Shown piece by piece: positions 1 to 64,000 of a stretch of 64,000 bases of DNA. Location of the stretch: contig BTPG01000004.1 in NCBI GenBank assembly GCA_036245525.1, forward strand, positions 20,601,146 through 20,665,145. The letters run 5' to 3'. A program made the position numbers and the translations under genes. Under the pieces are notes generated by a model. That model was not told where the DNA came from. It saw only the letters and a program-made list of their open reading frames with translations, and searched no databases. The DNA is from Semisulcospira habei (Eukaryota; Mollusca; Gastropoda; Semisulcospiridae). Position 1 is the first letter of the stretch; each line of letters begins with the position of its first letter.

Positions 1-114
1 AGTAAGCATAGGACATCTCCAGGCCCTTCACACACAGACGAGCTTTCAAGGATCCAGGGGTGTAGTAGATCCCAGCGTGGATCACTCCACTGTTCTTCCC
101 ACTTTGATGTGCCG
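1..114 (-). CDS. L2HGDH: L2HGDH exon 3 (partial at window edge)
   Basis: The acceptor AATCTTCAG is at 123-115. Joined to the phase-1 base of exon 2 it reads [18 protein letters not shown], then [20 protein letters not shown]. This matches the block after the FAD loop in L2HGDH. The exon is open to position 1. Confidence 0.9.
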
Positions 115-3100
115 CTGAAGATTAAATTCAATGTTCAAATATTTCAGCTATTCAGCCTGACACACTGCAAGATGAGAAGGAATGACCATGATAATTCAGC
201 AGAAGTGCCAGAATAGCTTGGTGCATCTACCCAGTAAGCAAAGGTCCTTGGTCTGGTGTCATCTGCAGTGGACCCATGCACAACTGTGCGCAGGCCCTCT
301 GCGACTGACATCGGCCAGACGGGTTTGTTTTCTCAAAACACATTACCGATGGTATTACACTTAGGAAATGGCTCTTAGCTGGCCTAATTTTAGCCAAATT
401 TTGGTTGTGTCCGTATAAGGGGGTGTTGGCAGGAGTGGGGCGCCATAGACCATGCCAAACCCGAATAGCCTCCCCTTACTCACATCCGGTACAAGATTAC
501 CCAGCATACCCCAGTTTTAGTTCTTAGCTGGCAGAAGTAGGTTGTGTCTGTTCGAGCTCCGCTTTGGTTCTTGGCCGGTCGTTTCGACCTTGACTGTTCG
601 TTCGTTGGGACTTGAACTGTGGAGTGGTGGCGTGACTGGGAGTAGTAGTGCTCACGCTGTGCCGCCTCGTCGACCTGTGTGTTCTACGGGCCTACGGCTT
701 GTACCATGGAGACTGTGACTGGCGGCTTCCGGACGCTGCTTCGGCCTGCGCTCCGAACCGGTCGGGCTGTGTGGCGTGCTGTTACGATATGGTGATACGT
801 GGGTTTGCTCCTTTTTTCCGCCATGGCCAGGTAATATCTCGGTGAATGCCCTCGACCGGCGCCCTTGGGTGGGAAGGAGCGCCGAGCGTCGGCACGCGCT
901 GTACACTCGTTTGATTCGACTTCATATTCAATTATGTCCGATTCGCCAGCGCGCGCGCGTTGTTATTGCGTGACCTTAGAGGCCACGCTCGCTCTTTCAT
1001 CTTGTACCCTCTTGTTGCAGTAACTAGGTTCGGATCTGCACGATGTGTGGCGACTTTCAGGGCCCCTCGGACGAGCATGCGGAGGGCCTTCCCTGAGCAG
1101 GAGGCGAGTCGACCCGCACTGGTGAGGTGTCCGCCTCATGACTGGAAGAGAGATGGTTAACGCTGGGGGGGCTTACCTCCGTTGCGTCCTACTCTATCAG
1201 AGGTCGGCCGACAGTGATGTCCAAGCTAACAAGGAGGGACCCACGTCAGGAACAGGGACTTTGTTGTCCCGCACAGAGATAGGGACTTCGTTGTCCCGCA
1301 GAGAACGTTCGACGTCTCAAGTCAGAAACAGGGACTTCGTTGTCCCGCACAGAGATAGGGACTTCGTTGTCCCGCAGAGAACGTACGACGCCTCAAGTCA
1401 GAAACAGGGACTTCGTTGACCCGCACAGAGATAGGGACTTCGTTGTCCCGCAGAGAGCGTACGACGCCTCAAGGCAGGAACAGGGACTTCGTGGTCACGC
1501 ACAGAGATAGGGACTTCGTTGTCCCGCAAAGAGCGTACGACGCCTCAGGTCAGGAACAGGGGCTTCGTTGTCCCGCACAGAGATAGGGACTTCGTTGTCC
1601 CGCAGAGAGCGTACGACGCCTATCCGAGATCGCCGGGCATTGATGTCCGAGTTTACAAGGTGCGACCCAAGTCAGCAGCAGGGACTTCGTTGTCCCGCAG
1701 AGAGCGTACGACGCCTATCAGAGACCGCCGGGCATTGATGTCCGAGATGAACAAGGTGGGTCCCAAGTCAGAGGCAGGGACTTCGTTGTCCCGCAGAGAG
1801 CGTACGTTGCCTATCAGAGATCGCCGGACACTGATATCAGAGTGTAACAAGGCGAAACCCAAGTCCGAAGCAGGGACTTCGTGGTCCCACAGAGAGCGTA
1901 CCACGCCTATCAGATCGCCGGGCAGTGACACCTGGCAGGGACAAGCTGGGACCCAAGTCAGAGCAGTGGCTTTGTTTCCCCACAGAGAGCGTACCACGCC
2001 TATCAGATACCGGGCGGAGACGCCTGACAGCCACAAGGTCGGACCCAGGGCACAAGCAGTGGCCTTGCTGTCCCACAGAGAGCGTGCGACGCCTATCGGA
2101 GATCGTGGCCACGGAAGCAGTGGCTTGGTTGCCACTTCCCTCATACGAAAGTAATAAGTCGTGGCGGATTCTCTGTTTGTCTATTGACAAGGGGTATTTA
2201 CCTAAATATTACTAAATTGCGTTGCTACCTTAGTGGCTTGGTTGCCCAGACCTGTTTACCATACACATTCGGCGTATTGTAGTACACTATTTTGCTTGGG
2301 GTACACATACATGTGCACGTTATACACAAATACACATCTTGGAGAAACTGACAACTCACTGGCTTGTGAATAATACACATGTGAGTCCAAAGTACACTTT
2401 TAGTCAGTTGAAAGTACACTGACTGCACCCAGGGGGTAACCAGGTCGGCAAGTTGTCACTCAGAGAGCGGTCGGCGTCTTTCAGAGCTCGCCTGTCAGAG
2501 ACGCCCAAGAGTAACAAAGGGGACCCCAATCAGAAGCAGTGCCTTGCTGTCCCACAGAGAGAGTATGTCGTCTGTCAGAGATCGCCGGACAGAGACGCCC
2601 AAGTGTTTTAAGGTGGGACCCAAGGTGGTCCCGGACCTGTAAAGCACAAAATACCTTGTTCTGGGCTCTGGGCAGCAGGAGAGGTAGCTGACAACCTCTA
2701 CTTGCATGGCTAAACCAATGATTCTTCCACCGGCCCGGGACCCGGCCTCAAGGGTGACCCGCTCCACTGTCCTTCCGCAGGCCAGAGTGGACAAACAGCA
2801 GGTGGACAGAGCATCAAGGTGGGGCCCATGTCAACGGCAGTGACCTAGGCGCCCCGGCCCAGTAAGCTTGTAGTCACTGACTGCGGAGGGCTGGCGTCGG
2901 CTACCGTACCTACGATGCTTCCAGTCCCGGGCCAGACGACAAGTCATAAACGGACATGCAGAAGCGACTGCTCGGCTTCTCAGGCGCTGGACAGTGTCTA
3001 GTGTCTGTGAGGGCATGTGGGCGCGGTAGCAAACACGTATGAGTATGTACGTTTATCGTGGTGCGCGACACAGGGGTTAAAAGGTTGCTTTCCCAGCGGC

Positions 3101-6100
3101 TCAGCGGTTCGCCAGGCCGCTGGGGCGCGACACCTCTTATCCTTCCAAGGTTAGGTTCCTGGAACCTCTAATCCGATTTCTTGCTTTGGGCAATAGAGAT
3201 GAGAAAACAGAGGGGTATTCTGTCTCCCATATTTTAATCTAATTCAATAACTTGATTATCCCTTAAGGGCTATTACAATCGAAGTGTGCTCATGCATTAA
3301 GCATTGATTAATTTAATTTTTCTTATTATTCGGTTGGGCGCCCTCGCCCGGGCTGCTCACCAGTTTTTTATGGCTTGTGGCGACCGCAAGGGCTACAGGA
3401 CCACTGCACTTCGCTCTGCAGGATCCCGGCTCGGTGATGTTGGGCCACGCCTCGCGCCGACCATGCAGACGAGAGCCGCTCTAGATGCAGTGCAGAAGAG
3501 ACGACCTCACGATGGGATCCGGGTTCCGGCGTTCGCTCATGATCTTCAGTTCCCCTTCGGAAGCAGGGACTCGCCTCACAGAAGCCAGGGGTACGAGAGG
3601 AACAGGAGACGCCGTCCCAGTTCCATGGCTCGCTACGCAAGGGAAAGACGGGCTCTCCGAGTTTTCGCCACCGTTCGGGGGAGCGGCCCCCTGAGACTAC
3701 GTTGTTCCTTCCAAGTGCGGGGTCCGCCTTCGTTGGATCGCCGCCGGCCGGAGTTCCCCGGACTTCGGAGGGGTTGGACATCCCTTCGCCTGCGGGCGGA
3801 ACATACGGTTCCCGCTGGACGCCAGAGGACGTCATTCGCCGTGGCTGGACGAGGTTAGCTTCTCTACGTCGCTACGCTCGCAGTTCCGAGAGGTCTTGCG
3901 TTCGCCGTCTACTGCGAAGATTTACAGGAGAGTCTACTCGGGCCGGGGACTACGCAGGTCCCCTCATCGCGTCCAAGCATTCAAGTCCCTGCCCCTTCTG
4001 GTCGGCTTCGGTCTCCGCTTCAGGGCGCCGGGGGAGGCGCTGGTGGCTTCAGCTGGATCCTACTTCTTCCGCTGCCAACGGTTGCTGCGTCCGTCCTGGT
4101 CGATTACGCGCGGCTGAGTGGAGAGTCGGCCACGCAGGGCACCGCGCAGTGGAGAACTTCTTGGCCCCCTGGGCAGACCGACAAGGAGGCTTTCAAGGCC
4201 TGTCACTCAGCTGATTCACGCTGCGGGCGCCGCCGGATGTAGCAGCCTTCTTAAAACACTGTGGACCGTCAGACAGGATTGGCAGGGACCACTCTTCCGC
4301 GGAGGCGCGGTTCGTCCGATGCACCGGATTGGGCGACTTACATCCGAGAGACGGAGGCGGCGACGGGACGCCAACGGCACACTCCTGTGAACGTCAGGGA
4401 CAGCATACTCCAGGCGCGCGAGGGATAGAGGTCAGCGCGGGTGGAGGACTGGTCCGACAGACTTCACTGCGGACGCCGTCTTCATCGGGGGTATGCACAC
4501 AGTTCAGATTAGCTCCGCCTGAGATGACTGGCGGCTAGTCGCTTCATTTCCCCGACGGGGTGCTACTCTTCGCTTGGGCCTGGCCGTAGTCAGCCGTGAC
4601 CAGGCACGCTTGTCGCCTCCTTAGACGACAGCTTCGGGACCTAGCGGAAGCGTTCGCTTCCCTGGGTGGCGGCGACTTGGAGTTCTGGCAGGCTGCAGCG
4701 CCGGACCGGAGCGGATGGACTTACCCTCGGTAGTGCCTTCAGGAAGTTACCCATTCGGCGCTGTGGATCCTGCGGCCGGGGGCGCAAGTACAGGGAGTTA
4801 GACGGGACAACTTGGCAGGAATTAGTTCCTGAGAGGTCGTTGCGCTCGGGCCTGTGGCAGTAGGGTCGACGCAGCTCTTACACTAGACGGTAGATTGGAG
4901 CACGATCTTCGTCCTTCGACTCGACACAAGTGCCTCGTCATCTCGGCAGATACCAGACAAAGACCTGAGAGCAGCGGTGCGTCTCCAGGACCTGGGACAA
5001 CTCGAGTTTCGAAGTCGTAACCAGTTGGCAAGCCGGGCGGTAGGCTGGGATCATGCCCACTTCGCCGTCGACTAGAGGGCCGACGCTACAGGACAGGTAC
5101 TACGTGTTTCTTCGCCGGGATTCCGTCGAGGATGGAGTGCGTGGTCGTCCTGTTCGAGTGGGACTCCCAGTAGACGGGAGCAGGGCAGTGTAGGAGGGAC
5201 TCTCAGTCCCTTCTTCAGCTCTCTTAGGACGGATGACTTACTAGGGGATCACCGTTCAACCTGACACCTCCTCTGCTTGGAGAAGGAGGGCGTAATTGGG
5301 AGAGGCTAGTGCGCTGGAGGCCTGCCGCGCGGGGAGGCGTCGCTGTGGCCAGATCTTCCAGCTCCACTGCTCGCCATCGAGATTGAATGCCGAATTATAC
5401 GCTTGGTTGTCCGCCATTCCTTGTGTTGCAGGTTGGGGGATGTAGGTGCGCACCCGGAGATTGGGCGGCAAGCCCTCTTCCACAGAGGCTTCCTATGGCG
5501 GCCATGGGTGCTACCGAGACAACCCGCAGACCCTCAACCAGTCGAGTTGCGAGGGTAGATGACGAGCGCTGTGTGACGGGAATGACAACCTTCTTCCTTC
5601 CGAACTGGACGAAGCCCCAGCTGGCAGGGTGCTTCCTCGGGGTTTTTCATCTCCTAAGGACGGCCCCCTTTCACCGTTCAGGACTATCTCACCATGATCG
5701 CCGACTCCTACAGGCGATTTCGCTCATCCGACCCGGGTAGCTGCAAAACCTCACTTTCAGAGGCTCCCTTTGCTTGGAATGCCCCGCTGTGCTGCGCAGG
5801 GACCAAGTTCTACCTTGGGGGCTTACGGGATCTCAACCTCGTCTGTTGGAACCCGGCACATGACGCGCCTGACGGATGTTTCAAGGAGGAGAGCTTCAGG
5901 GCAGTCCTTGACTCAACCTCCAGGCTCAGTACTATGCACGCTGTCCACACACCCGGGTGGCTGGCAGTGCCAGTCGACCGGTTCATGCTACAGCTACCTG
6001 ACACATCTGCCTGGACGAGACGCGGCCTACATGACGGCGACAGTTGTTTCGCCCGGCGCGTGTTGGGTGCCACCCGGGAGAACAGACTTCAAAACCCGGT

Positions 6101-9100
6101 GACAGCCTTACCTCTTCCAGGGTCAGTATCCGTACGCGCTGTCGTCACACACACACACAGATGGCTGGCTGTTACGGACGGAAGGCGCCGTGCAACTACT
6201 ACGGTACCAGCCTTCAGGGTCAAGTCGTGGTCGCCTTGGCTGCCCTACAGTCTATGTCTGTCTGCCCGTACGAGTGTCAGATTCCACTCAGTAGCCCAGA
6301 CAATAGGAACCGGTGAGAGTCTTCCGTGTGTACCTGCGCCGGACCAAGCTGGCGCAGGGGGACGCACACACCTGTTTTCTCCCTCTGTCCACAGGTAGAC
6401 GTGGTATCTCAGCCCAGACCTGCTCCTCCTGGTTCCGGGGAGTTATCCGCCCGGCCTTCCAGGACGTTGACCTGTTGATGCCACATGTTGCACATCGCGG
6501 CGCACGAGGTCAGAGCCATGGCCGCAAGTTCCGCTGCGACAGCACCGGTGCAGTCAAAGTCTTGTGGCGGCTATGAGATGGCGAGCGGAGTCCACTTTCG
6601 CCCGCTGCTACCTGAGGGACCTCTCCTCCCAGCGACAGATCCTCTCGCTGGTGGGAGACACCGCAGCAGCGCAACACTCCCTCCCGGCGCCCTAGGCGCC
6701 GCAGGTATCTTAGCTAAAATTATCGGGAGTGTGCTGCAGGAGGGCGAGTTTGTGGGCAATGTGGTTGGCAGTAGGGGCGCTATAGCGGCACCCACCTCCT
6801 CTTTGTGATTCTTCCTAAGTGTAATACCATCGGTAATGTGTTTTGAGAAAACAAATGAATTTTTCAATTAAAATGCATTTTTTTGAAAAATACTTACCGA
6901 TGGTATTACTCGAAGGTCCCTCCCTCCGGCCCCGCTTGCCGCAGTTCGCTAAGAACTAAACTGGGGTATGCTGGGTAATCTTGTACCGGATGTGAGTAAG
7001 GGGAGGCTATTCGGGTTTGGCATGGTCTATGGCGCCCCACTCCTGCCAACACCCCCTTATACGGACACAACCAAAATTTGGCTAAAATTAGGCCAGCTAA
7101 GAGCCATTTCCTAAGTGTAATACCATCGGTAAGTATTTTTCAAAAAAATGCATTTTAATTGAAAAATTCATTTTTTCCTACTGGGGCAGGCACAAAGCTA
7201 TGCTGGCAACATCCATTAAAATTATGATGGCTGTTATCTCTTATCAAAGGCCTTAATGTTATATAATTTTCAAAGGTACCAGTGAATATCCATGCTTTTT
7301 AAGTTTCTGTAAGCCTGTCATTAAATAAACAAAAAATGTTACAAAAACCCTTATTTATTTTTATTTATTTTTTTGGGTTGGGGGTGGGGGTGTGGTTGTT
7401 TATTACAGCAATGTTGACAACTCAAGCAGTTTTGATTTAAAATTCTGACACATGAACGCTTCAAAAGTACATGTATTATGCACAGGCATTGGATGATCGT
7501 TGCGCAAATAACAACCTCTGTAAGTATAATACAAGTAGCAGGAATCTGAGGAAATAACACAAATTTAGGCCATGGTCATCCAAGTCCCACAATCTGGCGG
7601 ACACTCACTATATGACACCTTAGCATGAGTCACATGCATTTTTAACTGGTAAAAAAGCTTGAAATTATTTTTTTAAATCTTGGCTGAAAGCATAAGCTGC
7701 GGTTTGAGTGATTTTGTTCAGTAATTAACGGACAAGCACACTCTCTTGTAGGTCTCATTGGGAATGTCTGCAAAACTACTTTTGAACTGGTAACCAAAGT
7801 ACTTCCCTTCACTTAACCCATATCATACTGAGGCTAAAAGCTTCAAATTTGTACACTGTCACATACAAGCTACATTATAGTACTTATAGATAATGATATA
7901 GACCAATGGCTTTAGTTCAAAGGTGGTGCCAGAATAGCTTGGCGCCTAGAGGTACCAAGCTATTCTGGCACTACCCTTGAACTATTTTAGTGAAACTTAT
8001 TTCACACACTGGTGTATTCCGAATGATAAGGGTTAAGTTTCACAGACATTTAGTATGAGACTTTTGTGTGACGCTGATCTTACTCATCATTGTTGTTTAT
8101 AAAGCGCGTTGTATTTTTGTTTTCATTTTTTTTTTACTTAACTTTTTGTCATTGTGTTTGTAAAATTAATTTTATGGGGATACAATTACCTTTTCGTTAA
8201 GCACCTAGAGCTCTGCTTCTGAGGTTAGTCGCTTTACTCATTAATATTATTAATATATTATTATCTTTAATAAATCTGCAAAATAATCGCTCAGAAGACA
8301 GCTTATCCATTCAGCCAAGAAAAAAAGTTTCATATATATCTACCAGCTCGAAAAGGTAACATTTATTGTCGTTGGCATGTCACACATCTGAAGGTCTCAT
8401 AGTGAATGTGCACCAAACTGTAGGATGCAGCTAACCTGGATGGATTTGACCTACCCTTGTGTTATTTCCCACTACCACCCGTGTTACAGAGGTGGTCAAC
8501 TTCTCAACAATCATCTTATGCCTGTGTTATAATGTAAATCCTTTTGCACATTTTCAATTAAAATGTGTAATTACCCAGCTCCTTCTCTTTTTCCACAACA
8601 GCAAAGGACAGATTAGGATGCTGAGTAATAAGCTCCTGTGCAGTTGCCATGCCGACAATGCCTCCCCCTACTATAACCACATCATAATCTGTCTTGCTTT
8701 TCCTGTGAAACAAACACAAACTCATTTGTTAGGGAATAAGCAGAAATCCTTCATAAATTCATGCTAGTCATATTGTGCAATCTCTTTTGTTAAAGTAGTA
8801 AGTACCATTACGCATTTAAATCTGAAGACACATTTCAGCACCAGTTGTGTTTGTTATGCCTTGTCAACACACCTAATGAACTTTAACAGCACTTTGGACA
8901 CACAGCAAAAGCACACGCGTAATCACACTTATTTATTCTGCGCTGCCGTTATCGTGTCAGTCTATTTTTAGCTCTTTCTCACACTGACATCATTGCATTT
9001 CTAGAACGGAGTGGAGTCATTATCAGATAACTTGATATAAGGACGACGTGTGCTGGACTGGGTCTAAATGAACCATAACTAGACCTGTGTGCAGCGTTTT

Positions 9101-9441
9101 GAAAACATCTGTTATAGAAGTGTATCTTTGAACAGTTAAGGCGGTAGTGGGCCTTAAAATTTAGCTTATTGTCTATTTGTTAGTTTTTGAATTCTTGGTT
9201 TGTATTTGTTTTTGTATTGCACTCAATTGTATGTGGTCTTGCTATAGATATTCATCATTTTCCAAATTTCTACATTTTAGGACAGCAATACACAAAATAA
9301 ATATGATTCAATAAGAAAAGCTGCAGAAGGATCATCACATACGTAAGACGAAGTTCCGTGGGGAGAAAGACACTGCCAGTGACAATGAACCTTTCTTTGA
9401 AAACGATAAACGGCAGACAATTTTTCACACTTGCCGTCTTT

Positions 9442-9522
<81 letters not shown>

Positions 9523-9706
9523 CTAGAGAGATTTGACGATTTGTAAGTGTTTCAGATGAAAACATTTTAAAAATTAGAGCCTACCTTTCTGATAACCAGC
9601 GCTTTCCTGACCCGACAGATGCAATCACACATCGCGCGGACTGCAGAGATCCAAACCTGCAGCAAAATAATCTGTGAGCACCGACTAAAGCCATGGGCGC
9701 TGCCAT
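1..9706 (-). CDS. L2HGDH: L-2-hydroxyglutarate dehydrogenase gene, 5' portion (exons 1-3; continues beyond window edge)
   Basis: The gene runs on the minus strand as exons 9585-9706, 8575-8702 and 1-114 (partial). L2HGDH is a mitochondrial FAD enzyme that oxidises L-2-hydroxyglutarate to 2-oxoglutarate. Exon 1 gives a basic, hydroxylated N-terminus like a mitochondrial presequence. Exon 2 encodes the FAD-binding strand and glycine loop [19 protein letters not shown], then AVVEKEKEL. Exon 3 encodes [20 protein letters not shown], the diagnostic block that follows the Rossmann fold in this family. All junctions are GT-AG and phases agree (exon 1 ends phase 2, exon 2 ends phase 1). No stop or frameshift is seen in the visible part. 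The rest of the catalytic domain lies outside the window. Intron 2 is about 8.46 kb and carries a DIRS element. Intron 1 is 882 bp and carries a dispersed repeat and a GA microsatellite. Assignment is by motif recognition from memory. Confidence 0.9.
344..528 (+). repeat. DIRS left inverted terminal repeat
   Basis: It runs from taccgatggtattacactta to agttttagttcttagc and is the inverted counterpart of 6948-7131, with a one-base T-run difference. Confidence 0.88.
1251..2640 (+). repeat. Tandem repeat block inside DIRS element (76-bp then ~93-96-bp units)
   Basis: Five 76-bp units start at 1251, 1327, 1403, 1479 and 1555, each with gggacttcgttgtcccgcag and gcgtacgacgcct. They pass into 93-96-bp units starting near 1681, 1777, 1873, 1966 and 2059. 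Two further diverged units lie at 2455-2640, beyond a SINE-J insertion and unrelated DNA. Long open frames exist on both strands (plus 1519-2154, minus 2144-1653) only because most units are multiples of three or nearly so. A gag-like Ser/Arg repeat protein is possible but unproven. Confidence 0.75.
2134..2231 (+). mobile_element. SINE-J copy with 15-bp target-site duplication
   Basis: It is flanked by agtggcttggttgcc at 2119-2133 and 2232-2246. The core ctgtttgtctattgacaagg matches the SINE-J core seen at 24.3, 29.8 and 58.5 kb. It sits in the DIRS repeat block, so it is younger than that block. Confidence 0.75.
3300..6480 (+). pseudogene. Unrecognised, presumably decayed DIRS coding region
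   Basis: GC-rich DNA with coding-like composition on the plus strand, but frames are broken about every 60-230 codons (3304-3858, 3702-4214, 5694-6398). I did not find a convincing YxDD, RNase H or methyltransferase signature. The assignment rests on its place between the tandem repeats and the recombinase end in the DIRS element. Confidence 0.45.
6485..6700 (+). pseudogene. DIRS tyrosine recombinase C-terminus, frameshifted
   Basis: Frame 1 (from 6485) reads [16 protein letters not shown], containing the HxxR catalytic motif of tyrosine recombinases in its DIRS form. The continuation is in another frame from 6579: [17 protein letters not shown], which carries the W/H position and the nucleophile Tyr (CYLRDL). 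At least one frameshift between about 6545 and 6579 separates the two halves, so the enzyme is inactive in this copy. Confidence 0.75.
6814..6909 (+). repeat. DIRS internal complementary region
   Basis: 6814-6855 is the reverse complement of 326-367 (the left outer end). 6853-6909 is the reverse complement of 7117-7173 (the right outer end). The two join head to head over the shared trinucleotide aaa. Confidence 0.85.
6948..7131 (-). repeat. DIRS right inverted terminal repeat
   Basis: Inverted match of 344-528. It is followed by an AT-rich outer edge (7132-7173) that is not present at the left end but is represented in the internal complementary region. Confidence 0.88.
7440..8546. repeat. 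Diverged long inverted repeat (arms 7440-7705 and 8296-8546)
   Basis: The reverse complement of 7705-7440 aligns colinearly with 8296-8546 through many blocks: cagccaaga, catagtgaatgtg/catatagtgagtgt, gtgttatttcc, ttacagaggt, atgcctgtg. I estimate roughly two thirds identity. A TTAA hairpin MITE (7813-8036) lies between the arms. The right arm ends less than 30 bp from the L2HGDH exon 2 donor. Confidence 0.55.
7813..8036. mobile_element. hpA-type MITE, variant with TTAACCCATATCAT ends (unoccupied relative of 61494-64000)
   Basis: Bounded by TTAA at 7813 and 8033, with ends ttaacccatatcat / atgataagggttaa. The central hairpin (7911-7989) has arms ccagaatagcttgg / ccaagctattctgg. A homologous copy at 61494-64000 contains a LINE that is absent here. 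Confidence 0.82.
8575..8702 (-). CDS. L2HGDH: L2HGDH exon 2 (FAD-binding Rossmann motif)
   Basis: The acceptor TTTCACAG ends at 8703 and the donor GTAATTAC begins at 8574. The 128-bp exon encodes KSKTD followed by the GxGxxG dinucleotide-binding loop (VGGGIVG) and the second strand ending EKEKEL. It leaves phase 1. Confidence 0.92.
8799..9160 (+). repeat. Dispersed ~360-bp repeat in L2HGDH intron 1
   Basis: Inverted, clearly homologous to 47762-48116: shared blocks include tgtttgttatgccttgtc, acacctaatgaac, aagtgtatctttgaac and ggcggtagtggg. No target duplication or terminal motif was found, so the element type is unknown. Confidence 0.65.
9444..9530 (+). repeat. (GA)n microsatellite
   Basis: About 85 bp of GA dinucleotides with two interruptions, in L2HGDH intron 1. 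Confidence 0.95.
9585..9706 (-). CDS. L2HGDH: L2HGDH exon 1 (start codon, presequence)
   Basis: The ATG is at 9706-9704 (minus), in the context AAG-ATG-GCA with a second in-frame ATG four codons on. It encodes 40 codons plus 2 nt: [16 protein letters not shown] and on to GKRWLSE, rich in Arg/Ser with no acidic residue until the end, as expected of a mitochondrial targeting peptide. The donor GTAGGCTC lies at 9584-9577. Phase 2 at the end joins to one base of exon 2 to make an Arg codon. Confidence 0.85.
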
Positions 9707-9811
9707 CTTGAAGTCGAAAGTTCGCCAGTGCTTTCCCTTGCTCTCGGAGTCGCAGTTGCTTCCCTTAGACCAGTTCTTGACGGTCGATCAAGTACAGTGA
9801 CGTGGGAACGG

Positions 9812-9945
9812 GAGAGGGGGGGGGGGGAGGGGGGTGGGTGTAGGCCCATTGGCCCGTTCCCCTACCCCCCCCCCCCCCCCGCCCCTATCCGCACCCCTTT
9901 GACAAAAGTAGGTGGAAGGGGGGGGGGGGGGGGGGGGGAGGGCAG
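9812..9945. repeat. G- and C-homopolymer cluster upstream of L2HGDH start
   Basis: Runs of 11-20 G, then C, then G within about 130 bp, starting about 105 bp upstream of the L2HGDH ATG (gene reads leftward). The opposed runs could pair into a hairpin or form quadruplexes. A 14-C run follows at about 10138-10152. Confidence 0.8.
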
Positions 9946-10361
9946 AGGATCCCCTGGCTCCCCTGGCCCCCACCGCCAATATTTTTCTGAACTCATTTTC
10001 AAGTTTATAATTTTTAATGAATTTTGTTTGTTTGTTGCCGAAGCCGCCAATATTAGTATTGAACATGTTTATTTATTCTTTTTAATATTGTTATAGGCTG
10101 GGAAGTAACATGTCAGGTACGCTGTTCTCTCCTCCGCCCCCCCCCCCCCCCCACCCCCACACACCTTTGAAAGATATCTTTCAACGCCACTTTCAATGAT
10201 TCGACTGATCTAGGACACATTTAACTTGATCTATGTTTTATTTATTTATTTTGTACACTGAACTCGGTCCTGTGACACGATGTGAGGCACAATTTTACAG
10301 TTTGTTTGCATTATTAATAGCGGTATCTGTACCGGTTGTTCGACTGACGGCTCGGTTCATT

Positions 10362-10585
10362 TTAACTTATTATGCACGAGGTACGAAATACCCGCATTTT
10401 GGAGTTAACCTCTGAGGACTGCATTACAATTCAGGAGACAGATCGACCATGATAGTTCAAGGGTGGTGGCAGAATAGCTTGGCGCCTAAAGGCGCCAAGC
10501 TATTCTGCCACCACTGTGACCCTTGAACTATCATTGTCGAGCTATATCTTGCTGCGGTGTGTCGCGCGCAGAACTACTGAGTTAA
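10362..10585. mobile_element. hpA MITE
   Basis: TTAA at both ends (10362, 10582). Hairpin around 10443-10536 with arms ggtggcagaatagcttggcg / cgccaagctattctgccacc. Confidence 0.85.
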
Positions 10586-10865
10586 ACGAAGACTGTCGCA
10601 ATGCTAATGGATTACCTGTATCACCGTATCGACGAATTGCCCACGTGGCGAGCAGGCTTGGTCATTTCAGCGGAGCCCATTCTCCTCAGTTCCGGCAAAA
10701 GTGTGGATAGAATCTTGTGTACTATAATAAACATCTGACCCCGGGACAATCAGTGACGAAGCCGTCGCCCAGGCCGACCGACAGTACTGAAGTCGTGTGA
10801 AGGCCGGCATACACCCATCAGTCGACCCTACGACGGACCGTGGCCTCAATCTTTTTATTTTGTGC

Positions 10866-11045
10866 TTAAACCCATTTAAACCCTACCGCCGCATTTCCCC
10901 AAGTTTGGAGATCATGTCACCTAACGACTATGTCAAGGGTAGTGCCAGATTAGCTTGGCGCCATCAGGCGCCAAGCTAAACTGGCTCTACCCTTGAATTA
11001 TCATGGTCTATTCATCTCCTGTTGTAGTGCGTAGGCTCTACTTAA
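10866..11045. mobile_element. hpA MITE (locust variant: aattcaagg/agtgccagatta type)
   Basis: The hairpin at 10932-11008 has arms gggtagtgccagattagctt / aagctaaactggctctaccc. TTAA occurs at both approximate ends. The left end is uncertain by about 10 bp because two TTAA sites lie close together. ('Locust' in the call has no taxonomic meaning; it only labels the second hairpin subtype.). Confidence 0.75.
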
Positions 11046-11049
11046 TGCG

Positions 11050-11259
11050 ATAACCCTTTTGACTGTCAGTGATCTCAAAATGATGTCAGTTTCTGAAGTC
11101 TTTACTCATTCCGCAATGCTAAGCTCAGCCATCCAAAGAAAATAGACACAAACTGGTCAGTGTCAGAAAAAGGCATGAATCCTCATTCGGACCCCCCCCC
11201 CCCCCAATTGCAGGGGATCATGAGGATCTATGTCTCGTGCAGCTGGATGATCCTGTTAA
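11050..11259. mobile_element. hpB MITE, diverged, with C homopolymer in loop
   Basis: The core at 11160-11254 reads aaaaaggcatgaatcctcat, then a 14-C run, then ggggatcatgaggatctatg. The right end reaches tcctgttaat. The left end is not certain. Confidence 0.6.
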
Positions 11260-11289
11260 TTTTTTTTTTCTCGGGCAGTACAGTCAGTG

Positions 11290-11478
11290 AAGACTCTGCT
11301 CCAGGACCGAAATCCACAATTTTTGAACTGTGCTGCCCCCTGAAGACTGTATTACACTTCTGGAAACAGATCGAGCGTGATAGTTCAAGGGTTGTGCCAG
11401 AATAGCTTGGCGCCCAACCCTTGAACTATCACGCTCGATCCATGTCTTGCCGTGGCGTGTCAGAGTTGAATGAGTTAA
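11290..11478. mobile_element. hpA MITE with shortened hairpin
   Basis: Left part ccaggaccgaaatcc, hairpin 11377-11437 (arms gatagttcaagggttg / caacccttgaactatc), right TTAA at 11475. The inner cgccaagctattctgg arm is deleted on one side. Confidence 0.78.
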
Positions 11479-11751
11479 TGGGTATTCAGTTTTGAACACT
11501 GAAGTTGAGGAGAAGTCGCCGGCTAATTTGATCGAGTCCTAGGCCGTACAACGGAACACCTAGTTTCAGCAGTGACTAATGTCGGACTAAGCGGCTCACT
11601 CGGCCGCATGCAACTGGCTCCTGGGTAAACTGGCAGTGGCCCTTGGAAAGGCGCCTTGCTAAGCGATCAGTTAACCCCTTCCCGGCCTCCCAACGGACGT
11701 ACATTTTGTTTCTGAAAACTGTGCGGCGGTTCACTGAACTACCATAAAACC

Positions 11752-13458
11752 TCTTGGCTTGACTTCGCCGAACGAAGATTTTATAGGAGTTGCCCACGAC
11801 GTCTGCAGGCTTGTTCGTGGCTGCGGAGGCCAATCCGAGACTGGCAGGTTCGACCGCAGTGGCTGCAGGGGAAGGTATGGCCAGGGTTCTGAGCTGCGGC
11901 ATCTCTGTTTTTTCTCCTGAGCCGCTTGTCCTTAAGGCTAGCTCTGTGAGAGTCCTCAAAGGAGACAGCTGCCTTGTAAATGGTGGAGCGCCAGGTGTCA
12001 CGGTCCGCAGCAAGCGAAGACCACTGGTGGTGGTCGATTTGGCAGGCACTAAGTGACTTCTTGAGACAGTCTTTGTATCTCTTCTTTGGTGCCCCTCTGT
12101 CACGGTGTCCAGTAGCAAGCTCGCCGAACAGGGTGATCTTTGGTAGGCGATGATCCTCCATCCTGGAGACATGCCCCGCCCAGCGGAGCTGTGTCCGCAG
12201 CAGCAAAGCCTCGATGCTCACAGTTTCAGCCTGTTCAAGGACCTCGACGTTGGTGACATAGTCACTCCAGTGAATGCCCAGGATGGTACGCAGGCAGCGC
12301 TGGTGGAAGCGTTCGAGGAGTCGTAGTTGGCTGCGGTAGAGGGCCCAGGACTCGGATCCATACAGCAGGGTGGTGAGGACCACAGCTCTGTACACGCTGA
12401 TCTTGGTGCCTGTTTTCAGCTGTTGATTGTGCCACACCCGCTTGAAAAGTCGCCCGAAAGCGCTGTTCGCTTTTGCCAGCCTGCTGTCAAGCTCCTTGTC
12501 CAGCTTGGCGTCCGACGTGATAATGCAGCCGAGGTAAGTAAACTGGTGCACTGACTTTACTTCAGACTCGCCAATGGTGATGTGAGGAGGGCGATACACT
12601 GTCTTGGGTGCTGGCTGATGGAGGACCTCTGTCTTTTTCAGACTGACCTCGAGTCCAAAGAGCTGGGCAGCATCTGCGAAGCAAGACGTGATGCGCTGCA
12701 GGGCTCTCTCTGTGTGTGCAACGAGGGCAGCATCATCAGCAAAAAGCAGCTCACGAATCAGTTGGTCTAGGGTTTTCGTGTGGGCCTGCAGTCGTCTGAG
12801 GTTGAACAGGCTGCCATCGAGACGATACCTGATGTACACTGCATCGTCATCATCGAGGTCCACTGTGGCCTGCTTCAACATCATGCTAAAAAAGATGGTG
12901 AAGAGGGTCGGTGCCAGCACGCAGCCCTGCTTTACGCCGTTGAGAATAGGGAATGGTTCTGAGAGGTCATTGTTGAGTCTGACCTGGCCTTGCTGGTCCT
13001 CGTGTAGCTGGACAATCATGTTGAGGAACTTTGGGGGACAGCCAAGTCGCTCCAGGATCTGCCACATGCATTGCCTGCTCACAGTGTCGAACGCTTTTGT
13101 TAGGTCGACAAATGTTACGTACAGCCCTTTGTTCTGCTCGCGGCACTTCTCCTGTAGCTGTCTCAGCACAAAGACCATATCGTTGGTGCTCCTGTTTGCT
13201 CTGAAGCCACACTGGCCCTCTGGGAGGTGGTCTTCAGCGATGGCAGGTACCAGCCGATTCAGGAGCAGCCTTGCAAGGATTTTCCCAGCAATGGACAGCA
13301 GGGTAATTCCCCGATAGTTGGAACAGTCAGACTTCTCGCCTTTGTTCTTGTACAGGGTGATAACGACTGCATCACGGAGATCTTTTGGTAGTGTTCCTTC
13401 CTCCCAGCAGCAGAGAAAGAGGTCATGGAGCTTGTTGTGCAGTGCTGTGCCTCCATGT
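11752..13458 (-). mobile_element. 5'-truncated LINE (non-LTR retrotransposon) with 22-bp target-site duplication
   Basis: A 22-bp direct repeat (ttcactgaac...ataaaacc) lies at 11730-11751 and 13459-13480, exactly bounding the insert. The element lacks the endonuclease domain at its 5' end and has no poly-A tail. Its 3' end (reverse complement of 11752-11800) resembles the 3' end of the 61.5-kb LINE. Both belong to one broad family with a C-terminal zinc finger. I do not assign a clade. Confidence 0.85.
11781..13458 (-). pseudogene. LINE reverse transcriptase, open but 5'-truncated
   Basis: An uninterrupted frame runs to a stop at 11781. Counted in the longest frame from 13499, it holds fingers motif NYRGITLLSIAGKILARLL (61-79), palm A VDLTKAFDTV (131-140, catalytic Asp), GVKQGCVLAPTLF (188-200), catalytic FADD (253-256), thumb/connection with QLRWAGH, and a C-terminal C2HC finger (Cys545, Cys548, His561, Cys565). 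The first ~14 residues of that frame (positions 13499-13459) come from the target site and not the LINE. The RT domain has no stop, suggesting a fairly recent insertion. Without endonuclease and promoter it is a dead copy. Confidence 0.88.
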
Positions 13459-13499
13459 TTCACTGAACTACCATAAAACCACAGCCGTCCAAAAAACAT

Positions 13500-13627
13500 G
13501 GAGACAAATTGGTCTCAGCTAGAGGCATAGATCCTCATGAGTCCCATCAGTCGTGGGGGCTCATGAGGATCTATGCCTCTTTGCGGTTAGATCGTGTTCA
13601 CTTTTTCTCGTCAGTGAAGGGGGTTAA
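13500..13627. mobile_element. hpB MITE (right part to TTAA)
   Basis: The core at 13506-13588 has arms gaggcatagatcctcatgag / ctcatgaggatctatgcctc, with right TTAA at 13624. The left part is interrupted at the LINE insertion. Confidence 0.75.
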
Positions 13628-13648
13628 TCCCACCCGACAAAGCCTGAT

Positions 13649-14000
13649 NNNNNNNNNNNNNNNNNNNNNNNNNNNNNNNNNNNNNNNNNNNNNNNNNNNN
13701 NNNNNNNNNNNNNNNNNNNNNNNNNNNNNNNNNNNNNNNNNNNNNNNNNNNNNNNNNNNNNNNNNNNNNNNNNNNNNNNNNNNNNNNNNNNNNNNNNNNN
13801 NNNNNNNNNNNNNNNNNNNNNNNNNNNNNNNNNNNNNNNNNNNNNNNNNNNNNNNNNNNNNNNNNNNNNNNNNNNNNNNNNNNNNNNNNNNNNNNNNNNN
13901 NNNNNNNNNNNNNNNNNNNNNNNNNNNNNNNNNNNNNNNNNNNNNNNNNNNNNNNNNNNNNNNNNNNNNNNNNNNNNNNNNNNNNNNNNNNNNNNNNNNN
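13649..14000. other. Assembly gap (352 N)
   Basis: Run of N; content unknown. Confidence 1.
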
Positions 14001-14058
14001 AAGTTTAGAAGATGGCAGATTAGCGGTGATACATGATAAAGAGATGACAAATGTAGCT

Positions 14059-14455
14059 ACGGTTCAAAGGTGGTGCCAGATAGGGCTCGGGAAGTTCCCG
14101 CGTTGCCAAGCAGCGTTGGCGCATCAGCCGCCATCTTATGAGGAAACCATAGTCATCAGGTAGTAGCGAAGTAGTGTTTCAACACGTGAGTTTTTCTTCA
14201 TGTTTCTTCCTCTTTGGAAACAAACAAAAACAGATTCTGGTGAGCGGTTTCCAACCGAGATGGCAAGACTTACTGTTATTCGGCTTATAGCACATCATGA
14301 CTTTCCTGACATTACAAAAACAGCGATTCTCCTATGAGCACTTAGTCCCGTATCCTCACAAGATGGCCGCCACGACTGGCGTGATGACGTCAGCTTCCCG
14401 AGCCCTATAGCTGAGGCGCCAAGTTAGTCCGGCATCACCCTTGAACTTTCATGGT
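14059..14455. mobile_element. hpA MITE split by a nested MITE
   Basis: The left half ends gttcaaaggtggtgccaga at 14080. The right half resumes with tagctgaggcgccaagttag and ttgaactttcatggtcgat. The intervening 323 bp is a separate TA-flanked element. Confidence 0.8.
14083..14405. mobile_element. TA-flanked MITE nested in hpA
   Basis: Terminal inverted repeats of 12 bp (gggctcgggaag / cttcccgagccc), with further imperfect pairing (gccgccatcttatgagga / tcctcacaagatggccgc). Flanked by TA at 14081-14082 and 14406-14407. The TA duplication suggests mobilisation by a Tc1/mariner-type transposase, which is inference. Confidence 0.78.
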
Positions 14456-14914
14456 CGATACCGGTTTTTGTTTTTGCCAGTTGTAGTGTGTATGAGCCTG
14501 GTTAAAACAGGACGACCCACTCCAAGCCGCAGTGAAGGATTAACTACTGAGATCGGAACATTTCCTTGACAAACTTTTTTTTTGTTTTTGTCTTACAATA
14601 GTGATGAAAGTATAAAATTATGAAGTTTTGAATGTCGTTAAATGAAAGACGTTTCTGCTTTTCTTCCCCTCTGTACACAAAAAAGTTCTTTCCGTTACAC
14701 TCAAAATTTCGCAGTAAAAAACGTGTGCTTCCTTTATGACTTGTGAAAAGAAGGGTATAAAAATCTTAGTTGGTTACTGATTATAACCCGTTGTATTGGC
14801 GAATTTTAGCAATCAAAGCCGATCGCTTGAACCAGGTTGCGGTAGACAGAGAGCCGCAACGATGACCGTCCGTTTCCCTACAGGTCAGCCGGCTCAACCA
14901 ATCTCACAAGACGT

Positions 14915-15117
14915 CCGCGATAGCTCAGCGTGTCAGTTTGATTAGCAGAACATTAGCGGCCGGCAGTGAGTCAGCGGAGACGGTCGGATCGGATGAGTCT
15001 CACCAGGGGAACCAAGCGTTACGGACAGCGGTATCGGAATCCGGAAGTTTTGACTTCAAACCCCAAAAACGTCCTACATCTGAGAAGCGAAGATGAAAAA
15101 AAAAAAAAAAAAAAAAT
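14915..15117 (+). mobile_element. Probable tRNA-derived SINE with poly-A tail
   Basis: A-box-like gcgatagctcagcgtgtcag at about 14918, B-box-like ttttgacttcaaacccc at about 15046, and a 22-A tail ending at 15116. No target duplication was found. Confidence 0.5.
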
Positions 15118-15199
15118 CAACGTTACATTCACTGCCAGCGGGCACAAAATTATGGTCCTTGAAAGCAGGGCAAATTCAACACCCAATCCAAGGACTTGA

Positions 15200-15329
15200 A
15201 CACGGACGTGAATAGGACCAGCAAGAGGCAAAGAACCTCATGAGCCCCCGCAGATGCGGGGGCTCATGAGGTTCTTTGTCTCTTGCAGTTGGGTGGCGTT
15301 CGCATTTTTTCTTGCAGTGATGGGGTTAA
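15200..15329. mobile_element. hpB MITE
   Basis: Hairpin 15220-15288 (arms gcaagaggcaaagaacctca / tgaggttctttgtctcttgc), right TTAA at 15326. Confidence 0.8.
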
Positions 15330-15515
15330 AGTCAAATAATGCTCTATTTTTCTTCATCGTTGTCTTGCTCGCTGTTTGAGATTTTTTTTCCCCCGCCCGC
15401 ACTGACACTCAGTCTCGCAAATGCTGTTTGTGCTTGTTATTCCCATGCACATTTCTTTCTTTGCTTAGTTTTGCGCGCGTCCTTGTCTCACAATAAGTGG
15501 GGAATTAGAACTGCC

Positions 15516-15585
15516 GGCAAGAGGCATGGATTCTCATGAGCCCCTGCCGCTGCAGGGGCTCATGAGAATCCGTGCCTCTTGCAGA
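15516..15585. mobile_element. hpB hairpin
   Basis: Arms ggcaagaggcatggattctc / gagaatccgtgcctcttgc around a gcccctgc-cgct-gcaggggc tip. Confidence 0.8.
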
Positions 15586-16544
15586 TTCGCCTTTGTCACC
15601 CGGCGAATCAAGCGTTACGAATGGACCTGATGCATCTGCGGGTCCCCCGACTGTCAGATTCCGCCCTTCCAATCACTAACCTTTTTTGGTGGGTCACGAA
15701 TTAAGACGGAGGGAGAGGGGCTAGAGAGTAATAGTGGATGCCGGGGATGGATGGGGAAAAAAAAAAAACCGAGGGAATGTGGGATGAGGGGGTGGGAGGG
15801 GGGGGGGGAGGAAGGGGGGGTAGGGCGGAGGTGGAAATCTTGACAGAAGGTCCCAAAGCTCATTAAAGAAAGAGCCCATTTTCTTCGTATGCAACATGTG
15901 ACATGCCTTTTTTTGTTTGTCTTTTTTGGGTTTTAATTTTTTAGGTTCGCGCAAGATATCAGTCACTAGCACGCACGATATTGTAACTCTTCTTTTCTTC
16001 TTAGTCTTGCATTTCAAAAACCACAACCATCGCTGCCTCCAAATATCATCTACTGATTAAGAAAAATATTTTGCCGGCAAGAAAGAGCGGAGTGGGTGTG
16101 GTGCGTAGCTGCACTGAAAGCTGCCACAGTATCTCAATTGAACAGGTTACGTATTTTAGCATTTCACTCAGTAGTCCACAAGCGTATTCTAGCGTCTCCA
16201 CAAACCATTCGGTACCGGCAACGGATGACCTGATAATTGTGTGTTTGTGAATCTCTTGTATGATACAGTCTGCAAGGTGCAAACCACACACTAGTATGAC
16301 ACGTACCGAGGTAGCAATAGGTTCAACTTTGCTCAAAAGAACTGAATGCCGGATGACATGTACAATGTCAGTCACAGTGGTCGCCTTGAGTGCCGCAGCC
16401 GACTGGGCGGGAAAACAAGCGCCTCCGTCTGCTCAATAATCAGCACCTCAGACACAGAAACACGTAAGCCCATGCAGCCGCAGGGCCCCATGAGAATCTA
16501 TATATCTTCCTTGCGACGATCGCCTCATTTGCATCCGAGGCAAA

Positions 16545-16725
16545 GCCATTCAGCCCTGACACACTACCTGACTCATCGACGTAGATCCGCAACTTTGATA
16601 GTTCAAGGGTGGTGCCAGAATAGCTTGGCGCCTTTAGGCGCCAAGCTATTCTGGCACCACCCTTGAACTATCAGGGTTGAGTCTGCCTCCCGGACTGTAT
16701 TTTGGTTTTACAGGATTTTCATGAA
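16545..16725. mobile_element. hpA MITE
   Basis: Near-perfect hairpin 16597-16676, arms ggtggtgccagaatagcttg / caagctattctggcaccacc. The left flank gccattcagccctgacacac is the usual hpA end. No TTAA is preserved. Confidence 0.82.
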
Positions 16726-17240
16726 TTGGGGGGTTTCGACGTAGTGACCTAAGATCTCAACGTGTCTTAAAGACGTCTGACTTTTGATTCACTAAAGTTA
16801 TTATATGATCAGAGGGTTAGGCCCGTCAGCAAAGCAGACTTTTAATCTTGGCGCCAGACACGGTGCCTTCTCAACCTCGTATATTAAATCATCTTCCTTT
16901 GAAGCACCTTGGCGTCAACGCGGACACAAAAGGGCAGACAATCTGTCAGAAAAAGGGAGTGAATCCCACGCCGGACTGACAATGTACAGGGAAGAGCAGT
17001 GACGCGAAGAGAGAAAAATCAAAGGAAACTCATGAAGTTTTCTGCTAACGGGAAAGTAGGCGACTTCATGGCTCGTGAAATTGCAAGAATCGGATTTCCT
17101 TTTTTACCTAGTTGCCTCCCTTCACCTTGCACTCTCCGGTGTCGGAGGAAGATGTCAAACTCAGACAAAGTCTCTGGACACAAACTTTGACATTCCTTCA
17201 TCTGAGCCAAAGAGATGTGAATAAATTTGCCTGATGGCGA

Positions 17241-17309
17241 TCAGCAAGAGGCATAGATTCTCACGAGCCCCTGCAGTTGCAGGGGCTCATGAGAGTCTAT
17301 GTCTCTTGA
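17241..17309. mobile_element. hpB hairpin
   Basis: Arms gcaagaggcatagattctca / atgagagtctatgtctcttg. Confidence 0.8.
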
Positions 17310-18283
17310 AGATGGAAGGTTTTTGAGTGAGGATTCAAGATGTCAGACTGGCGTGCAACATTTGGCCCTGTCTGTCAGAGTTAGGTCTGATAGGTTGATG
17401 TCTATGTCGTGTGGTTTGTAATAATTTAGAAAACAGCGCAGAAAAAAAAAAGGAAAGGGCGGTGTGGTTTAGGGGGTGGGGGCGGATTGGGGAAAGGAAA
17501 GAAGTGTGAATGGGGGTTGGGTTGGGGGTGGGGAGGGGAAGGGGGCTGAGGGGGAGGGGGAGGGGGAAGGGGGTTGGTGCTGTTTGCGTAGAGAGATTCA
17601 GTCGTAGTAAAAACACCCATTGGAAGGCCAGCTCAGTTACTACCATGTTACACGATCACTTTTTGTATTCCAAAATCACTTTCTTCAATACTTCACATTT
17701 CAACCCGAATGCGTTGGTTTTTAAAATTATATACTTTTATATCATAATTGCAGGCAATTAACCCTTTACCTGTTGAGAGAACGTTCCTTGTGATGGCCGG
17801 CTTGGGTTCTTTGACTTTGAATTAAAAAAAACAAAACATTGCAGAAAGACAATTTAGTTTCAACTGGAAGTGAAGGGGTTAATGTTTGCTATCTTGTTTT
17901 CCGTCGACATTTTCTTCATCTAAGTTTTCTTTTGCTTCTTTTTGCTTATATTATTATCACAATATTTTCTTTTTCTCTCTCAGTCTCCAGTCCTGACCGC
18001 ACCCCCCCCCCCACCCCCACCCCCAATCCAAACTTTCTACCCCTCCTCGCCCACCCCGGGAGAAAAACGCCTAAAAAGGATACTGTCAAAATAGAGAAAT
18101 CAAATGCATGAAGTGTTCTATAGGAAGCGAGCAAGCCCGAGGCGATGATTTACGAGCATGTATGGATTTCCTAACAGATCAGTCCGAGCGAATCAAATTA
18201 TCCCTGACACAGGGCAAAGACGTTTTTGAAAACTCCCGACAACGCTGTCAAAGAGGGGTTGAACGCTCCCTAACGGAAACTCA

Positions 18284-18353
18284 TCAGCAAGAGGCACAGA
18301 TTCTCATGAGCCCCTGCATCCGCAGGGGCTCATGAGAATCTGTGCCTCTTGCT
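18284..18353. mobile_element. hpB hairpin
   Basis: Almost perfect palindrome with arms gcaagaggcacagattctca / tgagaatctgtgcctcttgc. Confidence 0.82.
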
Positions 18354-18887
18354 GGCAAGGAACTACCTCATTGACTTACTCCTGCATGGAAGGCAGGATA
18401 TGATCGGTACTTGAAGGCTGTGTCTATAGGCGGGCTAGATGTACACCCCCGGTTTTTTTTTTTTTTAATTTTTTTTTTAAGCCACCCTCCTGTCGACTAG
18501 CGTGCCGCCGAAGGAGACAGACCGGCGCCAAGCAGGGGAACTAATTGCAAAATTACACAGACTTACATGCCCCAATCCACCCAGACTGACTGGCGGGCCC
18601 TGGGGAGAAGTATCATAACCGAGGAACAGTAAGTATACACCGTCGAATCAAGCTGAAGTTATTGAGCACTCCTTGATACAATATTGTGTGTGGTCAAAAC
18701 TGTTATGGGTTGTCAGTTCAGTTCAGTTCATTTGACTGAGATGGTATCTTTGCGCTCTGCCCCATCCCTCAGAAGTCTTTCCAAATTTCCTTTCGATATT
18801 GCACCTTCACGTTGGTCTGGTTTACGATATATGTTTCATAATTATACATTTCAAGTCCGACCAGAGTCAGCTGCTTTTGTCCACGCC
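18354..18887. other. Intergenic DNA, nothing assigned
   Basis: Contains a T homopolymer pair (about 18451-18479) and no recognisable gene or repeat family. Confidence 0.5.
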
Positions 18888-18898
18888 TCTGAGTAGTG

Positions 18899-19660
18899 AC
18901 CCACACTCATCAACAAATGCAGGACAAGACCACGAGGCTTGCTGACATCTCGTCCCAAGTGGGCCTCACCATTCACAAACAGAAAACAAAGACAATGAGG
19001 CTGAACGCAACCAGGGAAGAACCAGTCTTGCTTGCTGGCACCCCGTTGGAAGAGGTGGAGTCCTTCACCTATCTCGGGAGCATCATAGACAAAAAAGGCG
19101 GCACTGATGCAGATGTCAGAGCACGAATCGGTAAAGCCAGAGCAGCCTTTCTCCAGTTGAAAAAAGTGTGGAGCTCCAGAGAGCTGTCACAACACACCAA
19201 AGTCCGGATTTTCAACTCCAATGTAAAAGCAGTTCTCTTATATGGAGCAGAGACTTGGAGATTGACAAAAACCACAGTCAACAGAGTACAGACCTTCATG
19301 AACAGTTGCCTTAGAAGAATTTTGAAAATCCACTGGCCAGAGAAGATCAGCAACGTCAGACTCTGGGAGAGAACAGAGCAGATAACAGCAGAGAATGAAA
19401 TTGGGCGAAGAAGATGGGGATGAATCGGTCACAGTCTGAGAAAGCCAGCTTCCAGTATCACTAGGCAGGTATTGTCATGGAACCCCCAGGGAAAGAGGAA
19501 AAGAGGTAGGCCGAGAAACTCCTGGCGTCGAGACCTCCAAGCAGACATCAAGAGACTGGGAACCACCTGGAGTAGAATCGAAGGAGAAGCACAGGACAGG
19601 AGTTGCTGGAGGTCTCTCGTCGACGGCCTATACCCGGGTAGGGGTGACAGGCGTAAGTAA
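18899..19660 (+). pseudogene. LINE reverse transcriptase thumb and C-terminal region, one in-frame stop
   Basis: The frame from 18896 reads QVGLTIHKQKTKTMRLN, then FTYLGSIIDKKGGTDADV, LLYGAETWRLT and NSCLRRILKIHWPEKISN: the RT region after the catalytic palm. It continues after a TGA (19421-19423) in the same frame as IGHSLRKP and WNPQGKRKRGRPRNSWRRDL. A consensus with Trp at the stop (TGG to TGA, one transition) is likely. The palm with the YADD/FADD motif is absent through truncation. The family differs from the LINEs at 12 kb and 62 kb. Confidence 0.82.
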
Positions 19661-19665
19661 GTAAG
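18899..19665 (+). mobile_element. 5'-truncated LINE 3' fragment with 11-bp target-site duplication
   Basis: The direct repeat tctgagtagtg lies at 18888-18898 and 19666-19676. The insert ends in short tandem gtaagtaagtaa, the kind of simple-repeat 3' end used by some non-LTR clades instead of poly-A. Confidence 0.82.
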
Positions 19666-19696
19666 TCTGAGTAGTGTATCCAAAACTACAATAACA

Positions 19697-19790
19697 ACAA
19701 AATCCAACCAACCAACCAACCAACCAACCAACCAACCAACCAACCAACCAACCAACCAACCAAACAACCAACCAACCAACCAGCCAGCGA
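19697..19790 (+). repeat. (CCAA)n tetranucleotide microsatellite
   Basis: About 23 units of ccaa/caac with one variant, a few bases after the LINE target duplication. Confidence 0.92.
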
Positions 19791-19882
19791 GCTAACTAGC
19801 ATGTCAGCCAGTCATCCAAACCAACCAGCCAACCAACCAGTGGTTCTCTTTCGGATGATGAAAAATACACACACCAGAACTG

Positions 19883-20090
19883 TTAACTCATTCTGCCCGC
19901 GACACACCACAGCAAGATCTGGCTCGACCGTGATAATTTAAGGGTGGTGGCAGAATAGCCTATAGGCGCCAAGCTATTCTGCCATCACCCTTGAACTATA
20001 ATGGTCGGATCTGTCTCCTGAATTGCAATGCAGTCCTCAGAGGATAACTCCAAAATGTGGGTATTTCGTACCTAGGGCACAATGAGTTAA
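19883..20090. mobile_element. hpA MITE
   Basis: TTAA at 19883 and 20087. Hairpin 19937-20008 with part of one arm deleted. Its right TTAA is also the left TTAA of the next hairpin. Confidence 0.85.
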
Positions 20091-20166
20091 CTCATTCGAG
20101 AAGTTCTGCATCCGGACACGCCGCGTAAAGCCGCGCATTCAAATGCAGCACGTCTCGAATATGTTA
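20087..20166. mobile_element. hpC hairpin MITE (80 bp)
   Basis: ttaactcattcgagaagttc ... gcacgtctcgaatatgttaa with a CpG-rich tip. It shares TTAA 20087-20090 with the adjacent hpA. Confidence 0.82.
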
Positions 20167-20615
20167 AGAGAAGGTGCGTCCACTCCATGCAACTAATTCT
20201 TCTTCGTGTCATACGCTTGAAAAAGCGATCGGTGCTAGGCATGCCTCGACAGCGGATTGTGTATGCCTTTCTGACTTCTGATAGTGGCGCTATAACGGTG
20301 AAAAGAAGCATGGGTTGATTAATGGTTGCTCGAAAGTATCCTTGAGTCATCCAGGGGATTTCTTTTTCTTCTGCTCCTTTGGGAGATGCGCGCCGCTATT
20401 CAGTGTATTACGGAGTTCCGGCTGCACATTTATCGCACGCAACAGGGTTTGAAGTTGATGTTAACAGAATATAAATGAAAACTGTGTGACGTCTTTGCCC
20501 AGAAAGAAAACGTGCACAGATACGGGGGACTTGGAGCGGGTTGGGGAGAGAGAGAAAGAGAGAAAGTAAAAGGAAAGACTGATATACTGCAAGAATAATA
20601 CACAGTAAGGAATTC

Positions 20616-20672
20616 CCCAATGCGCAAAAGGCCATCGGGCCGACGTCGGCCCGATGGCCTTTGCGCAATGGG
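20616..20672. repeat. hpD hairpin
   Basis: Palindrome with arms aaaggccatcgggccgacg / cgtcggcccgatggccttt, bounded by cccaatgcgc / gcgcaatggg. No TTAA at the ends. Confidence 0.75.
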
Positions 20673-20892
20673 TCAATATGAAACAGGAGGAGGCGAAAAA
20701 CCAAAACCTACAAGAACACCGCCGAAGCAGCAATAGTAGCAGCAACAACAACACAACAACAACAACAACAACACCAATAGAACTTTTTTGAAGACAGACC
20801 TTTCAGTCACATCTTTCTCTCTCTCCTCCCTCCCCCCTCTCCCCCTTTTTCTCTCTCCTTCCTCCCTCCCCCCCCCCCCCCCTCTCTCTCTT

Positions 20893-21001
20893 CCCAGTGC
20901 GCTAAGGCGATCAGACCGACGTCCGCCGCCGTTAGCCCGCGCACGACGGTGCGCTGGCCAACGGCGGCTGACGTCGGCCCGATGACCTTTTGGGCATTGG
21001 G
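20893..21001. repeat. hpD hairpin, longer variant
   Basis: cccagtgcgctaaggcgatc ... gatgaccttttgggcattggg, with an inner inverted pair gccgccgttagcccgcgca / tgcgctggccaacggcggc. Confidence 0.7.
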
Positions 21002-21241
21002 TTCCCTCCTCTTCCTCTCTCTCTCTCCCCTTCCCCCCCCCCCCCTCCCCCAACGTCTCTGACTCAGAGCTGCTAAGTTCCAATGCCCTGTCACATTCAT
21101 ACACAATTTCAGAAAAAATATGGATCAGGAAAAAAATGAAGGGAAGGGAGAGAAATGACGTGCACAGATTGGAGATGCCGTCCATTTTCAACTAATTGCG
21201 CCGATTCCCAATTGGCCTTATCCATCCGCAAACCGGACCAT

Positions 21242-21310
21242 CTGCAGAAGGCATACATTCTTATGAGCGCCTGCAGCTGCAGGGGCTCAGGAGCAATTAT
21301 CCCTCTTGTT
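21242..21310. mobile_element. hpB hairpin, decayed
   Basis: gaaggcatacattcttatga / ggggctcaggagcaattatc. Several mismatches between arms. Confidence 0.6.
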
Positions 21311-21452
21311 GTCAGAGATTAGTCCTATTTTTTTGGGGTCATCTTTGATACTCAGACGGAGGAAGACCGCAGGGATTTCATTGAGTTCCCAATTGGCCCT
21401 ATCGCCTTGCTCATGCTTGGGATTTATGTCAGGAAAATTTTGGCACCATCCG

Positions 21453-21456
<4 letters not shown>

Positions 21457-21529
<73 letters not shown>

Positions 21530-21600
21530 TGGGGTGGGGTGGGGGTGGGAGAGGGCGGGTGGGGGTGGGGGTCGGGGGTGGGGAGGGGGGATATTTGCTT
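21457..21600 (+). repeat. (GA)n microsatellite plus G-rich tract
   Basis: About 65 bp of GA followed by about 75 bp of G-rich (ggggtgggg) sequence. Confidence 0.92.
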
Positions 21601-21985
21601 TGCGGTTGATAATGGCTTAGAGTTTTTAACCCTTTGGGTGTCGGAAGCGCTCTTTGTCGAGGTTAATCTCACATTTTGTAGTTTGAGTTAGTTATTTGGG
21701 TTTAACGCCGAGCAGGCGACTAAGGCCATCTCACGGCAGGAAGGGTAGAAATCTGGCCAGCCAGACTAAAAGAACGGTCTTAAGACAAGATGTAAATATA
21801 TTTTAAAATAGTTTAGTTAAAAAGTCATAGGAGTCTTTAAGGAATGCTGAAAAAGTCAAACCAATAAAATTCACATGGTCTACAAATACTCAAATCTTGC
21901 TGAAAATATTTGACGCTCTCAGAAAACTGAAGATTTTGTCTGAACACTCAGTCACGATTAAGGGCTCATACAATTGCATGTACTG

Positions 21986-22208
21986 GTAGAAGAAGGTTAT
22001 CCTTTTTGGCCCCAAGGTCCCATTCCTCAAATTTTGGAGGTGTTGCCTAACGACTATGAAATAGTTGCAGGAGATGGATTGACCATGATAATTCAAGGGT
22101 AGTGCCAGATTCGCTTGGCGCCTGAAGGCGCCAAGCTAATCTGGCACTACCCTTGAATTATCGTGGTCAAGCCATCTCCTGCTGTAGGGATCCGGGGCTA
22201 AAAGGGTA
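21986..22208. mobile_element. hpA MITE
   Basis: Hairpin 22083-22169, arms taccaagg-type: gggtagtgccagattcgctt / aagctaatctggcactaccc. TTAA ends have decayed. Confidence 0.78.
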
Positions 22209-22232
22209 ATACCGGACGGAGTTCTTATCTCT

Positions 22233-22340
22233 GAAGGCGAAAGACAGCCAGTCTAATTTTGTGAAAAGCGCGATTTTCATTGCATTGCAATGAAAATCTC
22301 GCTTTTCGCGAAAACGGACTTGCTGTCTTCTGCCTTTCAC
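22233..22340. repeat. hpF hairpin
   Basis: Palindrome centred on attgcattgcaat, with arms gaaaagcgcgattttcattg / caatgaaaatctcgcttttc and outer gacagccagtc / gacttgctgtc. A second copy is at 43934-44034. Confidence 0.72.
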
Positions 22341-22485
22341 TCTCCCAGCTGTTTCACGTGTGAGGCCACAATCCTTCACCTCCTTCTCTAGGAATTGGCG
22401 CCATGGGTCAGTTGCTTGACCTGCCCTGAGATGGCCTTAGTCGCCTGCTCGGCGTTAACCCTTAATAAAATTAATAAAAGTGGCT

Positions 22486-22580
22486 TGAGTGAGCTTAGTC
22501 CTGCGCCAACCACTAAGCAAGGTGCTCCGCTATAGCGGAGCACCTTGCTTAGTGGCTGGTGCAGGACTAAGCTCACTCAT
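22486..22580. repeat. hpE hairpin (95-bp near-perfect palindrome)
   Basis: Arms gagtgagcttagtcctgcgc / ctggtgcaggactaagctcac, centre ccgctatagcgg. A second copy is at 49641-49738. Confidence 0.78.
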
Positions 22581-22860
22581 GCAACTGGCCTCATGTCTCT
22601 AGTTTCAGGCGACTTCATCTGTGCATCCAGTCCTTTGTGGTGTCCAGAAAAGCGCCACCTTCCGGCCACGAACAGTTTTACTGCTGTCTTTGAGTGTAAA
22701 AGGACTGCCATCAAATAATTCGTCAGCAATTTTTACGAAAACTCGTGATGTGTTAACGTTTTTTCATGGTCGTATTATTTGCAGTAACCTCTCTTAACAG
22801 CGACAGATTGCACAATTTCTTCTTCACGCTGGATCGGCTGCTCTGGGCTGAAGCATGACT

Positions 22861-22903
<43 letters not shown>
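22861..22903 (+). repeat. (CT)n microsatellite
   Basis: About 42 bp of CT dinucleotides. Confidence 0.92.
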
Positions 22904-22904
<1 letters not shown>

Positions 22905-23130
22905 GTTGTACGTGATGTTACCACGAATGTAGGGCACATTATATTATTATAAATATTTGAGATCCTTTGTGACAGTGCCATTTCAGCACTGTGCTCAAAT
23001 AAATCTGTTGACCAAATAAACAATTCTGCTCACTAAGAAATTTCTTGCATCGTTAAACTGGGCTTTCATAGATGACACAGACGCATACATCAAATTGTAG
23101 TAGTCATTCAGCACAATACTCCTGGCTCAT

Positions 23131-23200
23131 CTGCAAGAGGCACAGATTCTCATGAATCCGTGCAGTTGCAGGGGCTCATGAGAATCTATACCTCTTGCTA
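23131..23200. mobile_element. hpB hairpin
   Basis: Arms gcaagaggcacagattctca / tgagaatctatacctcttgc. Confidence 0.8.
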
Positions 23201-23367
23201 GCAAGGATCGCGCCCATGTCAAAAGAATACATATCTGTGCTCTGCGTGCGGAAAAGAAGTAATCGGGAATTTAGTTTGTCTGTGTATACCCTTTATCTCG
23301 CCGATCTTTAGCACGGTGTAGCTGGCGTAAACGCTGCTTTTACGATCGTTGGCATAGTTCTGATAGT

Positions 23368-23581
23368 TTAACTCATTCAGCCCCGACACACCACAGCTGA
23401 CATGGATCGAGCATACTAGTTCAAGGGTGGTGCCAGAATAGCTTGGCGCCCAAAGGCGCCAAGCTATTTTGGCACCACCCTTGAACTATCATGCTCAGTC
23501 TGTCTCTGGAATTGTAATACAATCCTTCAGTGGGCAACTTCCAAATTTGGGGATTTCGGTCCTTGGTGTAGAATGTGTTAA
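23368..23581. mobile_element. hpA MITE, complete
   Basis: TTAA at 23368 and 23578, ends ttaactcattcagccc / ggtgtagaatgtgttaa, hairpin 23417-23492. Confidence 0.88.
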
Positions 23582-23734
23582 AATCGGGTGGAAAACTAAT
23601 CACACGCCTGTTCGCTGACACAAGACACCCTGTAATGCCTCGTTTGCTTTGACGCAAACTAGTTGGCGAACATTTAAAAAGGAGAACTTATAGAAACAAG
23701 AACGGTTGCGAGTGCTTGCATAACCGGCTTTGTT

Positions 23735-23949
23735 TTAAAGCCAGTCAGCCCTGACGCACTACAGCAGGAGAAGTTTCGACCATGATAATTCATGGATAGT
23801 GCCAGATTAGCCTGGCGCCTGTCGGCGCTAAGCTAATCTGGCACTGCCCTTGAAGTATCATGGTCGATCCATCTCCTGCAACTGGTGCATAGTCATTAGA
23901 TGACGCCTGCAAAATTGGGGAAATACGGCCTTCGGGCTGAATGAGTTAA
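23735..23949. mobile_element. hpA MITE, complete
   Basis: TTAA at 23735 and 23946. Hairpin 23781-23869 with gatagtgccagattagcctg / taagctaatctggcactgcc. Confidence 0.86.
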
Positions 23950-24253
23950 GCGATTTTACAGAATGTTTCCACGTTGGTTAATAATTATAAACACTGTGAA
24001 CCATTTCAGTTCCAGGGCCACATGATTCTTAAGTCTGTTTTTACATTTTTTCTGTAAAAAGCTTGTGCTGTTTTATACAATTGCCTTCGACTTTGCTTGT
24101 GACAAGGTTGGATTTAACGATAGTCAGAGAGAACAACACTTTTTCAAAGGCCTTAGTCACACGTTTTCTGTGTAAACCACTTCGCTTATCACACACTTCC
24201 GTTGTGACACCAAACAGTTTGGGTTTGTTATGTACGAAGTTTAATATATATTG

Positions 24254-24495
24254 AATAATCAATCCAGACCAAAAAGGTGACTGCCAAGCGTGTAATATGC
24301 AAAGAAGTACCCAACGGAGAAAGAAACACGCTTAGAAAAGACGGGTACAACACAATTTATTAATATTTCGGGTAAATACCCTTTGTCAAAATAGACAAAC
24401 AAACAAACAGAGAGATTAGCCGCTACTTATCTTCATTGGCAGAAGGAATGTGGCAACTCTTTTCTAAGCGTGTTTCTTTCTCCGTTGGTTACTTC
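24254..24495 (-). mobile_element. SINE-J copy with 12-bp target-site duplication
   Basis: taatatatattg lies at 24242-24253 and 24496-24507. Head atccagaccaaaaaggtgac, core tttcgggtaaataccctttg, and inverted short ends (gtacccaacggagaaagaaa / tttctttctccgttggttac). Confidence 0.8.
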
Positions 24496-24571
24496 TAATA
24501 TATATTGGTCTCTAGGCAGTATGTACGTAATAAAAAAGAAAAAACAACATTCAACGTTAAAAATTTAGGAC

Positions 24572-24627
24572 TTAAATCATTCGAGACGTGCCGCCTACAG
24601 ATACGCGGCACGTCTCGAATGAGTTAA
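24572..24627. mobile_element. hpC hairpin, shortened
   Basis: TTAA at both ends (24572, 24624), arms cattcgagacgtgccgc / gcggcacgtctcgaatg. Confidence 0.85.
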
Positions 24628-24648
24628 CGTCTTGTGTCCACTACGAAA

Positions 24649-24700
24649 ACAAAGACGGATTCAATGACGGGGCACCGAACAGGCAAAATGACGGGCTTGT
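24649..24700 (-). mobile_element. Fragment of tRNA-SINE body
   Basis: Shares acggggcaccgaacag with the SINE bodies at 27850 and 57150. Confidence 0.45.
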
Positions 24701-24791
24701 TCAATAGCATGTCCGTTATAAGGTCCTGGTGAATCCAAGTGGCACAGTTGCAGTGCGGCCGAATCTATCAGTGTTCAGGTCGTACTCCATA

Positions 24792-24851
24792 CCCACTGAG
24801 CAAAAGGCCATCGGCCGTCCGACGTCGGCTCGATTGCCTTTGCGAACTGGG
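24792..24851. repeat. hpD hairpin
   Basis: caaaaggccatcggccgtc / gacgtcggctcgattgccttt. Confidence 0.72.
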
Positions 24852-24896
24852 TAGGTAACAGCTGTCCCTCTCCCCCATATTTCCGCCCGCTAGGGC

Positions 24897-25056
24897 CGTC
24901 CATGATCACCCCTGTGCCGTGGACGCTAAATTAACAACAACAACAACTGAATAGGGTCTGAACAAATGTGGACTCCCGTTGGATTCGAATCCACGACCTT
25001 TCGAGGAAAACACGAACGCTCTACCACCTGAGCTACCTGGCCAGCTCACCGTGTAC
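24897..25056 (-). mobile_element. tRNA-derived SINE
   Basis: The minus strand begins ggtgagctggccaggtagct. The A box tagctcaggtggtagagc is followed by the B box ggtcgtggattcgaatcc, and then by a body with cagaccctattcagttg and a GTT run. The tRNA-like part lacks a matched acceptor stem, so it is a SINE and not a tRNA gene. Confidence 0.75.
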
Positions 25057-25269
25057 AGATTGTAGGAGATCGACCAAATTTGATAGGCCAAAGTCAGACC
25101 AACTTGAACATGGTGCCTTGGCTGTGAAAGCTGAAGGGCAGTGCAAGATTAACCTTGCGCCTCTGCATTACCCCGGAGCTGTCATGGCCGACCCGAATCT
25201 AAAGCAATTGACTCTTGAAGATAAACAGGTAAGAAGATTGTTTCAGCTAGGTTGTTTCACACACTGCGT

Positions 25270-25469
25270 CAAGTGGTCGGAATGTCAAAATATGGGAGTC
25301 GTCCTCTGAATACTACATTACAGGTTTCAAGAGCGACTGACTATGACAATTCAAGGGTGGTGCCAGAATGGCTTGGCGCCTATAGGCGCCAAGCCATTCT
25401 GGCACCAGCCTTGAACTACCTGTTACAGTCAAACCATATCTTGCGTTGAATCATGACTGAATTTGTTAA
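25270..25469. mobile_element. hpA MITE
   Basis: Hairpin 25345-25430, arms ggtggtgccagaatggcttg / caagccattctggcaccagc, right TTAA at 25466. Confidence 0.82.
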
Positions 25470-26029
25470 TAAACACACGCAACAAGAAAAAGGCGTAGGA
25501 TAATGAAAACACATGTTCGCCATTACACGGTTGACTAGGTCCAGTGTAAATTTGAAACTTGATGTTTCTTTAGAAGGCCGCGTTCATTACGAAAACATCT
25601 GGTGGTGTGAAAACACCATAGGAGCACAGATAATAATTGCAGGGTTAGAAGAAATCTGTCGATGATTTTGTTTCGATTTTGTTAAGGTTTTCTAAGAAGA
25701 AACCCCACTGAAAACAATCTCCAGTAATCGAGTCCAATCCAAGTCCACGTAAAGCGCAATAACTTCCATTGTAAAATGCTCGTGGGGCTCGATTGCGGAG
25801 GAGAAGAGGAAAGGGAGAAGAGAGAAAAAATAAAAGAAGAGAGGCTTGGCAATATTCACACGAAGCAGTCAGTGAAGAGATGGACTCTTCAGCTGACGGC
25901 GGAAAGATTGGACATTTTCGACATTGTGCAAGGTATCAGGAAGGCTGTTCCAGAAGATCTGGGAAGTAATTTATTTATCGAGTTCAATACTTATTATTTA
26001 TTGACTTATGTGATCACCCTTTTCATTTT

Positions 26030-26032
26030 CAT

Positions 26033-26075
<43 letters not shown>

Positions 26076-26080
26076 TTAGT
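26030..26080 (+). repeat. (TTTA)n microsatellite
   Basis: About 12 units of ttta. Confidence 0.92.
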
Positions 26081-26134
26081 ATTCTTTTATTTTTTGGCAA
26101 ACAAATATTAACATGCGAATATGTGACACTTACG

Positions 26135-26506
26135 TCACGATAACGACATATCTGTCATACAAATATTAGAACCCACTGAAAGAGACGTGACCTTGACTTC
26201 GACCTTAACCTTGACAGGACGTCGGCGGCAGAGCCATGGAGGCAAAGCCTCCTTCACCTCGCTCCTGAATTTCTTCCCGGCGATGCAGTAGAGCAAGAAG
26301 TTGACAGCGTGGTTGGTGTAAGTCAGGCTGTTGAGCACTGTTCGCACCAGCTGGTAGCTGGCCTTGTCAAGGACGGTCACCGGCACCCAGCAATACCGCT
26401 CCACCACGATAATGACGGCCATGGGTGCGATGCAGACAAGAAAGATGAAGGTCACCAGTAGCAACATCAAGGTCATCTGGTGCATGAACGAAAGACCATT
26501 CGGACT
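26135..26506 (-). CDS. GPCR last coding exon: TM6, TM7, C-terminal tail
   Basis: The acceptor TTTGGTTCAG is at 26516-26507, phase 0. TM6 is HQMTLMLLLVTFIFLVCIAP, ECL3 RYCWVPVTVLDKASYQ, TM7 LVRTVLNSLTYTNHAVNFLL then YCIAGKKFRSEV (helix 8). The tail has Cys and basic residues, and the stop TGA is at 26137-26135. The NPxxY Pro is replaced by His, as in many peptide receptors. Confidence 0.9.
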   Translation of the reverse strand, partial: SPNGLSFMHQMTLMLLLVTFIFLVCIAPMAVIIVVERYCWVPVTVLDKASYQLVRTVLNSLTYTNHAVNFLLYCIAGKKFRSEVKEALPPWLCRRRPVKVKVEVKVTSLSVGSNICMTDMSLS

Positions 26507-27475
26507 CTGAACCAAATCAGTACATACGGGCAGGACTGTGGTTAGCATTTTAATTTAAAAACACGACAGCTTTGATATAAATTGTACCTTTCTTTGCACC
26601 AAGTTATAACCCCTTGATTGCCGGGATACAGCCAGAAGTGGGGCCCAACTGCAAGAGGAATAGAACCTCATGAGCCCCCGCGACTGCGGTGGCTCATGAG
26701 GTTCTATGCATCTTGCTTGCCTTATTGTGTATCCGTGTTCGTTGGAACGGTGGGGTTACATGCTTAGATTAACGATTGTTTTTGTCGCGCTTTTAAAGTG
26801 CATGACTGTACTTTTCTGCTGGGTCTCCCGTGCTTCTTCGCCCCATGTAGACTGAAGAAGGCTATAAGACAACGCGGAGATAAATACCGCCGAGAATGAT
26901 ATATCATATGCAACATCATCGGAATCATCGGAAACACTGAAGTGCTTCCAAGATCTGCGCCCGCGGCGGCTTAACCCGGAATCGCGTCCCAGGCTTCGGC
27001 GCTCACCGCGGCGGCACTCCTACTCGTCTCGGCTTGGCTTTTGGAAGGCTGTTGCGGAGACGGTCCTTTATCGGCCCGACACTCCAGCGCCATCCCGTTT
27101 CAGGGCTGGTTGATGATTCCGACGATTCCGCTGATGTCGCATTTCTTTTGCTTGTCCATATTCCTGTATGTGCTGATTTGATTCAGTGTCAGATTTAAAG
27201 CTCGAGCTGAGGGTTTAAAAAATGAAAACTTTTGATAATCCCGCCAGGGGTAACTGAACACGTCCGTCAGATTCAACAACAAATGATAATAAACCCACAT
27301 ACATTAATACATGTAGGCTATATTATTGGTATTGATGACCCAGCCGGAATCGGAAAGCTTATGAACAGACCTACTGTGTAACTATGCATTCTTATATATG
27401 TCAATGTCACCTGGCGTTCTCTCTCGGTCAGTCTGGAGTGAGTGAGGGGGGAGAAGGAGGAGGGCAGGGAGGAGG

Positions 27476-27509
<34 letters not shown>

Positions 27510-30500
27510 GCCCTCCGCGTAGACGTTGCGTGAGTGAAAAGATCGGGAAGATCGAATCTGTAACGATACTCAGGTGTTTAATCCCGTCACTGCCGGGACA
27601 ATGCAAACATCACGCAAGTGCAAAAGACATAGGTCCTCATGAGCCCCCGCAGTCGCGATGGCTCATGAGGATCTATGCATCTTGCTGACACAAGTTTGAT
27701 TCCACATTTCTTGGACGGTTGGGGCTCTGTCAATTTTCCAAATTTTTAACCCCTTTACAACACAAGAAGTAATCCCCAAAACACAAGAGGCATAGATCCT
27801 CATTCCCCGCAGTTAAAAATTTAGGGCATCTTTTTTTTTTCCACCGCGAAGGTGATTTCAAAGACGGGACACCGAACAGAGTCTGAACAAATTCTGACTC
27901 CAACTGTTTTCGAGCCCGCGACCTTTTGGACGAGAGTCGTACGCTCTTCCAACTGAGCAAAACAGTTTCCCAGCTAGAACGCCAAATACGCAACCAGTGT
28001 CCACTGGTAGGCAAAGTTGAACCCTTTTAGCCCCGGGACCCTGCAACAGGAGATGGACTGATCATGATAATTCAAGGGTAGTGCCAGATGAGCTTAAGCT
28101 CATCTGGCACTACCCTTGAATTATCATGATCAATCCTTCTCCTACAACTGCTACATAGTCGTTAGGCAACACCTCCCAAATTGGAGAAATGGGACCTTGG
28201 GGCTAAAAGTGTTAACAAGGAAACAAACCTGTCTGAGTATGAGCACGTTGAATACCACGAGAGAGGCGAGAGGAACGTAGCAGTAGATGGCCCCGTCCAC
28301 CTAAGGCCAGATCCTGTAAGCGTAGAAGTGCATTTCTGGGGCCGGACGACAGTAGGTTAGTCCCGTTGCCGCGTCACGCTGTTGACGTCTGAGAATAAAA
28401 CCATCGATAGACGGATTCAGAACTACTGGGCGCCTTTTGACGCAAACAGTGGATTAAAAGCCCGGACAAACATGTGATGTTGCATGTTTGTCAGGGCTTT
28501 GAATGTTTTTGTCGAAACACGCAATCTTGACCTGTTTCTCCTATGACTTCCAAACAACGTCTATACGACTAGCCTATCGCAAGAAGAACACAAGCAGGGT
28601 GCGCTTTAAAAAAACGCTTCACTGCAAAGAAAAGCTGACCGGGATCCTTCAGTATAAACCACTGCAAGATGCATGTCTGTGCAAACTGGACTGTTTTAAC
28701 GTTTTCTTGGCTTTGAATGCGTTAATACCAGACACGCGAACTGTTTGATATTAGAAGGAAATCTCATACACACTGCTTGCGGGTCTGACCAAAATGTGAG
28801 TCCTTCTTACCTGATAAACACGTGCTGTAAGTCGAACCCGGCCACTATAAATGCCAGCCCCGCCACTAGCGCGCGCGCACGTGCAACGGTCAGGCAACTG
28901 GCGGCCCTCAAGGGTCTGCACACAGCCAGGTAGCGCTCGGCCGTCATGGTCACCATCAGCACCACGCTGTAGTGGATGGAGAAGAAGAAAAAGGCGTACA
29001 TCAGCCCGCACGTGCCCTCCTGCAACAGAATGTGTCACTGAGCAAAGATAAGCGGCTTTATGTCGCGTATCCGGATGCGGCACGTCTCGATTGAGATAAT
29101 CTGTATACATACAGTCATCTTTTGTGGTACGTCTCGATGATTGAGATAATCTGTATGCACACAGTCATCTTTTGTGGTACGTCTCGATTGAGATAATCTG
29201 TATGCACACAGTCATCTTTTGTGGTACGTCTCGATTGAGATAATCTGTATGCACACAGTCATCTTTTGTGGTACGTCTCGATTGAGATAATCTGTATGCA
29301 CACAGTCATCTTTTGTGGTACGTCTCGATTGAGATAATCTGTATACACACAGTCATCTTTTGTGAATTTAGGAAGAAAACCAATGTTTTGCGCATATACA
29401 CATCCAATTCTACGCACATAGATTTACAAAAAAAATTACCCGCCCCCACGGGCCCCCCAACAAAAAAACAATACGGAACAAAAAAAAACTAAACAAACAA
29501 CTGCAAAAAGACCCCCCCCCCCCCCATAAAAAGACCAAACAAACACAACAACAACTAATAAACAAAATGAAACATCAACATGAACAACATCAACAGCACC
29601 ACCACCATCATCAACAACAACAACACGACAGTCATATGTGTCCTCACCATCAACGTTTCGTTGGCAATGAACTTGCGCACGAATATCAATAGGTTGGCAA
29701 TCTGCAAAGAACAGTTGGACGCTTCAGTGAGATCCAGATCCAAAAGGTGACTGCCGATCGTGTAAAACAAGAGAACAACCCAACCAAAAATGAAACACGC
29801 TTAGAAAAGGCAGTCACAACACAATTTATTGATATTTCGGGCTTTTCAAAATAGACATACAAACGGGCACACAATTTTCAGCTTATCTCTTCGTGATGGG
29901 AAGATGCAACTGGAAATTTGCAATTTGTGTACTTGTTTGTAAGTCGAAAAAAGGGTTTTAACTCATTGTACCCCAAAACCGAAATCCCCAAATGTTGCCG
30001 TTGTCCTCTGAAGACTGCATTGCAGTGTGTGACACAGATCGACCATGATATTTCAAGGGTGATGCCAGAATAGCTTGGCGCCCATAGGCGCCAAGCTATT
30101 CTGGCATCACCCTTGAAATATCATGGTCGATCCACATCTTGCTGTGGTGTGTCTGGGGTAGAATGAGTTAACCCGAGATATTAATAAATTGTGTTGTAAC
30201 GGTATTTTCTACGCGTGTTTCTTTCTTCGTTTGGCTGTTCTCGACGCTTCAGTGATCTATTGACGACATAAGTGAGGCACGTGAGCTTTCATGGACCGCC
30301 CTTGATCCATCTGTCTTTTTTTGCAGTGGCAGTGCAAACTGGCATCCTCGATCCGACTCCATGAACTGCCATGAAGTCTTCAGATGACAGCTCCGGAAGT
30401 TAGGAAATTGCAACATTAGGGCTGAATGTGCAGACATCTTCATGCCAGTGGACGCAGATTATGTTTCAAACCAACATTAGGGCTGAATGTGTTGACATCT

Positions 30501-32940
30501 TCATTGCCAGTGGACGCAGATTATGTTTCAAAACAACATTAGGGCTGAATGTGTTGACATCTCATTGCCAGTGGACGCAGATTATGTTTCAACAAATCTT
30601 TTCAGTTCCAACATCAGTGAGCCCAAACCCTCCAAACAGCATGAATACAAAGCGGGAGGGTGTCAGCAAGAGGCATAGATCCTCATGAGCCCCCGCGAAT
30701 GCGGGGGCTCATGAGTATCCATGTCTCTTGCAGTTGGACCCCAAGTCACTCAAGGAGCATGGGTACAAAGTGGTGTCAGCAAGAGGCATAGATACTCATG
30801 AGTCCCCGCGAATGCGGGGGATTCATTAGGATCTATGTCTCTTGCAGTTGGATCCCTAGTCACTCAAGGAGCATGGGTACAAAGTGGTGTCAGCAAGAGG
30901 CATAGATACTCATGAGTCCCCGCGAATGCGGGGGATTCATTAGGATCTATGTCTCTTGCAGTTGGATCCCAAGTCACTCAAGGTGCATGGGTACAAAGTG
31001 GTGTCAGCAAGAGGCATAGATACTCATGAGTCCCCGCGAATGCGGGGGATTCATTAGGATCTATGTCTCTTGCAGTTGGATCCCAAGTCACTCAAGGTGC
31101 ATGGGTACAAAGTGGTGTCAGCAAGAGGCATAGATACTCATGAGTCCCCGCGAATGCGGGGGATTCATTAGGATCTATGTCTCTTGCAGTTGGATCCCAA
31201 GTCACTCAAGGTGCATGGGTACAAAGTGGTGTCAGCAAGAGGCATAGATACTCATGAGTCCCCGCGAATGCGGGGGATTCATTAGGATCTATGTCTCTTG
31301 CAGTTGGATCCCAAGTCACTCAAGGTGCATGGGTACAAAGTGGTGTCAGCAAGAGGCATAGATACTCATGAGTCCCCGCGAATGCGGGGGATTCATTAGG
31401 ATCTATGTCTCTTGCAGTTGGATCCCAAGTCACTCAAGGTGCATGGGTACAAAGTGGTGTCAGCAAGAGGCATAGATACTCATGAGTCCCCGCGAATGCG
31501 GGGGATTCATTAGGATCTATGTCTCTTGCAGTTGGATCCCAAGTCACTCAAGGAGCATGGGTACAAAGTGGTGTCAGCAAGAGGCATAGATACTCATGAG
31601 TCCCCGCGAATGCGGGGGATTCATTAGGATCTATGTCTCTTGCAGTTGGATCCCAAGTCACTCAAGGTGCATGGGTACAAAGTGGTGTCAGCAAGAGGCA
31701 TAGATACTCATGAGTCCCCGCGAATGCGGGGGATTCATTAGGATCTATGTCTCTTGCAGTTGGATCCCAAGTCACTCAAGGTGCATGGGTACAAAGTGGT
31801 GTCAGCAAGAGGCATAGATACTCATGAGTCCCCGCGAATGCGGGGGATTCATTAGGATCTATGTCTCTTGCAGTTGGATCCCAAGTCACTCAAGGTGCAT
31901 GGGTACAAAGTGGTGTCAGCAAGAGGCATAGATACTCATGAGTCCCCGCGAATGCGGGGGATTCATTAGGATCTATGTCTCTTGCAGTTGGATCCCAAGT
32001 CACTCAAGGAGCATGGGTACAAAGTGGTGTCAGCAAGAGGCATAGATACTCATGAGTCCCCGCGAATGCGGGGGATTCATTAGGATCTATGTCTCTTGCA
32101 GTTGGATCCCAAGTCACTCAAGGTGCATGGGTACAAAGTGGTGTCAGCAAGAGGCATAGATACTCATGAGTCCCCGCGAATGCGGGGGATTCATTAGGAT
32201 CTATGTCTCTTGCAGTTGGATCCCAAGTCACTCAAGGTGCATGGGTACAAAGTGGTGTCAGCAAGAGGCATAGATACTCATGAGTCCCCGCGAATGCGGG
32301 GGATTCATTAGGATCTATGTCTCTTGCAGTTGGATCCCAAGTCACTCAAGGTGCATGGGTACAAAGTGGTGTCAGCAAGAGGCATAGATACTCATGAGTC
32401 CCCGCGAATGCGGGGGATTCATTAGGATCTATGTCTCTTGCAGTTGGATCCCAAGTCACTCAAGGTGCATGGGTACAAAGTGGTGTCAGCAAGAGGCATA
32501 GATACTCATGAGTCCCCGCGAATGCGGGGGATTCATTAGGATCTATGTCTCTTGCAGTTGGATCCCAAGTCACTCAAGGAGCATGGGTACAAAGTGGTGT
32601 CAGCAAAAGGCGTAGATCCTCATATGCCCCAGCATTCGTGGGGGCTCAGGAGGATCTATACCTCTTGCAGTTGGATCCTGTTCAGTATTTCTAGGCAGAG
32701 AAGGGGTCAATGAGGCGAACGCACCTGGACGAAAGTGTCGGCAACACACAACGCTGCCATGAATATGTAAGTGGAGCTCTTGGTGCGGGAACGGAGCAAA
32801 ACCCAGACGGAGAGACTGTTGCCCACAATACCGAGGGCCACAATGATTGGTTTGTAGATGTAGTCGATGTATACGGCCACCACATACTCCGGCACTTTTT
32901 CCAAACTGATGTTCTCAGCAGCGTGGTCTGCTTCAGTCGT
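26135..32940 (-). CDS. Class A (rhodopsin-like) peptide GPCR, six coding exons, one in-frame stop
   Basis: The exons, in reading order, are 32725-32940, 29648-29701, 28811-29019, 28229-28388, 27411-27557 and 26135-26506. All internal junctions are GT-AG with matching phases. Joined, they give about 385 residues. TM1 has the GN motif, TM2 has the conserved Asp (CVAD), TM3 ends in ERY (the DRY motif), and ECL2 has the conserved Cys (LTYC). TM5 has YVPLASLVVFNVLIL. ICL3 has a poly-Asn run. TM6 has FLVCIAP. TM7 is NHAVNFLLYCIAGKKF in place of NPxxY. The NxxVNFxLY form of TM7 and the ERYLAVCRPL loop resemble invertebrate FMRFamide-receptor-like proteins. The ligand is not known. A TAG at 28303-28301 falls between ECL2 and TM5. 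A start codon was not found in exon 1, so an upstream exon is likely. Confidence 0.85.
26600..26758. mobile_element. hpB MITE in GPCR intron
   Basis: Hairpin 26650-26716 (arms gcaagaggaatagaacctca / tgaggttctatgcatcttgc), with usual flanks ataaccccttgattgccgg and acggtggggtta. Confidence 0.8.
27411..27557 (-). CDS. GPCR exon: third intracellular loop with poly-Asn
   Basis: 147 bp (49 codons), phase 0 both ends, acceptor TATCGTTACAG, donor GTGACATT. Reads IRSSRSFHSRNVYAEG, a run of 11 Asn from a (AAC)n tract (27478-27510), then TSSLPSSFSPLTHSRLTERE. It is hydrophilic and basic, with many phosphorylatable Ser/Thr, as expected of an ICL3. Confidence 0.78.
27578..27749. mobile_element. hpB MITE, complete, at GPCR exon acceptor
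   Basis: TTAA at 27578 and 27746. Hairpin 27615-27687. The left end is 17 bp from the acceptor AG of the ICL3 exon. Confidence 0.86.
27746..27824. mobile_element. hpB MITE, truncated, sharing TTAA
   Basis: ttaacccctttacaacacaa then caagaggcatagatcctcat and a broken tip. It starts in the TTAA of the preceding copy. Confidence 0.7.
27842..27985 (-). mobile_element. tRNA-derived SINE in GPCR intron
   Basis: The minus strand has the A box ttgctcagttggaagagcg and B box ggtcgcgggctcgaaaac, then the body cagactctgttcggtgtccc shared with 24.95 and 57.15 kb. Confidence 0.72.
28016..28215. mobile_element. hpA MITE next to GPCR splice donor
   Basis: Hairpin 28062-28134 (arms gggtagtgccagatgagctt / aagctcatctggcactaccc), right TTAA at 28212, only about 12 bp from the donor GT of the ECL2-TM5 exon. 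Confidence 0.85.
28229..28388 (-). pseudogene. GPCR exon: ECL2-TM5, with premature TAG
   Basis: 160 bp, acceptor TTTTATTCTCAG, donor GTTTGTTT. Phase 2 in, phase 0 out, as the neighbours require. It reads GLTYCRPAPEMHFYAYRIWP, then a stop, then VDGAIYCYVPLASLVVFNV and LILRQ. The reading on both sides is receptor-like in the same frame, so the TAG (28303-28301) is a point change, a polymorphism or a sequence error. Truncation here would remove TM5-TM7. Confidence 0.82.
28811..29019 (-). CDS. GPCR exon: TM3-ICL2-TM4
   Basis: 209 bp, acceptor TTCTGTTGCAG, donor GTAAGAAG. Encodes EGTCGLMYAFFFFSIHYSVV, then LMVTMTAERYLAVCRPL (TM3, ERY motif, ICL2) and TM4 with VAGLAFIVAGF. Ends in phase 2. Confidence 0.9.
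29080..29364 (+). repeat. 47-bp minisatellite, six units
   Basis: Units start at 29080, 29127 (50 bp), 29177, 29224, 29271 and 29318, each gtacgtctcgattgagataa then tctgtatgcacacagtcat. The first 20 bp derive from an hpC arm (gatgcggcacgtctcg at 29073). Lies in a GPCR intron. Confidence 0.93.
29648..29701 (-). CDS. GPCR 54-bp exon: end of TM2 and ECL1
   Basis: The acceptor CTTTGCAG and donor GTGAGG bound exactly 18 codons, phase 0 on both sides: IANLLIFVRKFIANETLM. The exon joins the CVADTFVQ of TM2 to the CGLMYAF of TM3 with normal spacing. Confidence 0.85.
29731..30242 (-). mobile_element. SINE-J copy with 13-bp target-site duplication, carrying a nested hpA
   Basis: gacgcttcagtga lies at 29718-29730 and 30243-30255. 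Left part ccaaaaggtgactgccgatc and gaaacacgcttagaaaaggc, right part aaattgtgttgtaacggta. An hpA MITE (29958-30171) interrupts it. Confidence 0.82.
29958..30171. mobile_element. hpA MITE, complete, nested in SINE-J
   Basis: TTAA at 29958 and 30168. Hairpin 30052-30128 with perfect arms ggtgatgccagaatagcttg / caagctattctggcatcacc. Other SINE-J copies read straight through this point (gggtatttacccgaaatatt), while here the sequence is gggttTTAA-[MITE]-TTAAcccgagatatt. Confidence 0.92.
30411..30600 (+). repeat. ~62-bp direct repeat, three units
   Basis: Units of aacattagggctgaatgtg then gacatcttcattgccagtgg then acgcagattatgtttcaaa start near 30411, 30472 and 30535. ccagtggacgcagat is the usual left end of hpB, so this is the hpB left arm in triplicate. 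Confidence 0.88.
30667..32690 (+). repeat. 114-bp satellite array, 18 units, each with an hpB hairpin
   Basis: Unit starts fall every 114 bp from 30667 to 32605. Each unit is a ~70-bp hairpin (gcaagaggcatagatactca / ttaggatctatgtctcttgc with tip gtccccgcgaatgcggggga) plus a ~44-bp linker. Inner units are nearly identical. A ggAgcat/ggTgcat site marks units 1, 2, 8, 12 and 17 with A. The first and last units are diverged, as at array edges. It lies in the first visible GPCR intron. Confidence 0.96.
32725..32940 (-). CDS. GPCR exon: N-terminus, TM1, start of TM2
   Basis: Encodes an extracellular tail with an N-glycosylation site (NIS), TM1 PIIVALGIVGNSLSVWVLL, ICL1 RSRTKSST and the first part of TM2 (MAALCVADTFVQ). 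The donor is at 32724 (CAG|GTGCGT). The acceptor is placed at CCAAAG|ACG (32941), with CAG|ACC a few codons on as an alternative. There is no ATG in frame before the upstream stop region. Confidence 0.82.
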
Positions 32941-32984
32941 CTTTGGAGGAATCAATAATTTAAAAAAAGTCAGTTTTCAAAGTC

Positions 32985-33070
32985 AAGAGGTCTGTGTTGT
33001 GAGAGCAAATCTCTTTACAAAGAAAATCATGCTTTTGACAAAAATTGATTTGCTGTCTTTTACTTTCGCA
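32985..33070. repeat. hpF-like half element
   Basis: acaaagaaaatcatgctttt and gatttgctgtcttttacttt match one half of hpF. Intergenic or upstream of the visible GPCR exons. Confidence 0.5.
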
Positions 33071-33139
33071 GGACAGAGGTCTGAACTATCTGGATTTTTT
33101 TTTTCATTTTTCATTTTTTTGGGTTTTCTTTCTGTTGTT

Positions 33140-33141
<2 letters not shown>

Positions 33142-33236
<95 letters not shown>
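33142..33236 (+). repeat. (CT)n microsatellite
   Basis: About 95 bp of CT, followed by a G-rich tract to about 33270. Confidence 0.95.
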
Positions 33237-33238
<2 letters not shown>

Positions 33239-33987
33239 GGGGGGAGGGGGGGGGGAGGGGAGTGGGGAAGAGGTAGTATGCTGACGTACTCAGCAATGTG
33301 AGCTACCTAAGTTATCTTTGAAAAGAAAAAAAAAGAATATCACTTATTAGAAAAAGGCCCCTGCTTCATCCCTAATACGTTATAGTCAAGCTAAGCTGAC
33401 GCAACACATCGTATGGTACATAGTCCTTGCAGGACACTTCTCAGATGTAAAAAAAAACAACCTGTAAATAATATTAATGTTCCAGATATTAGCAGAGAAC
33501 ATCAATACTTAAAAAAACCCAGCAAAACAATAATTAAAATAATTATATACGTATACCATATATTGTGTTTGCTGTTATGACTCACGTTAGTTTTGTATTT
33601 CTGTTGTTATTGCTGTTGTCTAATATTATCATTTAAATGTGAACATACGCTAAATAATATTCTGATATTAAATTTTGTCTAAAATAATTTTTAGAATTAT
33701 ACTCTATTATTTCTAACCATCAATACGATGTGCACACTCGCATCGACTGGTTTAAAATCAGTAAACTTAAACGGAACTGAAAGTATGCAAACTTCTCACC
33801 ATATTCTCAGAACAGAGCAGCCCACTGCGATGTCCAAAATAACGTGGACAACCCCTTTGATCCTGTTAACAAGACGGTGACATCAGTCTGTCCTACATCA
33901 GCGTCTTCTGAAACCGTTTATTGCTCATTTATAAGAAGACGATTCTTTTTTCTTTTCTTCTTCTATTTTGTTCCCTGGAATAGATTG

Positions 33988-34180
33988 TTAACACATTAAA
34001 CCTTACACTTTGAAGTTGTCCTCTGGAAACAACTGAGCACAACAAACCAGGACAGTTCAACTTCAAGGGTGGTGCCAGAATAGCTTGGCGCCTTGAGGCG
34101 ACAAGGTATTCTGGCGCCACCCATGAACTGTCATGGTCAATGAATATCTTGTTATAGGGTCAAAGTGCTGAACCGGTTAA
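33988..34180. mobile_element. hpA MITE, complete
   Basis: TTAA at 33988 and 34177. Hairpin 34064-34130, ggtggtgccagaatagcttg / acaaggtattctggcgccac. Confidence 0.84.
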
Positions 34181-34189
34181 TGATACAGT

Positions 34190-35905
34190 CGATAAAAACA
34201 TACTGAAGATGTGCTGTGTTTTGTTTACCGACACTAAAATTGATACAAGGACGCTAAAACTGAGATCTGGGATCTGATATTTTCAGAAAACGAAGAAGTG
34301 GTTTGTTTCAATGGTAAGTGGATTCGAGCAATCAAAAGAAATGGCCACTCAAATGGCCACGAAAGTACTGGTCAGCCGCTGTATATCACCGTAGCCGGAA
34401 TCAATAAAGCCATACCACGTTATTCACGATCGTGCTATTTATCGAAGCGTTGATTTTACATAGACTTGTGAAGAAAAAAACACTTGGTAAGCAAAAGGCC
34501 CTAGGACCGAACTAAGTCTTAGCTTCGCCAGCGCACGTTTTGCTAACCGGGTATCCGTATGACAGAGCCAGAGACGTGGGCGCGTGTAACGCACGCAGAC
34601 TTGCCCACAGTCGTACGCACAGACTCTCACGCAACAGACGCATACACCGCCACTGACTCAGACGGGCGCATTCATGCGGTAAAACACAACACACGGGCTC
34701 CCTTTCTAAAGTAACCTTTATACACTATAAATGAAAAGAACGACTTAAATGATTATCAACTATATACACTGTTCTATTATCACACCACACACGTATCACA
34801 ATATCTTTGCCAGGTTAGGTCTTAGTCTCACATTGCCTCCAACCTGTTTGATGTTGTTGCCTGGTTACGTTGGTCCTTCTCACGTCTGGCGTGAAAGTCC
34901 TTCGTCGTACGCTTGTTGCCGTCCTGTCTCTCTTTGGGCACGGACGTCCTTGTTCGCGTACGGTACTCAGTTCTCGCTTGGACTTGGGTGTCTTGGTCCC
35001 CAGTCAGACTCACTCTCAGAAGAGCTGGAGGGATGACCTCACGTAGGTCCCACCTGCGACTCGATGTCTCGGCGTCCGTCTTTCCACTCTTGTTACAAGA
35101 ACTCTGAATAGACAAAAGTCCCAACGTAACACTTGCTAAACACACAACATATTGGATCAATGAGAAACGTCACGTAACCTGGCTGATACAAATAACTCAC
35201 ACGTTCATTCACACACACACACACGTGCTTCATAAACTATCTTCGTATCACCCCCATATCTGTCACTATCTTGAAACAGACTATAGCCTAACACTCTTGC
35301 TATACATTACTCTATACACTGGAAAAGACTATGCTTAGCCAACCACGTACTATCTTCATAGCGGCTTAGACATACACACTTCATATTCCTTTAGTCATCT
35401 AACTCGGTAAACAACTGTATACAAAAACACCGGTTACTTCACCGAATTCTAAACATACTATAACTAAACCAAACCGGAACACCGCTATACAACCACATTA
35501 ATCTTACCACGCATACTGTCTTTAACTAAACAACTATCAATACTACGTTTATAGAAACATACCTGAAATCTAGGCTTCAGAGTCTTGGAATGCGGGCTAG
35601 GTAACTCAAACACAACCGTTCCATACGACAAGACAGCCCGCACTACCGATCTAGACCTCTGACAGACACAGCTTCCGCCTAGAACTCACTAAACAGAACT
35701 CACTAAAAATCCCGTGCTAACCATGTCTTACAGATTTCCCGTGGAGCCTAATGCCACCACAAACAAACCGTTAACAAAACCCGTACCGTACTAATCCTAC
35801 TGTGTGAGCACTATGCCCGAGCATAGAGCTTCATCACAGCGCGTTACATCATATACCGCGGTATACTGGAGCGCGTTATAGCGAGGATGACCTGTACGTC
35901 ATTTT
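34190..35905. other. Intergenic DNA, nothing assigned
   Basis: Plus-strand A/C-rich sequence with no convincing gene. Open frames at 34439-35160 have no recognisable domain. The segment 35600-35850 (minus) begins tgtaacgcgctg like some LTRs, but I found no partner LTR or target duplication. Confidence 0.4.
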
Positions 35906-35910
35906 TTTTT

Positions 35911-36133
35911 TTATCAACCCATTGACTGTCGAGAAATAGTGAACGAGATCCAACTGCAAGAGACATAGGTCCTCATGAGCCCCCGCAGTCGCGGGGCTCA
36001 TGAGGATCTATGTCTCTTGCCGAGACCCATTTGTATCCATGTTCTTTGGACGGTTATGGCTTTCGGTCGTTGAATGAACACAGATTTCAGAAATACAATA
36101 ATAGTATACGTACAGTGGCAGGGTAGGGGTTAA
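35911..36133. mobile_element. hpB MITE
   Basis: Hairpin 35957-36021 (arms gcaagagacataggtcctca / tgaggatctatgtctcttgc), right TTAA at 36130, left ttatcaacccattgactgtc. Confidence 0.82.
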
Positions 36134-36254
36134 CGGATGTACTTAAGAAAACTTAAGAAAGCAAGTTCGTCTCAGACAAATACATATTTGACTGTAAACA
36201 TTGTGGAATTCTAAATTTCCTTGCTCCTTTGTTGTTTCGAGGCAAACTGTCCTT

Positions 36255-36322
36255 CCCGATGCGCAAAAGGCCATCGCGGCCGACGTCGGAAGAAGTCACC
36301 CGAATGTCTTTTGCGCATTGGG
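36255..36322. repeat. hpD hairpin
   Basis: cccgatgcgcaaaaggccat / cgaatgtcttttgcgcattggg. One arm is diverged. Confidence 0.7.
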
Positions 36323-36372
36323 TTGATATTGGAAATGCGAGCGCGTCTGGCGCGTTCAAGAATTGCATCCCG

Positions 36373-36373
<1 letters not shown>

Positions 36374-36436
<63 letters not shown>

Positions 36437-36457
36437 GCACGCACGCACGCACACACG

Positions 36458-36492
<35 letters not shown>

Positions 36493-36505
36493 GCACGCAC
36501 ACACA

Positions 36506-36538
<33 letters not shown>

Positions 36539-36546
36539 GCACACAC
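36374..36546 (+). repeat. (CA)n/(CACG)n microsatellite
   Basis: About 170 bp of CA with CACG and CGCG blocks. It creates spurious long frames on both strands. Confidence 0.95.
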
Positions 36547-36790
36547 TATGTACGCGCACTTTTTACACGCATACGTACTTGCGCAAATGTTCAAGTAAAC
36601 AGAATAATATTTTATTTTTATTTTTTACTCAGTCGCAATCAGTTGCATCATTGACATACAACATTTTTCGACCTGTCTGTGTCAACTCATCAATATTCTG
36701 TGTTGCATGTGTATTTTCTGAACATTTTTGAAGTGGATGATATTCGGTTGCCGGTAAAAGTAACAATGATATTTATTCATAAATTTTGTC

Positions 36791-36919
36791 TTAACCCATT
36801 CTACCCAAGACAGACCACAGCAAGATAAGGATTGACGTACCATGATAGTTCTGTGTCCTGCACTGCAATGCAGTCTTCAGAGCATAACGGCAACACTTGG
36901 GGATTTCGTAATTAGTTAA
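36791..36919. mobile_element. hpA MITE with hairpin deleted
   Basis: TTAA at 36791 and 36916. Left ttaacccattctaccc, right gcaatgcagtcttcagag. The central palindrome is missing after accatgatagtt. Confidence 0.8.
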
Positions 36920-37173
36920 CCTGCCAGTGTCAGTTGACGCGGACTGCGTTTCTGCATTCTTCGTTAATTAAACACCCAAAGACCCTAGATGTCCCAGCGA
37001 CGTTGATTCAAAGTGGTGTCAACAAGAGGCATAGATCCTCATGAGCCCCCGGGGGCTCATGAGGATCTATGCCTCTTGCTGACACCACTCTGAATCCATA
37101 TTCTTGGGACACGCAAGGTCCATACCTGTTGCAATTGGGTGGTGTTGCAATTTTCTCATCACTGAACGGGTTA
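36916..37173. mobile_element. hpB MITE, perfect hairpin
   Basis: Starts in the TTAA that ends the hpA copy. Hairpin 37013-37088: gtcaacaagaggcatagatc and on to gatctatgcctcttgctgac, tip gagcccccgggggctc. Confidence 0.86.
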
Positions 37174-37220
37174 TTTTTTTCTTGGTTGCGGGTGGGGGGT
37201 GGGTGTGTGGGGTAGGGTGT

Positions 37221-37251
<31 letters not shown>

Positions 37252-37717
37252 GGGGATAGGAGTAATTAGTCTACGTGGGCGACGATTTTGTCATGCCATT
37301 GCTTTTTCTCCCCTCTGCCGATATAACATTTCCCATTGATTTCTTTTCTCTGCATTTTACTCACTTAATGTATCACAATGGAACCATTTCACCAAATGAC
37401 AAACAATAATTACAGGTCACCTAAGCAAACTTTTCACGTCTAAGTGGATTGTAAGCTTATTTGAAGGTAGTAAGATTATGTTATTATTGTTACAATGTCA
37501 ATGATCGTGAGTTTCTTTACAAGCACACACACGCACACAGAGAAACGACCACTAAACATAACACTGAGAACTTGGGCAAACAACCAACCAAACCAACAAA
37601 AACACGACAGGATCCACGTAAGCAAAAACAACATCAGCAACAATGACGTCTGAGCGAACGAACGAAAAACGAAATCCAGCATTACAACGAGCAAACAGGT
37701 AAGCAAGCTATCAATAC

Positions 37718-37770
37718 AAACAAACAAACAAACAAACAAACAAACAAACAAACAAACAAACAAACAAACA
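37718..37770 (+). repeat. (CAAA)n microsatellite
   Basis: About 13 units of caaa. Confidence 0.92.
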
Positions 37771-37789
37771 GAGTAGCCAGAGTACTCCT

Positions 37790-38320
37790 GTTGATTCCTG
37801 CACGTCCTGGAAGCTGAAGTTGTCGTCTGACGTTCATGATCCCCTTCAGGGTGCCAAGCGAGGTGGCGTACACAATGACAAACACACCCGCGCACTGTCA
37901 ACCCGAAGGGGGGTCCAGGGTCCTCACCCCCATCCACCGAGCACCTGAAACAGGTGACTGCGTGGTCGCTGCGGGGGATCCGACCCTTAGACCCTAGGGG
38001 TGTTGGGGGGTGGGGCAGAACACAGCAGCTCTAGAAAGAGCAGCAGTGACGAAGTAAGCGTTATTGTCGTAAGATCATCTCTTCAAACGAAGTAAGCGCC
38101 ATGGTGAGAACACCCACAATACACGGCGCCGCCTGACGGAGCAGACGACACAGTGCCTGTGTTAATGGTGGACTGGAGACGACGGGTGGACCCCGGCCTT
38201 ATATCGGGTAGAATGTCTGACGATAAAGTTCTCAGCTGCACTCCTCCGTCTGCAAGAGGCATAGATTCTCATGAGCCCCTGCGAATGCAGGGGCTCATGA
38301 GAATCTATGCCTCTTGCTGC
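37790..38320 (+). repeat. Left copy of ~530-bp inverted duplication
   Basis: Reverse complement of 44663-45203 with high identity, including an hpB hairpin at its right end (38250-38319). Contains gtaagcgccatggtgagaac and ggacccccct-type blocks. Partial frames on opposite strands share VDGGEDPGPPFGL and HCVRH, but no protein family is recognised. Confidence 0.85.
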
Positions 38321-38835
38321 ATGTAAAAATTGTTACTACATCGACGCTTGTCATTGCTTGCAGTTGTGCGGTGTTGCGTTTACGTCAGGTGTCAGCAGAT
38401 CGAAGTGTTCCCTAAAATAGCAACTTACGCACATCGCGCGAGCGGTTAACCTTGTTGATCTATGCAAGTCACGGCATTGAACGCCAGGTGACCACAGAAG
38501 TAAATGGTGTAAGTGAGAGGAATAAACCTCATACGACCCCGCCTTTGCCTTGAGCACATGATGTTCTGTGCTTCCCGTAGATAGTGTTATAGTTTGGAAT
38601 TAATACGGTCCAAGTTCTTTTATCGTCTATCACATGAACCCAACGAGTTAGTTTCGTCACGTGGCATGGTCAATCCAGTTGTGCTAAAAATATCCGCTAT
38701 TCAGGCCATACAAGTCTTTGTGTGTTGGTCTGTGATTTTGAACCTGGCGGATCAAGGCTATAAGGTCCAGAATTTCAGATCAGCACCCAATTATCTGCAA
38801 AGGTACACATGCACACATATCAGTGCTGTATATTC

Positions 38836-39066
<231 letters not shown>

Positions 39067-39178
39067 CGTTTCGTGCGTTCAGTCGTGCGCGCCTGTATGT
39101 GTCTGTCTGACCTGTCCGTCCATGTCTGTCTGTCAGACTGTTTGCCTGTCTGTATGTTTGTCACACGATAACCATATC

Positions 39179-39372
39179 ATTGACCCATTTCATCCTAAGG
39201 CTGATTTCTTTTCTATTTACTTATTGTCCTATGAGGACTACATTACAGATTAGCAGATAGATCAACCATTTTAGTTCAAGGGTGGTGCCAGAATAGCTTG
39301 GCGCCTAAGGCGCCAAGCTATTCTGGCACCACCCTTGAACTATCATAGTCAAATTGATTTCCATCAGTTGTA
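39179..39372. mobile_element. hpA MITE
   Basis: Perfect hairpin 39270-39345 with arms ggtggtgccagaatagcttg / caagctattctggcaccacc. End motifs ttgacccatttcatcc are present, the TTAA is decayed. Confidence 0.82.
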
Positions 39373-39560
39373 ATAATAATAATAATAATAACACAACGCT
39401 TTTTTATAGCGCCCTTCCCCACTTACGCAGGCTCGGAACGCTTTACAAATGATAAACACACTCAAGAAACTACAAATTACAGCAACAACAAAAACAGTTT
39501 AGGCATACTAACCACAGTCTTTCACACAACGAACACATTCTATTTACAGTAACATCAACC
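39371..39560 (+). mobile_element. Probable SINE/LINE 3' region
   Basis: aataataataataataacac then acgcttttttatagcgccct and cggaacgctttaca, a pattern common at the tails of dispersed retroposons. Boundaries not found. Confidence 0.4.
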
Positions 39561-39928
39561 AAAAATCACATGATGGGAAGCAAAGGAAAATTAACTCTGA
39601 TATGCCAAATTAAAACCGGATAGGTTTTCAGGTTGGTTTTGAAGACTGAGAGTGTCGGGGATTGACGGACATGGGGAGGTAGAGGATGAAATTGAAAAGG
39701 GTTGATGATGACTCTGCTCGCCCTCCCTCTATGCCTACCCCTCCCCGTGCCCCCGCCCCCTTCACCCCCCCCCCACACACACACACACAACTCACCATTG
39801 ATTAGATCCCGGTGACACAGAGGGTGGAGAACGCCACCATTGAGAATGAGATACAGCCGGCTTCAAACTGCTAATGGACAAGTATCAGGCAGGGGGCAAG
39901 GGGAACACAAACCGGGATACCTTTCCTT

Positions 39929-39999
39929 ACACTGGTTGTCTCCCTCGATTCGCTACCTCGGCTGACCAGCGGTAGCGAATCGAGGGAGACAACCAGTGT
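39929..39999. repeat. hpG hairpin
   Basis: Arms cactggttgtctccctcgat then tcgctacc / ggtagcgaatcgagggagac then aaccagtg. Single copy in this window. Confidence 0.78.
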
Positions 40000-40012
40000 G
40001 CCATTTGTTTGG

Positions 40013-40182
40013 TTAACTCAATCAGCCCGACGCACGTATTTCCCAAATTTTGGAGGCGTCATCTAACGACTATGCACCTGTTGCAGGAGACAGGCGCCAA
40101 GCTAATCTGGCACTACCCTTGAATTATCATGGTCGACCGGGGGCCATCTCCTGCTGTAGTGCGTCAAGGCTGAATAAGTTAA
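40013..40182. mobile_element. hpA MITE with one hairpin arm deleted
   Basis: TTAA at 40013 and 40179. Only the right arm gcgccaagctaatctggcac is left. Confidence 0.82.
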
Positions 40183-40262
40183 CTGCCCGGCCTGAGTGGC
40201 TAGCGCTCTTTCACACCCAGGGCGAAGTGTGGGAGACGGACAGCGCAAACGAAGGGTAGCTT

Positions 40263-40322
40263 CCCAGTGCGCAAAGGCCATCGAGCCGACGTCGGCCAGA
40301 TGACATTTTGCGCGGCATTGGG
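40263..40322. repeat. hpD hairpin
   Basis: cccagtgcgcaaaggccatc / gatgacattttgcgcggcattggg. Confidence 0.72.
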
Positions 40323-40329
40323 TTGGAGC

Positions 40330-41105
40330 CTCTCCGTCAGTCTGGCATTATAGGTCACGGTATACATTTAAATTGGGAAGGTCAGGCAGTAAGAGGCTCC
40401 GTGGTTTTTAAAAATAATTTTTGCCTTGTTTGAAAATTTGCAGTTGGGCTGACTGTTGGAATTTGCTGGAAATTTGTGGTTAGCTGAGAGGAGACATGTT
40501 TGGTGCTTTGATTCATACCATCCTGAGCTTATCCAGTGCGGGACATTTGTGGGCCTATGTTGAGTTGCCTTTGACGTAGTGATTTGAGGGGCACGCTGAT
40601 TTCAGCTGTGCTTGGGTGTGGGGTTGGTAAGGAACCAGTTTTATAGCCAAGAAATGAGACGGGTCATGTGCTGTTTTTTTTTTGTATTTTGTGCATGGCA
40701 AATGTGCAGCTGGTGGGCGATAGTGTTTTTTAGGGAATTGAACAATTAGGGGATGACTGGGACTGACTAAGGCTAAGAGACTGGACAGTACGGAAACACC
40801 ACTGTGGTCCGTAGCCTATAGACCCTCGAGCAAGTGGCGGTTGATGCATTTCCGGTCGCCTAATAGTGTTACAGTAAAACTCGATTTTTACCAAGTCGCA
40901 TAGAAAAACAAAACAAACGTCATTTGATCATATCAACGCCGTTAGCCGCAGTTATCCCAACTTCAGTCCGGCTTTCTCGGGTAAAGTACTTTGCTTACAG
41001 GAAATGTCGGATACAGCAACAATGAAGTCACTCTGGTAGGTCCCTCCCGTTTGTTATATCCCGCGAAGTTAACTGCACTTACGTAGCTTTCGAGTCTTTC
41101 CAGGC
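40330..41105. other. Intergenic DNA, nothing assigned
   Basis: No long frame, hairpin or microsatellite seen. Confidence 0.5.
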
Positions 41106-41107
41106 GA

Positions 41108-41319
41108 TTAACTCCTTTACTGCCAGTGATCGCAGACCCGCTTGGTCAATTCGCCTCGATAGAGCCCCAGCTGTTGTCAAGGAAATGCGGTCGGCAAAGC
41201 GGAACGTGTCACCAAGAGGCATAGATCCTCATGAGCCCCCGCAACTGCGGGGGCTCGTGAGGATCTATGCCTCTTGTAGCTGGATTGCTATCAGATCTTC
41301 CTGACAGTGGTGGGGTTAA
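41108..41319. mobile_element. hpB MITE, complete reference copy (212 bp)
   Basis: TTAA at 41108 and 41316, terminal inverted repeats ttaactcctttactgccag / ctgacagtggtggggttaa, hairpin 41212-41279. It shows that hpB is a full element with unique arms around the hairpin. Confidence 0.9.
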
Positions 41320-41439
41320 AGAATGAAGAGCTACTGAAGCACTTGACACTAGAACTCGCCAGTGGAACAACGATTGATGGAAACATTCTCAAGACGGATG
41401 AGCGGAAAGGGGTGCATCAGATGGACGTAAGGGGGTTGA

Positions 41440-41640
41440 TGGGATAGGGGGGGAGGGGGGGGGGGGGGGGGAGAGCGAAGCGCGTTCAGACTAACATTTT
41501 TCGGGGAGGGGGGATGGTGGTTGGGCGGCGATGGCGGGCGAAGAAGGACTAAGGGGGTTGCGGGAGGTGGGGGAGGGGGGGGAATGGCGTGGAGGGGAGG
41601 AAGGAAGAAGTTGTTGGGGGGTGGGATGGTGGGGTTGGGG
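41440..41640 (+). repeat. G-rich tract
   Basis: Poly-G runs and gggagg blocks; strongly purine-asymmetric. Confidence 0.85.
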
Positions 41641-41956
41641 CTGATCGCGGTTGAAGCGTGAGTCATTGGTATTTTAATTGGATCAGGAGGACTGTGCAGG
41701 ACCGCCATGACCCGCGAGACTGAAGCACAGTTTATTCGAAAACATTGTCTTATACAAAGTGTTGGTAATGTTTCTACCGGACGAATCCCGGCCTAGCAAA
41801 ATCCTAAGGCGCCAATTACTAGTGAAAACTGAAAGAAAGTTTTACAATAATTATTATTATGTTACTGAAACTCAGAAGCAAGATACTATTTACACTGAGG
41901 TGCTATTGTAAATACTGTTGTATAGACTTATCCCTGACTATTTTAACTCGAAAGAG

Positions 41957-42183
41957 TTAACGTTCAGTGCCATCTGACGCAGCGGATCAGTTGTGTTGCT
42001 GCAATCTTTGTTAATTAAAAAAAACCAACAACACCTAAATGCCCCAGGAACATGGATTCAAAGTGGTGTCAGAAAGAGGGACAGATCCTCATGAGCCCCC
42101 GCAACTGCGGGAGCTCATGAGGATACTCCATACTTCTTGCAGTTGGGTGGTGTTCAACATTTCTCAGCACTGAACACGTTATG
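41957..42183. mobile_element. hpB MITE
   Basis: Left ttaacgttcagtgccatctg, hairpin 42070-42140, right cactgaacacgttatgg. Confidence 0.78.
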
Positions 42184-42309
42184 GAAACACATACCAAAAG
42201 GCACTTTTTGTTTTGTTTTGTTCGAACTACTGTGAACAATTTGTTTGGTTGGCCACCTGATCGACAGTTTTTAAAACATGAACTAGAACGGCAAAATTTC
42301 TAAGCTTAG

Positions 42310-42450
42310 GCTTGGGTTGTCCTCTGAATGCTGCATCACAGTCCAGATCGACCATGATACGGTTCCAGGGTGGTGCCACCCGTGAACTATCAATGGTCTA
42401 TCCAACTGCTGTTCTGCGCCTGTCAAAGTGTCAGAGCGAAATGGGATGAA
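42310..42450. mobile_element. hpA MITE remnant
   Basis: ttgtcctctgaatgctgcat, gatcgaccatgata, ggtggtgccaccc and atcaatggtct. The inner arms are lost. Confidence 0.6.
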
Positions 42451-42804
42451 ACGGACGCAAATTCCTTGAGTAACTCTTAGTTATTTGCACCAGTCTCAAG
42501 ACAAAACCACTCGATTGCAGGAGATGTTGTCAACTGAAATAACAGACACCGCCGCCCATTTCTCTCTCTCTCTCTCTCCCTCCCCCAACCTCCCCCCCCC
42601 CCCCCCCCGCCGTCCCATTTATCCCCTTCCCTCTTCTCCTTTTCTCTCACACCATCTGGCACTCTTTCTTCGACCTGTTACAGTCGCACGCGCCCATCAC
42701 AAATGCACGCGCTCACGCGCTCTCGATTGTGGGCGACAGGTTGCCAATTTCCGACCTTCAAATCCCGTTAGTGCCGCCGGAAACTTTGGCATCCAGCGCC
42801 GTCC

Positions 42805-42920
42805 CGGTGCAGGAGATAGCTAGCTCATGCTAGATTGAGGGTAGTGCTTGATTACTTTGGAATCTGGGGCTTACTTTGGAATCAGGCACTACCCTTTACT
42901 TATCATGACTGAACCCCACC
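42805..42920. repeat. hpA-related hairpin, unlike sequence
   Basis: gggtagtgcttgattacttt / ggaatcaggcactacccttt inside hpA-like flanks (caggagatagctagctcatg). Confidence 0.55.
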
Positions 42921-43203
42921 CAACGACTTGTGTTCTTGGCGAACGATTAGAAGTGTAAGCTAGCATCCATTTGGCTTTGAAAATGTGTGTGTGTGGAGGG
43001 GGTGGGGTGGGGTCGAGGGCCGGGGTGGGGGTGAGGAGCGGAGAGTGAATTCTTAATGACAGTTTTTTTGTTTTTTTCTGTCTGATTTGTGAAGATTCTG
43101 TGCAAAGTTTACCGGATGGAAAAAGAGAACGTTGTCTTTTCACGTCGATTCATTTTCACTTCCCGGGAAAGTGTGCAAGGAAGCGTGACACTGCAAGAAC
43201 TAG

Positions 43204-43208
43204 TATTA

Positions 43209-43278
<70 letters not shown>
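43204..43278 (+). repeat. (CT)n-(CA)n microsatellite
   Basis: About 50 bp of CT followed by 24 bp of CA. Confidence 0.93.
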
Positions 43279-43596
43279 TCAGTTGTTGTCTGGCAGTTCT
43301 CCAGGGATTTTGTATTACTGTGTCACTGCGTGTATTATGGTTCTGTTGACACAAAGAAAACATACGTACGACCCAAATAGGTTTTGGACTGCTGCCAAAC
43401 TTGGTTAACCATGTCACGTGACCCAAGAGATAACAATCCGGTCCAATGGAAACACTTTAGGCCTAAGCCGAAACGGGTTAACCATGTCACGTGGTCAGGA
43501 AAGAATGGCATACGACACCGATAATAAAATACCACAGGCGGATCCGACAGTGTGTGTAGGAAAAGGGGTCTGAACTGCTGTCGGAGGGACACAGTG

Positions 43597-43600
43597 TGTG

Positions 43601-43650
<50 letters not shown>

Positions 43651-43713
43651 CATGTGTGCGTGCGTGCATGTGCGTGCGTAAGTACGCATGCGTGTGTGTA
43701 TGTGTGTGTATCT

Positions 43714-43785
<72 letters not shown>
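43597..43785 (+). repeat. (GT)n and (GA)n microsatellites
   Basis: GT from about 43597 to 43648 and GA from about 43717 to 43784. Confidence 0.94.
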
Positions 43786-43788
<3 letters not shown>

Positions 43789-43933
43789 AAAGTGTTCTGA
43801 GTGAGAAAAAAGGTGCTCAGTAACCAAAGGTCCTCGGGCCCACGACGGCTGCTACTGGGATGAGGATCCACCAACCCTAATCCCTATGAATTGGTGCTTG
43901 AAACAAAGACAACGTAGGAGGGACTAGCTTCCC

Positions 43934-44034
43934 AAAAGACAGTTAGTCCATTTTTTGTGAACAACGAGATTTTCATTGTATTGCAATGAAAATCTTGCTT
44001 TTCACACAATGGACTAATTTAATGTCTTTGCCTT
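43934..44034. repeat. hpF hairpin
   Basis: Arms agacagttagtccatttttt / aatggactaatttaatgtct, centre gattttcattgtattgcaat. Homologous to 22233-22340. Confidence 0.72.
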
Positions 44035-44180
44035 CATAAGGCTGTACGGGGATTGAGGGTGGGGTGGGGGGGGGGGACTTTGGGACCCTCTCCCTCCCGA
44101 GATCCGCCTGGGAGTACAATGTGCATACATTTAACTTTAACTTCCAGCGTCAACTACGAGTAATAGAGACAGGCACTCCG

Positions 44181-44300
44181 TTAACCCCTTCCGTGTCGAG
44201 AGAAAGCGAACACGATCCAGCTGCCAGAGAATACTCATGAGCCCCCGCGGTTGCGGGGGACCATGAGGATCTATGTCGATTGCTGAAGGCCAACGTGTAA
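44181..44300. mobile_element. hpB MITE
   Basis: Left TTAA at 44181 (ttaaccccttccgtgtcgag), hairpin 44219-44284, arms diverged. Confidence 0.78.
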
Positions 44301-44662
44301 CCAGGTTCCAGGTTTCTTCCCTTAAAGACGTCTCTTGACAGAGCACCTGCGAAAACTGAAATAGGCTGTTCTGCTGAGTGAGCCATTCACATAAACACAA
44401 GAGACAGAATGGCACGCCACACAGGGTCTCATAAAAATATTCATTCAGCAGACAGTCGTCTCATTTATGTCCGTGTCCGTTATTATTGGACTGCGGTGGT
44501 ATTACCGTTATCCGTTATGGTTAACCACGCTCGCTCAATGCTGTTTCTATTTTGGGCAACACCTCGCGGATTCGCCTACATCTACTGACGCAGTGCAACA
44601 CGGCCAGTCTAAACCTTACTGTACGCGAGTCAGTGTAAGTAATCAGTGGAACCCGCGGCCGT

Positions 44663-45203
44663 ACCAGCAATAGCCATGGATTCTCATGAGCCCCTGCATT
44701 CGCAGGGGCTCATAAGAATCTATGCCACTTGCAGATAGAGGAATACAGCTGAGAACTTTATCGTCAGACCTTCTACCCGATATAAGGCCGGGGTCCACCC
44801 GTCGTCTCCAGTCCACCATTAACACAGGCACTGTGTCGTCTGCTCCGTCAGGCGGCGCCGTGTATTGTGGGTGTTCTCACCATGGCGCTTACTTCGTTTG
44901 AAGAGATGATCTTACGACCATAACGCTTACTTCGTCACTGCTGCTCTTTCTAGAGCTGCTGTGTTCTGCCCCACCCCCCAAACACCCCTAGGGTCTAAGG
45001 GTCGGATCCCCCGCAGCGACCACGCAGTCACCTGTTTCAGGTGCTCGGTGGATGGGGGTGAGGACCCTGGACCCCCCTTCGGGTTGGCAGTGCGCGGGTG
45101 TGTTTGTCATTGTGTACGCCACCCCGCTTGGCACCCTGAAGGGGATCATGAACGACAGACGACAACTTCACTGAGTTTCCAGGACGTGCAGGAACTATCA
45201 ACG
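44663..45203 (-). repeat. Right copy of ~530-bp inverted duplication
   Basis: Inverted match of 37790-38320. Includes the hpB hairpin 44665-44733. The frame 44961-45254 contains the same VDGGEDPGPPFGL peptide. Confidence 0.85.
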
Positions 45204-45288
45204 CCGGGAAGTACACGTGTTTTCTGGTTTTGTTTGTTTGTTTGTTCAGTGTAGTTAGTGTTTGTGTGTGTTCATTCGGTCTGTTTGT

Positions 45289-45358
45289 TTAACTCATTCG
45301 AGACGTGATGCCTCCGGATACGCGGCTTGAGGCGGTAGGTCAATCTCGAATGAGTTAA
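45289..45358. mobile_element. hpC hairpin MITE
   Basis: TTAA at both ends; ttaactcattcgagacgtga / tcaatctcgaatgagttaa. Confidence 0.85.
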
Positions 45359-45544
45359 CTCAGTAGATCGTTTTATTTGTTGATGTGTTTGTTTGGCCGT
45401 TTATTTGTTTTCATACTGGATTTTTGTTTCAGTATGTCGATTGTTCACGTTTGTTGTGGTTATTGTGGTTGTAGTCTGTTTGGCGGCTAATCGCTTTACT
45501 TGTTCGTTTCCTTTCAGTTTTTTTGTTGTTGTTGTACTCAATAC

Positions 45545-45624
45545 TTAACTCATTCGAGACGTGCCGCCTTCGGATACGCGGCATACGCCGCGTATCCGGA
45601 TTCGGCACGTATCGAATGCGTTAA
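45545..45624. mobile_element. hpC hairpin MITE (80 bp)
   Basis: TTAA at both ends; ttaactcattcgagacgtgc and the CpG-rich tip cggatacgcggcatacgccg. Confidence 0.88.
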
Positions 45625-45898
45625 GCAATGTTGTATTGCGAACAAAATATGCACATGCATGTGTATCATGCGTGCGTTTAGGTTGAGTCTCTGTTTATGT
45701 CATTGTTCGTTTTGCCGGTGTATACGTGAATGTGCACATCGTGTATTCTGCGTATGCAGATCTGTCTGTGAGCTATGTTGATGCGCGTGCTTTTGTAGAC
45801 TGAGTACTTTGCGTTTGTAAATATGTTTGTGTTCGAGCATGTAGGAGCAAACCGGAGTACGCGTGCGTGCTTTTATTTATGAGAGTGCTTTTATCAGT

Positions 45899-46108
45899 TT
45901 AACTCATTACGTCCTGAGGATGAAATTATATTTTTCTTAGATGTTCTCTGAAGTCAATGTCACATTTCTGGAGACAGATGGACCATGATAGTTCAAGGGT
46001 GGTGTCTGAATAGCTTGGCCCTTACAGGCGCCAAGGTATTCTAACACTACCTTTAAACTATCATTTCGAGCCACATCCTGTTGCAGCGTGTCGGGGCTGT
46101 ATAGGTTA
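45899..46108. mobile_element. hpA MITE
   Basis: Left TTAA at 45899. Hairpin 45993-46063, partly decayed (ggtggtgtctgaatagctt / aaggtattctaacactacc). Confidence 0.8.
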
Positions 46109-46305
46109 TGAATGTGTGCCGAAGAGTGTTTGGTACGTGTATAATTATACATGCGCTTTTATTTTATTTTTGTCCATATAACCTCCTCCCCCACCCCTCT
46201 CCCGCCCTATCTCTTTTCTTTTTTCTTTCTCACCCACTGTTTTTTTTTTTGTTGTTTTTTTTTTAAAATCCCTCCAACAAGTCTCTTTTTTACATCATCA
46301 TCATC

Positions 46306-46308
<3 letters not shown>

Positions 46309-46371
<63 letters not shown>
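46309..46371 (+). repeat. (CT)n microsatellite
   Basis: About 60 bp of CT after (CAT)n. Confidence 0.93.
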
Positions 46372-46536
46372 CTTCTCTTGTCTTTGGTCGTACGTATGTG
46401 TGCATTTAACCACACACTCAAGAAAGGCGAGAGGAATCCAAAACAGAAAGTACTTCCGCCTCAAAAGTAGCATTAAACCCCGCTGACCTCTTTCTTGTGA
46501 GTAGCTGGGCTGTACTCAACCAGACCTGTCTTTCAC

Positions 46537-46605
46537 CAGCAAGAGGCATAGATTCTCATGAGCCCCTGCGACAGCAGGGGCCATGAGAATCTATGCCTCT
46601 TGCAG
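46537..46605. mobile_element. hpB hairpin
   Basis: Arms gcaagaggcatagattctca / tgagaatctatgcctcttgc; tip lost one base pair block. Confidence 0.8.
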
Positions 46606-46899
46606 ACGGTAGGCCTTTAGGTGGGACTTGTCTCGCAGTTCCCCAAGTCCCAGTGCTAATCAAGGTTTGAAAGGCGATGGGCAGGCGGGGGTGGCTAAAG
46701 GAGAGGAGGGGGAGTGAGATAAACGAGGGGACAGTTTAGAGGGGGACGGGGGAGGGGAGTCGGAGAGGGGAGGGGGTGGGGGTGGGGGCAGATTATGATC
46801 TGTGATATTCCGATGCGGTAATGATTCATCAGATTTGCTGCCTCTCACATTCTCAGCATCATTATCTCCTAGTGGGCTACACTTTTTTTTTAATTTTTA

Positions 46900-46994
46900 A
46901 ATCAACCACTTAACTGCCGGGTTAAGGTGAACGCTACCCAGCGGGGGCTCATGGGAGTGAGGATGTATGTCTCTTGTTAGTCCTGTGTATTTAA
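46900..46994. mobile_element. hpB remnant abutting hpA
   Basis: cacttaactgccgggttaag, gcgggggctcatgggagtga, gtatgtctcttgtt, ending at the TTAA that begins the next hpA. Confidence 0.55.
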
Positions 46995-47204
46995 CCCATT
47001 CTACCCCAGACACCCCACAGCAAGATAAGGATCGACCATGATAGTTCAAGGGTGATGCCAGAATAGCTTGGCGCCTATGGGCGCCAAGCTATTCTGGCAT
47101 CACCCTTGAACTATCATGGTCGATCTGTGTCCTGCACTGCAATGCAGTCTTCAGAGGACAACAGCAAAATTTAAGGATTTCGGTGTTGGGGTAGAATGAG
47201 TTAA
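46991..47204. mobile_element. hpA MITE, complete reference copy (214 bp)
   Basis: TTAA at 46991 and 47201, ends ttaacccattctacccca / ttggggtagaatgagttaa, hairpin 47034-47124 with perfect inner arms ggtgatgccagaatagcttg / caagctattctggcatcacc. Confidence 0.92.
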
Positions 47205-47399
47205 GTAAAAAATAAATAAATCAGCGCATTAAATAGGCGCTTTATCCCAATTGAAAATCGGCTCAAAGCGCCGCCGCCGCCGCCAACTGAACCCAACAAG
47301 CACGCTCACGTGAATCACGCGCATTCACTCACACACTGTACATAAACACAGAACATTCACGTGGTGCTAAGGGCGCGCTCAAGCGAGCTACTGAAGTTT

Positions 47400-47642
47400 T
47401 TGGAACTTCAAATCGTTTATATTTGAAAGTGATTTGATTAAGTGGGCTGAAATTGATACCAAAGTCGTGGGGGAGGAAGAGCCGGAGTACCCGGCGGAGA
47501 AAGAACCCCCGACGGTCCACCCGAATTAACGGCGACACTTACTAAAGGAGGGGGAGTGAGATGACGCCGGAACCGGGTATCGAACCTCGCACCTCTAGCA
47601 TTGGTGGCAGGCGCTTTTACCGCTGCGCCACGGCGACCGCCC
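47400..47642 (-). mobile_element. tRNA-derived SINE
   Basis: The minus strand starts ggggcggtcgccgtggcgca. A box gtggcgcagcggtaaaagc, B box gcgaggttcgatacccgg, then a unique body with gggttctttctccgccgggt. The anticodon arm is not canonical. Confidence 0.68.
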
Positions 47643-47761
47643 CGATAGTTTATGCCTATAGTTGGTCCCATTTACGTCTGTGCTTTTCACGCAAATGTCA
47701 GTCATTGTGTAGGGGTATCAGACTCGCAGTTCGTGATTACTGGCAGCGAAGGGGTAAAATG

Positions 47762-48116
47762 CCCACTACCGCCCGTGTTCAAAGATACACTTCTGCAACA
47801 GATGGTTACGAAACGCTACACACAGGTCTAGACTTATGGTTCATTTAAACACAGGACAACACAGTTCAGCACACGTCGTTTTGATATCAAGTAATTTGAC
47901 AATTACTGTAAATACAATGCTTTCAGTACGAAAAACAGCTAAAAATAGGTTGACTCGCTAACGGCTTGGCAGAATAAATAAGTGCGATTACGCGTGCTTG
48001 TGCTTTTGCTGCGTGTCCCAACTGCTGTTTCAGTTCATTAGGTGTGTCGACAAGGCATAACAAACACAAATGGTGCTGATATGTGTCTTCAAATTTACGC
48101 GTAGTGGTACTTTAAT
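47762..48116 (-). repeat. Dispersed ~360-bp repeat (second copy)
   Basis: Inverted homologue of 8799-9160. Confidence 0.65.
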
Positions 48117-48654
48117 GTTACGTTGGTTTACATTCAGCTTAGCACGACTATTGCCTTAAAACTGACTTGACCTTTTTCGTTATAATATACAGGCGGTTAA
48201 CTTCCAATGCACTGAAGTGCTGCAGGACACACACTTAACAACACTCATTAAAATTTGTAAGGTTACCGAGTCGGTGGAAATGTGATTTGTTGAAATAAAT
48301 TCTAACACTTGAAACTAACAGCGCTCAAAAGTGAATGGCGTTCCTGCAAGAGAGAAATAATTTTTAATGGTACCCTTTTACTGGCAACACTCATCCTAAG
48401 ATGGACGTAGCAGACGGACACTTGCCAGTTTCAGAGAAACGCGTGCCACTCCTATGACTGGTTGACGGCATGGTCGTCACTTTCATGCTATGCTTGATCG
48501 GTGATGGAAAAATAATGTTTCCGATGCTCCAGAAATGAGTAACTGGACAAGACAATTTAGACAGAATTGACATTTTTTTTGGCGGTCGATAATGAGTCAG
48601 GTTTCCATCAAGTTGACCATGAGTTGTATTAATTAAAATTTGATCAAGCTGAAG

Positions 48655-48706
48655 TTGTGTGTGTGTGTGTGTGTGTGTCTGTGTGTGTGTGCGCGCGCGC
48701 GCACAC
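48655..48706 (+). repeat. (GT)n microsatellite
   Basis: About 50 bp of GT ending in gcgcgcgc. Confidence 0.92.
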
Positions 48707-48733
48707 GCGTACACGTTAATCGCATGTCACAAA

Positions 48734-48813
48734 TTAACTCATTCGCGGCCAGCCGCACCCGGATACGCGGCTTATGCCGCGCATCCAGATGCGGCTGGCC
48801 GCAAATGAGTTAA
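48734..48813. mobile_element. hpC-type hairpin, variant arms
   Basis: TTAA both ends, ttaactcattcgcggccagc / gctggccgcaaatgagttaa. 80 bp like hpC, but with gcggccagccgc instead of gagacgtgccgc in the arms. Confidence 0.85.
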
Positions 48814-49180
48814 ACCATATCATCCACCCCTCACCCCCACCCCCACCCCCACACTCCCCCCTCACCTACACCACGGCACCTCTGGATCTCCTCCCCCCAC
48901 CTTTCCCCCACCGTCTACCTCATCCCTCACCTATTTTATCACGAGGGGAAAAAATAGTTGATGGGTGCTCAGTAAGACATGCATGATTATGAAGCCTGAC
49001 TTGATACAAAATCATTTCCGCATGCTCTTGAGTTTCACACAAAGGCCTCACTGTTGCTTTCTAAAATCACTGCCGTGGAACAGGTTCTCCCGAGGAATGG
49101 CATCGATAACAGCTCAAGCAAATCTGATATCCCTTTTCACTTCCATAGCCAAGATGCTAAACTTTTACAATGGTCACATG

Positions 49181-49345
49181 GAAGATGGATCGACTGTGTA
49201 AGCTCAAGGGTTGTGCCTGATCAACTTGGTCAGATGGGTCAAGGGTGGTGCCTGAGTAGCTTGGCGCCCGTCTGGGCGCCAATCTGATCAGACACCACCC
49301 TTGACCTATCACGGTCGCTCCATCTCTCACAGCGGAAATTGGAAA
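49181..49345. mobile_element. hpA MITE, diverged
   Basis: ggtcaagggtggtgcctgagtagcttggcg / gcgccaatctgatcagacaccacccttgacc in parts; the left arm is partly duplicated. Confidence 0.68.
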
Positions 49346-49640
49346 TGAAAGTGATTGAGATAAAGTTGAAAGTCAGTCACATCAAATACGGTACAGGTCT
49401 GAAGTTAGACAGGCACAACCATTAAAGCTATCACGACCGATCCATCCACCGACTTTGGCACTAACAATGAAAGAGTTGGAGAGAATATTTTTCTGGGTCG
49501 GCGTCATCCCTGAGGAGTCACCCTTCTTTGACAGGCGGATGAGTCTCAAGGGAGGGAACACTCATAGGGTGCGCGCGACTCAGATGGTTGTGTCCCCTGT
49601 TTTCAAATTGCACGTAGTCGGATAGACCAGGGTTCAGTTG

Positions 49641-49738
49641 TATGAGTGAGCTTAGTCCAGCGCCAGCCACTAAGCAAGGTGCTCCGCTATAGCAGAGCGC
49701 CTTGCTTAGTGGCTGGCGCAGGACTAAGCTCACTCATG
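49641..49738. repeat. hpE hairpin
   Basis: Near-perfect 98-bp palindrome, centre gctccgctatagcagagc. Second copy of 22486-22580. Confidence 0.78.
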
Positions 49739-49993
49739 TAACTGGCCCCTGCTCTCTTGTGACTAAAAGCAGACTTCACATAATCATGACGCTGGCAGTC
49801 AGTTATACCAAATGTCGGAAACAGCCGGAACGCTTTTTTTCGGGCGAGGTCTCCGCTCTCCGCCACACTTGTTTTTAGTAATTCACTTCACCTGTTACAA
49901 CCTTCAAATCATGACTGACATAAAAACAACAACAAAGAACCAACAACCGTTATATGCAGTGTTTATTGTATAATTTAACTCCTACACAAATGA

Positions 49994-50078
49994 TCAACTC
50001 ATTCGAGGCGTGCCGTGCCGCCTACGGACACACCGCCTAAGCCGCGTATCCGGAGGAGGCACGCCTCGAATGAGTTAA
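49994..50078. mobile_element. hpC hairpin MITE
   Basis: Right TTAA at 50075, left TCAA. Arms ctcattcgaggcgtgccg / cacgcctcgaatgag. Confidence 0.82.
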
Positions 50079-50235
50079 AAAAATGTAAAAAAAAAAAAAA
50101 ACTTTGAGGAAGAAACAAAAACACCAAGGAAAACTTATTAGGGAACTGATGACTAACTTCCCCCCTACCCCCTCTTCCCTCTCAACCCCCCCTCTCCCGA
50201 CCCTCCCTTCTTCCCCCCCCCCCCCGCCCCCCCCC

Positions 50236-50237
<2 letters not shown>

Positions 50238-50314
<77 letters not shown>
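50238..50314 (+). repeat. (CT)n microsatellite
   Basis: About 75 bp of CT after C homopolymers. Confidence 0.94.
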
Positions 50315-50552
50315 ATCACTCGGAAATAAGGGATGAAGACCGGAAAGAAATGGGAAATGCATGGTCACATTGACGATGAACCTGTAGCTGCTTGCAGGCT
50401 CAGACTAGAAGAATTTGAGGGAGGGGACATTACAGCCAAAGTATTCTTCCGTATAAAATCCGCCTAACAGCATTTTGCTCGCCGGGGAGTGCTATACAAT
50501 ATCCAACAAACCGTTACTCCCCAAATGAATCCTGCAATTATTATAATTATTA

Positions 50553-50632
50553 TTAACTCATTCGAGACGTGCCGCCTCCGGATACGCGGTATAAGCCGCG
50601 TACCCGGATGCGGCACGTCTCGAATGAGTTAA
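50553..50632. mobile_element. hpC hairpin MITE, reference copy (80 bp)
   Basis: TTAA both ends, arms ttaactcattcgagacgtgc / gcacgtctcgaatgagttaa, near-perfect to the tip. Confidence 0.9.
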
Positions 50633-50970
50633 ACCTTTATCCCTTTGGTTGTCGGTATTATTATCATTATCATTATTATTGCCTTCTCTAAGGCTGCAGC
50701 ACACACTGCCAAAAAATGATATGGTACCTTTCACTTTCAGAATGGACTAACATTGATCAGTCAGCAGGGCCTCTTAAGGATGCTTGCCCCTAGCAGATAA
50801 ATGGTGTCAGCTGTCGGGCATGTGACATCCCCTATGGCACCGGTTTCAGGCCACTTTATAGATTTCAAATTAATACCAGCGATCAAAATTTCCGAAACCT
50901 CAGTAGCTGAGCTGACCCTTCGCCGCACCACGTGAATGTCCTGTGTTTGTCTTGTACTGTGTTTGTCTTC

Positions 50971-50979
50971 AGTGTGTGT

Positions 50980-51050
<71 letters not shown>
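50971..51050 (+). repeat. (GT)n microsatellite
   Basis: About 80 bp of GT. Confidence 0.94.
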
Positions 51051-51074
51051 ACGTGAGCGGCGTGCGTATTGAGT

Positions 51075-51146
51075 TCAGTTCGCGGCGCTTTGAACCGATT
51101 CGCAGACGAAAAGCGCCTATATAATAACCGGTATTATTATTATCCT
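51075..51146 (+). mobile_element. Probable SINE 3' tail
   Basis: ggcgctttgaaccgattcgc then gaaaagcgcctatataataa and (tta)n, a typical retroposon end. Head not identified. Confidence 0.4.
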
Positions 51147-51376
51147 GCTGAAACAGGAGTAATGTCCCTTCTTCAGAACGAAGGCCCTGTGCATGAGGTG
51201 ACTGCAGAAGGAACTAAACTGACGAGCCAAAGAATTGCGACATTTTTGGAATCATCTGAAACAAACCTTTTTAGGGGCCAAAACTGTCGCATTTCTTTTG
51301 CTAGTCAGTGTAGCTGGTTTGTGAGGGGTATATATCGAAGAAACTCATGGTGAGAAAGGGTAGGCGCATAGCTTCA

Positions 51377-51801
51377 GACAGATCCCATGTCCTTGCCCAC
51401 CTCTATGAACTCCTTCCCTCTGGCCGCAGACTCCGCACGCACAGAGCTAGGACATTTAGACTACGGAACAGTTTCATCCTCAAATCCACCACTCTAAGCA
51501 ATCTTTAGGTACATCCCCGCATACCCAAACCTAACTCCTCCCGGCCCTATCCCCCTTTACCTGTGCAATCAGTATTATGTATAATTGTGTCTAGGTGGGT
51601 GTGAATGTGTAAGTGCCGCTCAGTGCATAATGGATGTTTATGTGTGAGATGTGTTAGAGCTATGTGTAAAGATTTGCAGTGTATACTTTGTTCATTTAGA
51701 AGTTGTCTTTGTCTTGTTTGTACTACTTGCTATAAATGTACCACAAGTGAATTTCTCTCTTCGAGATAATAAAATACTCTTATTCTTATTCTTATTCTTA
51801 T
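51377..51801 (+). pseudogene. LINE 3' end: last RT-ORF codons and simple-repeat tail
   Basis: The frame 51377-51508 reads DRSHVLAHLYELLPSGRRLR, then ARTFRLRNSFI and a stop, a C-terminal block common to many LINE ORF2 proteins. A 3' UTR follows, ending aataaaatactc and (ttctta)n at 51779-51801. Confidence 0.65.
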
Positions 51802-51874
51802 ATGTCAGTAACACATTTCTGGCACGAGGTACAGCCGGATCCATAAGCAGACTCAAAGGCCGCTTAAGCTCGGT

Positions 51875-52290
51875 GAGTCCCTGTATGGACTCATGTGGAT
51901 TTATGCCCATTTCACGTGAATGGGGTCTAATGCACTGACTAATGAGGATCTATGCCCTTTTAACGAGGATGGGGTCTAATGCAATGATCTATGAGGATAT
52001 ATGCCCTTTTCGCGTGGATGGCGTCTAATGTATACTGACGCATGTGTTTTGTTGTTGTTGTTGTTGTTGCCCCCCCCCCCCCTTCCCATGGATGGAGTCT
52101 ACTGCACTCATACACTGGCAGGAGGATATATGCCATTTTCACGTGGACGGGGTCTGATGCACTGACTTATGCCTTTTTTTGCCTTTGTCTGCTGCGTTGA
52201 TACATGAGGATACACGCCTTTTTCACATGGATAGGATCAGCCGCACTGCCTCGTAAGGATCTATGCCATTTCACATGGACTGGGTCTGCT
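51875..52290 (+). repeat. Degenerate ~50-60-bp tandem repeats from hpB
   Basis: About seven diverged units of atgaggatctatgccctttt, cacgtggatggggtctaatg, cactgac. The aggatctatgcc piece is an hpB arm. Confidence 0.68.
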
Positions 52291-52410
52291 ATTAAGCCGA
52301 GCATAAGGTGACTGCCGAAGGAGCAGGCTGATTTGTGGGCAGACGTGAGACCAATATTTTGCATCTGAGCACACGGTGACTCAGTCACGAGACGGGAGGG
52401 GGCCATATAA

Positions 52411-52525
52411 TTAACCCTTTGGCTGCAGGAGCACAGCGAACAACACCCACATGCAAGAGGCATAGATCATCATGAGCCCCCGCGTCCGCGGGGGCTCATG
52501 AAGATCTATGCCTCTTGCTGGTCGT
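52411..52525. mobile_element. hpB MITE
   Basis: Left TTAA at 52411, hairpin 52454-52521 (gcaagaggcatagatcatca / atgaagatctatgcctcttgc). Confidence 0.82.
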
Positions 52526-52573
52526 CAGTATTCGTGAGGCCGGCTCAGATTTGCAGTTATCCGGTAGTGACTT

Positions 52574-52819
52574 GTGGTGGTTTCGGAGATATTGTTTTTA
52601 GCCGCTGCCGGTACAGCCGAAGCATTACTTAGAAAAATTCTGTTACGCCCTGCCAGCGAGGATATAATGATAGGTGCTTATGATTTTTTGGGAGCTGTCG
52701 AGGATAATGTGTCATGCTGGGCACACCAATGTGCAGCATCTAGCGGCGGCGGCGAAAAGTTGACTTTACTCGACTTCGAAACAAAAGACTTTCATCTGTC
52801 AAATTTAAGAGGTAGATAG
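52574..52819 (+). CDS. Hypothetical 81-residue ORF, not recognised
   Basis: Starts MVVSEILFLAAAGTAEALL, ends LDFETKDFHLSNLRGR. No domain seen and no splice evidence. It may be chance. Confidence 0.15.
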   Translation: MVVSEILFLAAAGTAEALLRKILLRPASEDIMIGAYDFLGAVEDNVSCWAHQCAASSGGGEKLTLLDFETKDFHLSNLRGR

Positions 52820-53011
52820 ATAGCCCTCCTCCCTCCCCCCTCCCTCCTTCCCCCCCCCTTCCCCTCCCCCCTCCACCCCCCTCCCCCAATAACATTTGAT
52901 GCTGGACACCTCTGCATACCGAGGAATGGCTCATTTCACTTCCAGTGACGCGCAGGGTCAAACTTTGCGTCGGCGTTGGTTTCTTACGATCACTTGCGAC
53001 CTTCATTACCC

Positions 53012-53165
53012 GCTTCGCTGCCGAGAAAAATTGGACACGATTCAAATGCAAGAGACGTAGATCATCAAGGGTCCCCGCAATTGCGGGGGCTCATGGGGAT
53101 CTATGCCTCTTGCTGAAACCCACTTTGTATCCATGTGCACTGGACGGCAGAGACTCCTGGTGTTG
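53012..53165. mobile_element. hpB MITE
   Basis: Hairpin 53046-53115; flanks attacccgcttcgctgccga and actggacggcagagactc are the usual hpB ends, TTAA lost. Confidence 0.76.
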
Positions 53166-53654
53166 AACCCACAAAGATTTCAGAAAAAGATTGCGACCAC
53201 TGGCAAAGAAGGGTTTGGTTTTAAGGAATGGTGCCATCAGAAACTAGGACTGTTTCGAGTGGTCTTTAACTCCGCGCGTTTTATCACACAGTTGTTGCCA
53301 TTGGTACAAATTCTAATGTTACAAAGGTGTCAGAAAACATACGGTCATCGTTTTTTCTTTATTTTTTCATTAAAAAAAAAATTATCCAGTAGAAAACAAC
53401 CTTGCTCACGTCATTTTGTTGCGTGTGCGTTGGGGACGGTCACAATTTAAATTTAAGCCCCAGGGACATGTTTCGTCTGAGGTGATGTTGTGGGAGTTAC
53501 TGAGGCTGATCACTCCTTACAAGCAAGAAGCTTCAATTAGTTCTTCGTTAAACGCCTGCACATGCTGCATCTTGCAAATGAAAGGGTTTGGTTGACGGAC
53601 TCCACATTAAAATTAAAGTACCAATGTTATTGTAACGAAGGTGGGTGGGGTGCG

Positions 53655-53771
53655 TTCACTCATTCAAGGCGCCCCGAAACATTAGCTGCGGAAGTGTCGT
53701 AAAGCGTTGCCGGCGGCAACGCTTTACGACACTTCCTCAGCTATTGTTTCGGGGCGCCCTGAATGAGTTAA
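53655..53771. mobile_element. hpI hairpin MITE (117 bp)
   Basis: Right TTAA at 53768, left TTCA. Arms ctcattcaaggcgccccgaa / ttcggggcgccctgaatgag and inner gtgtcgtaaagcgttgcc / ggcaacgctttacgacac. The ends resemble hpC; the body is different. Confidence 0.82.
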
Positions 53772-53842
53772 CCCCATTGTATAATGCAGCTGACACCGGC
53801 GGTACTGATCAGTTATTCCTATTTATGTCCCCCTTGCACATG

Positions 53843-54883
53843 TAGTGACTAAAAGAAGTACCCAACGGAGAGAAAAAAAAAAACACGCTTAGAAAAGACA
53901 GTTACAACTTATTATTTATATTTCGGGTAAATACCCTTTTTCATAATAGTAAACAAACAAACAAATAGAGAGATCAGTCGTTACTTACTTTCATTTATCG
54001 CAGAAGGAATGTGTTGCCACATTCCTTCTGCGATAAATGAAGAAAAGTAGCTGTTACGTTTGTGACTGTGTCAAGTTATTCTTTGAGAGAATGTGTGTGT
54101 TAATCATAGGAAAGATCCGATATTCATTTGAATTATTTTGGAGAATAATGACGTACCTTTTTAGTAGGATTCATTTTCTTTTGCACGGAGACTTGCGATC
54201 GATTTTTGTTGTTACACGTAGTTTCGCTACATTAGACTGAAAGGTTCGAGCAGGGTCGCGATCTTTCTTGTGACTTCAGATATGACGTCAAAGTTGTCGG
54301 CAACATTTCATAACATTGTATCAAAGGCGCTTAGATAGTAGTGAAAATTTGTAGTAACTTCTCGAAAGTTCTTTAAAAAAAAAAAAAAGAATATTAATGA
54401 GTTTTGGTTACGTTTTCTTTTCTGATTGATTGTGTTGTGAGAATTTGCTAGATTATTCTGGAAATTTGTAATAGTATAAAAGACCGTGTTAGAAAGTATG
54501 TGTGTACATTGTATGAGAGACGCAGTGTGTCAAAAGTGTTGATGCATTGTAGAGGAGACAGTGTATCAGTGTTGGTGCATTTGTGAATGCATTGTGTGGA
54601 GATCGCATCACTGCAATAAAATATTGTTAGAACTGTTACTCCCGAGTGGTCTACAACCTTGTGCCACGTATGACGAGTTGCAGCTGAGTGAAGTTTCTAC
54701 TACGACTACAACGTAACAATAGCGACTGACCTCTTTATTTGTTTGTTTGTCTGTTTTGAAAAGGGGTGTTTACCCGAAATATTAATAAATTGTGTTGTAA
54801 CTGTCTTTTTTTAAGCGTGTTTCTTTCTCCGTTGGGTACTTCTTTGCATTTTACACGCTTGGCAGTCACCTTTTTCGTCTGGG
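53843..54883. mobile_element. Two SINE-J-derived segments in inverted orientation
   Basis: 53843-53970 (gaagtacccaacggagagaa ... tttcgggtaaataccctttt) and 54735-54883 (tacccgaaatattaataaat ... cttggcagtcacctttttcg) are inverted relative to each other. A short palindrome (cgcagaaggaatgtg / cacattccttctgcg, 53999-54033) lies between, with about 700 bp of otherwise unassigned DNA. Confidence 0.65.
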
Positions 54884-55214
54884 TTTCATGTAGTGATTAG
54901 GGACAAGACTCCGGTACAATTTACAGAAATGGTGGCCGCGTGCACGAGGGGGTTCAGGTGGATGGGTGCGGCTGGGGCCGTTTGAAAGAGGGATGTCGTA
55001 GACGACAAATGCCGTGTCACCAGAGCAAGAAGACAGCCACGTCATCTTTTTGCACGTGCAGCTGTCAGTCAAATGAACGTGAGCCGCATTAAATAATATC
55101 GGATAATTTTGCGATAACATCTTCCTAACTCTGTCATTAGAACACCATAGGCTGGTATAATTGGATTGTGCGATCTGCTTGTCAAAACCAATGACCCTCA
55201 TCAGTCGACGCAAT

Positions 55215-55281
55215 CCCAGTGCACGGCCATGCGCGGGCCAACGGCGGAGTTCGTCGGCCCGATGGCCTTTCGCACATTGGG
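55215..55281. repeat. hpD hairpin
   Basis: cccagtgcac ... gcccgatggcctttcgcaca with inner ggccatgcgcgggccaac. Diverged arms. Confidence 0.6.
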
Positions 55282-55522
55282 ATGTTGTCAAGTGGATGAA
55301 ACAATAAATCGCGGATAACTGGGTATCTGGATAGGTTGTCGCATGCCAGATGATTATTCTGCAATCTCGAGAGCATGCAATACTAGGGTCAGTGATGACA
55401 TTCTGGAGGATGGATGAACGGACGGACGGATGGATGGATGGATGATTTATTAAGAAAAGTATCGACACTGGTAAGAATAAAATGAATAGATTACAAAGAA
55501 GATCTTAATCGTTTAGTCGACT

Positions 55523-55737
55523 GTTAACCCCTAAACTACAGGGGCAAGGCGAATGCTACCCAGCTGCAAGATATACAAACCCTCATCAGCACGGCTGGGA
55601 TCATGAGGATTTATGTCTCTTGTTATTGACGTTCTTTTTTTGGTCCCAGTTACATTGTGTTGTTTACGCCAATGTCGCTTTGTGTGCAGTGGTTTCAGGC
55701 GCGCAATTCGTGATCACTGACATCGAATGGGTCAAAG
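55523..55737. mobile_element. hpB MITE, decayed hairpin
   Basis: Left TTAA at 55523, ctgcaagatatacaaaccct / gggatcatgaggatttatgt, right ctgacatcgaatgggtc. Confidence 0.68.
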
Positions 55738-56197
55738 AAGAAGAAGAAGAAAGACAAGACAGCGACGCAAAGCCGACATGCTATTTTCCTTTTAAACCTG
55801 TAAACTACATATCTATAATCTCACTTTCAGCGCCCCTGCGGTGATCTACAGTAGACCCATCGGCGATCATGAAAGGTCGGTGAGATGTAGGCGTATCTGC
55901 GAGCATTTGCCTCTGGAAAGGAAAGACCTGGCTGCGTCGGACATTGACACAGGCATTTCAGACGCAAAGGATGAGGGATCAGTAGACAGGGATCGAATCT
56001 GTTTTCTCAATCAGAACGTTCGTCGGAGTTGTACACCTTGAGTCGGGCAGACTTCTCTCCCCTACTGTCGCCTGGCGCCACGCACGCTGGGACATCTGGC
56101 GAAAAGAAAACAAATCCCACAACAGTCTAATCTTTCAGAACACACGCCACGCCGCGCACGCACGCGCGAATACACGCGAACAGCCAGTGCCTTTCAT

Positions 56198-56410
56198 CTG
56201 CAAGAGGCATATATTCTCATGAGCCCCTACGACAGCAGAGGCTCATGAGAATCAATGCCGCTTGGTGGCAATGTTACGTCCGCCGTACATCGTTCAAGAA
56301 GGAATACTTCGCTTGGTTCCAAATCGCCATTGCACACGCGCGAATACCAAAGTTCTTCAGCCAATCTCTTTCATCTGCAAGAGGCATAGATTCTCAAGCT
56401 CCCCTGCAAC
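56198..56410. mobile_element. hpB hairpin (56198-56268) and a half copy (56370-56410)
   Basis: gcaagaggcatatattctca / tgagaatcaatgccgcttg, then a left arm only, gcaagaggcatagattctca. Confidence 0.7.
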
Positions 56411-56825
56411 TGTTCATAGGGACCTGACACAGTGACTTACAACAGAGATTAAATATCTCTTCTTACACGTCGGTTTTTTTTTTAAAGCAGAAAATTATTA
56501 GGGCAAAGCCTAAAGCAGTCAACTTTGTCTGTAACACGAAGCAAATTCATAATAAACTAAATACTAAATGTCTGTGCCTGTAGAGCGAAGACTGCAAAAA
56601 GCATGCCTATTTACTTCCGTGCTTGTCATACGGTGTAAGTCGTGGAGGATTATGTCTGTGATCGCCAAGGTAATAATGGCAGGCCCGAACCCAGGCAGAC
56701 AGGAAGGCGCCAGTTCTGTGGTCATGTGACCTCTAATGCCATCCATTTTGAAGATGAAACGCCTTTGCGGTTTGCCACCCCATCTCAAATTTTGTCCATA
56801 CCTTTTGTGTGTTTTATTGCCCCTT

Positions 56826-57055
56826 AACCCGTCAATGCCGGTACACAGAGAACACCACTTAGCCGAAAGAGGCCTACATCATTCATGAACCTCTGTAACA
56901 CAACCCCTTCGATGTCGGTACACAAAAGGCAGCAATTAAGTGCAAGAGGCATAGACCCTCATGCGCCCCCGTATACGCTGGGGCTCATGAGGGTCTTTGC
57001 CTCTTGCTGAATCCATTTGCATTCAGTCTGTGTTCCTGCGACCAAATTGTTATTC
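56826..57055. mobile_element. hpB MITE
   Basis: Left ttaacccgtcaatgccggta, hairpin 56940-57009 (gcaagaggcatagaccctca / tgagggtctttgcctcttgc). The left arm is partially duplicated. Confidence 0.78.
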
Positions 57056-57119
57056 GTTTCACTCTCTGCCGTTAGAAATTATAATTTATATTTAAAAGCT
57101 TCGCAGAAAACAGTTCAAC

Positions 57120-57235
57120 GAAGGAGATCTCAAAGACGGGGTACCGAATAGGATCTGAATAAATTTAGATCCCAGCTGGATTCAAACCCGTGGCCTTTCC
57201 GAACGCGTTCTACCACGTGAGTCTCCCAGGGTCGC
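57120..57235 (-). mobile_element. tRNA-derived SINE
   Basis: The minus strand has gagactcacgtggtagaac (A box) and ggccacgggtttgaatcc (B box), with the body ggatcctattcggtaccccg-type sequence shared with 27.85 kb. Confidence 0.65.
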
Positions 57236-57267
57236 ACTCCTAGGGGCCTGTGACGATGGAGCGTTTA

Positions 57268-57400
57268 CTGAATGCGCATACCGCTGCGCCACCGCGTGCC
57301 ACCACACAACTCATTAGTCATTACTGCAACAGTGTTTGTGCGGTGGCCGGTCGCACACGCGGTGGTGCAGCGGTATTCGCATGATTTGAGCAAAAGCTCG
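57268..57400. mobile_element. Two tRNA-like SINE heads in inverted orientation
   Basis: A-box gtggcgcagcggtatgcgc on the minus strand at 57274-57293, and gtggtgcagcggtattcgc on the plus strand at 57361-57379. Confidence 0.5.
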
Positions 57401-57461
57401 ACGTCAGGCCCCCGTGGTTACACTAACTGCGGCTGCCTTTTGCACTGTTAGGCACTATGAG

Positions 57462-57990
57462 TGAGGCCAGCAAGGGGCATAGACCCTGTCAGTTGATCCG
57501 TGTATGCGCCGACAGTGACGGGGTTAATGTGGACAGAAAAGCTACTGAAGACAAAAGACGTTAAAAGGTGACCCCATGCTGTGTACTGAAAGAACTTGAC
57601 CATACTCAAGCCAGCAGTCGCCGGACCTGTTCACCGCAAACCTAACAATCTCAGTTTGAGGAACAGATGAGACAGAACTTGGTCAGCAAGATGCAAAGAT
57701 TCTCGCCAGCCCCTGCCACTACAGAGGCATGATTAGATCTATGTCCCTTGCATTGTGAACGGAGTCAATGAGCAGGCGACTGTAAACAATTCTAAATCTT
57801 CCAGTTATAGGCTTGCATCCCACCGAACCCCCCCCCCCCTCCTGCCCCCCCCCCCCTCTTTCCCCAAACACGTATACGATACCGGCAGGATGGTGCAGAT
57901 TAATAGGCCTAATCCTAATCCTTCAAGAAACATTGATCTTCTTGAGCTCCTGCTGTCGCAGGAGCTCATGAGAATCGGTGTTTCTTGCAA
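57462..57990. mobile_element. Three decayed hpB copies
   Basis: Partial at 57462-57530 (gcaaggggcatagaccctg ... ggggttaatg), hairpin 57682-57752, and 57928-57990 (cttgagctcctgctgtcgca / ggagctcatgagaatcggtg). Confidence 0.6.
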
Positions 57991-58439
57991 ATAGGCGGGT
58001 CTGGCTGAAGGATTGTTCTCTGAGGTTACTGAGTGTTATTGTCTGTGTACTAGATTATGACTTTTGAGCAAAAATAATGTATTCCCCTGTCAGTCTCTGT
58101 CTGTCTGTCTGTCTGTGTCTCTCTCTCAAGCTCGTTTTTATGTTGTGTTTTATTGCCTACAAGTTTAATCTTTGCGGCAACAGCAAAAACTGTCGGTAGT
58201 GCCTTCATGCGTTCGTTCGTTCATTCATTTAGAGTCCTCGTTGGGAACACGTCCCCCCCCCCCCCCAACCCTCTCCCCCATTCCTGATCCCTTTATTTTC
58301 CCTATGAACGGAAGAAATTTAACGTTCAAGTATTCCATTCCAACACAGAAACTTAGTGACTGGCGTACAGCAGTTGCGTCCCTTTCATCGTTGCCGCCTC
58401 TTCAGTCTGGGACATCTCGGTGGCGGCCTTCGTTTTACA

Positions 58440-58657
58440 ATCCAGACCAAAAAGGTGACTGCCAAGCGTGTAATATGCAGGAGGCAGCTAGGCAACACTT
58501 TCCTGTCTGCCAATGAGAAGATAAGTAAGCGGCCTAATCCATCCTCTGATTGGTTCTGTTTGTTTGTCTATTTTGACAAAGGGTATTTACCCGAAATATT
58601 AATAAATTGTGTTGTACCCGTCTTTTCTAAGCGTGTTTCTTTCTCCGTTGGGTACTT
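58440..58657 (+). mobile_element. SINE-J reference copy with 12-bp target-site duplication
   Basis: cttcgttttaca lies at 58428-58439 and 58658-58669, exactly bounding 218 bp that start atccagaccaaaaaggtgac and end ttctccgttgggtacttct. Contains the core gacaaagggtatttacccg. No poly-A and no clear A/B boxes, so SINE is a working label. Confidence 0.85.
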
Positions 58658-58878
58658 CTTCGTTTTACAGCAGAGACATATTACTGAGTTTTGCGGGACC
58701 CACTATTATCTGAAAGGAACTCGGTGGCGATTCTCATTACACCAGGCAGCCGAGGCAGCTGCGGTTTCTGAGAGTCTGTAACACCTGTTTTGCCCGTGAA
58801 AAGCACTTGAAAGACAGCGTGCAGAGCAATATTAAACTGCCTGACTGCTTAAATTAACGGCCGCTTGAACCTGACACT

Positions 58879-58944
58879 GGCTGTCGGTAGCGATTTTTCA
58901 GGAATCATCGCGACAAAAATCGCTACCGACAGCCAAAGGGTTAA
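58879..58944. repeat. hpH hairpin
   Basis: Arms ggctgtcggtagcgattttt / aaaaatcgctaccgacagcc, right side agggttaa (TTAA at 58941). Confidence 0.75.
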
Positions 58945-59232
58945 AGAGGTGTCCTGAAACTAACCAGTAAGCAAAATGTCCCCAGGCCGCCCTCCTCTCC
59001 GCCTCGGTGGGCCAGAGGACCTTCGCTTCCTGGGTATCGCAGACGACAGAGCCGTCCGTCCTATCAACATTTCTCTCTGAATGAGACCAGCAAGGGGGAG
59101 GGTGTGTGTGGGGGTGGGGGGTGGCGGGGGAGGGATTGGGTGGGGTTGGGGGTTGGGGTAGGGGTCAAGTGGGGGTGGGGGTGGTCATGAGTATCTATGT
59201 TACAGCAGAATTTCGCTCGACAGTGAAGGGGT

Positions 59233-59455
59233 TTAATTAGCCCATTCTCTGCCAGTGGACGCATATTTTTGGGGGGATATTGACATCTTTGTTCACTCAG
59301 CGACGAAAAGCCACAACCGTCCGAGGACTACGGATACACATTGGTTTCAGCAAGAGGCATAGATCCTCATGAGCCCCCGCAGTCACGGGGGCTCATGAGG
59401 ATCTGTGCCCCTTGCGGTTGGATCCTGTTCACTTTTTTCTCAGCAGTCAAGAAGG
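59233..59455. mobile_element. hpB MITE
   Basis: Left TTAA at 59233, left arm ctctgccagtggacgcata, hairpin 59347-59415. A second right-arm fragment follows at 59450-59490. Confidence 0.82.
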
Positions 59456-59499
59456 CTCATGAGGATGTGTTTCTTGCAGTTTGATCCGGTTCACGTTTT

Positions 59500-60095
59500 C
59501 TCGGAATTATAGACGTGCACAATGACTCTATCATAGCACTAACTGAAGGGAGTGATCTTGGTTTCTTTTAATTTGAACATACAGTTATTTTTTGATAATA
59601 TCTGGCAGCTGAATGAATAAAGCACCGTAAAAAAAAATCAAAACCCTAACAACAACCGACAACGACAATAACAACAGAACTCGTAAAAACAAAAACACTG
59701 ATTATCTGCAAGGGTAGAAATATTCACAATAATCAATCATTGCAAAGCAGCCATGTGAAAAACATTAAATAATTACTGTATTCATTGATAAATGCGCCTT
59801 GTACATAAACAAGTGATTCGATTAAAAGATAACTGAATTCATTAGGATATCTGCCTTGAACAGAACATATCAATTTTCCTCACTGTGATAAACTAGCTCC
59901 CCTAAATCAATCGCCACGTCCTGATTGAAACTACGGGTACCTTATCAAGGCGGAGAAAAATGGACAACGCAGTGGGGAGCAATCGCTGCCAAGGGGACAT
60001 AATAGCTGTTGATGAGGGACAGGAGATAAAGAGAGGTAATGGGCGGAACCACAGTGTTATATTATCCGGTAGTTCTGTTCCCTTCGTGGGCACTT
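59500..60095. other. AT-rich intergenic DNA, nothing assigned
   Basis: No gene or repeat family recognised. Confidence 0.45.
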
Positions 60096-60098
60096 GTT

Positions 60099-60320
60099 TT
60101 AGCTCATTCAGCTCGACGGCCGTATTCCCCACATTTTGGAGGCGTCATCTAATGACTATGCATCAGTTGTAGGAGGTGGATCGACCATGCGACCATGATA
60201 ATTCAAGGGCAGTGCCAGATTAGCTTGGCGCCGATAGGCGCCAAGCTAATCTGGCACTAGCCTTGAATTATCATGGTCGACCCATCTAGTGCTGTAGTGC
60301 GTCAGGGATGAATGGGTTAA
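60099..60320. mobile_element. hpA MITE
   Basis: Left TTAG, right TTAA at 60317, hairpin 60190-60280 (gggcagtgccagattagctt / aagctaatctggcactagcc). Confidence 0.84.
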
Positions 60321-60369
60321 ATGAAAACACGCTCTATCTCTATACCATGTAGTATCACGGTCAGACCCT

Positions 60370-60512
60370 TTCAGCTGCCAGTGGCACATATTTTCATGAG
60401 CCCCTGTAGTTGCAGTAGCTAGTCACGACAGTTCAATCCACGCGCAAGAGGCATAGATTCTCATGTGCCCCTGCGGCCGCAGGAGCGCATGGGAATCTGT
60501 GCCTCTTGCTGT
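60370..60512. mobile_element. hpB: one partial and one full hairpin
   Basis: Partial 60375-60430; full 60441-60510 (gcaagaggcatagattctca / atgggaatctgtgcctcttgc). Confidence 0.75.
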
Positions 60513-60547
60513 TATAAATTGTATGTGTCAAAGAAACTCTGGTATTC

Positions 60548-60732
60548 AAGACATTCTCCTCCAGGACCGAAATCCCCAAATTTTTAAGTTGCCCTCTGAA
60601 GGACTGTATTACAATTCTAGAGACAGATCGAGCATGATAGCTCAAGGCAGATCGAGCATGATAACGTGGCGCCAATGAACTCTATGCTCGATCCATGTCT
60701 TGCTGTTGTGTGTCTCGGTTGAATGAGCTAAG
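60548..60732. mobile_element. hpA MITE, hairpin rearranged
   Basis: Left ccaggaccgaaatccccaaa, repeated agatcgagcatgata, right gctcgatccatgtcttgct and ggttgaatgagcta. Confidence 0.72.
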
Positions 60733-60802
60733 AAATCCTCAGCATTGGTTTAGGTCTGGGCAAAAGACTGCCGAAAACATAGGAATTACCTCTCAGGTGC
60801 CA

Positions 60803-60905
60803 ATACAATACAATACAATACAATACAATACAATACAATACAATACAATACAATACAATACAATAATACTTTATTAATCCCTCATGGGGAAATTTACTGT
60901 CTGCC
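60803..60905 (-). mobile_element. LINE 3' end with (TATTG)n tail
   Basis: On the minus strand aaatttccccatgagggatt and aataaagtatt are followed by about 12 units of tattg (60803-60866). This is the familiar 3' end of a CR1/Rex1-type LINE; the clade is from memory. Confidence 0.6.
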
Positions 60906-61199
60906 CATGGCATCATCATTCACTCATTCAATTAATTAAATAACCTATAACTCTCAGTTACAGAGATGAGCTGTAACATGACGTACTGTTACCTTTGTAA
61001 CACTCTTGGCATCAGAAACACTTATGATTTATGCCCCCTGTGCTTTCTGTGTCAGCAATGTTTCAGTGAACTACTAAATGGGCTAGTACTAAACAACTAA
61101 AGAACATTGACGGACACTAGCCGTCGAGGAACTTGCACCTCAGATGTCGCAGTGGCATCTTGCAAGTGGCAGACTCACTCCTATACCACTAACACTGTG

Positions 61200-61360
61200 G
61201 TCATGTAGTGTTTTGTTGTTGTTGTTGTTGTTTTCACCACTGTCATAATTGTCATAATGTGGCTAAAGCCGTTCGCACGCATGTGATCCCAACGAAAGAA
61301 AATTTGTCGACTAAACAGACTGACACAATAAAGTTTTTAAATTTGAATTTGAATGATCTA
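61200..61360 (+). mobile_element. Probable retroposon 3' tail
   Basis: (gtt)n at 61214-61231 and, at the end, acacaataaagtttttaaat then ttgaatttgaat. No head found. Confidence 0.35.
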
Positions 61361-61558
61361 CTGATGTTACTGTTGAAAAGGGTAACAGCCTGAGGGATCT
61401 ACTTCTCTTGAGTATAGTTGATACTGGATGCTCATTCGTTTTATGATTTTTGTCTCTTTCGTCTGAAGAATCCACTGCAGCGCACTTATGCCGTTAACCC
61501 ATATCATACTGAGGCTAAAAGCTTCACTTGAAATGTGTACACTGCCATATGCAAGGGG

Positions 61559-63652
61559 ATGGTGACGGAGTCTGCCAAAGACGTGCTTGGACCCAAGCAG
61601 AGAGTACACCAGGATTGGTTTGATGAGAACAATGAAGAGATCACTGACAACTGGAGCAAAAGCGCAGTGCCTTCATCGAGTGGCAGAACGACATCAACAC
61701 CTTGTCCAAGAAAGACCGCTTCAAACACCTTCAGAGAAAAGCCCAGAGAGAGAGAGCTCCGCAACATGCAGGACACCTGGTGGGACGGCAAAGCAAAAGA
61801 ACTTGAACACTTCGCTGAATCCAGCAACTCCAAGGAGTTTTTCAGCGCTATGAAAGCTCTCTACGGCCCTGCCAGACCCAGCACAACCCCTTTCTTTTCC
61901 GCCGACGGCTTCACCTTGCTAAAGGACAAAGGCAGCATCACTGAGCGCTGGAGAGAACACTTCTCAAATCTGCTGAACCTGCCTTCCACTGTCGATCCCG
62001 CGGCCCTGGACATGATTCCCCAGAAGCCGACACTGGATGAACCTGACCTCCCGCCAACCCTGGACGAGGTCAAGAAAGCGATCAACCAGACTAGCTCCGG
62101 CAAGGCTGCAGGCATGGACGGCATCCCCGCAGAGCCGCTCTTCAAAGCAGCTGGACCTGAGACACTTGATGCCTTCCTCAACATTCTGACATGCATCTGG
62201 GCAGAGGAGAACATGCCACAGGAATTTAGAGATGCTACAATCGTCTCCCTGTTCAAGAACAAGGGCAGCAAAGCAGACTGTGTCAATTACCGAGGGATCT
62301 CACTCACGTCCATTGCTGGCAAGATCCTTGCGAGAGTCATCCTCAACCGCCTGATCAGCTCTGTATCTGAGGAAGCACTCCCAGAGGCTCAATGCGGCTT
62401 CAGACCCGGCCGCAGCACAGTCGACATGGTCTTCTCTGTGAGACAGGTCCAGGAGAAATGCATTGAGCAGCACATGGACCTCTACGCTGTCTTCATAGAT
62501 CTGACCAAAGCATTCGACACCGTAAACAGAGAAGCGCTTTGGGTCATCCTCGCAAAGCTCGGCTGCCCCAGGAAGTTCACCAACATCATCCGCCTCTTCC
62601 ATGATGGAATGGTAGGAGTTGTCCAGTCAAACGGCGACACATCCGCACCCTTCGACATTTCCAACGGTGTGAAACAAGGTTGTGTTCTTGCTCCCGTGAT
62701 GTTCAACCTGTTCTTCACGTGTGTCCTGACCCATGCAGTACGCGACCTTGAGAAGGGAGTGTACCTGAAGTACAGACTAGACGGCTCTCTCTTCGACCTC
62801 CGTCGACTGAACGCCAGGACCAAGACCATCGAGAGACTGATCCTTGAGGCGTTGTTTGCCGATGACTGTGCGCTGATGGCGCACACGGAGTCTGACCTCC
62901 AGACCATCGTCAACAGGTTCTCGGAAGCCTCTCGACTGTTTGGCCTCACCATCAGTCTCAGCAAGACCGAGGTCCTGCACCAACAGGCCCCAGGCACGAG
63001 CCCCCCCCCCCCCCCCCACAAAGTGTACATCGAAGGCACCGAGCTGAAGACTGTCGACCAGTTTAAGTACCTTGGAAGCATCATCTTATCTGACGGTACT
63101 ATCGACAAGGAAATCGCAGCTCGCATCAGCAAAGCCAGCCAAGCCATGGGTCGCCTGCGCACTCGTGTGTTAAATAACAACAACGTCAAGCTTTCCACCA
63201 AGATCAAAGTCTACAAGTCAGTAGTTATCCCCAGCCTCCTCTACGGCTGTGAGTCATGGACGCTGTACAGAAAGCACCTCAAGCAGCTTGAACATTTCCA
63301 CATGAGATCCCTGCGCTCACTCATGGGCATCAAATGGCAAGACAAGGTGACAAACCTGGAAGTCCTGGACAATGCTGGCTTAGTGAGTGTTGAAGCCTTG
63401 ATCTTAAAGACACAACTCCGCTGGACAGGTCATGTCATACGCATGGATGATTCTCGCATGCCACGCCAACTCCTGTATGGTTCACTCTCAAAAGGCCACA
63501 GGAAGCAAGGACGGCCAAAGAAACGCTTCAAAGACTGCATAAGAGACAGCCTCAAGCACTGCGTCTTCCCGGTGAATGAACTTGAAGCACAAGCACAAGA
63601 CAGATCCGGCTGGCGTGCCGCCACCAGACAGGAAAGCTTGCATGCTCTTTGA
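61559..63652 (+). pseudogene. LINE reverse transcriptase ORF, truncated and frameshifted at C-terminus
   Basis: The first ATG inside the element is 61559. The longer frame begins at 61535 in the MITE and adds seven foreign residues. Numbered from 61535: linker DWFDENNEEI (28-37), RWREHFSNLLN (139-149), NYRGISLTSIAGKILARV (251 on), IDLTKAFDTVNRE (palm A), NGVKQGCVLAPVMF, FADD (441-444, catalytic), thumb with LLYGCESWTLY and QLRWTGHVIRMD. An 18-C run near 63001 encodes PPPPP in the loop after KTEVLHQQAP. The frame stops at 63652, while the matching zinc-finger segment is in another frame. Confidence 0.9.
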
Positions 63653-63800
63653 ACACAATCGGCGCGAACGGATCACCAGTGCCAGAGCTCGCAGAAAGAC
63701 AGCGTCGACTCTCCCCACAGCTACGTTCCACTGCCCCCCTTGCCCTCGCAGGTGTGGCTCCAGGATTGGCTTGGCCAGCCACACCCGCACCCACAAATAA
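63630..63800 (+). pseudogene. LINE C-terminal zinc finger in shifted frame
   Basis: The frame through 63576-63800 reads LFEHNRRERITSARARRKTA, then FHCPPCPRRCGSRIGLASH and TRTHK with a C2H2-type CxxC...HxxxH. The LINE at 12 kb has the equivalent finger in frame with its RT, so a frameshift near 63625-63640 is implied here. Confidence 0.8.
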
Positions 63801-64000
63801 AAGTCATACACAATGACGACATCATCGGTTTCGATGGTCTACCCATTGCCATATGCAAGCTACATTATAGTACTTACAGATAAGCATATAGACCAATGGC
63901 TTTAGTTCAAGGGTGGTGCCAGAATAGCTTGGCGCCTAGAGGCGCCAAGCTATTCTGGCACTACCTTGAACTATTTTAGTCACACTTATTTCACACACTG

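Follow-up and report, generated by a model that had tools for sequence, protein, structure and literature searches.

A hairpin array in an intron of a predicted GPCR gene of Semisulcospira habei is the enlarged middle of a TTAA-flanked hairpin MITE

The array of 18 hairpins held in an intron of a predicted rhodopsin-type GPCR gene of Semisulcospira habei is the enlarged middle of a single TTAA-flanked MITE, a member of a family designated B1, as follows from the MITE left end before the array (at 30431) and the right end after it (at 32706). The window, i.e. the whole stretch of 64,000 nucleotides that was analysed, corresponds to C4:20601146-20665145 of a 1.98-Gb genome in 507 contigs, which was itself searched; coordinates without a contig name refer to the window. 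It is probable that a single old B1 copy was duplicated across its hairpin and then expanded in place, that a small triplet at its left boundary arose separately, and that the array is most likely passive. The locus consists of the following parts:

30411..30592, + strand: triplet of tandem copies of 61, 62 and 59 bp (from TRF, repeat families D8 and D9 and alignment to the B1 consensus)
30431..30434, + strand: decayed left TTAA of triplet copy 1, reading CAGA (TTAA inferred from other B1 copies)
30492 and 30554, + strand: decayed left TTAA of triplet copies 2 and 3, reading TTGA
30593..30665, + strand: remainder of the MITE left arm (from alignment with solo B1 copies)
30666..30731, + strand: hairpin of unit 1, a diverged outer unit
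30732..30778, + strand: first spacer, MITE right arm joined to left arm (consensus 191 to 80)
30779..32602, + strand: units 2-17, sixteen in all and almost identical, 114 bp each and made up of a 67-nt hairpin followed by a 47-nt spacer
32603..32668, + strand: hairpin of unit 18, a diverged outer unit, with the loop ATTC and not GAAT
32669..32706, + strand: MITE right arm and right end, ..GGCAGAGAAGGGG as against ..GGCAGTGAAGGGG in the B1 consensus
32707..32710, + strand: decayed right TTAA, reading TCAA

In the assembled window the 18 hairpins stand head to tail, starting at 30666, then at 114-bp spacing from 30779 to 32489, and finally at 32603. The preliminary description had this number right, but its unit of exactly 114 bp does not hold for the first step, which is 113 bp and is followed by sixteen steps of 114 bp. 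TRF reported the array at 30659-32678 (period 114, 17.7 copies, 98% matches) and, directly ahead of it, a second one at 30411-30592 (period 61, 3.0 copies), in agreement with the earlier claim of two tandem amplifications side by side. Compared with unit 6, the other fifteen of units 2-17 contain 5 differences in 15 x 114 = 1,710 bases, located at position 92 (units 2, 8, 12 and 17) and position 79 (unit 2), and the near-identity claimed for the inner units is therefore real; the outer units, however, are diverged, the hairpin plus 10 nt being 91% (unit 1) and 81% (unit 18) identical to unit 9. A higher-order repeat based on the A/T variant at position 92 was considered and rejected, the number of transitions being 6 against a shuffled mean of 5.99. 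Among copies the hairpin loops occur both ways round (GAAT and ATTC, GACT and AGTC; compare 30666-30731 with 32603-32668), as if the core of the palindrome flips.

The composition of the repeats differs in part from what had been described. The unit does derive from the hairpin MITE hpB, but what had been taken for a ~44-bp piece of its arm is a 47-nt spacer, in which the start of the right arm is joined to the end of the left arm. Similarly, the three ~62-bp copies of the hpB left end are indeed three, but just ~40 bp of each repeat is B1 left end, with an alignment score of 45 that none of 500 shuffles attained, and the remaining ~20 bp appears to be flank outside the element, as judged from the alignment of the decayed TTAA sites. 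The feature had also been ended too early, at 32690, the B1 element itself reaching 32706.

The B1 consensus, including TTAA, measures ~217 bp and is made up of 107 nt, a 66-nt off-centre hairpin and 44 nt. It begins TTAACCCCTTCACTGCCAGTGG.. and finishes TCTCGGCAGTGAAGGGGTTAA; its ends are written CCCCTTCACTGCC../..GGCAGTGAAGGGG, with the inverted ends TTAACCCCTTCACTGCC / GGCAGTGAAGGGGTTAA. The family was built from 16 rows of the window (14 solo copies and the 2 outer array units) and 20 genome copies, the latter picked as near matches to the array unit; an exact TTAA was counted by eye at the right end of 8 of these 20. Outside the array, the window contains the hairpin a further 29 times, with partial ones counted, and a search of viral and prokaryotic contigs for it gave 0 hits. 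As a short non-coding element with inverted ends and a target-site duplication, and with an internal array of variable copy number (18 units here, two hairpins in each of the dispersed loci L049 and L066), B1 fits the description of a tandem-repeat-containing MITE. The terminal inverted repeats of piggyBac elements start with CCC, and B1 agrees with that superfamily in its TTAA target and in a terminal inverted repeat beginning CC(C). With Kolobok (T2-MITE) elements it shares TTAA but not the terminal AGGRR, its start being CCCCTTC.

Two further classes were rejected. Non-autonomous Helitron/Helentron elements lack target-site duplications and inverted ends and carry a 3' CTRR after a terminal hairpin, whereas B1 is bounded by inverted ends and TTAA targets, and its hairpin is internal. 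The arrays of classical satellite DNA are long and abundant, commonly at several loci or in heterochromatin; here the full unit occurs at one locus among the candidates scored, extends over ~2 kb and lies in a gene intron.

On the sequence of its exons, the host gene is predicted to be a rhodopsin-type GPCR gene on the minus strand, represented by the following features:

32725..32976, - strand: TM1-bearing exon of the GPCR (final base 32725, followed by the 5' splice site GT, 32724-32723; the open frame extends to 32976)
28811..29019, - strand: exon of the GPCR that encodes TM3 and TM4, between an acceptor AG (29021-29020) and a donor GT that begins at 28810
26135..26554, - strand: open frame with GPCR TM6-TM7

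The three exon translations, when joined, matched Pfam 7tm_1 with an E-value of 3.3e-12, as well as class A receptors of solved structure, GPR139 and the opioid receptors among them; by itself, the TM1 frame had no more than a sub-threshold match to Srw, and the TM6-TM7 frame had no match. Scans for a small exon that would encode the end of TM2 did not find it, each giving one weak candidate. The array lies between the TM1 exon and the TM3-TM4 exon and is therefore intronic, as the preliminary description had maintained, with 18 bases separating the right end of B1 from the last base of the TM1 exon.

When the genome was searched with the 114-bp unit, 17 full-length matches were obtained among the 40 scored of 1,283 candidates, all of them at the array locus; the other matches among these 40 end by query position 92 and represent solo hairpins. 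A genome-wide 114-bp satellite independent of hpB, which the preliminary description had named as the observation that would speak against its view, was accordingly not found among the 40 candidates scored of 1,283. An exact pattern of hairpin end, spacer and hairpin start had 18 matches in the genome, 16 of them in the array. A looser pattern with exact anchors had 40, comprising 16 in the array (of its 17 junctions) and 24 single ones elsewhere, and the reversed-pattern control gave 0/0. Neither junction pattern reveals a second long array in the genome, and the term satellite, used earlier for a supposed MITE-to-satellite transition, is overstated for a single locus, although the derivation of the unit from a MITE is upheld.

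The 24 junctions outside the array, grouped by sequence by the analyst, are of 20 kinds, from which it seems that tandem hairpin pairs were formed repeatedly in this genome. Their number is probably an undercount, since the anchors were required to be perfect and the spacers short. Best-fit breakpoints, calculated for 22 rows (one per kind, the second member of a pair at C1:247 Mb, and the present array), are scattered, right arms ending at 178-217 and left arms starting at 74-105, as would be expected for an imprecise process around the hairpin. Some of the 24 may be neighbouring insertions and not duplications, because for several of them the best-fit split leaves just 3-8 nt of left arm or has a low score; at C3:58228771 the spacer includes the whole right end and TTAA. 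A near-identical junction recurs at four dispersed places (C5:65444315, C5:70500482, C95:19962 and C195:15761), which may reflect a transposing dimer or a segmental duplication. Two of the 24 outside junction places, L049 and L066, were read; each contains two hairpins, TRF gives no hpB array at either, and the present array is the sole expanded case found. The two hairpins of L049 have an identity of 0.89 to each other, as against 0.85 for the first of them to the consensus. It is suggested, tentatively, that hairpin MITEs of this genome repeatedly undergo imprecise hairpin-spanning tandem duplication, that the resulting dimers may disperse, and that rare ones, such as the present array, reach runaway expansion.

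The course of events considered probable for the locus would start from a single old B1 copy sitting just inside the GPCR intron. A tandem duplication spanning the hairpin, most likely through slippage during replication or a switch of template at the hairpin, would have joined the right arm to the left arm and produced a 113/114-bp repeat containing the whole hairpin. Unequal exchange or slippage would later have raised the number of inner units to 16 and made them uniform, leaving the old outer units diverged, and a separate small duplication over the left boundary would have given the ~61-bp triplet.

That there was one founder, with aged outer units, is favoured with modest confidence, and a derived arm base common to unit 1 and the spacers, present in 1 of 33 solos, argues for it. 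Each of the three array hairpin types is nevertheless closer to some solo than to its array mates, unit 1 being 96% identical to L019 and L010, 91% to unit 9 and 79% to unit 18, a closeness biased by the selection of solos L009-L028 for their likeness to the inner unit. It is conceivable, though rather unlikely, that two or three nearby B1 copies recombined and the hybrid repeat expanded, with units 1 and 18 as remnants of different insertions; a hybrid-element model (Hikosaka and Kawahara) and double insertion (McGurk and Barbash) are both outlined in PMC12628747. The unit 18 hairpin, 79-81% identical to units 1 and 9, is indeed no closer to them than window solos are to one another (mean 0.806). 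It also stands apart in the smaller tree, where units 1 and 9 group together (support 90/72), and in the larger tree all three are separate. However, the AU test did not reject units 1, 9 and 18 as one clade (p 0.22 in the smaller tree, 0.31 in the larger; 0.47 for units 1 and 9 alone), the shared arm base links unit 1 to the spacers, no complete MITE end or TTAA is found between units, and early duplication with ageing of the outer units yields the same picture.

An origin from a B1 that inserted already as a dimer, in which case dimers would themselves transpose and this one would have expanded in place, has a decidedly small probability. The junction of L066 (contig C7) at 192-193 / 78-79 lies within 1-2 nt of the 191 / 80 found here and adjoins the B1 right end GGCAGTGAAGGGGTTAA, and the near-identical junction at four dispersed places (C5 twice, C95 and C195) would suit mobile dimers, but those places may be segmental duplications. 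Moreover, the L066 hairpins (0.88 mutually) show no particular closeness to unit 1, 9 or 18, the first of them having identities of 0.91, 0.88 and 0.85 to these units as against 0.95 to the consensus. As for an ordinary genome-wide satellite or minisatellite that contains an hpB-like piece by chance, no observation in its favour came to light, and both the restriction of the full unit to one locus (40 scored of 1,283 candidates) and the MITE arms on the two sides of the array make it extremely improbable. The confidence placed in these rival readings does not treat them as mutually exclusive.

The founding of the array by a single B1 is thus preferred, and the same applies to its being most likely passive, with no RNA function of the hairpin indicated by the predicted folds. 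The earlier statement that every unit can fold is valid for units in isolation, but the inner ones fold more weakly than most solos, and in the minimum-energy fold of the whole array 14 of the 18 units fold locally, on either strand. The predicted energy of an inner unit is -44.1 kcal/mol on the + strand of the window and -35.5 kcal/mol on the - strand, and is exceeded in stability by 16 of the 21 solos on the former strand and by all 21 on the latter; the corresponding values are -53.9 kcal/mol on either strand for unit 1 and -36.8 (+) and -38.6 (-) for unit 18. Covariation in the hairpin arms is pronounced, with 26 cells changed on both sides against a shuffled mean of 8.6 (0 of 500 shuffles as high), but says little on selection, as nine copies differ at two of the pairs, and these pairs account for 18 of the 26 cells. 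That the hairpins are kept for a function in the pre-mRNA, whether as double-stranded RNA, as a source of small RNA or in the control of splicing or editing of the GPCR, is considered very improbable. The element ends just 18 bases from the last exon base, and local folding is predicted for 14 of the 18 units on the sense strand, as such a function might lead one to expect; on the other hand, the inner hairpins contain uncompensated mismatches, the sense-strand inner hairpin is weaker than all 21 solos in either solo strand, and no Rfam match was found in the window at gathering thresholds.

Hairpin MITEs were rejected as a general source of arrays. In a sample of 20 x 10 kb spaced evenly over contigs C1 and C2 (188 kb without N), none of the 17 tandem arrays with a unit of 25 bp or more overlaps the MITE families, which cover 5.0% of the bases, and expansion of these MITEs is therefore uncommon; the same sample gave 26 hits to the B1 query, B2 hairpins included. 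In the window, the tested hairpin MITE families occupy 12.5% of the sequence outside the array, as against the 5.0% of the sample, and 4 of 7 TRF arrays touch a MITE at a period of 40 or more, a stricter cut than that used for C1 and C2. One of the window arrays again spans an element boundary:

29082..29364, + strand: second boundary-spanning array (TRF), 47 bp x 6, each repeat being an 18-bp hpC end and 29 bp

It lies in the same intron, beside the TM3-TM4 exon, and hpC is another TTAA hairpin MITE. The sequence adjoining the array aligns to hpC over 51 nt with a score of 65; the 47-mer alone scores 19, which 7 of 500 shuffles also reached. The 49 x 3 array at 51888 had no MITE hit; an alignment of 22 nt is obtained if the region is taken instead, and its B1 score was reached by 1 of 500 shuffles. 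A partial duplication that arose independently is seen in a B1 copy at 59350-59499, in which half of the hairpin and the right end are repeated in tandem (62 bp x 1.9). The overlapping arrays at 1245-2105 (76 bp x 5 and 96 bp x 5.5) had no significant match to the tested hairpin MITEs.

Other repeats of the window include hairpins of a second type, B2, at 15517, 17244, 18287, 23133, 38252, 44667, 46539, 56200 and 60444. Their core is almost the same as that of B1, with paired changes from CG to UA at two positions, and their flanks are unalignable to B1 and, mostly, to one another. A longer repeat of 624 bp is present in two copies (37716-38319 and 44665-45288) that are 92% identical, and 98% identical in the 395 bp beyond the hairpin; both start at a B2 hairpin, with an unrelated sequence on the opposite side, which gives the hairpin the look of an element terminus. 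Further families of hairpin MITEs, hpA, hpC, hpD, hpE and hpF, are represented, for example, at 30037-30132, 47030-47125, 50553-50632 and 53654-53772. LINE-like long open frames with the reverse transcriptase domain RVT_1 occur at 11781-13514 (- strand, E-value 3.7e-35) and 61532-63652 (+ strand, E-value 2.2e-35), and an assembly gap (a run of N) at about 13650-14000.

Tandem arrays derived from MITEs are already known, and this locus looks like another case, at an early stage. MITEs of the clam Donax trunculus reportedly contain an internal tandem array and are alike in this respect; in the present case a long hairpin forms part of the unit, and the genome has pairs of hairpins joined at many different points. 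In searches of open-licence literature, none of the papers listed described the B1 element, as judged by title and opening part of the abstract. Models for the passage from MITE to tandem repeat in Xenopus (Hikosaka and Kawahara; Scalvenzi and Pollet) are outlined in PMC12628747, which also cites the tandem-repeat-containing MITEs of D. trunculus (Satovic and Plohl 2013). As PMC6004289 presents them, T2-MITEs with TTAA target sites and the terminal motif AGGRR contain an amplified internal segment, Xstir. The Xenopus elements Xstir / Xmix (T2-MITE, Kolobok superfamily; Hikosaka and Kawahara 2004) are accordingly similar to B1 in being TTAA-target MITEs with a tandemly amplified internal segment; they differ, on that account, in that Xstir is a large repeat family whereas the B1 array was found at one locus, and in their AGGRR termini, B1 starting CCCC... 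For Drosophila, PMC12628747 reports dimers of transposable elements and a 16-copy expansion of hobo (McGurk and Barbash 2018). That expansion resembles the present one in its derivation from a transposable element, in its similar copy number and in being proposed as an early satellite birth, but the dimers are attributed there mainly to insertion-site preference, whereas here just the inner part of the element is repeated. The miDNA4 Tc1/mariner MITE of Xenopus (Scalvenzi and Pollet), with one to many internal monomers and a proposed role of microhomology, is according to PMC12628747 thought to have captured a pre-existing repeat; here, in contrast, the repeat consists of sequence native to the MITE.

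How satellites arise from transposons is usually deduced from arrays that are already complete. The present locus retains in one place the founder element with its ends, the junction at which the arms were fused, a homogenised core and outer units that have diverged, and these preserved stages, together with the hairpin pairs that have other junctions elsewhere in the genome, make the order of events (duplication, then expansion) and their rate testable. The finding is also relevant to the question of whether hairpins in DNA favour tandem duplication in vivo. If the tentative reading of repeated duplication is true, the genome would offer a graded natural series from solo to dimer to 18-mer, and with it a means of measuring the earliest steps in the birth of a satellite.
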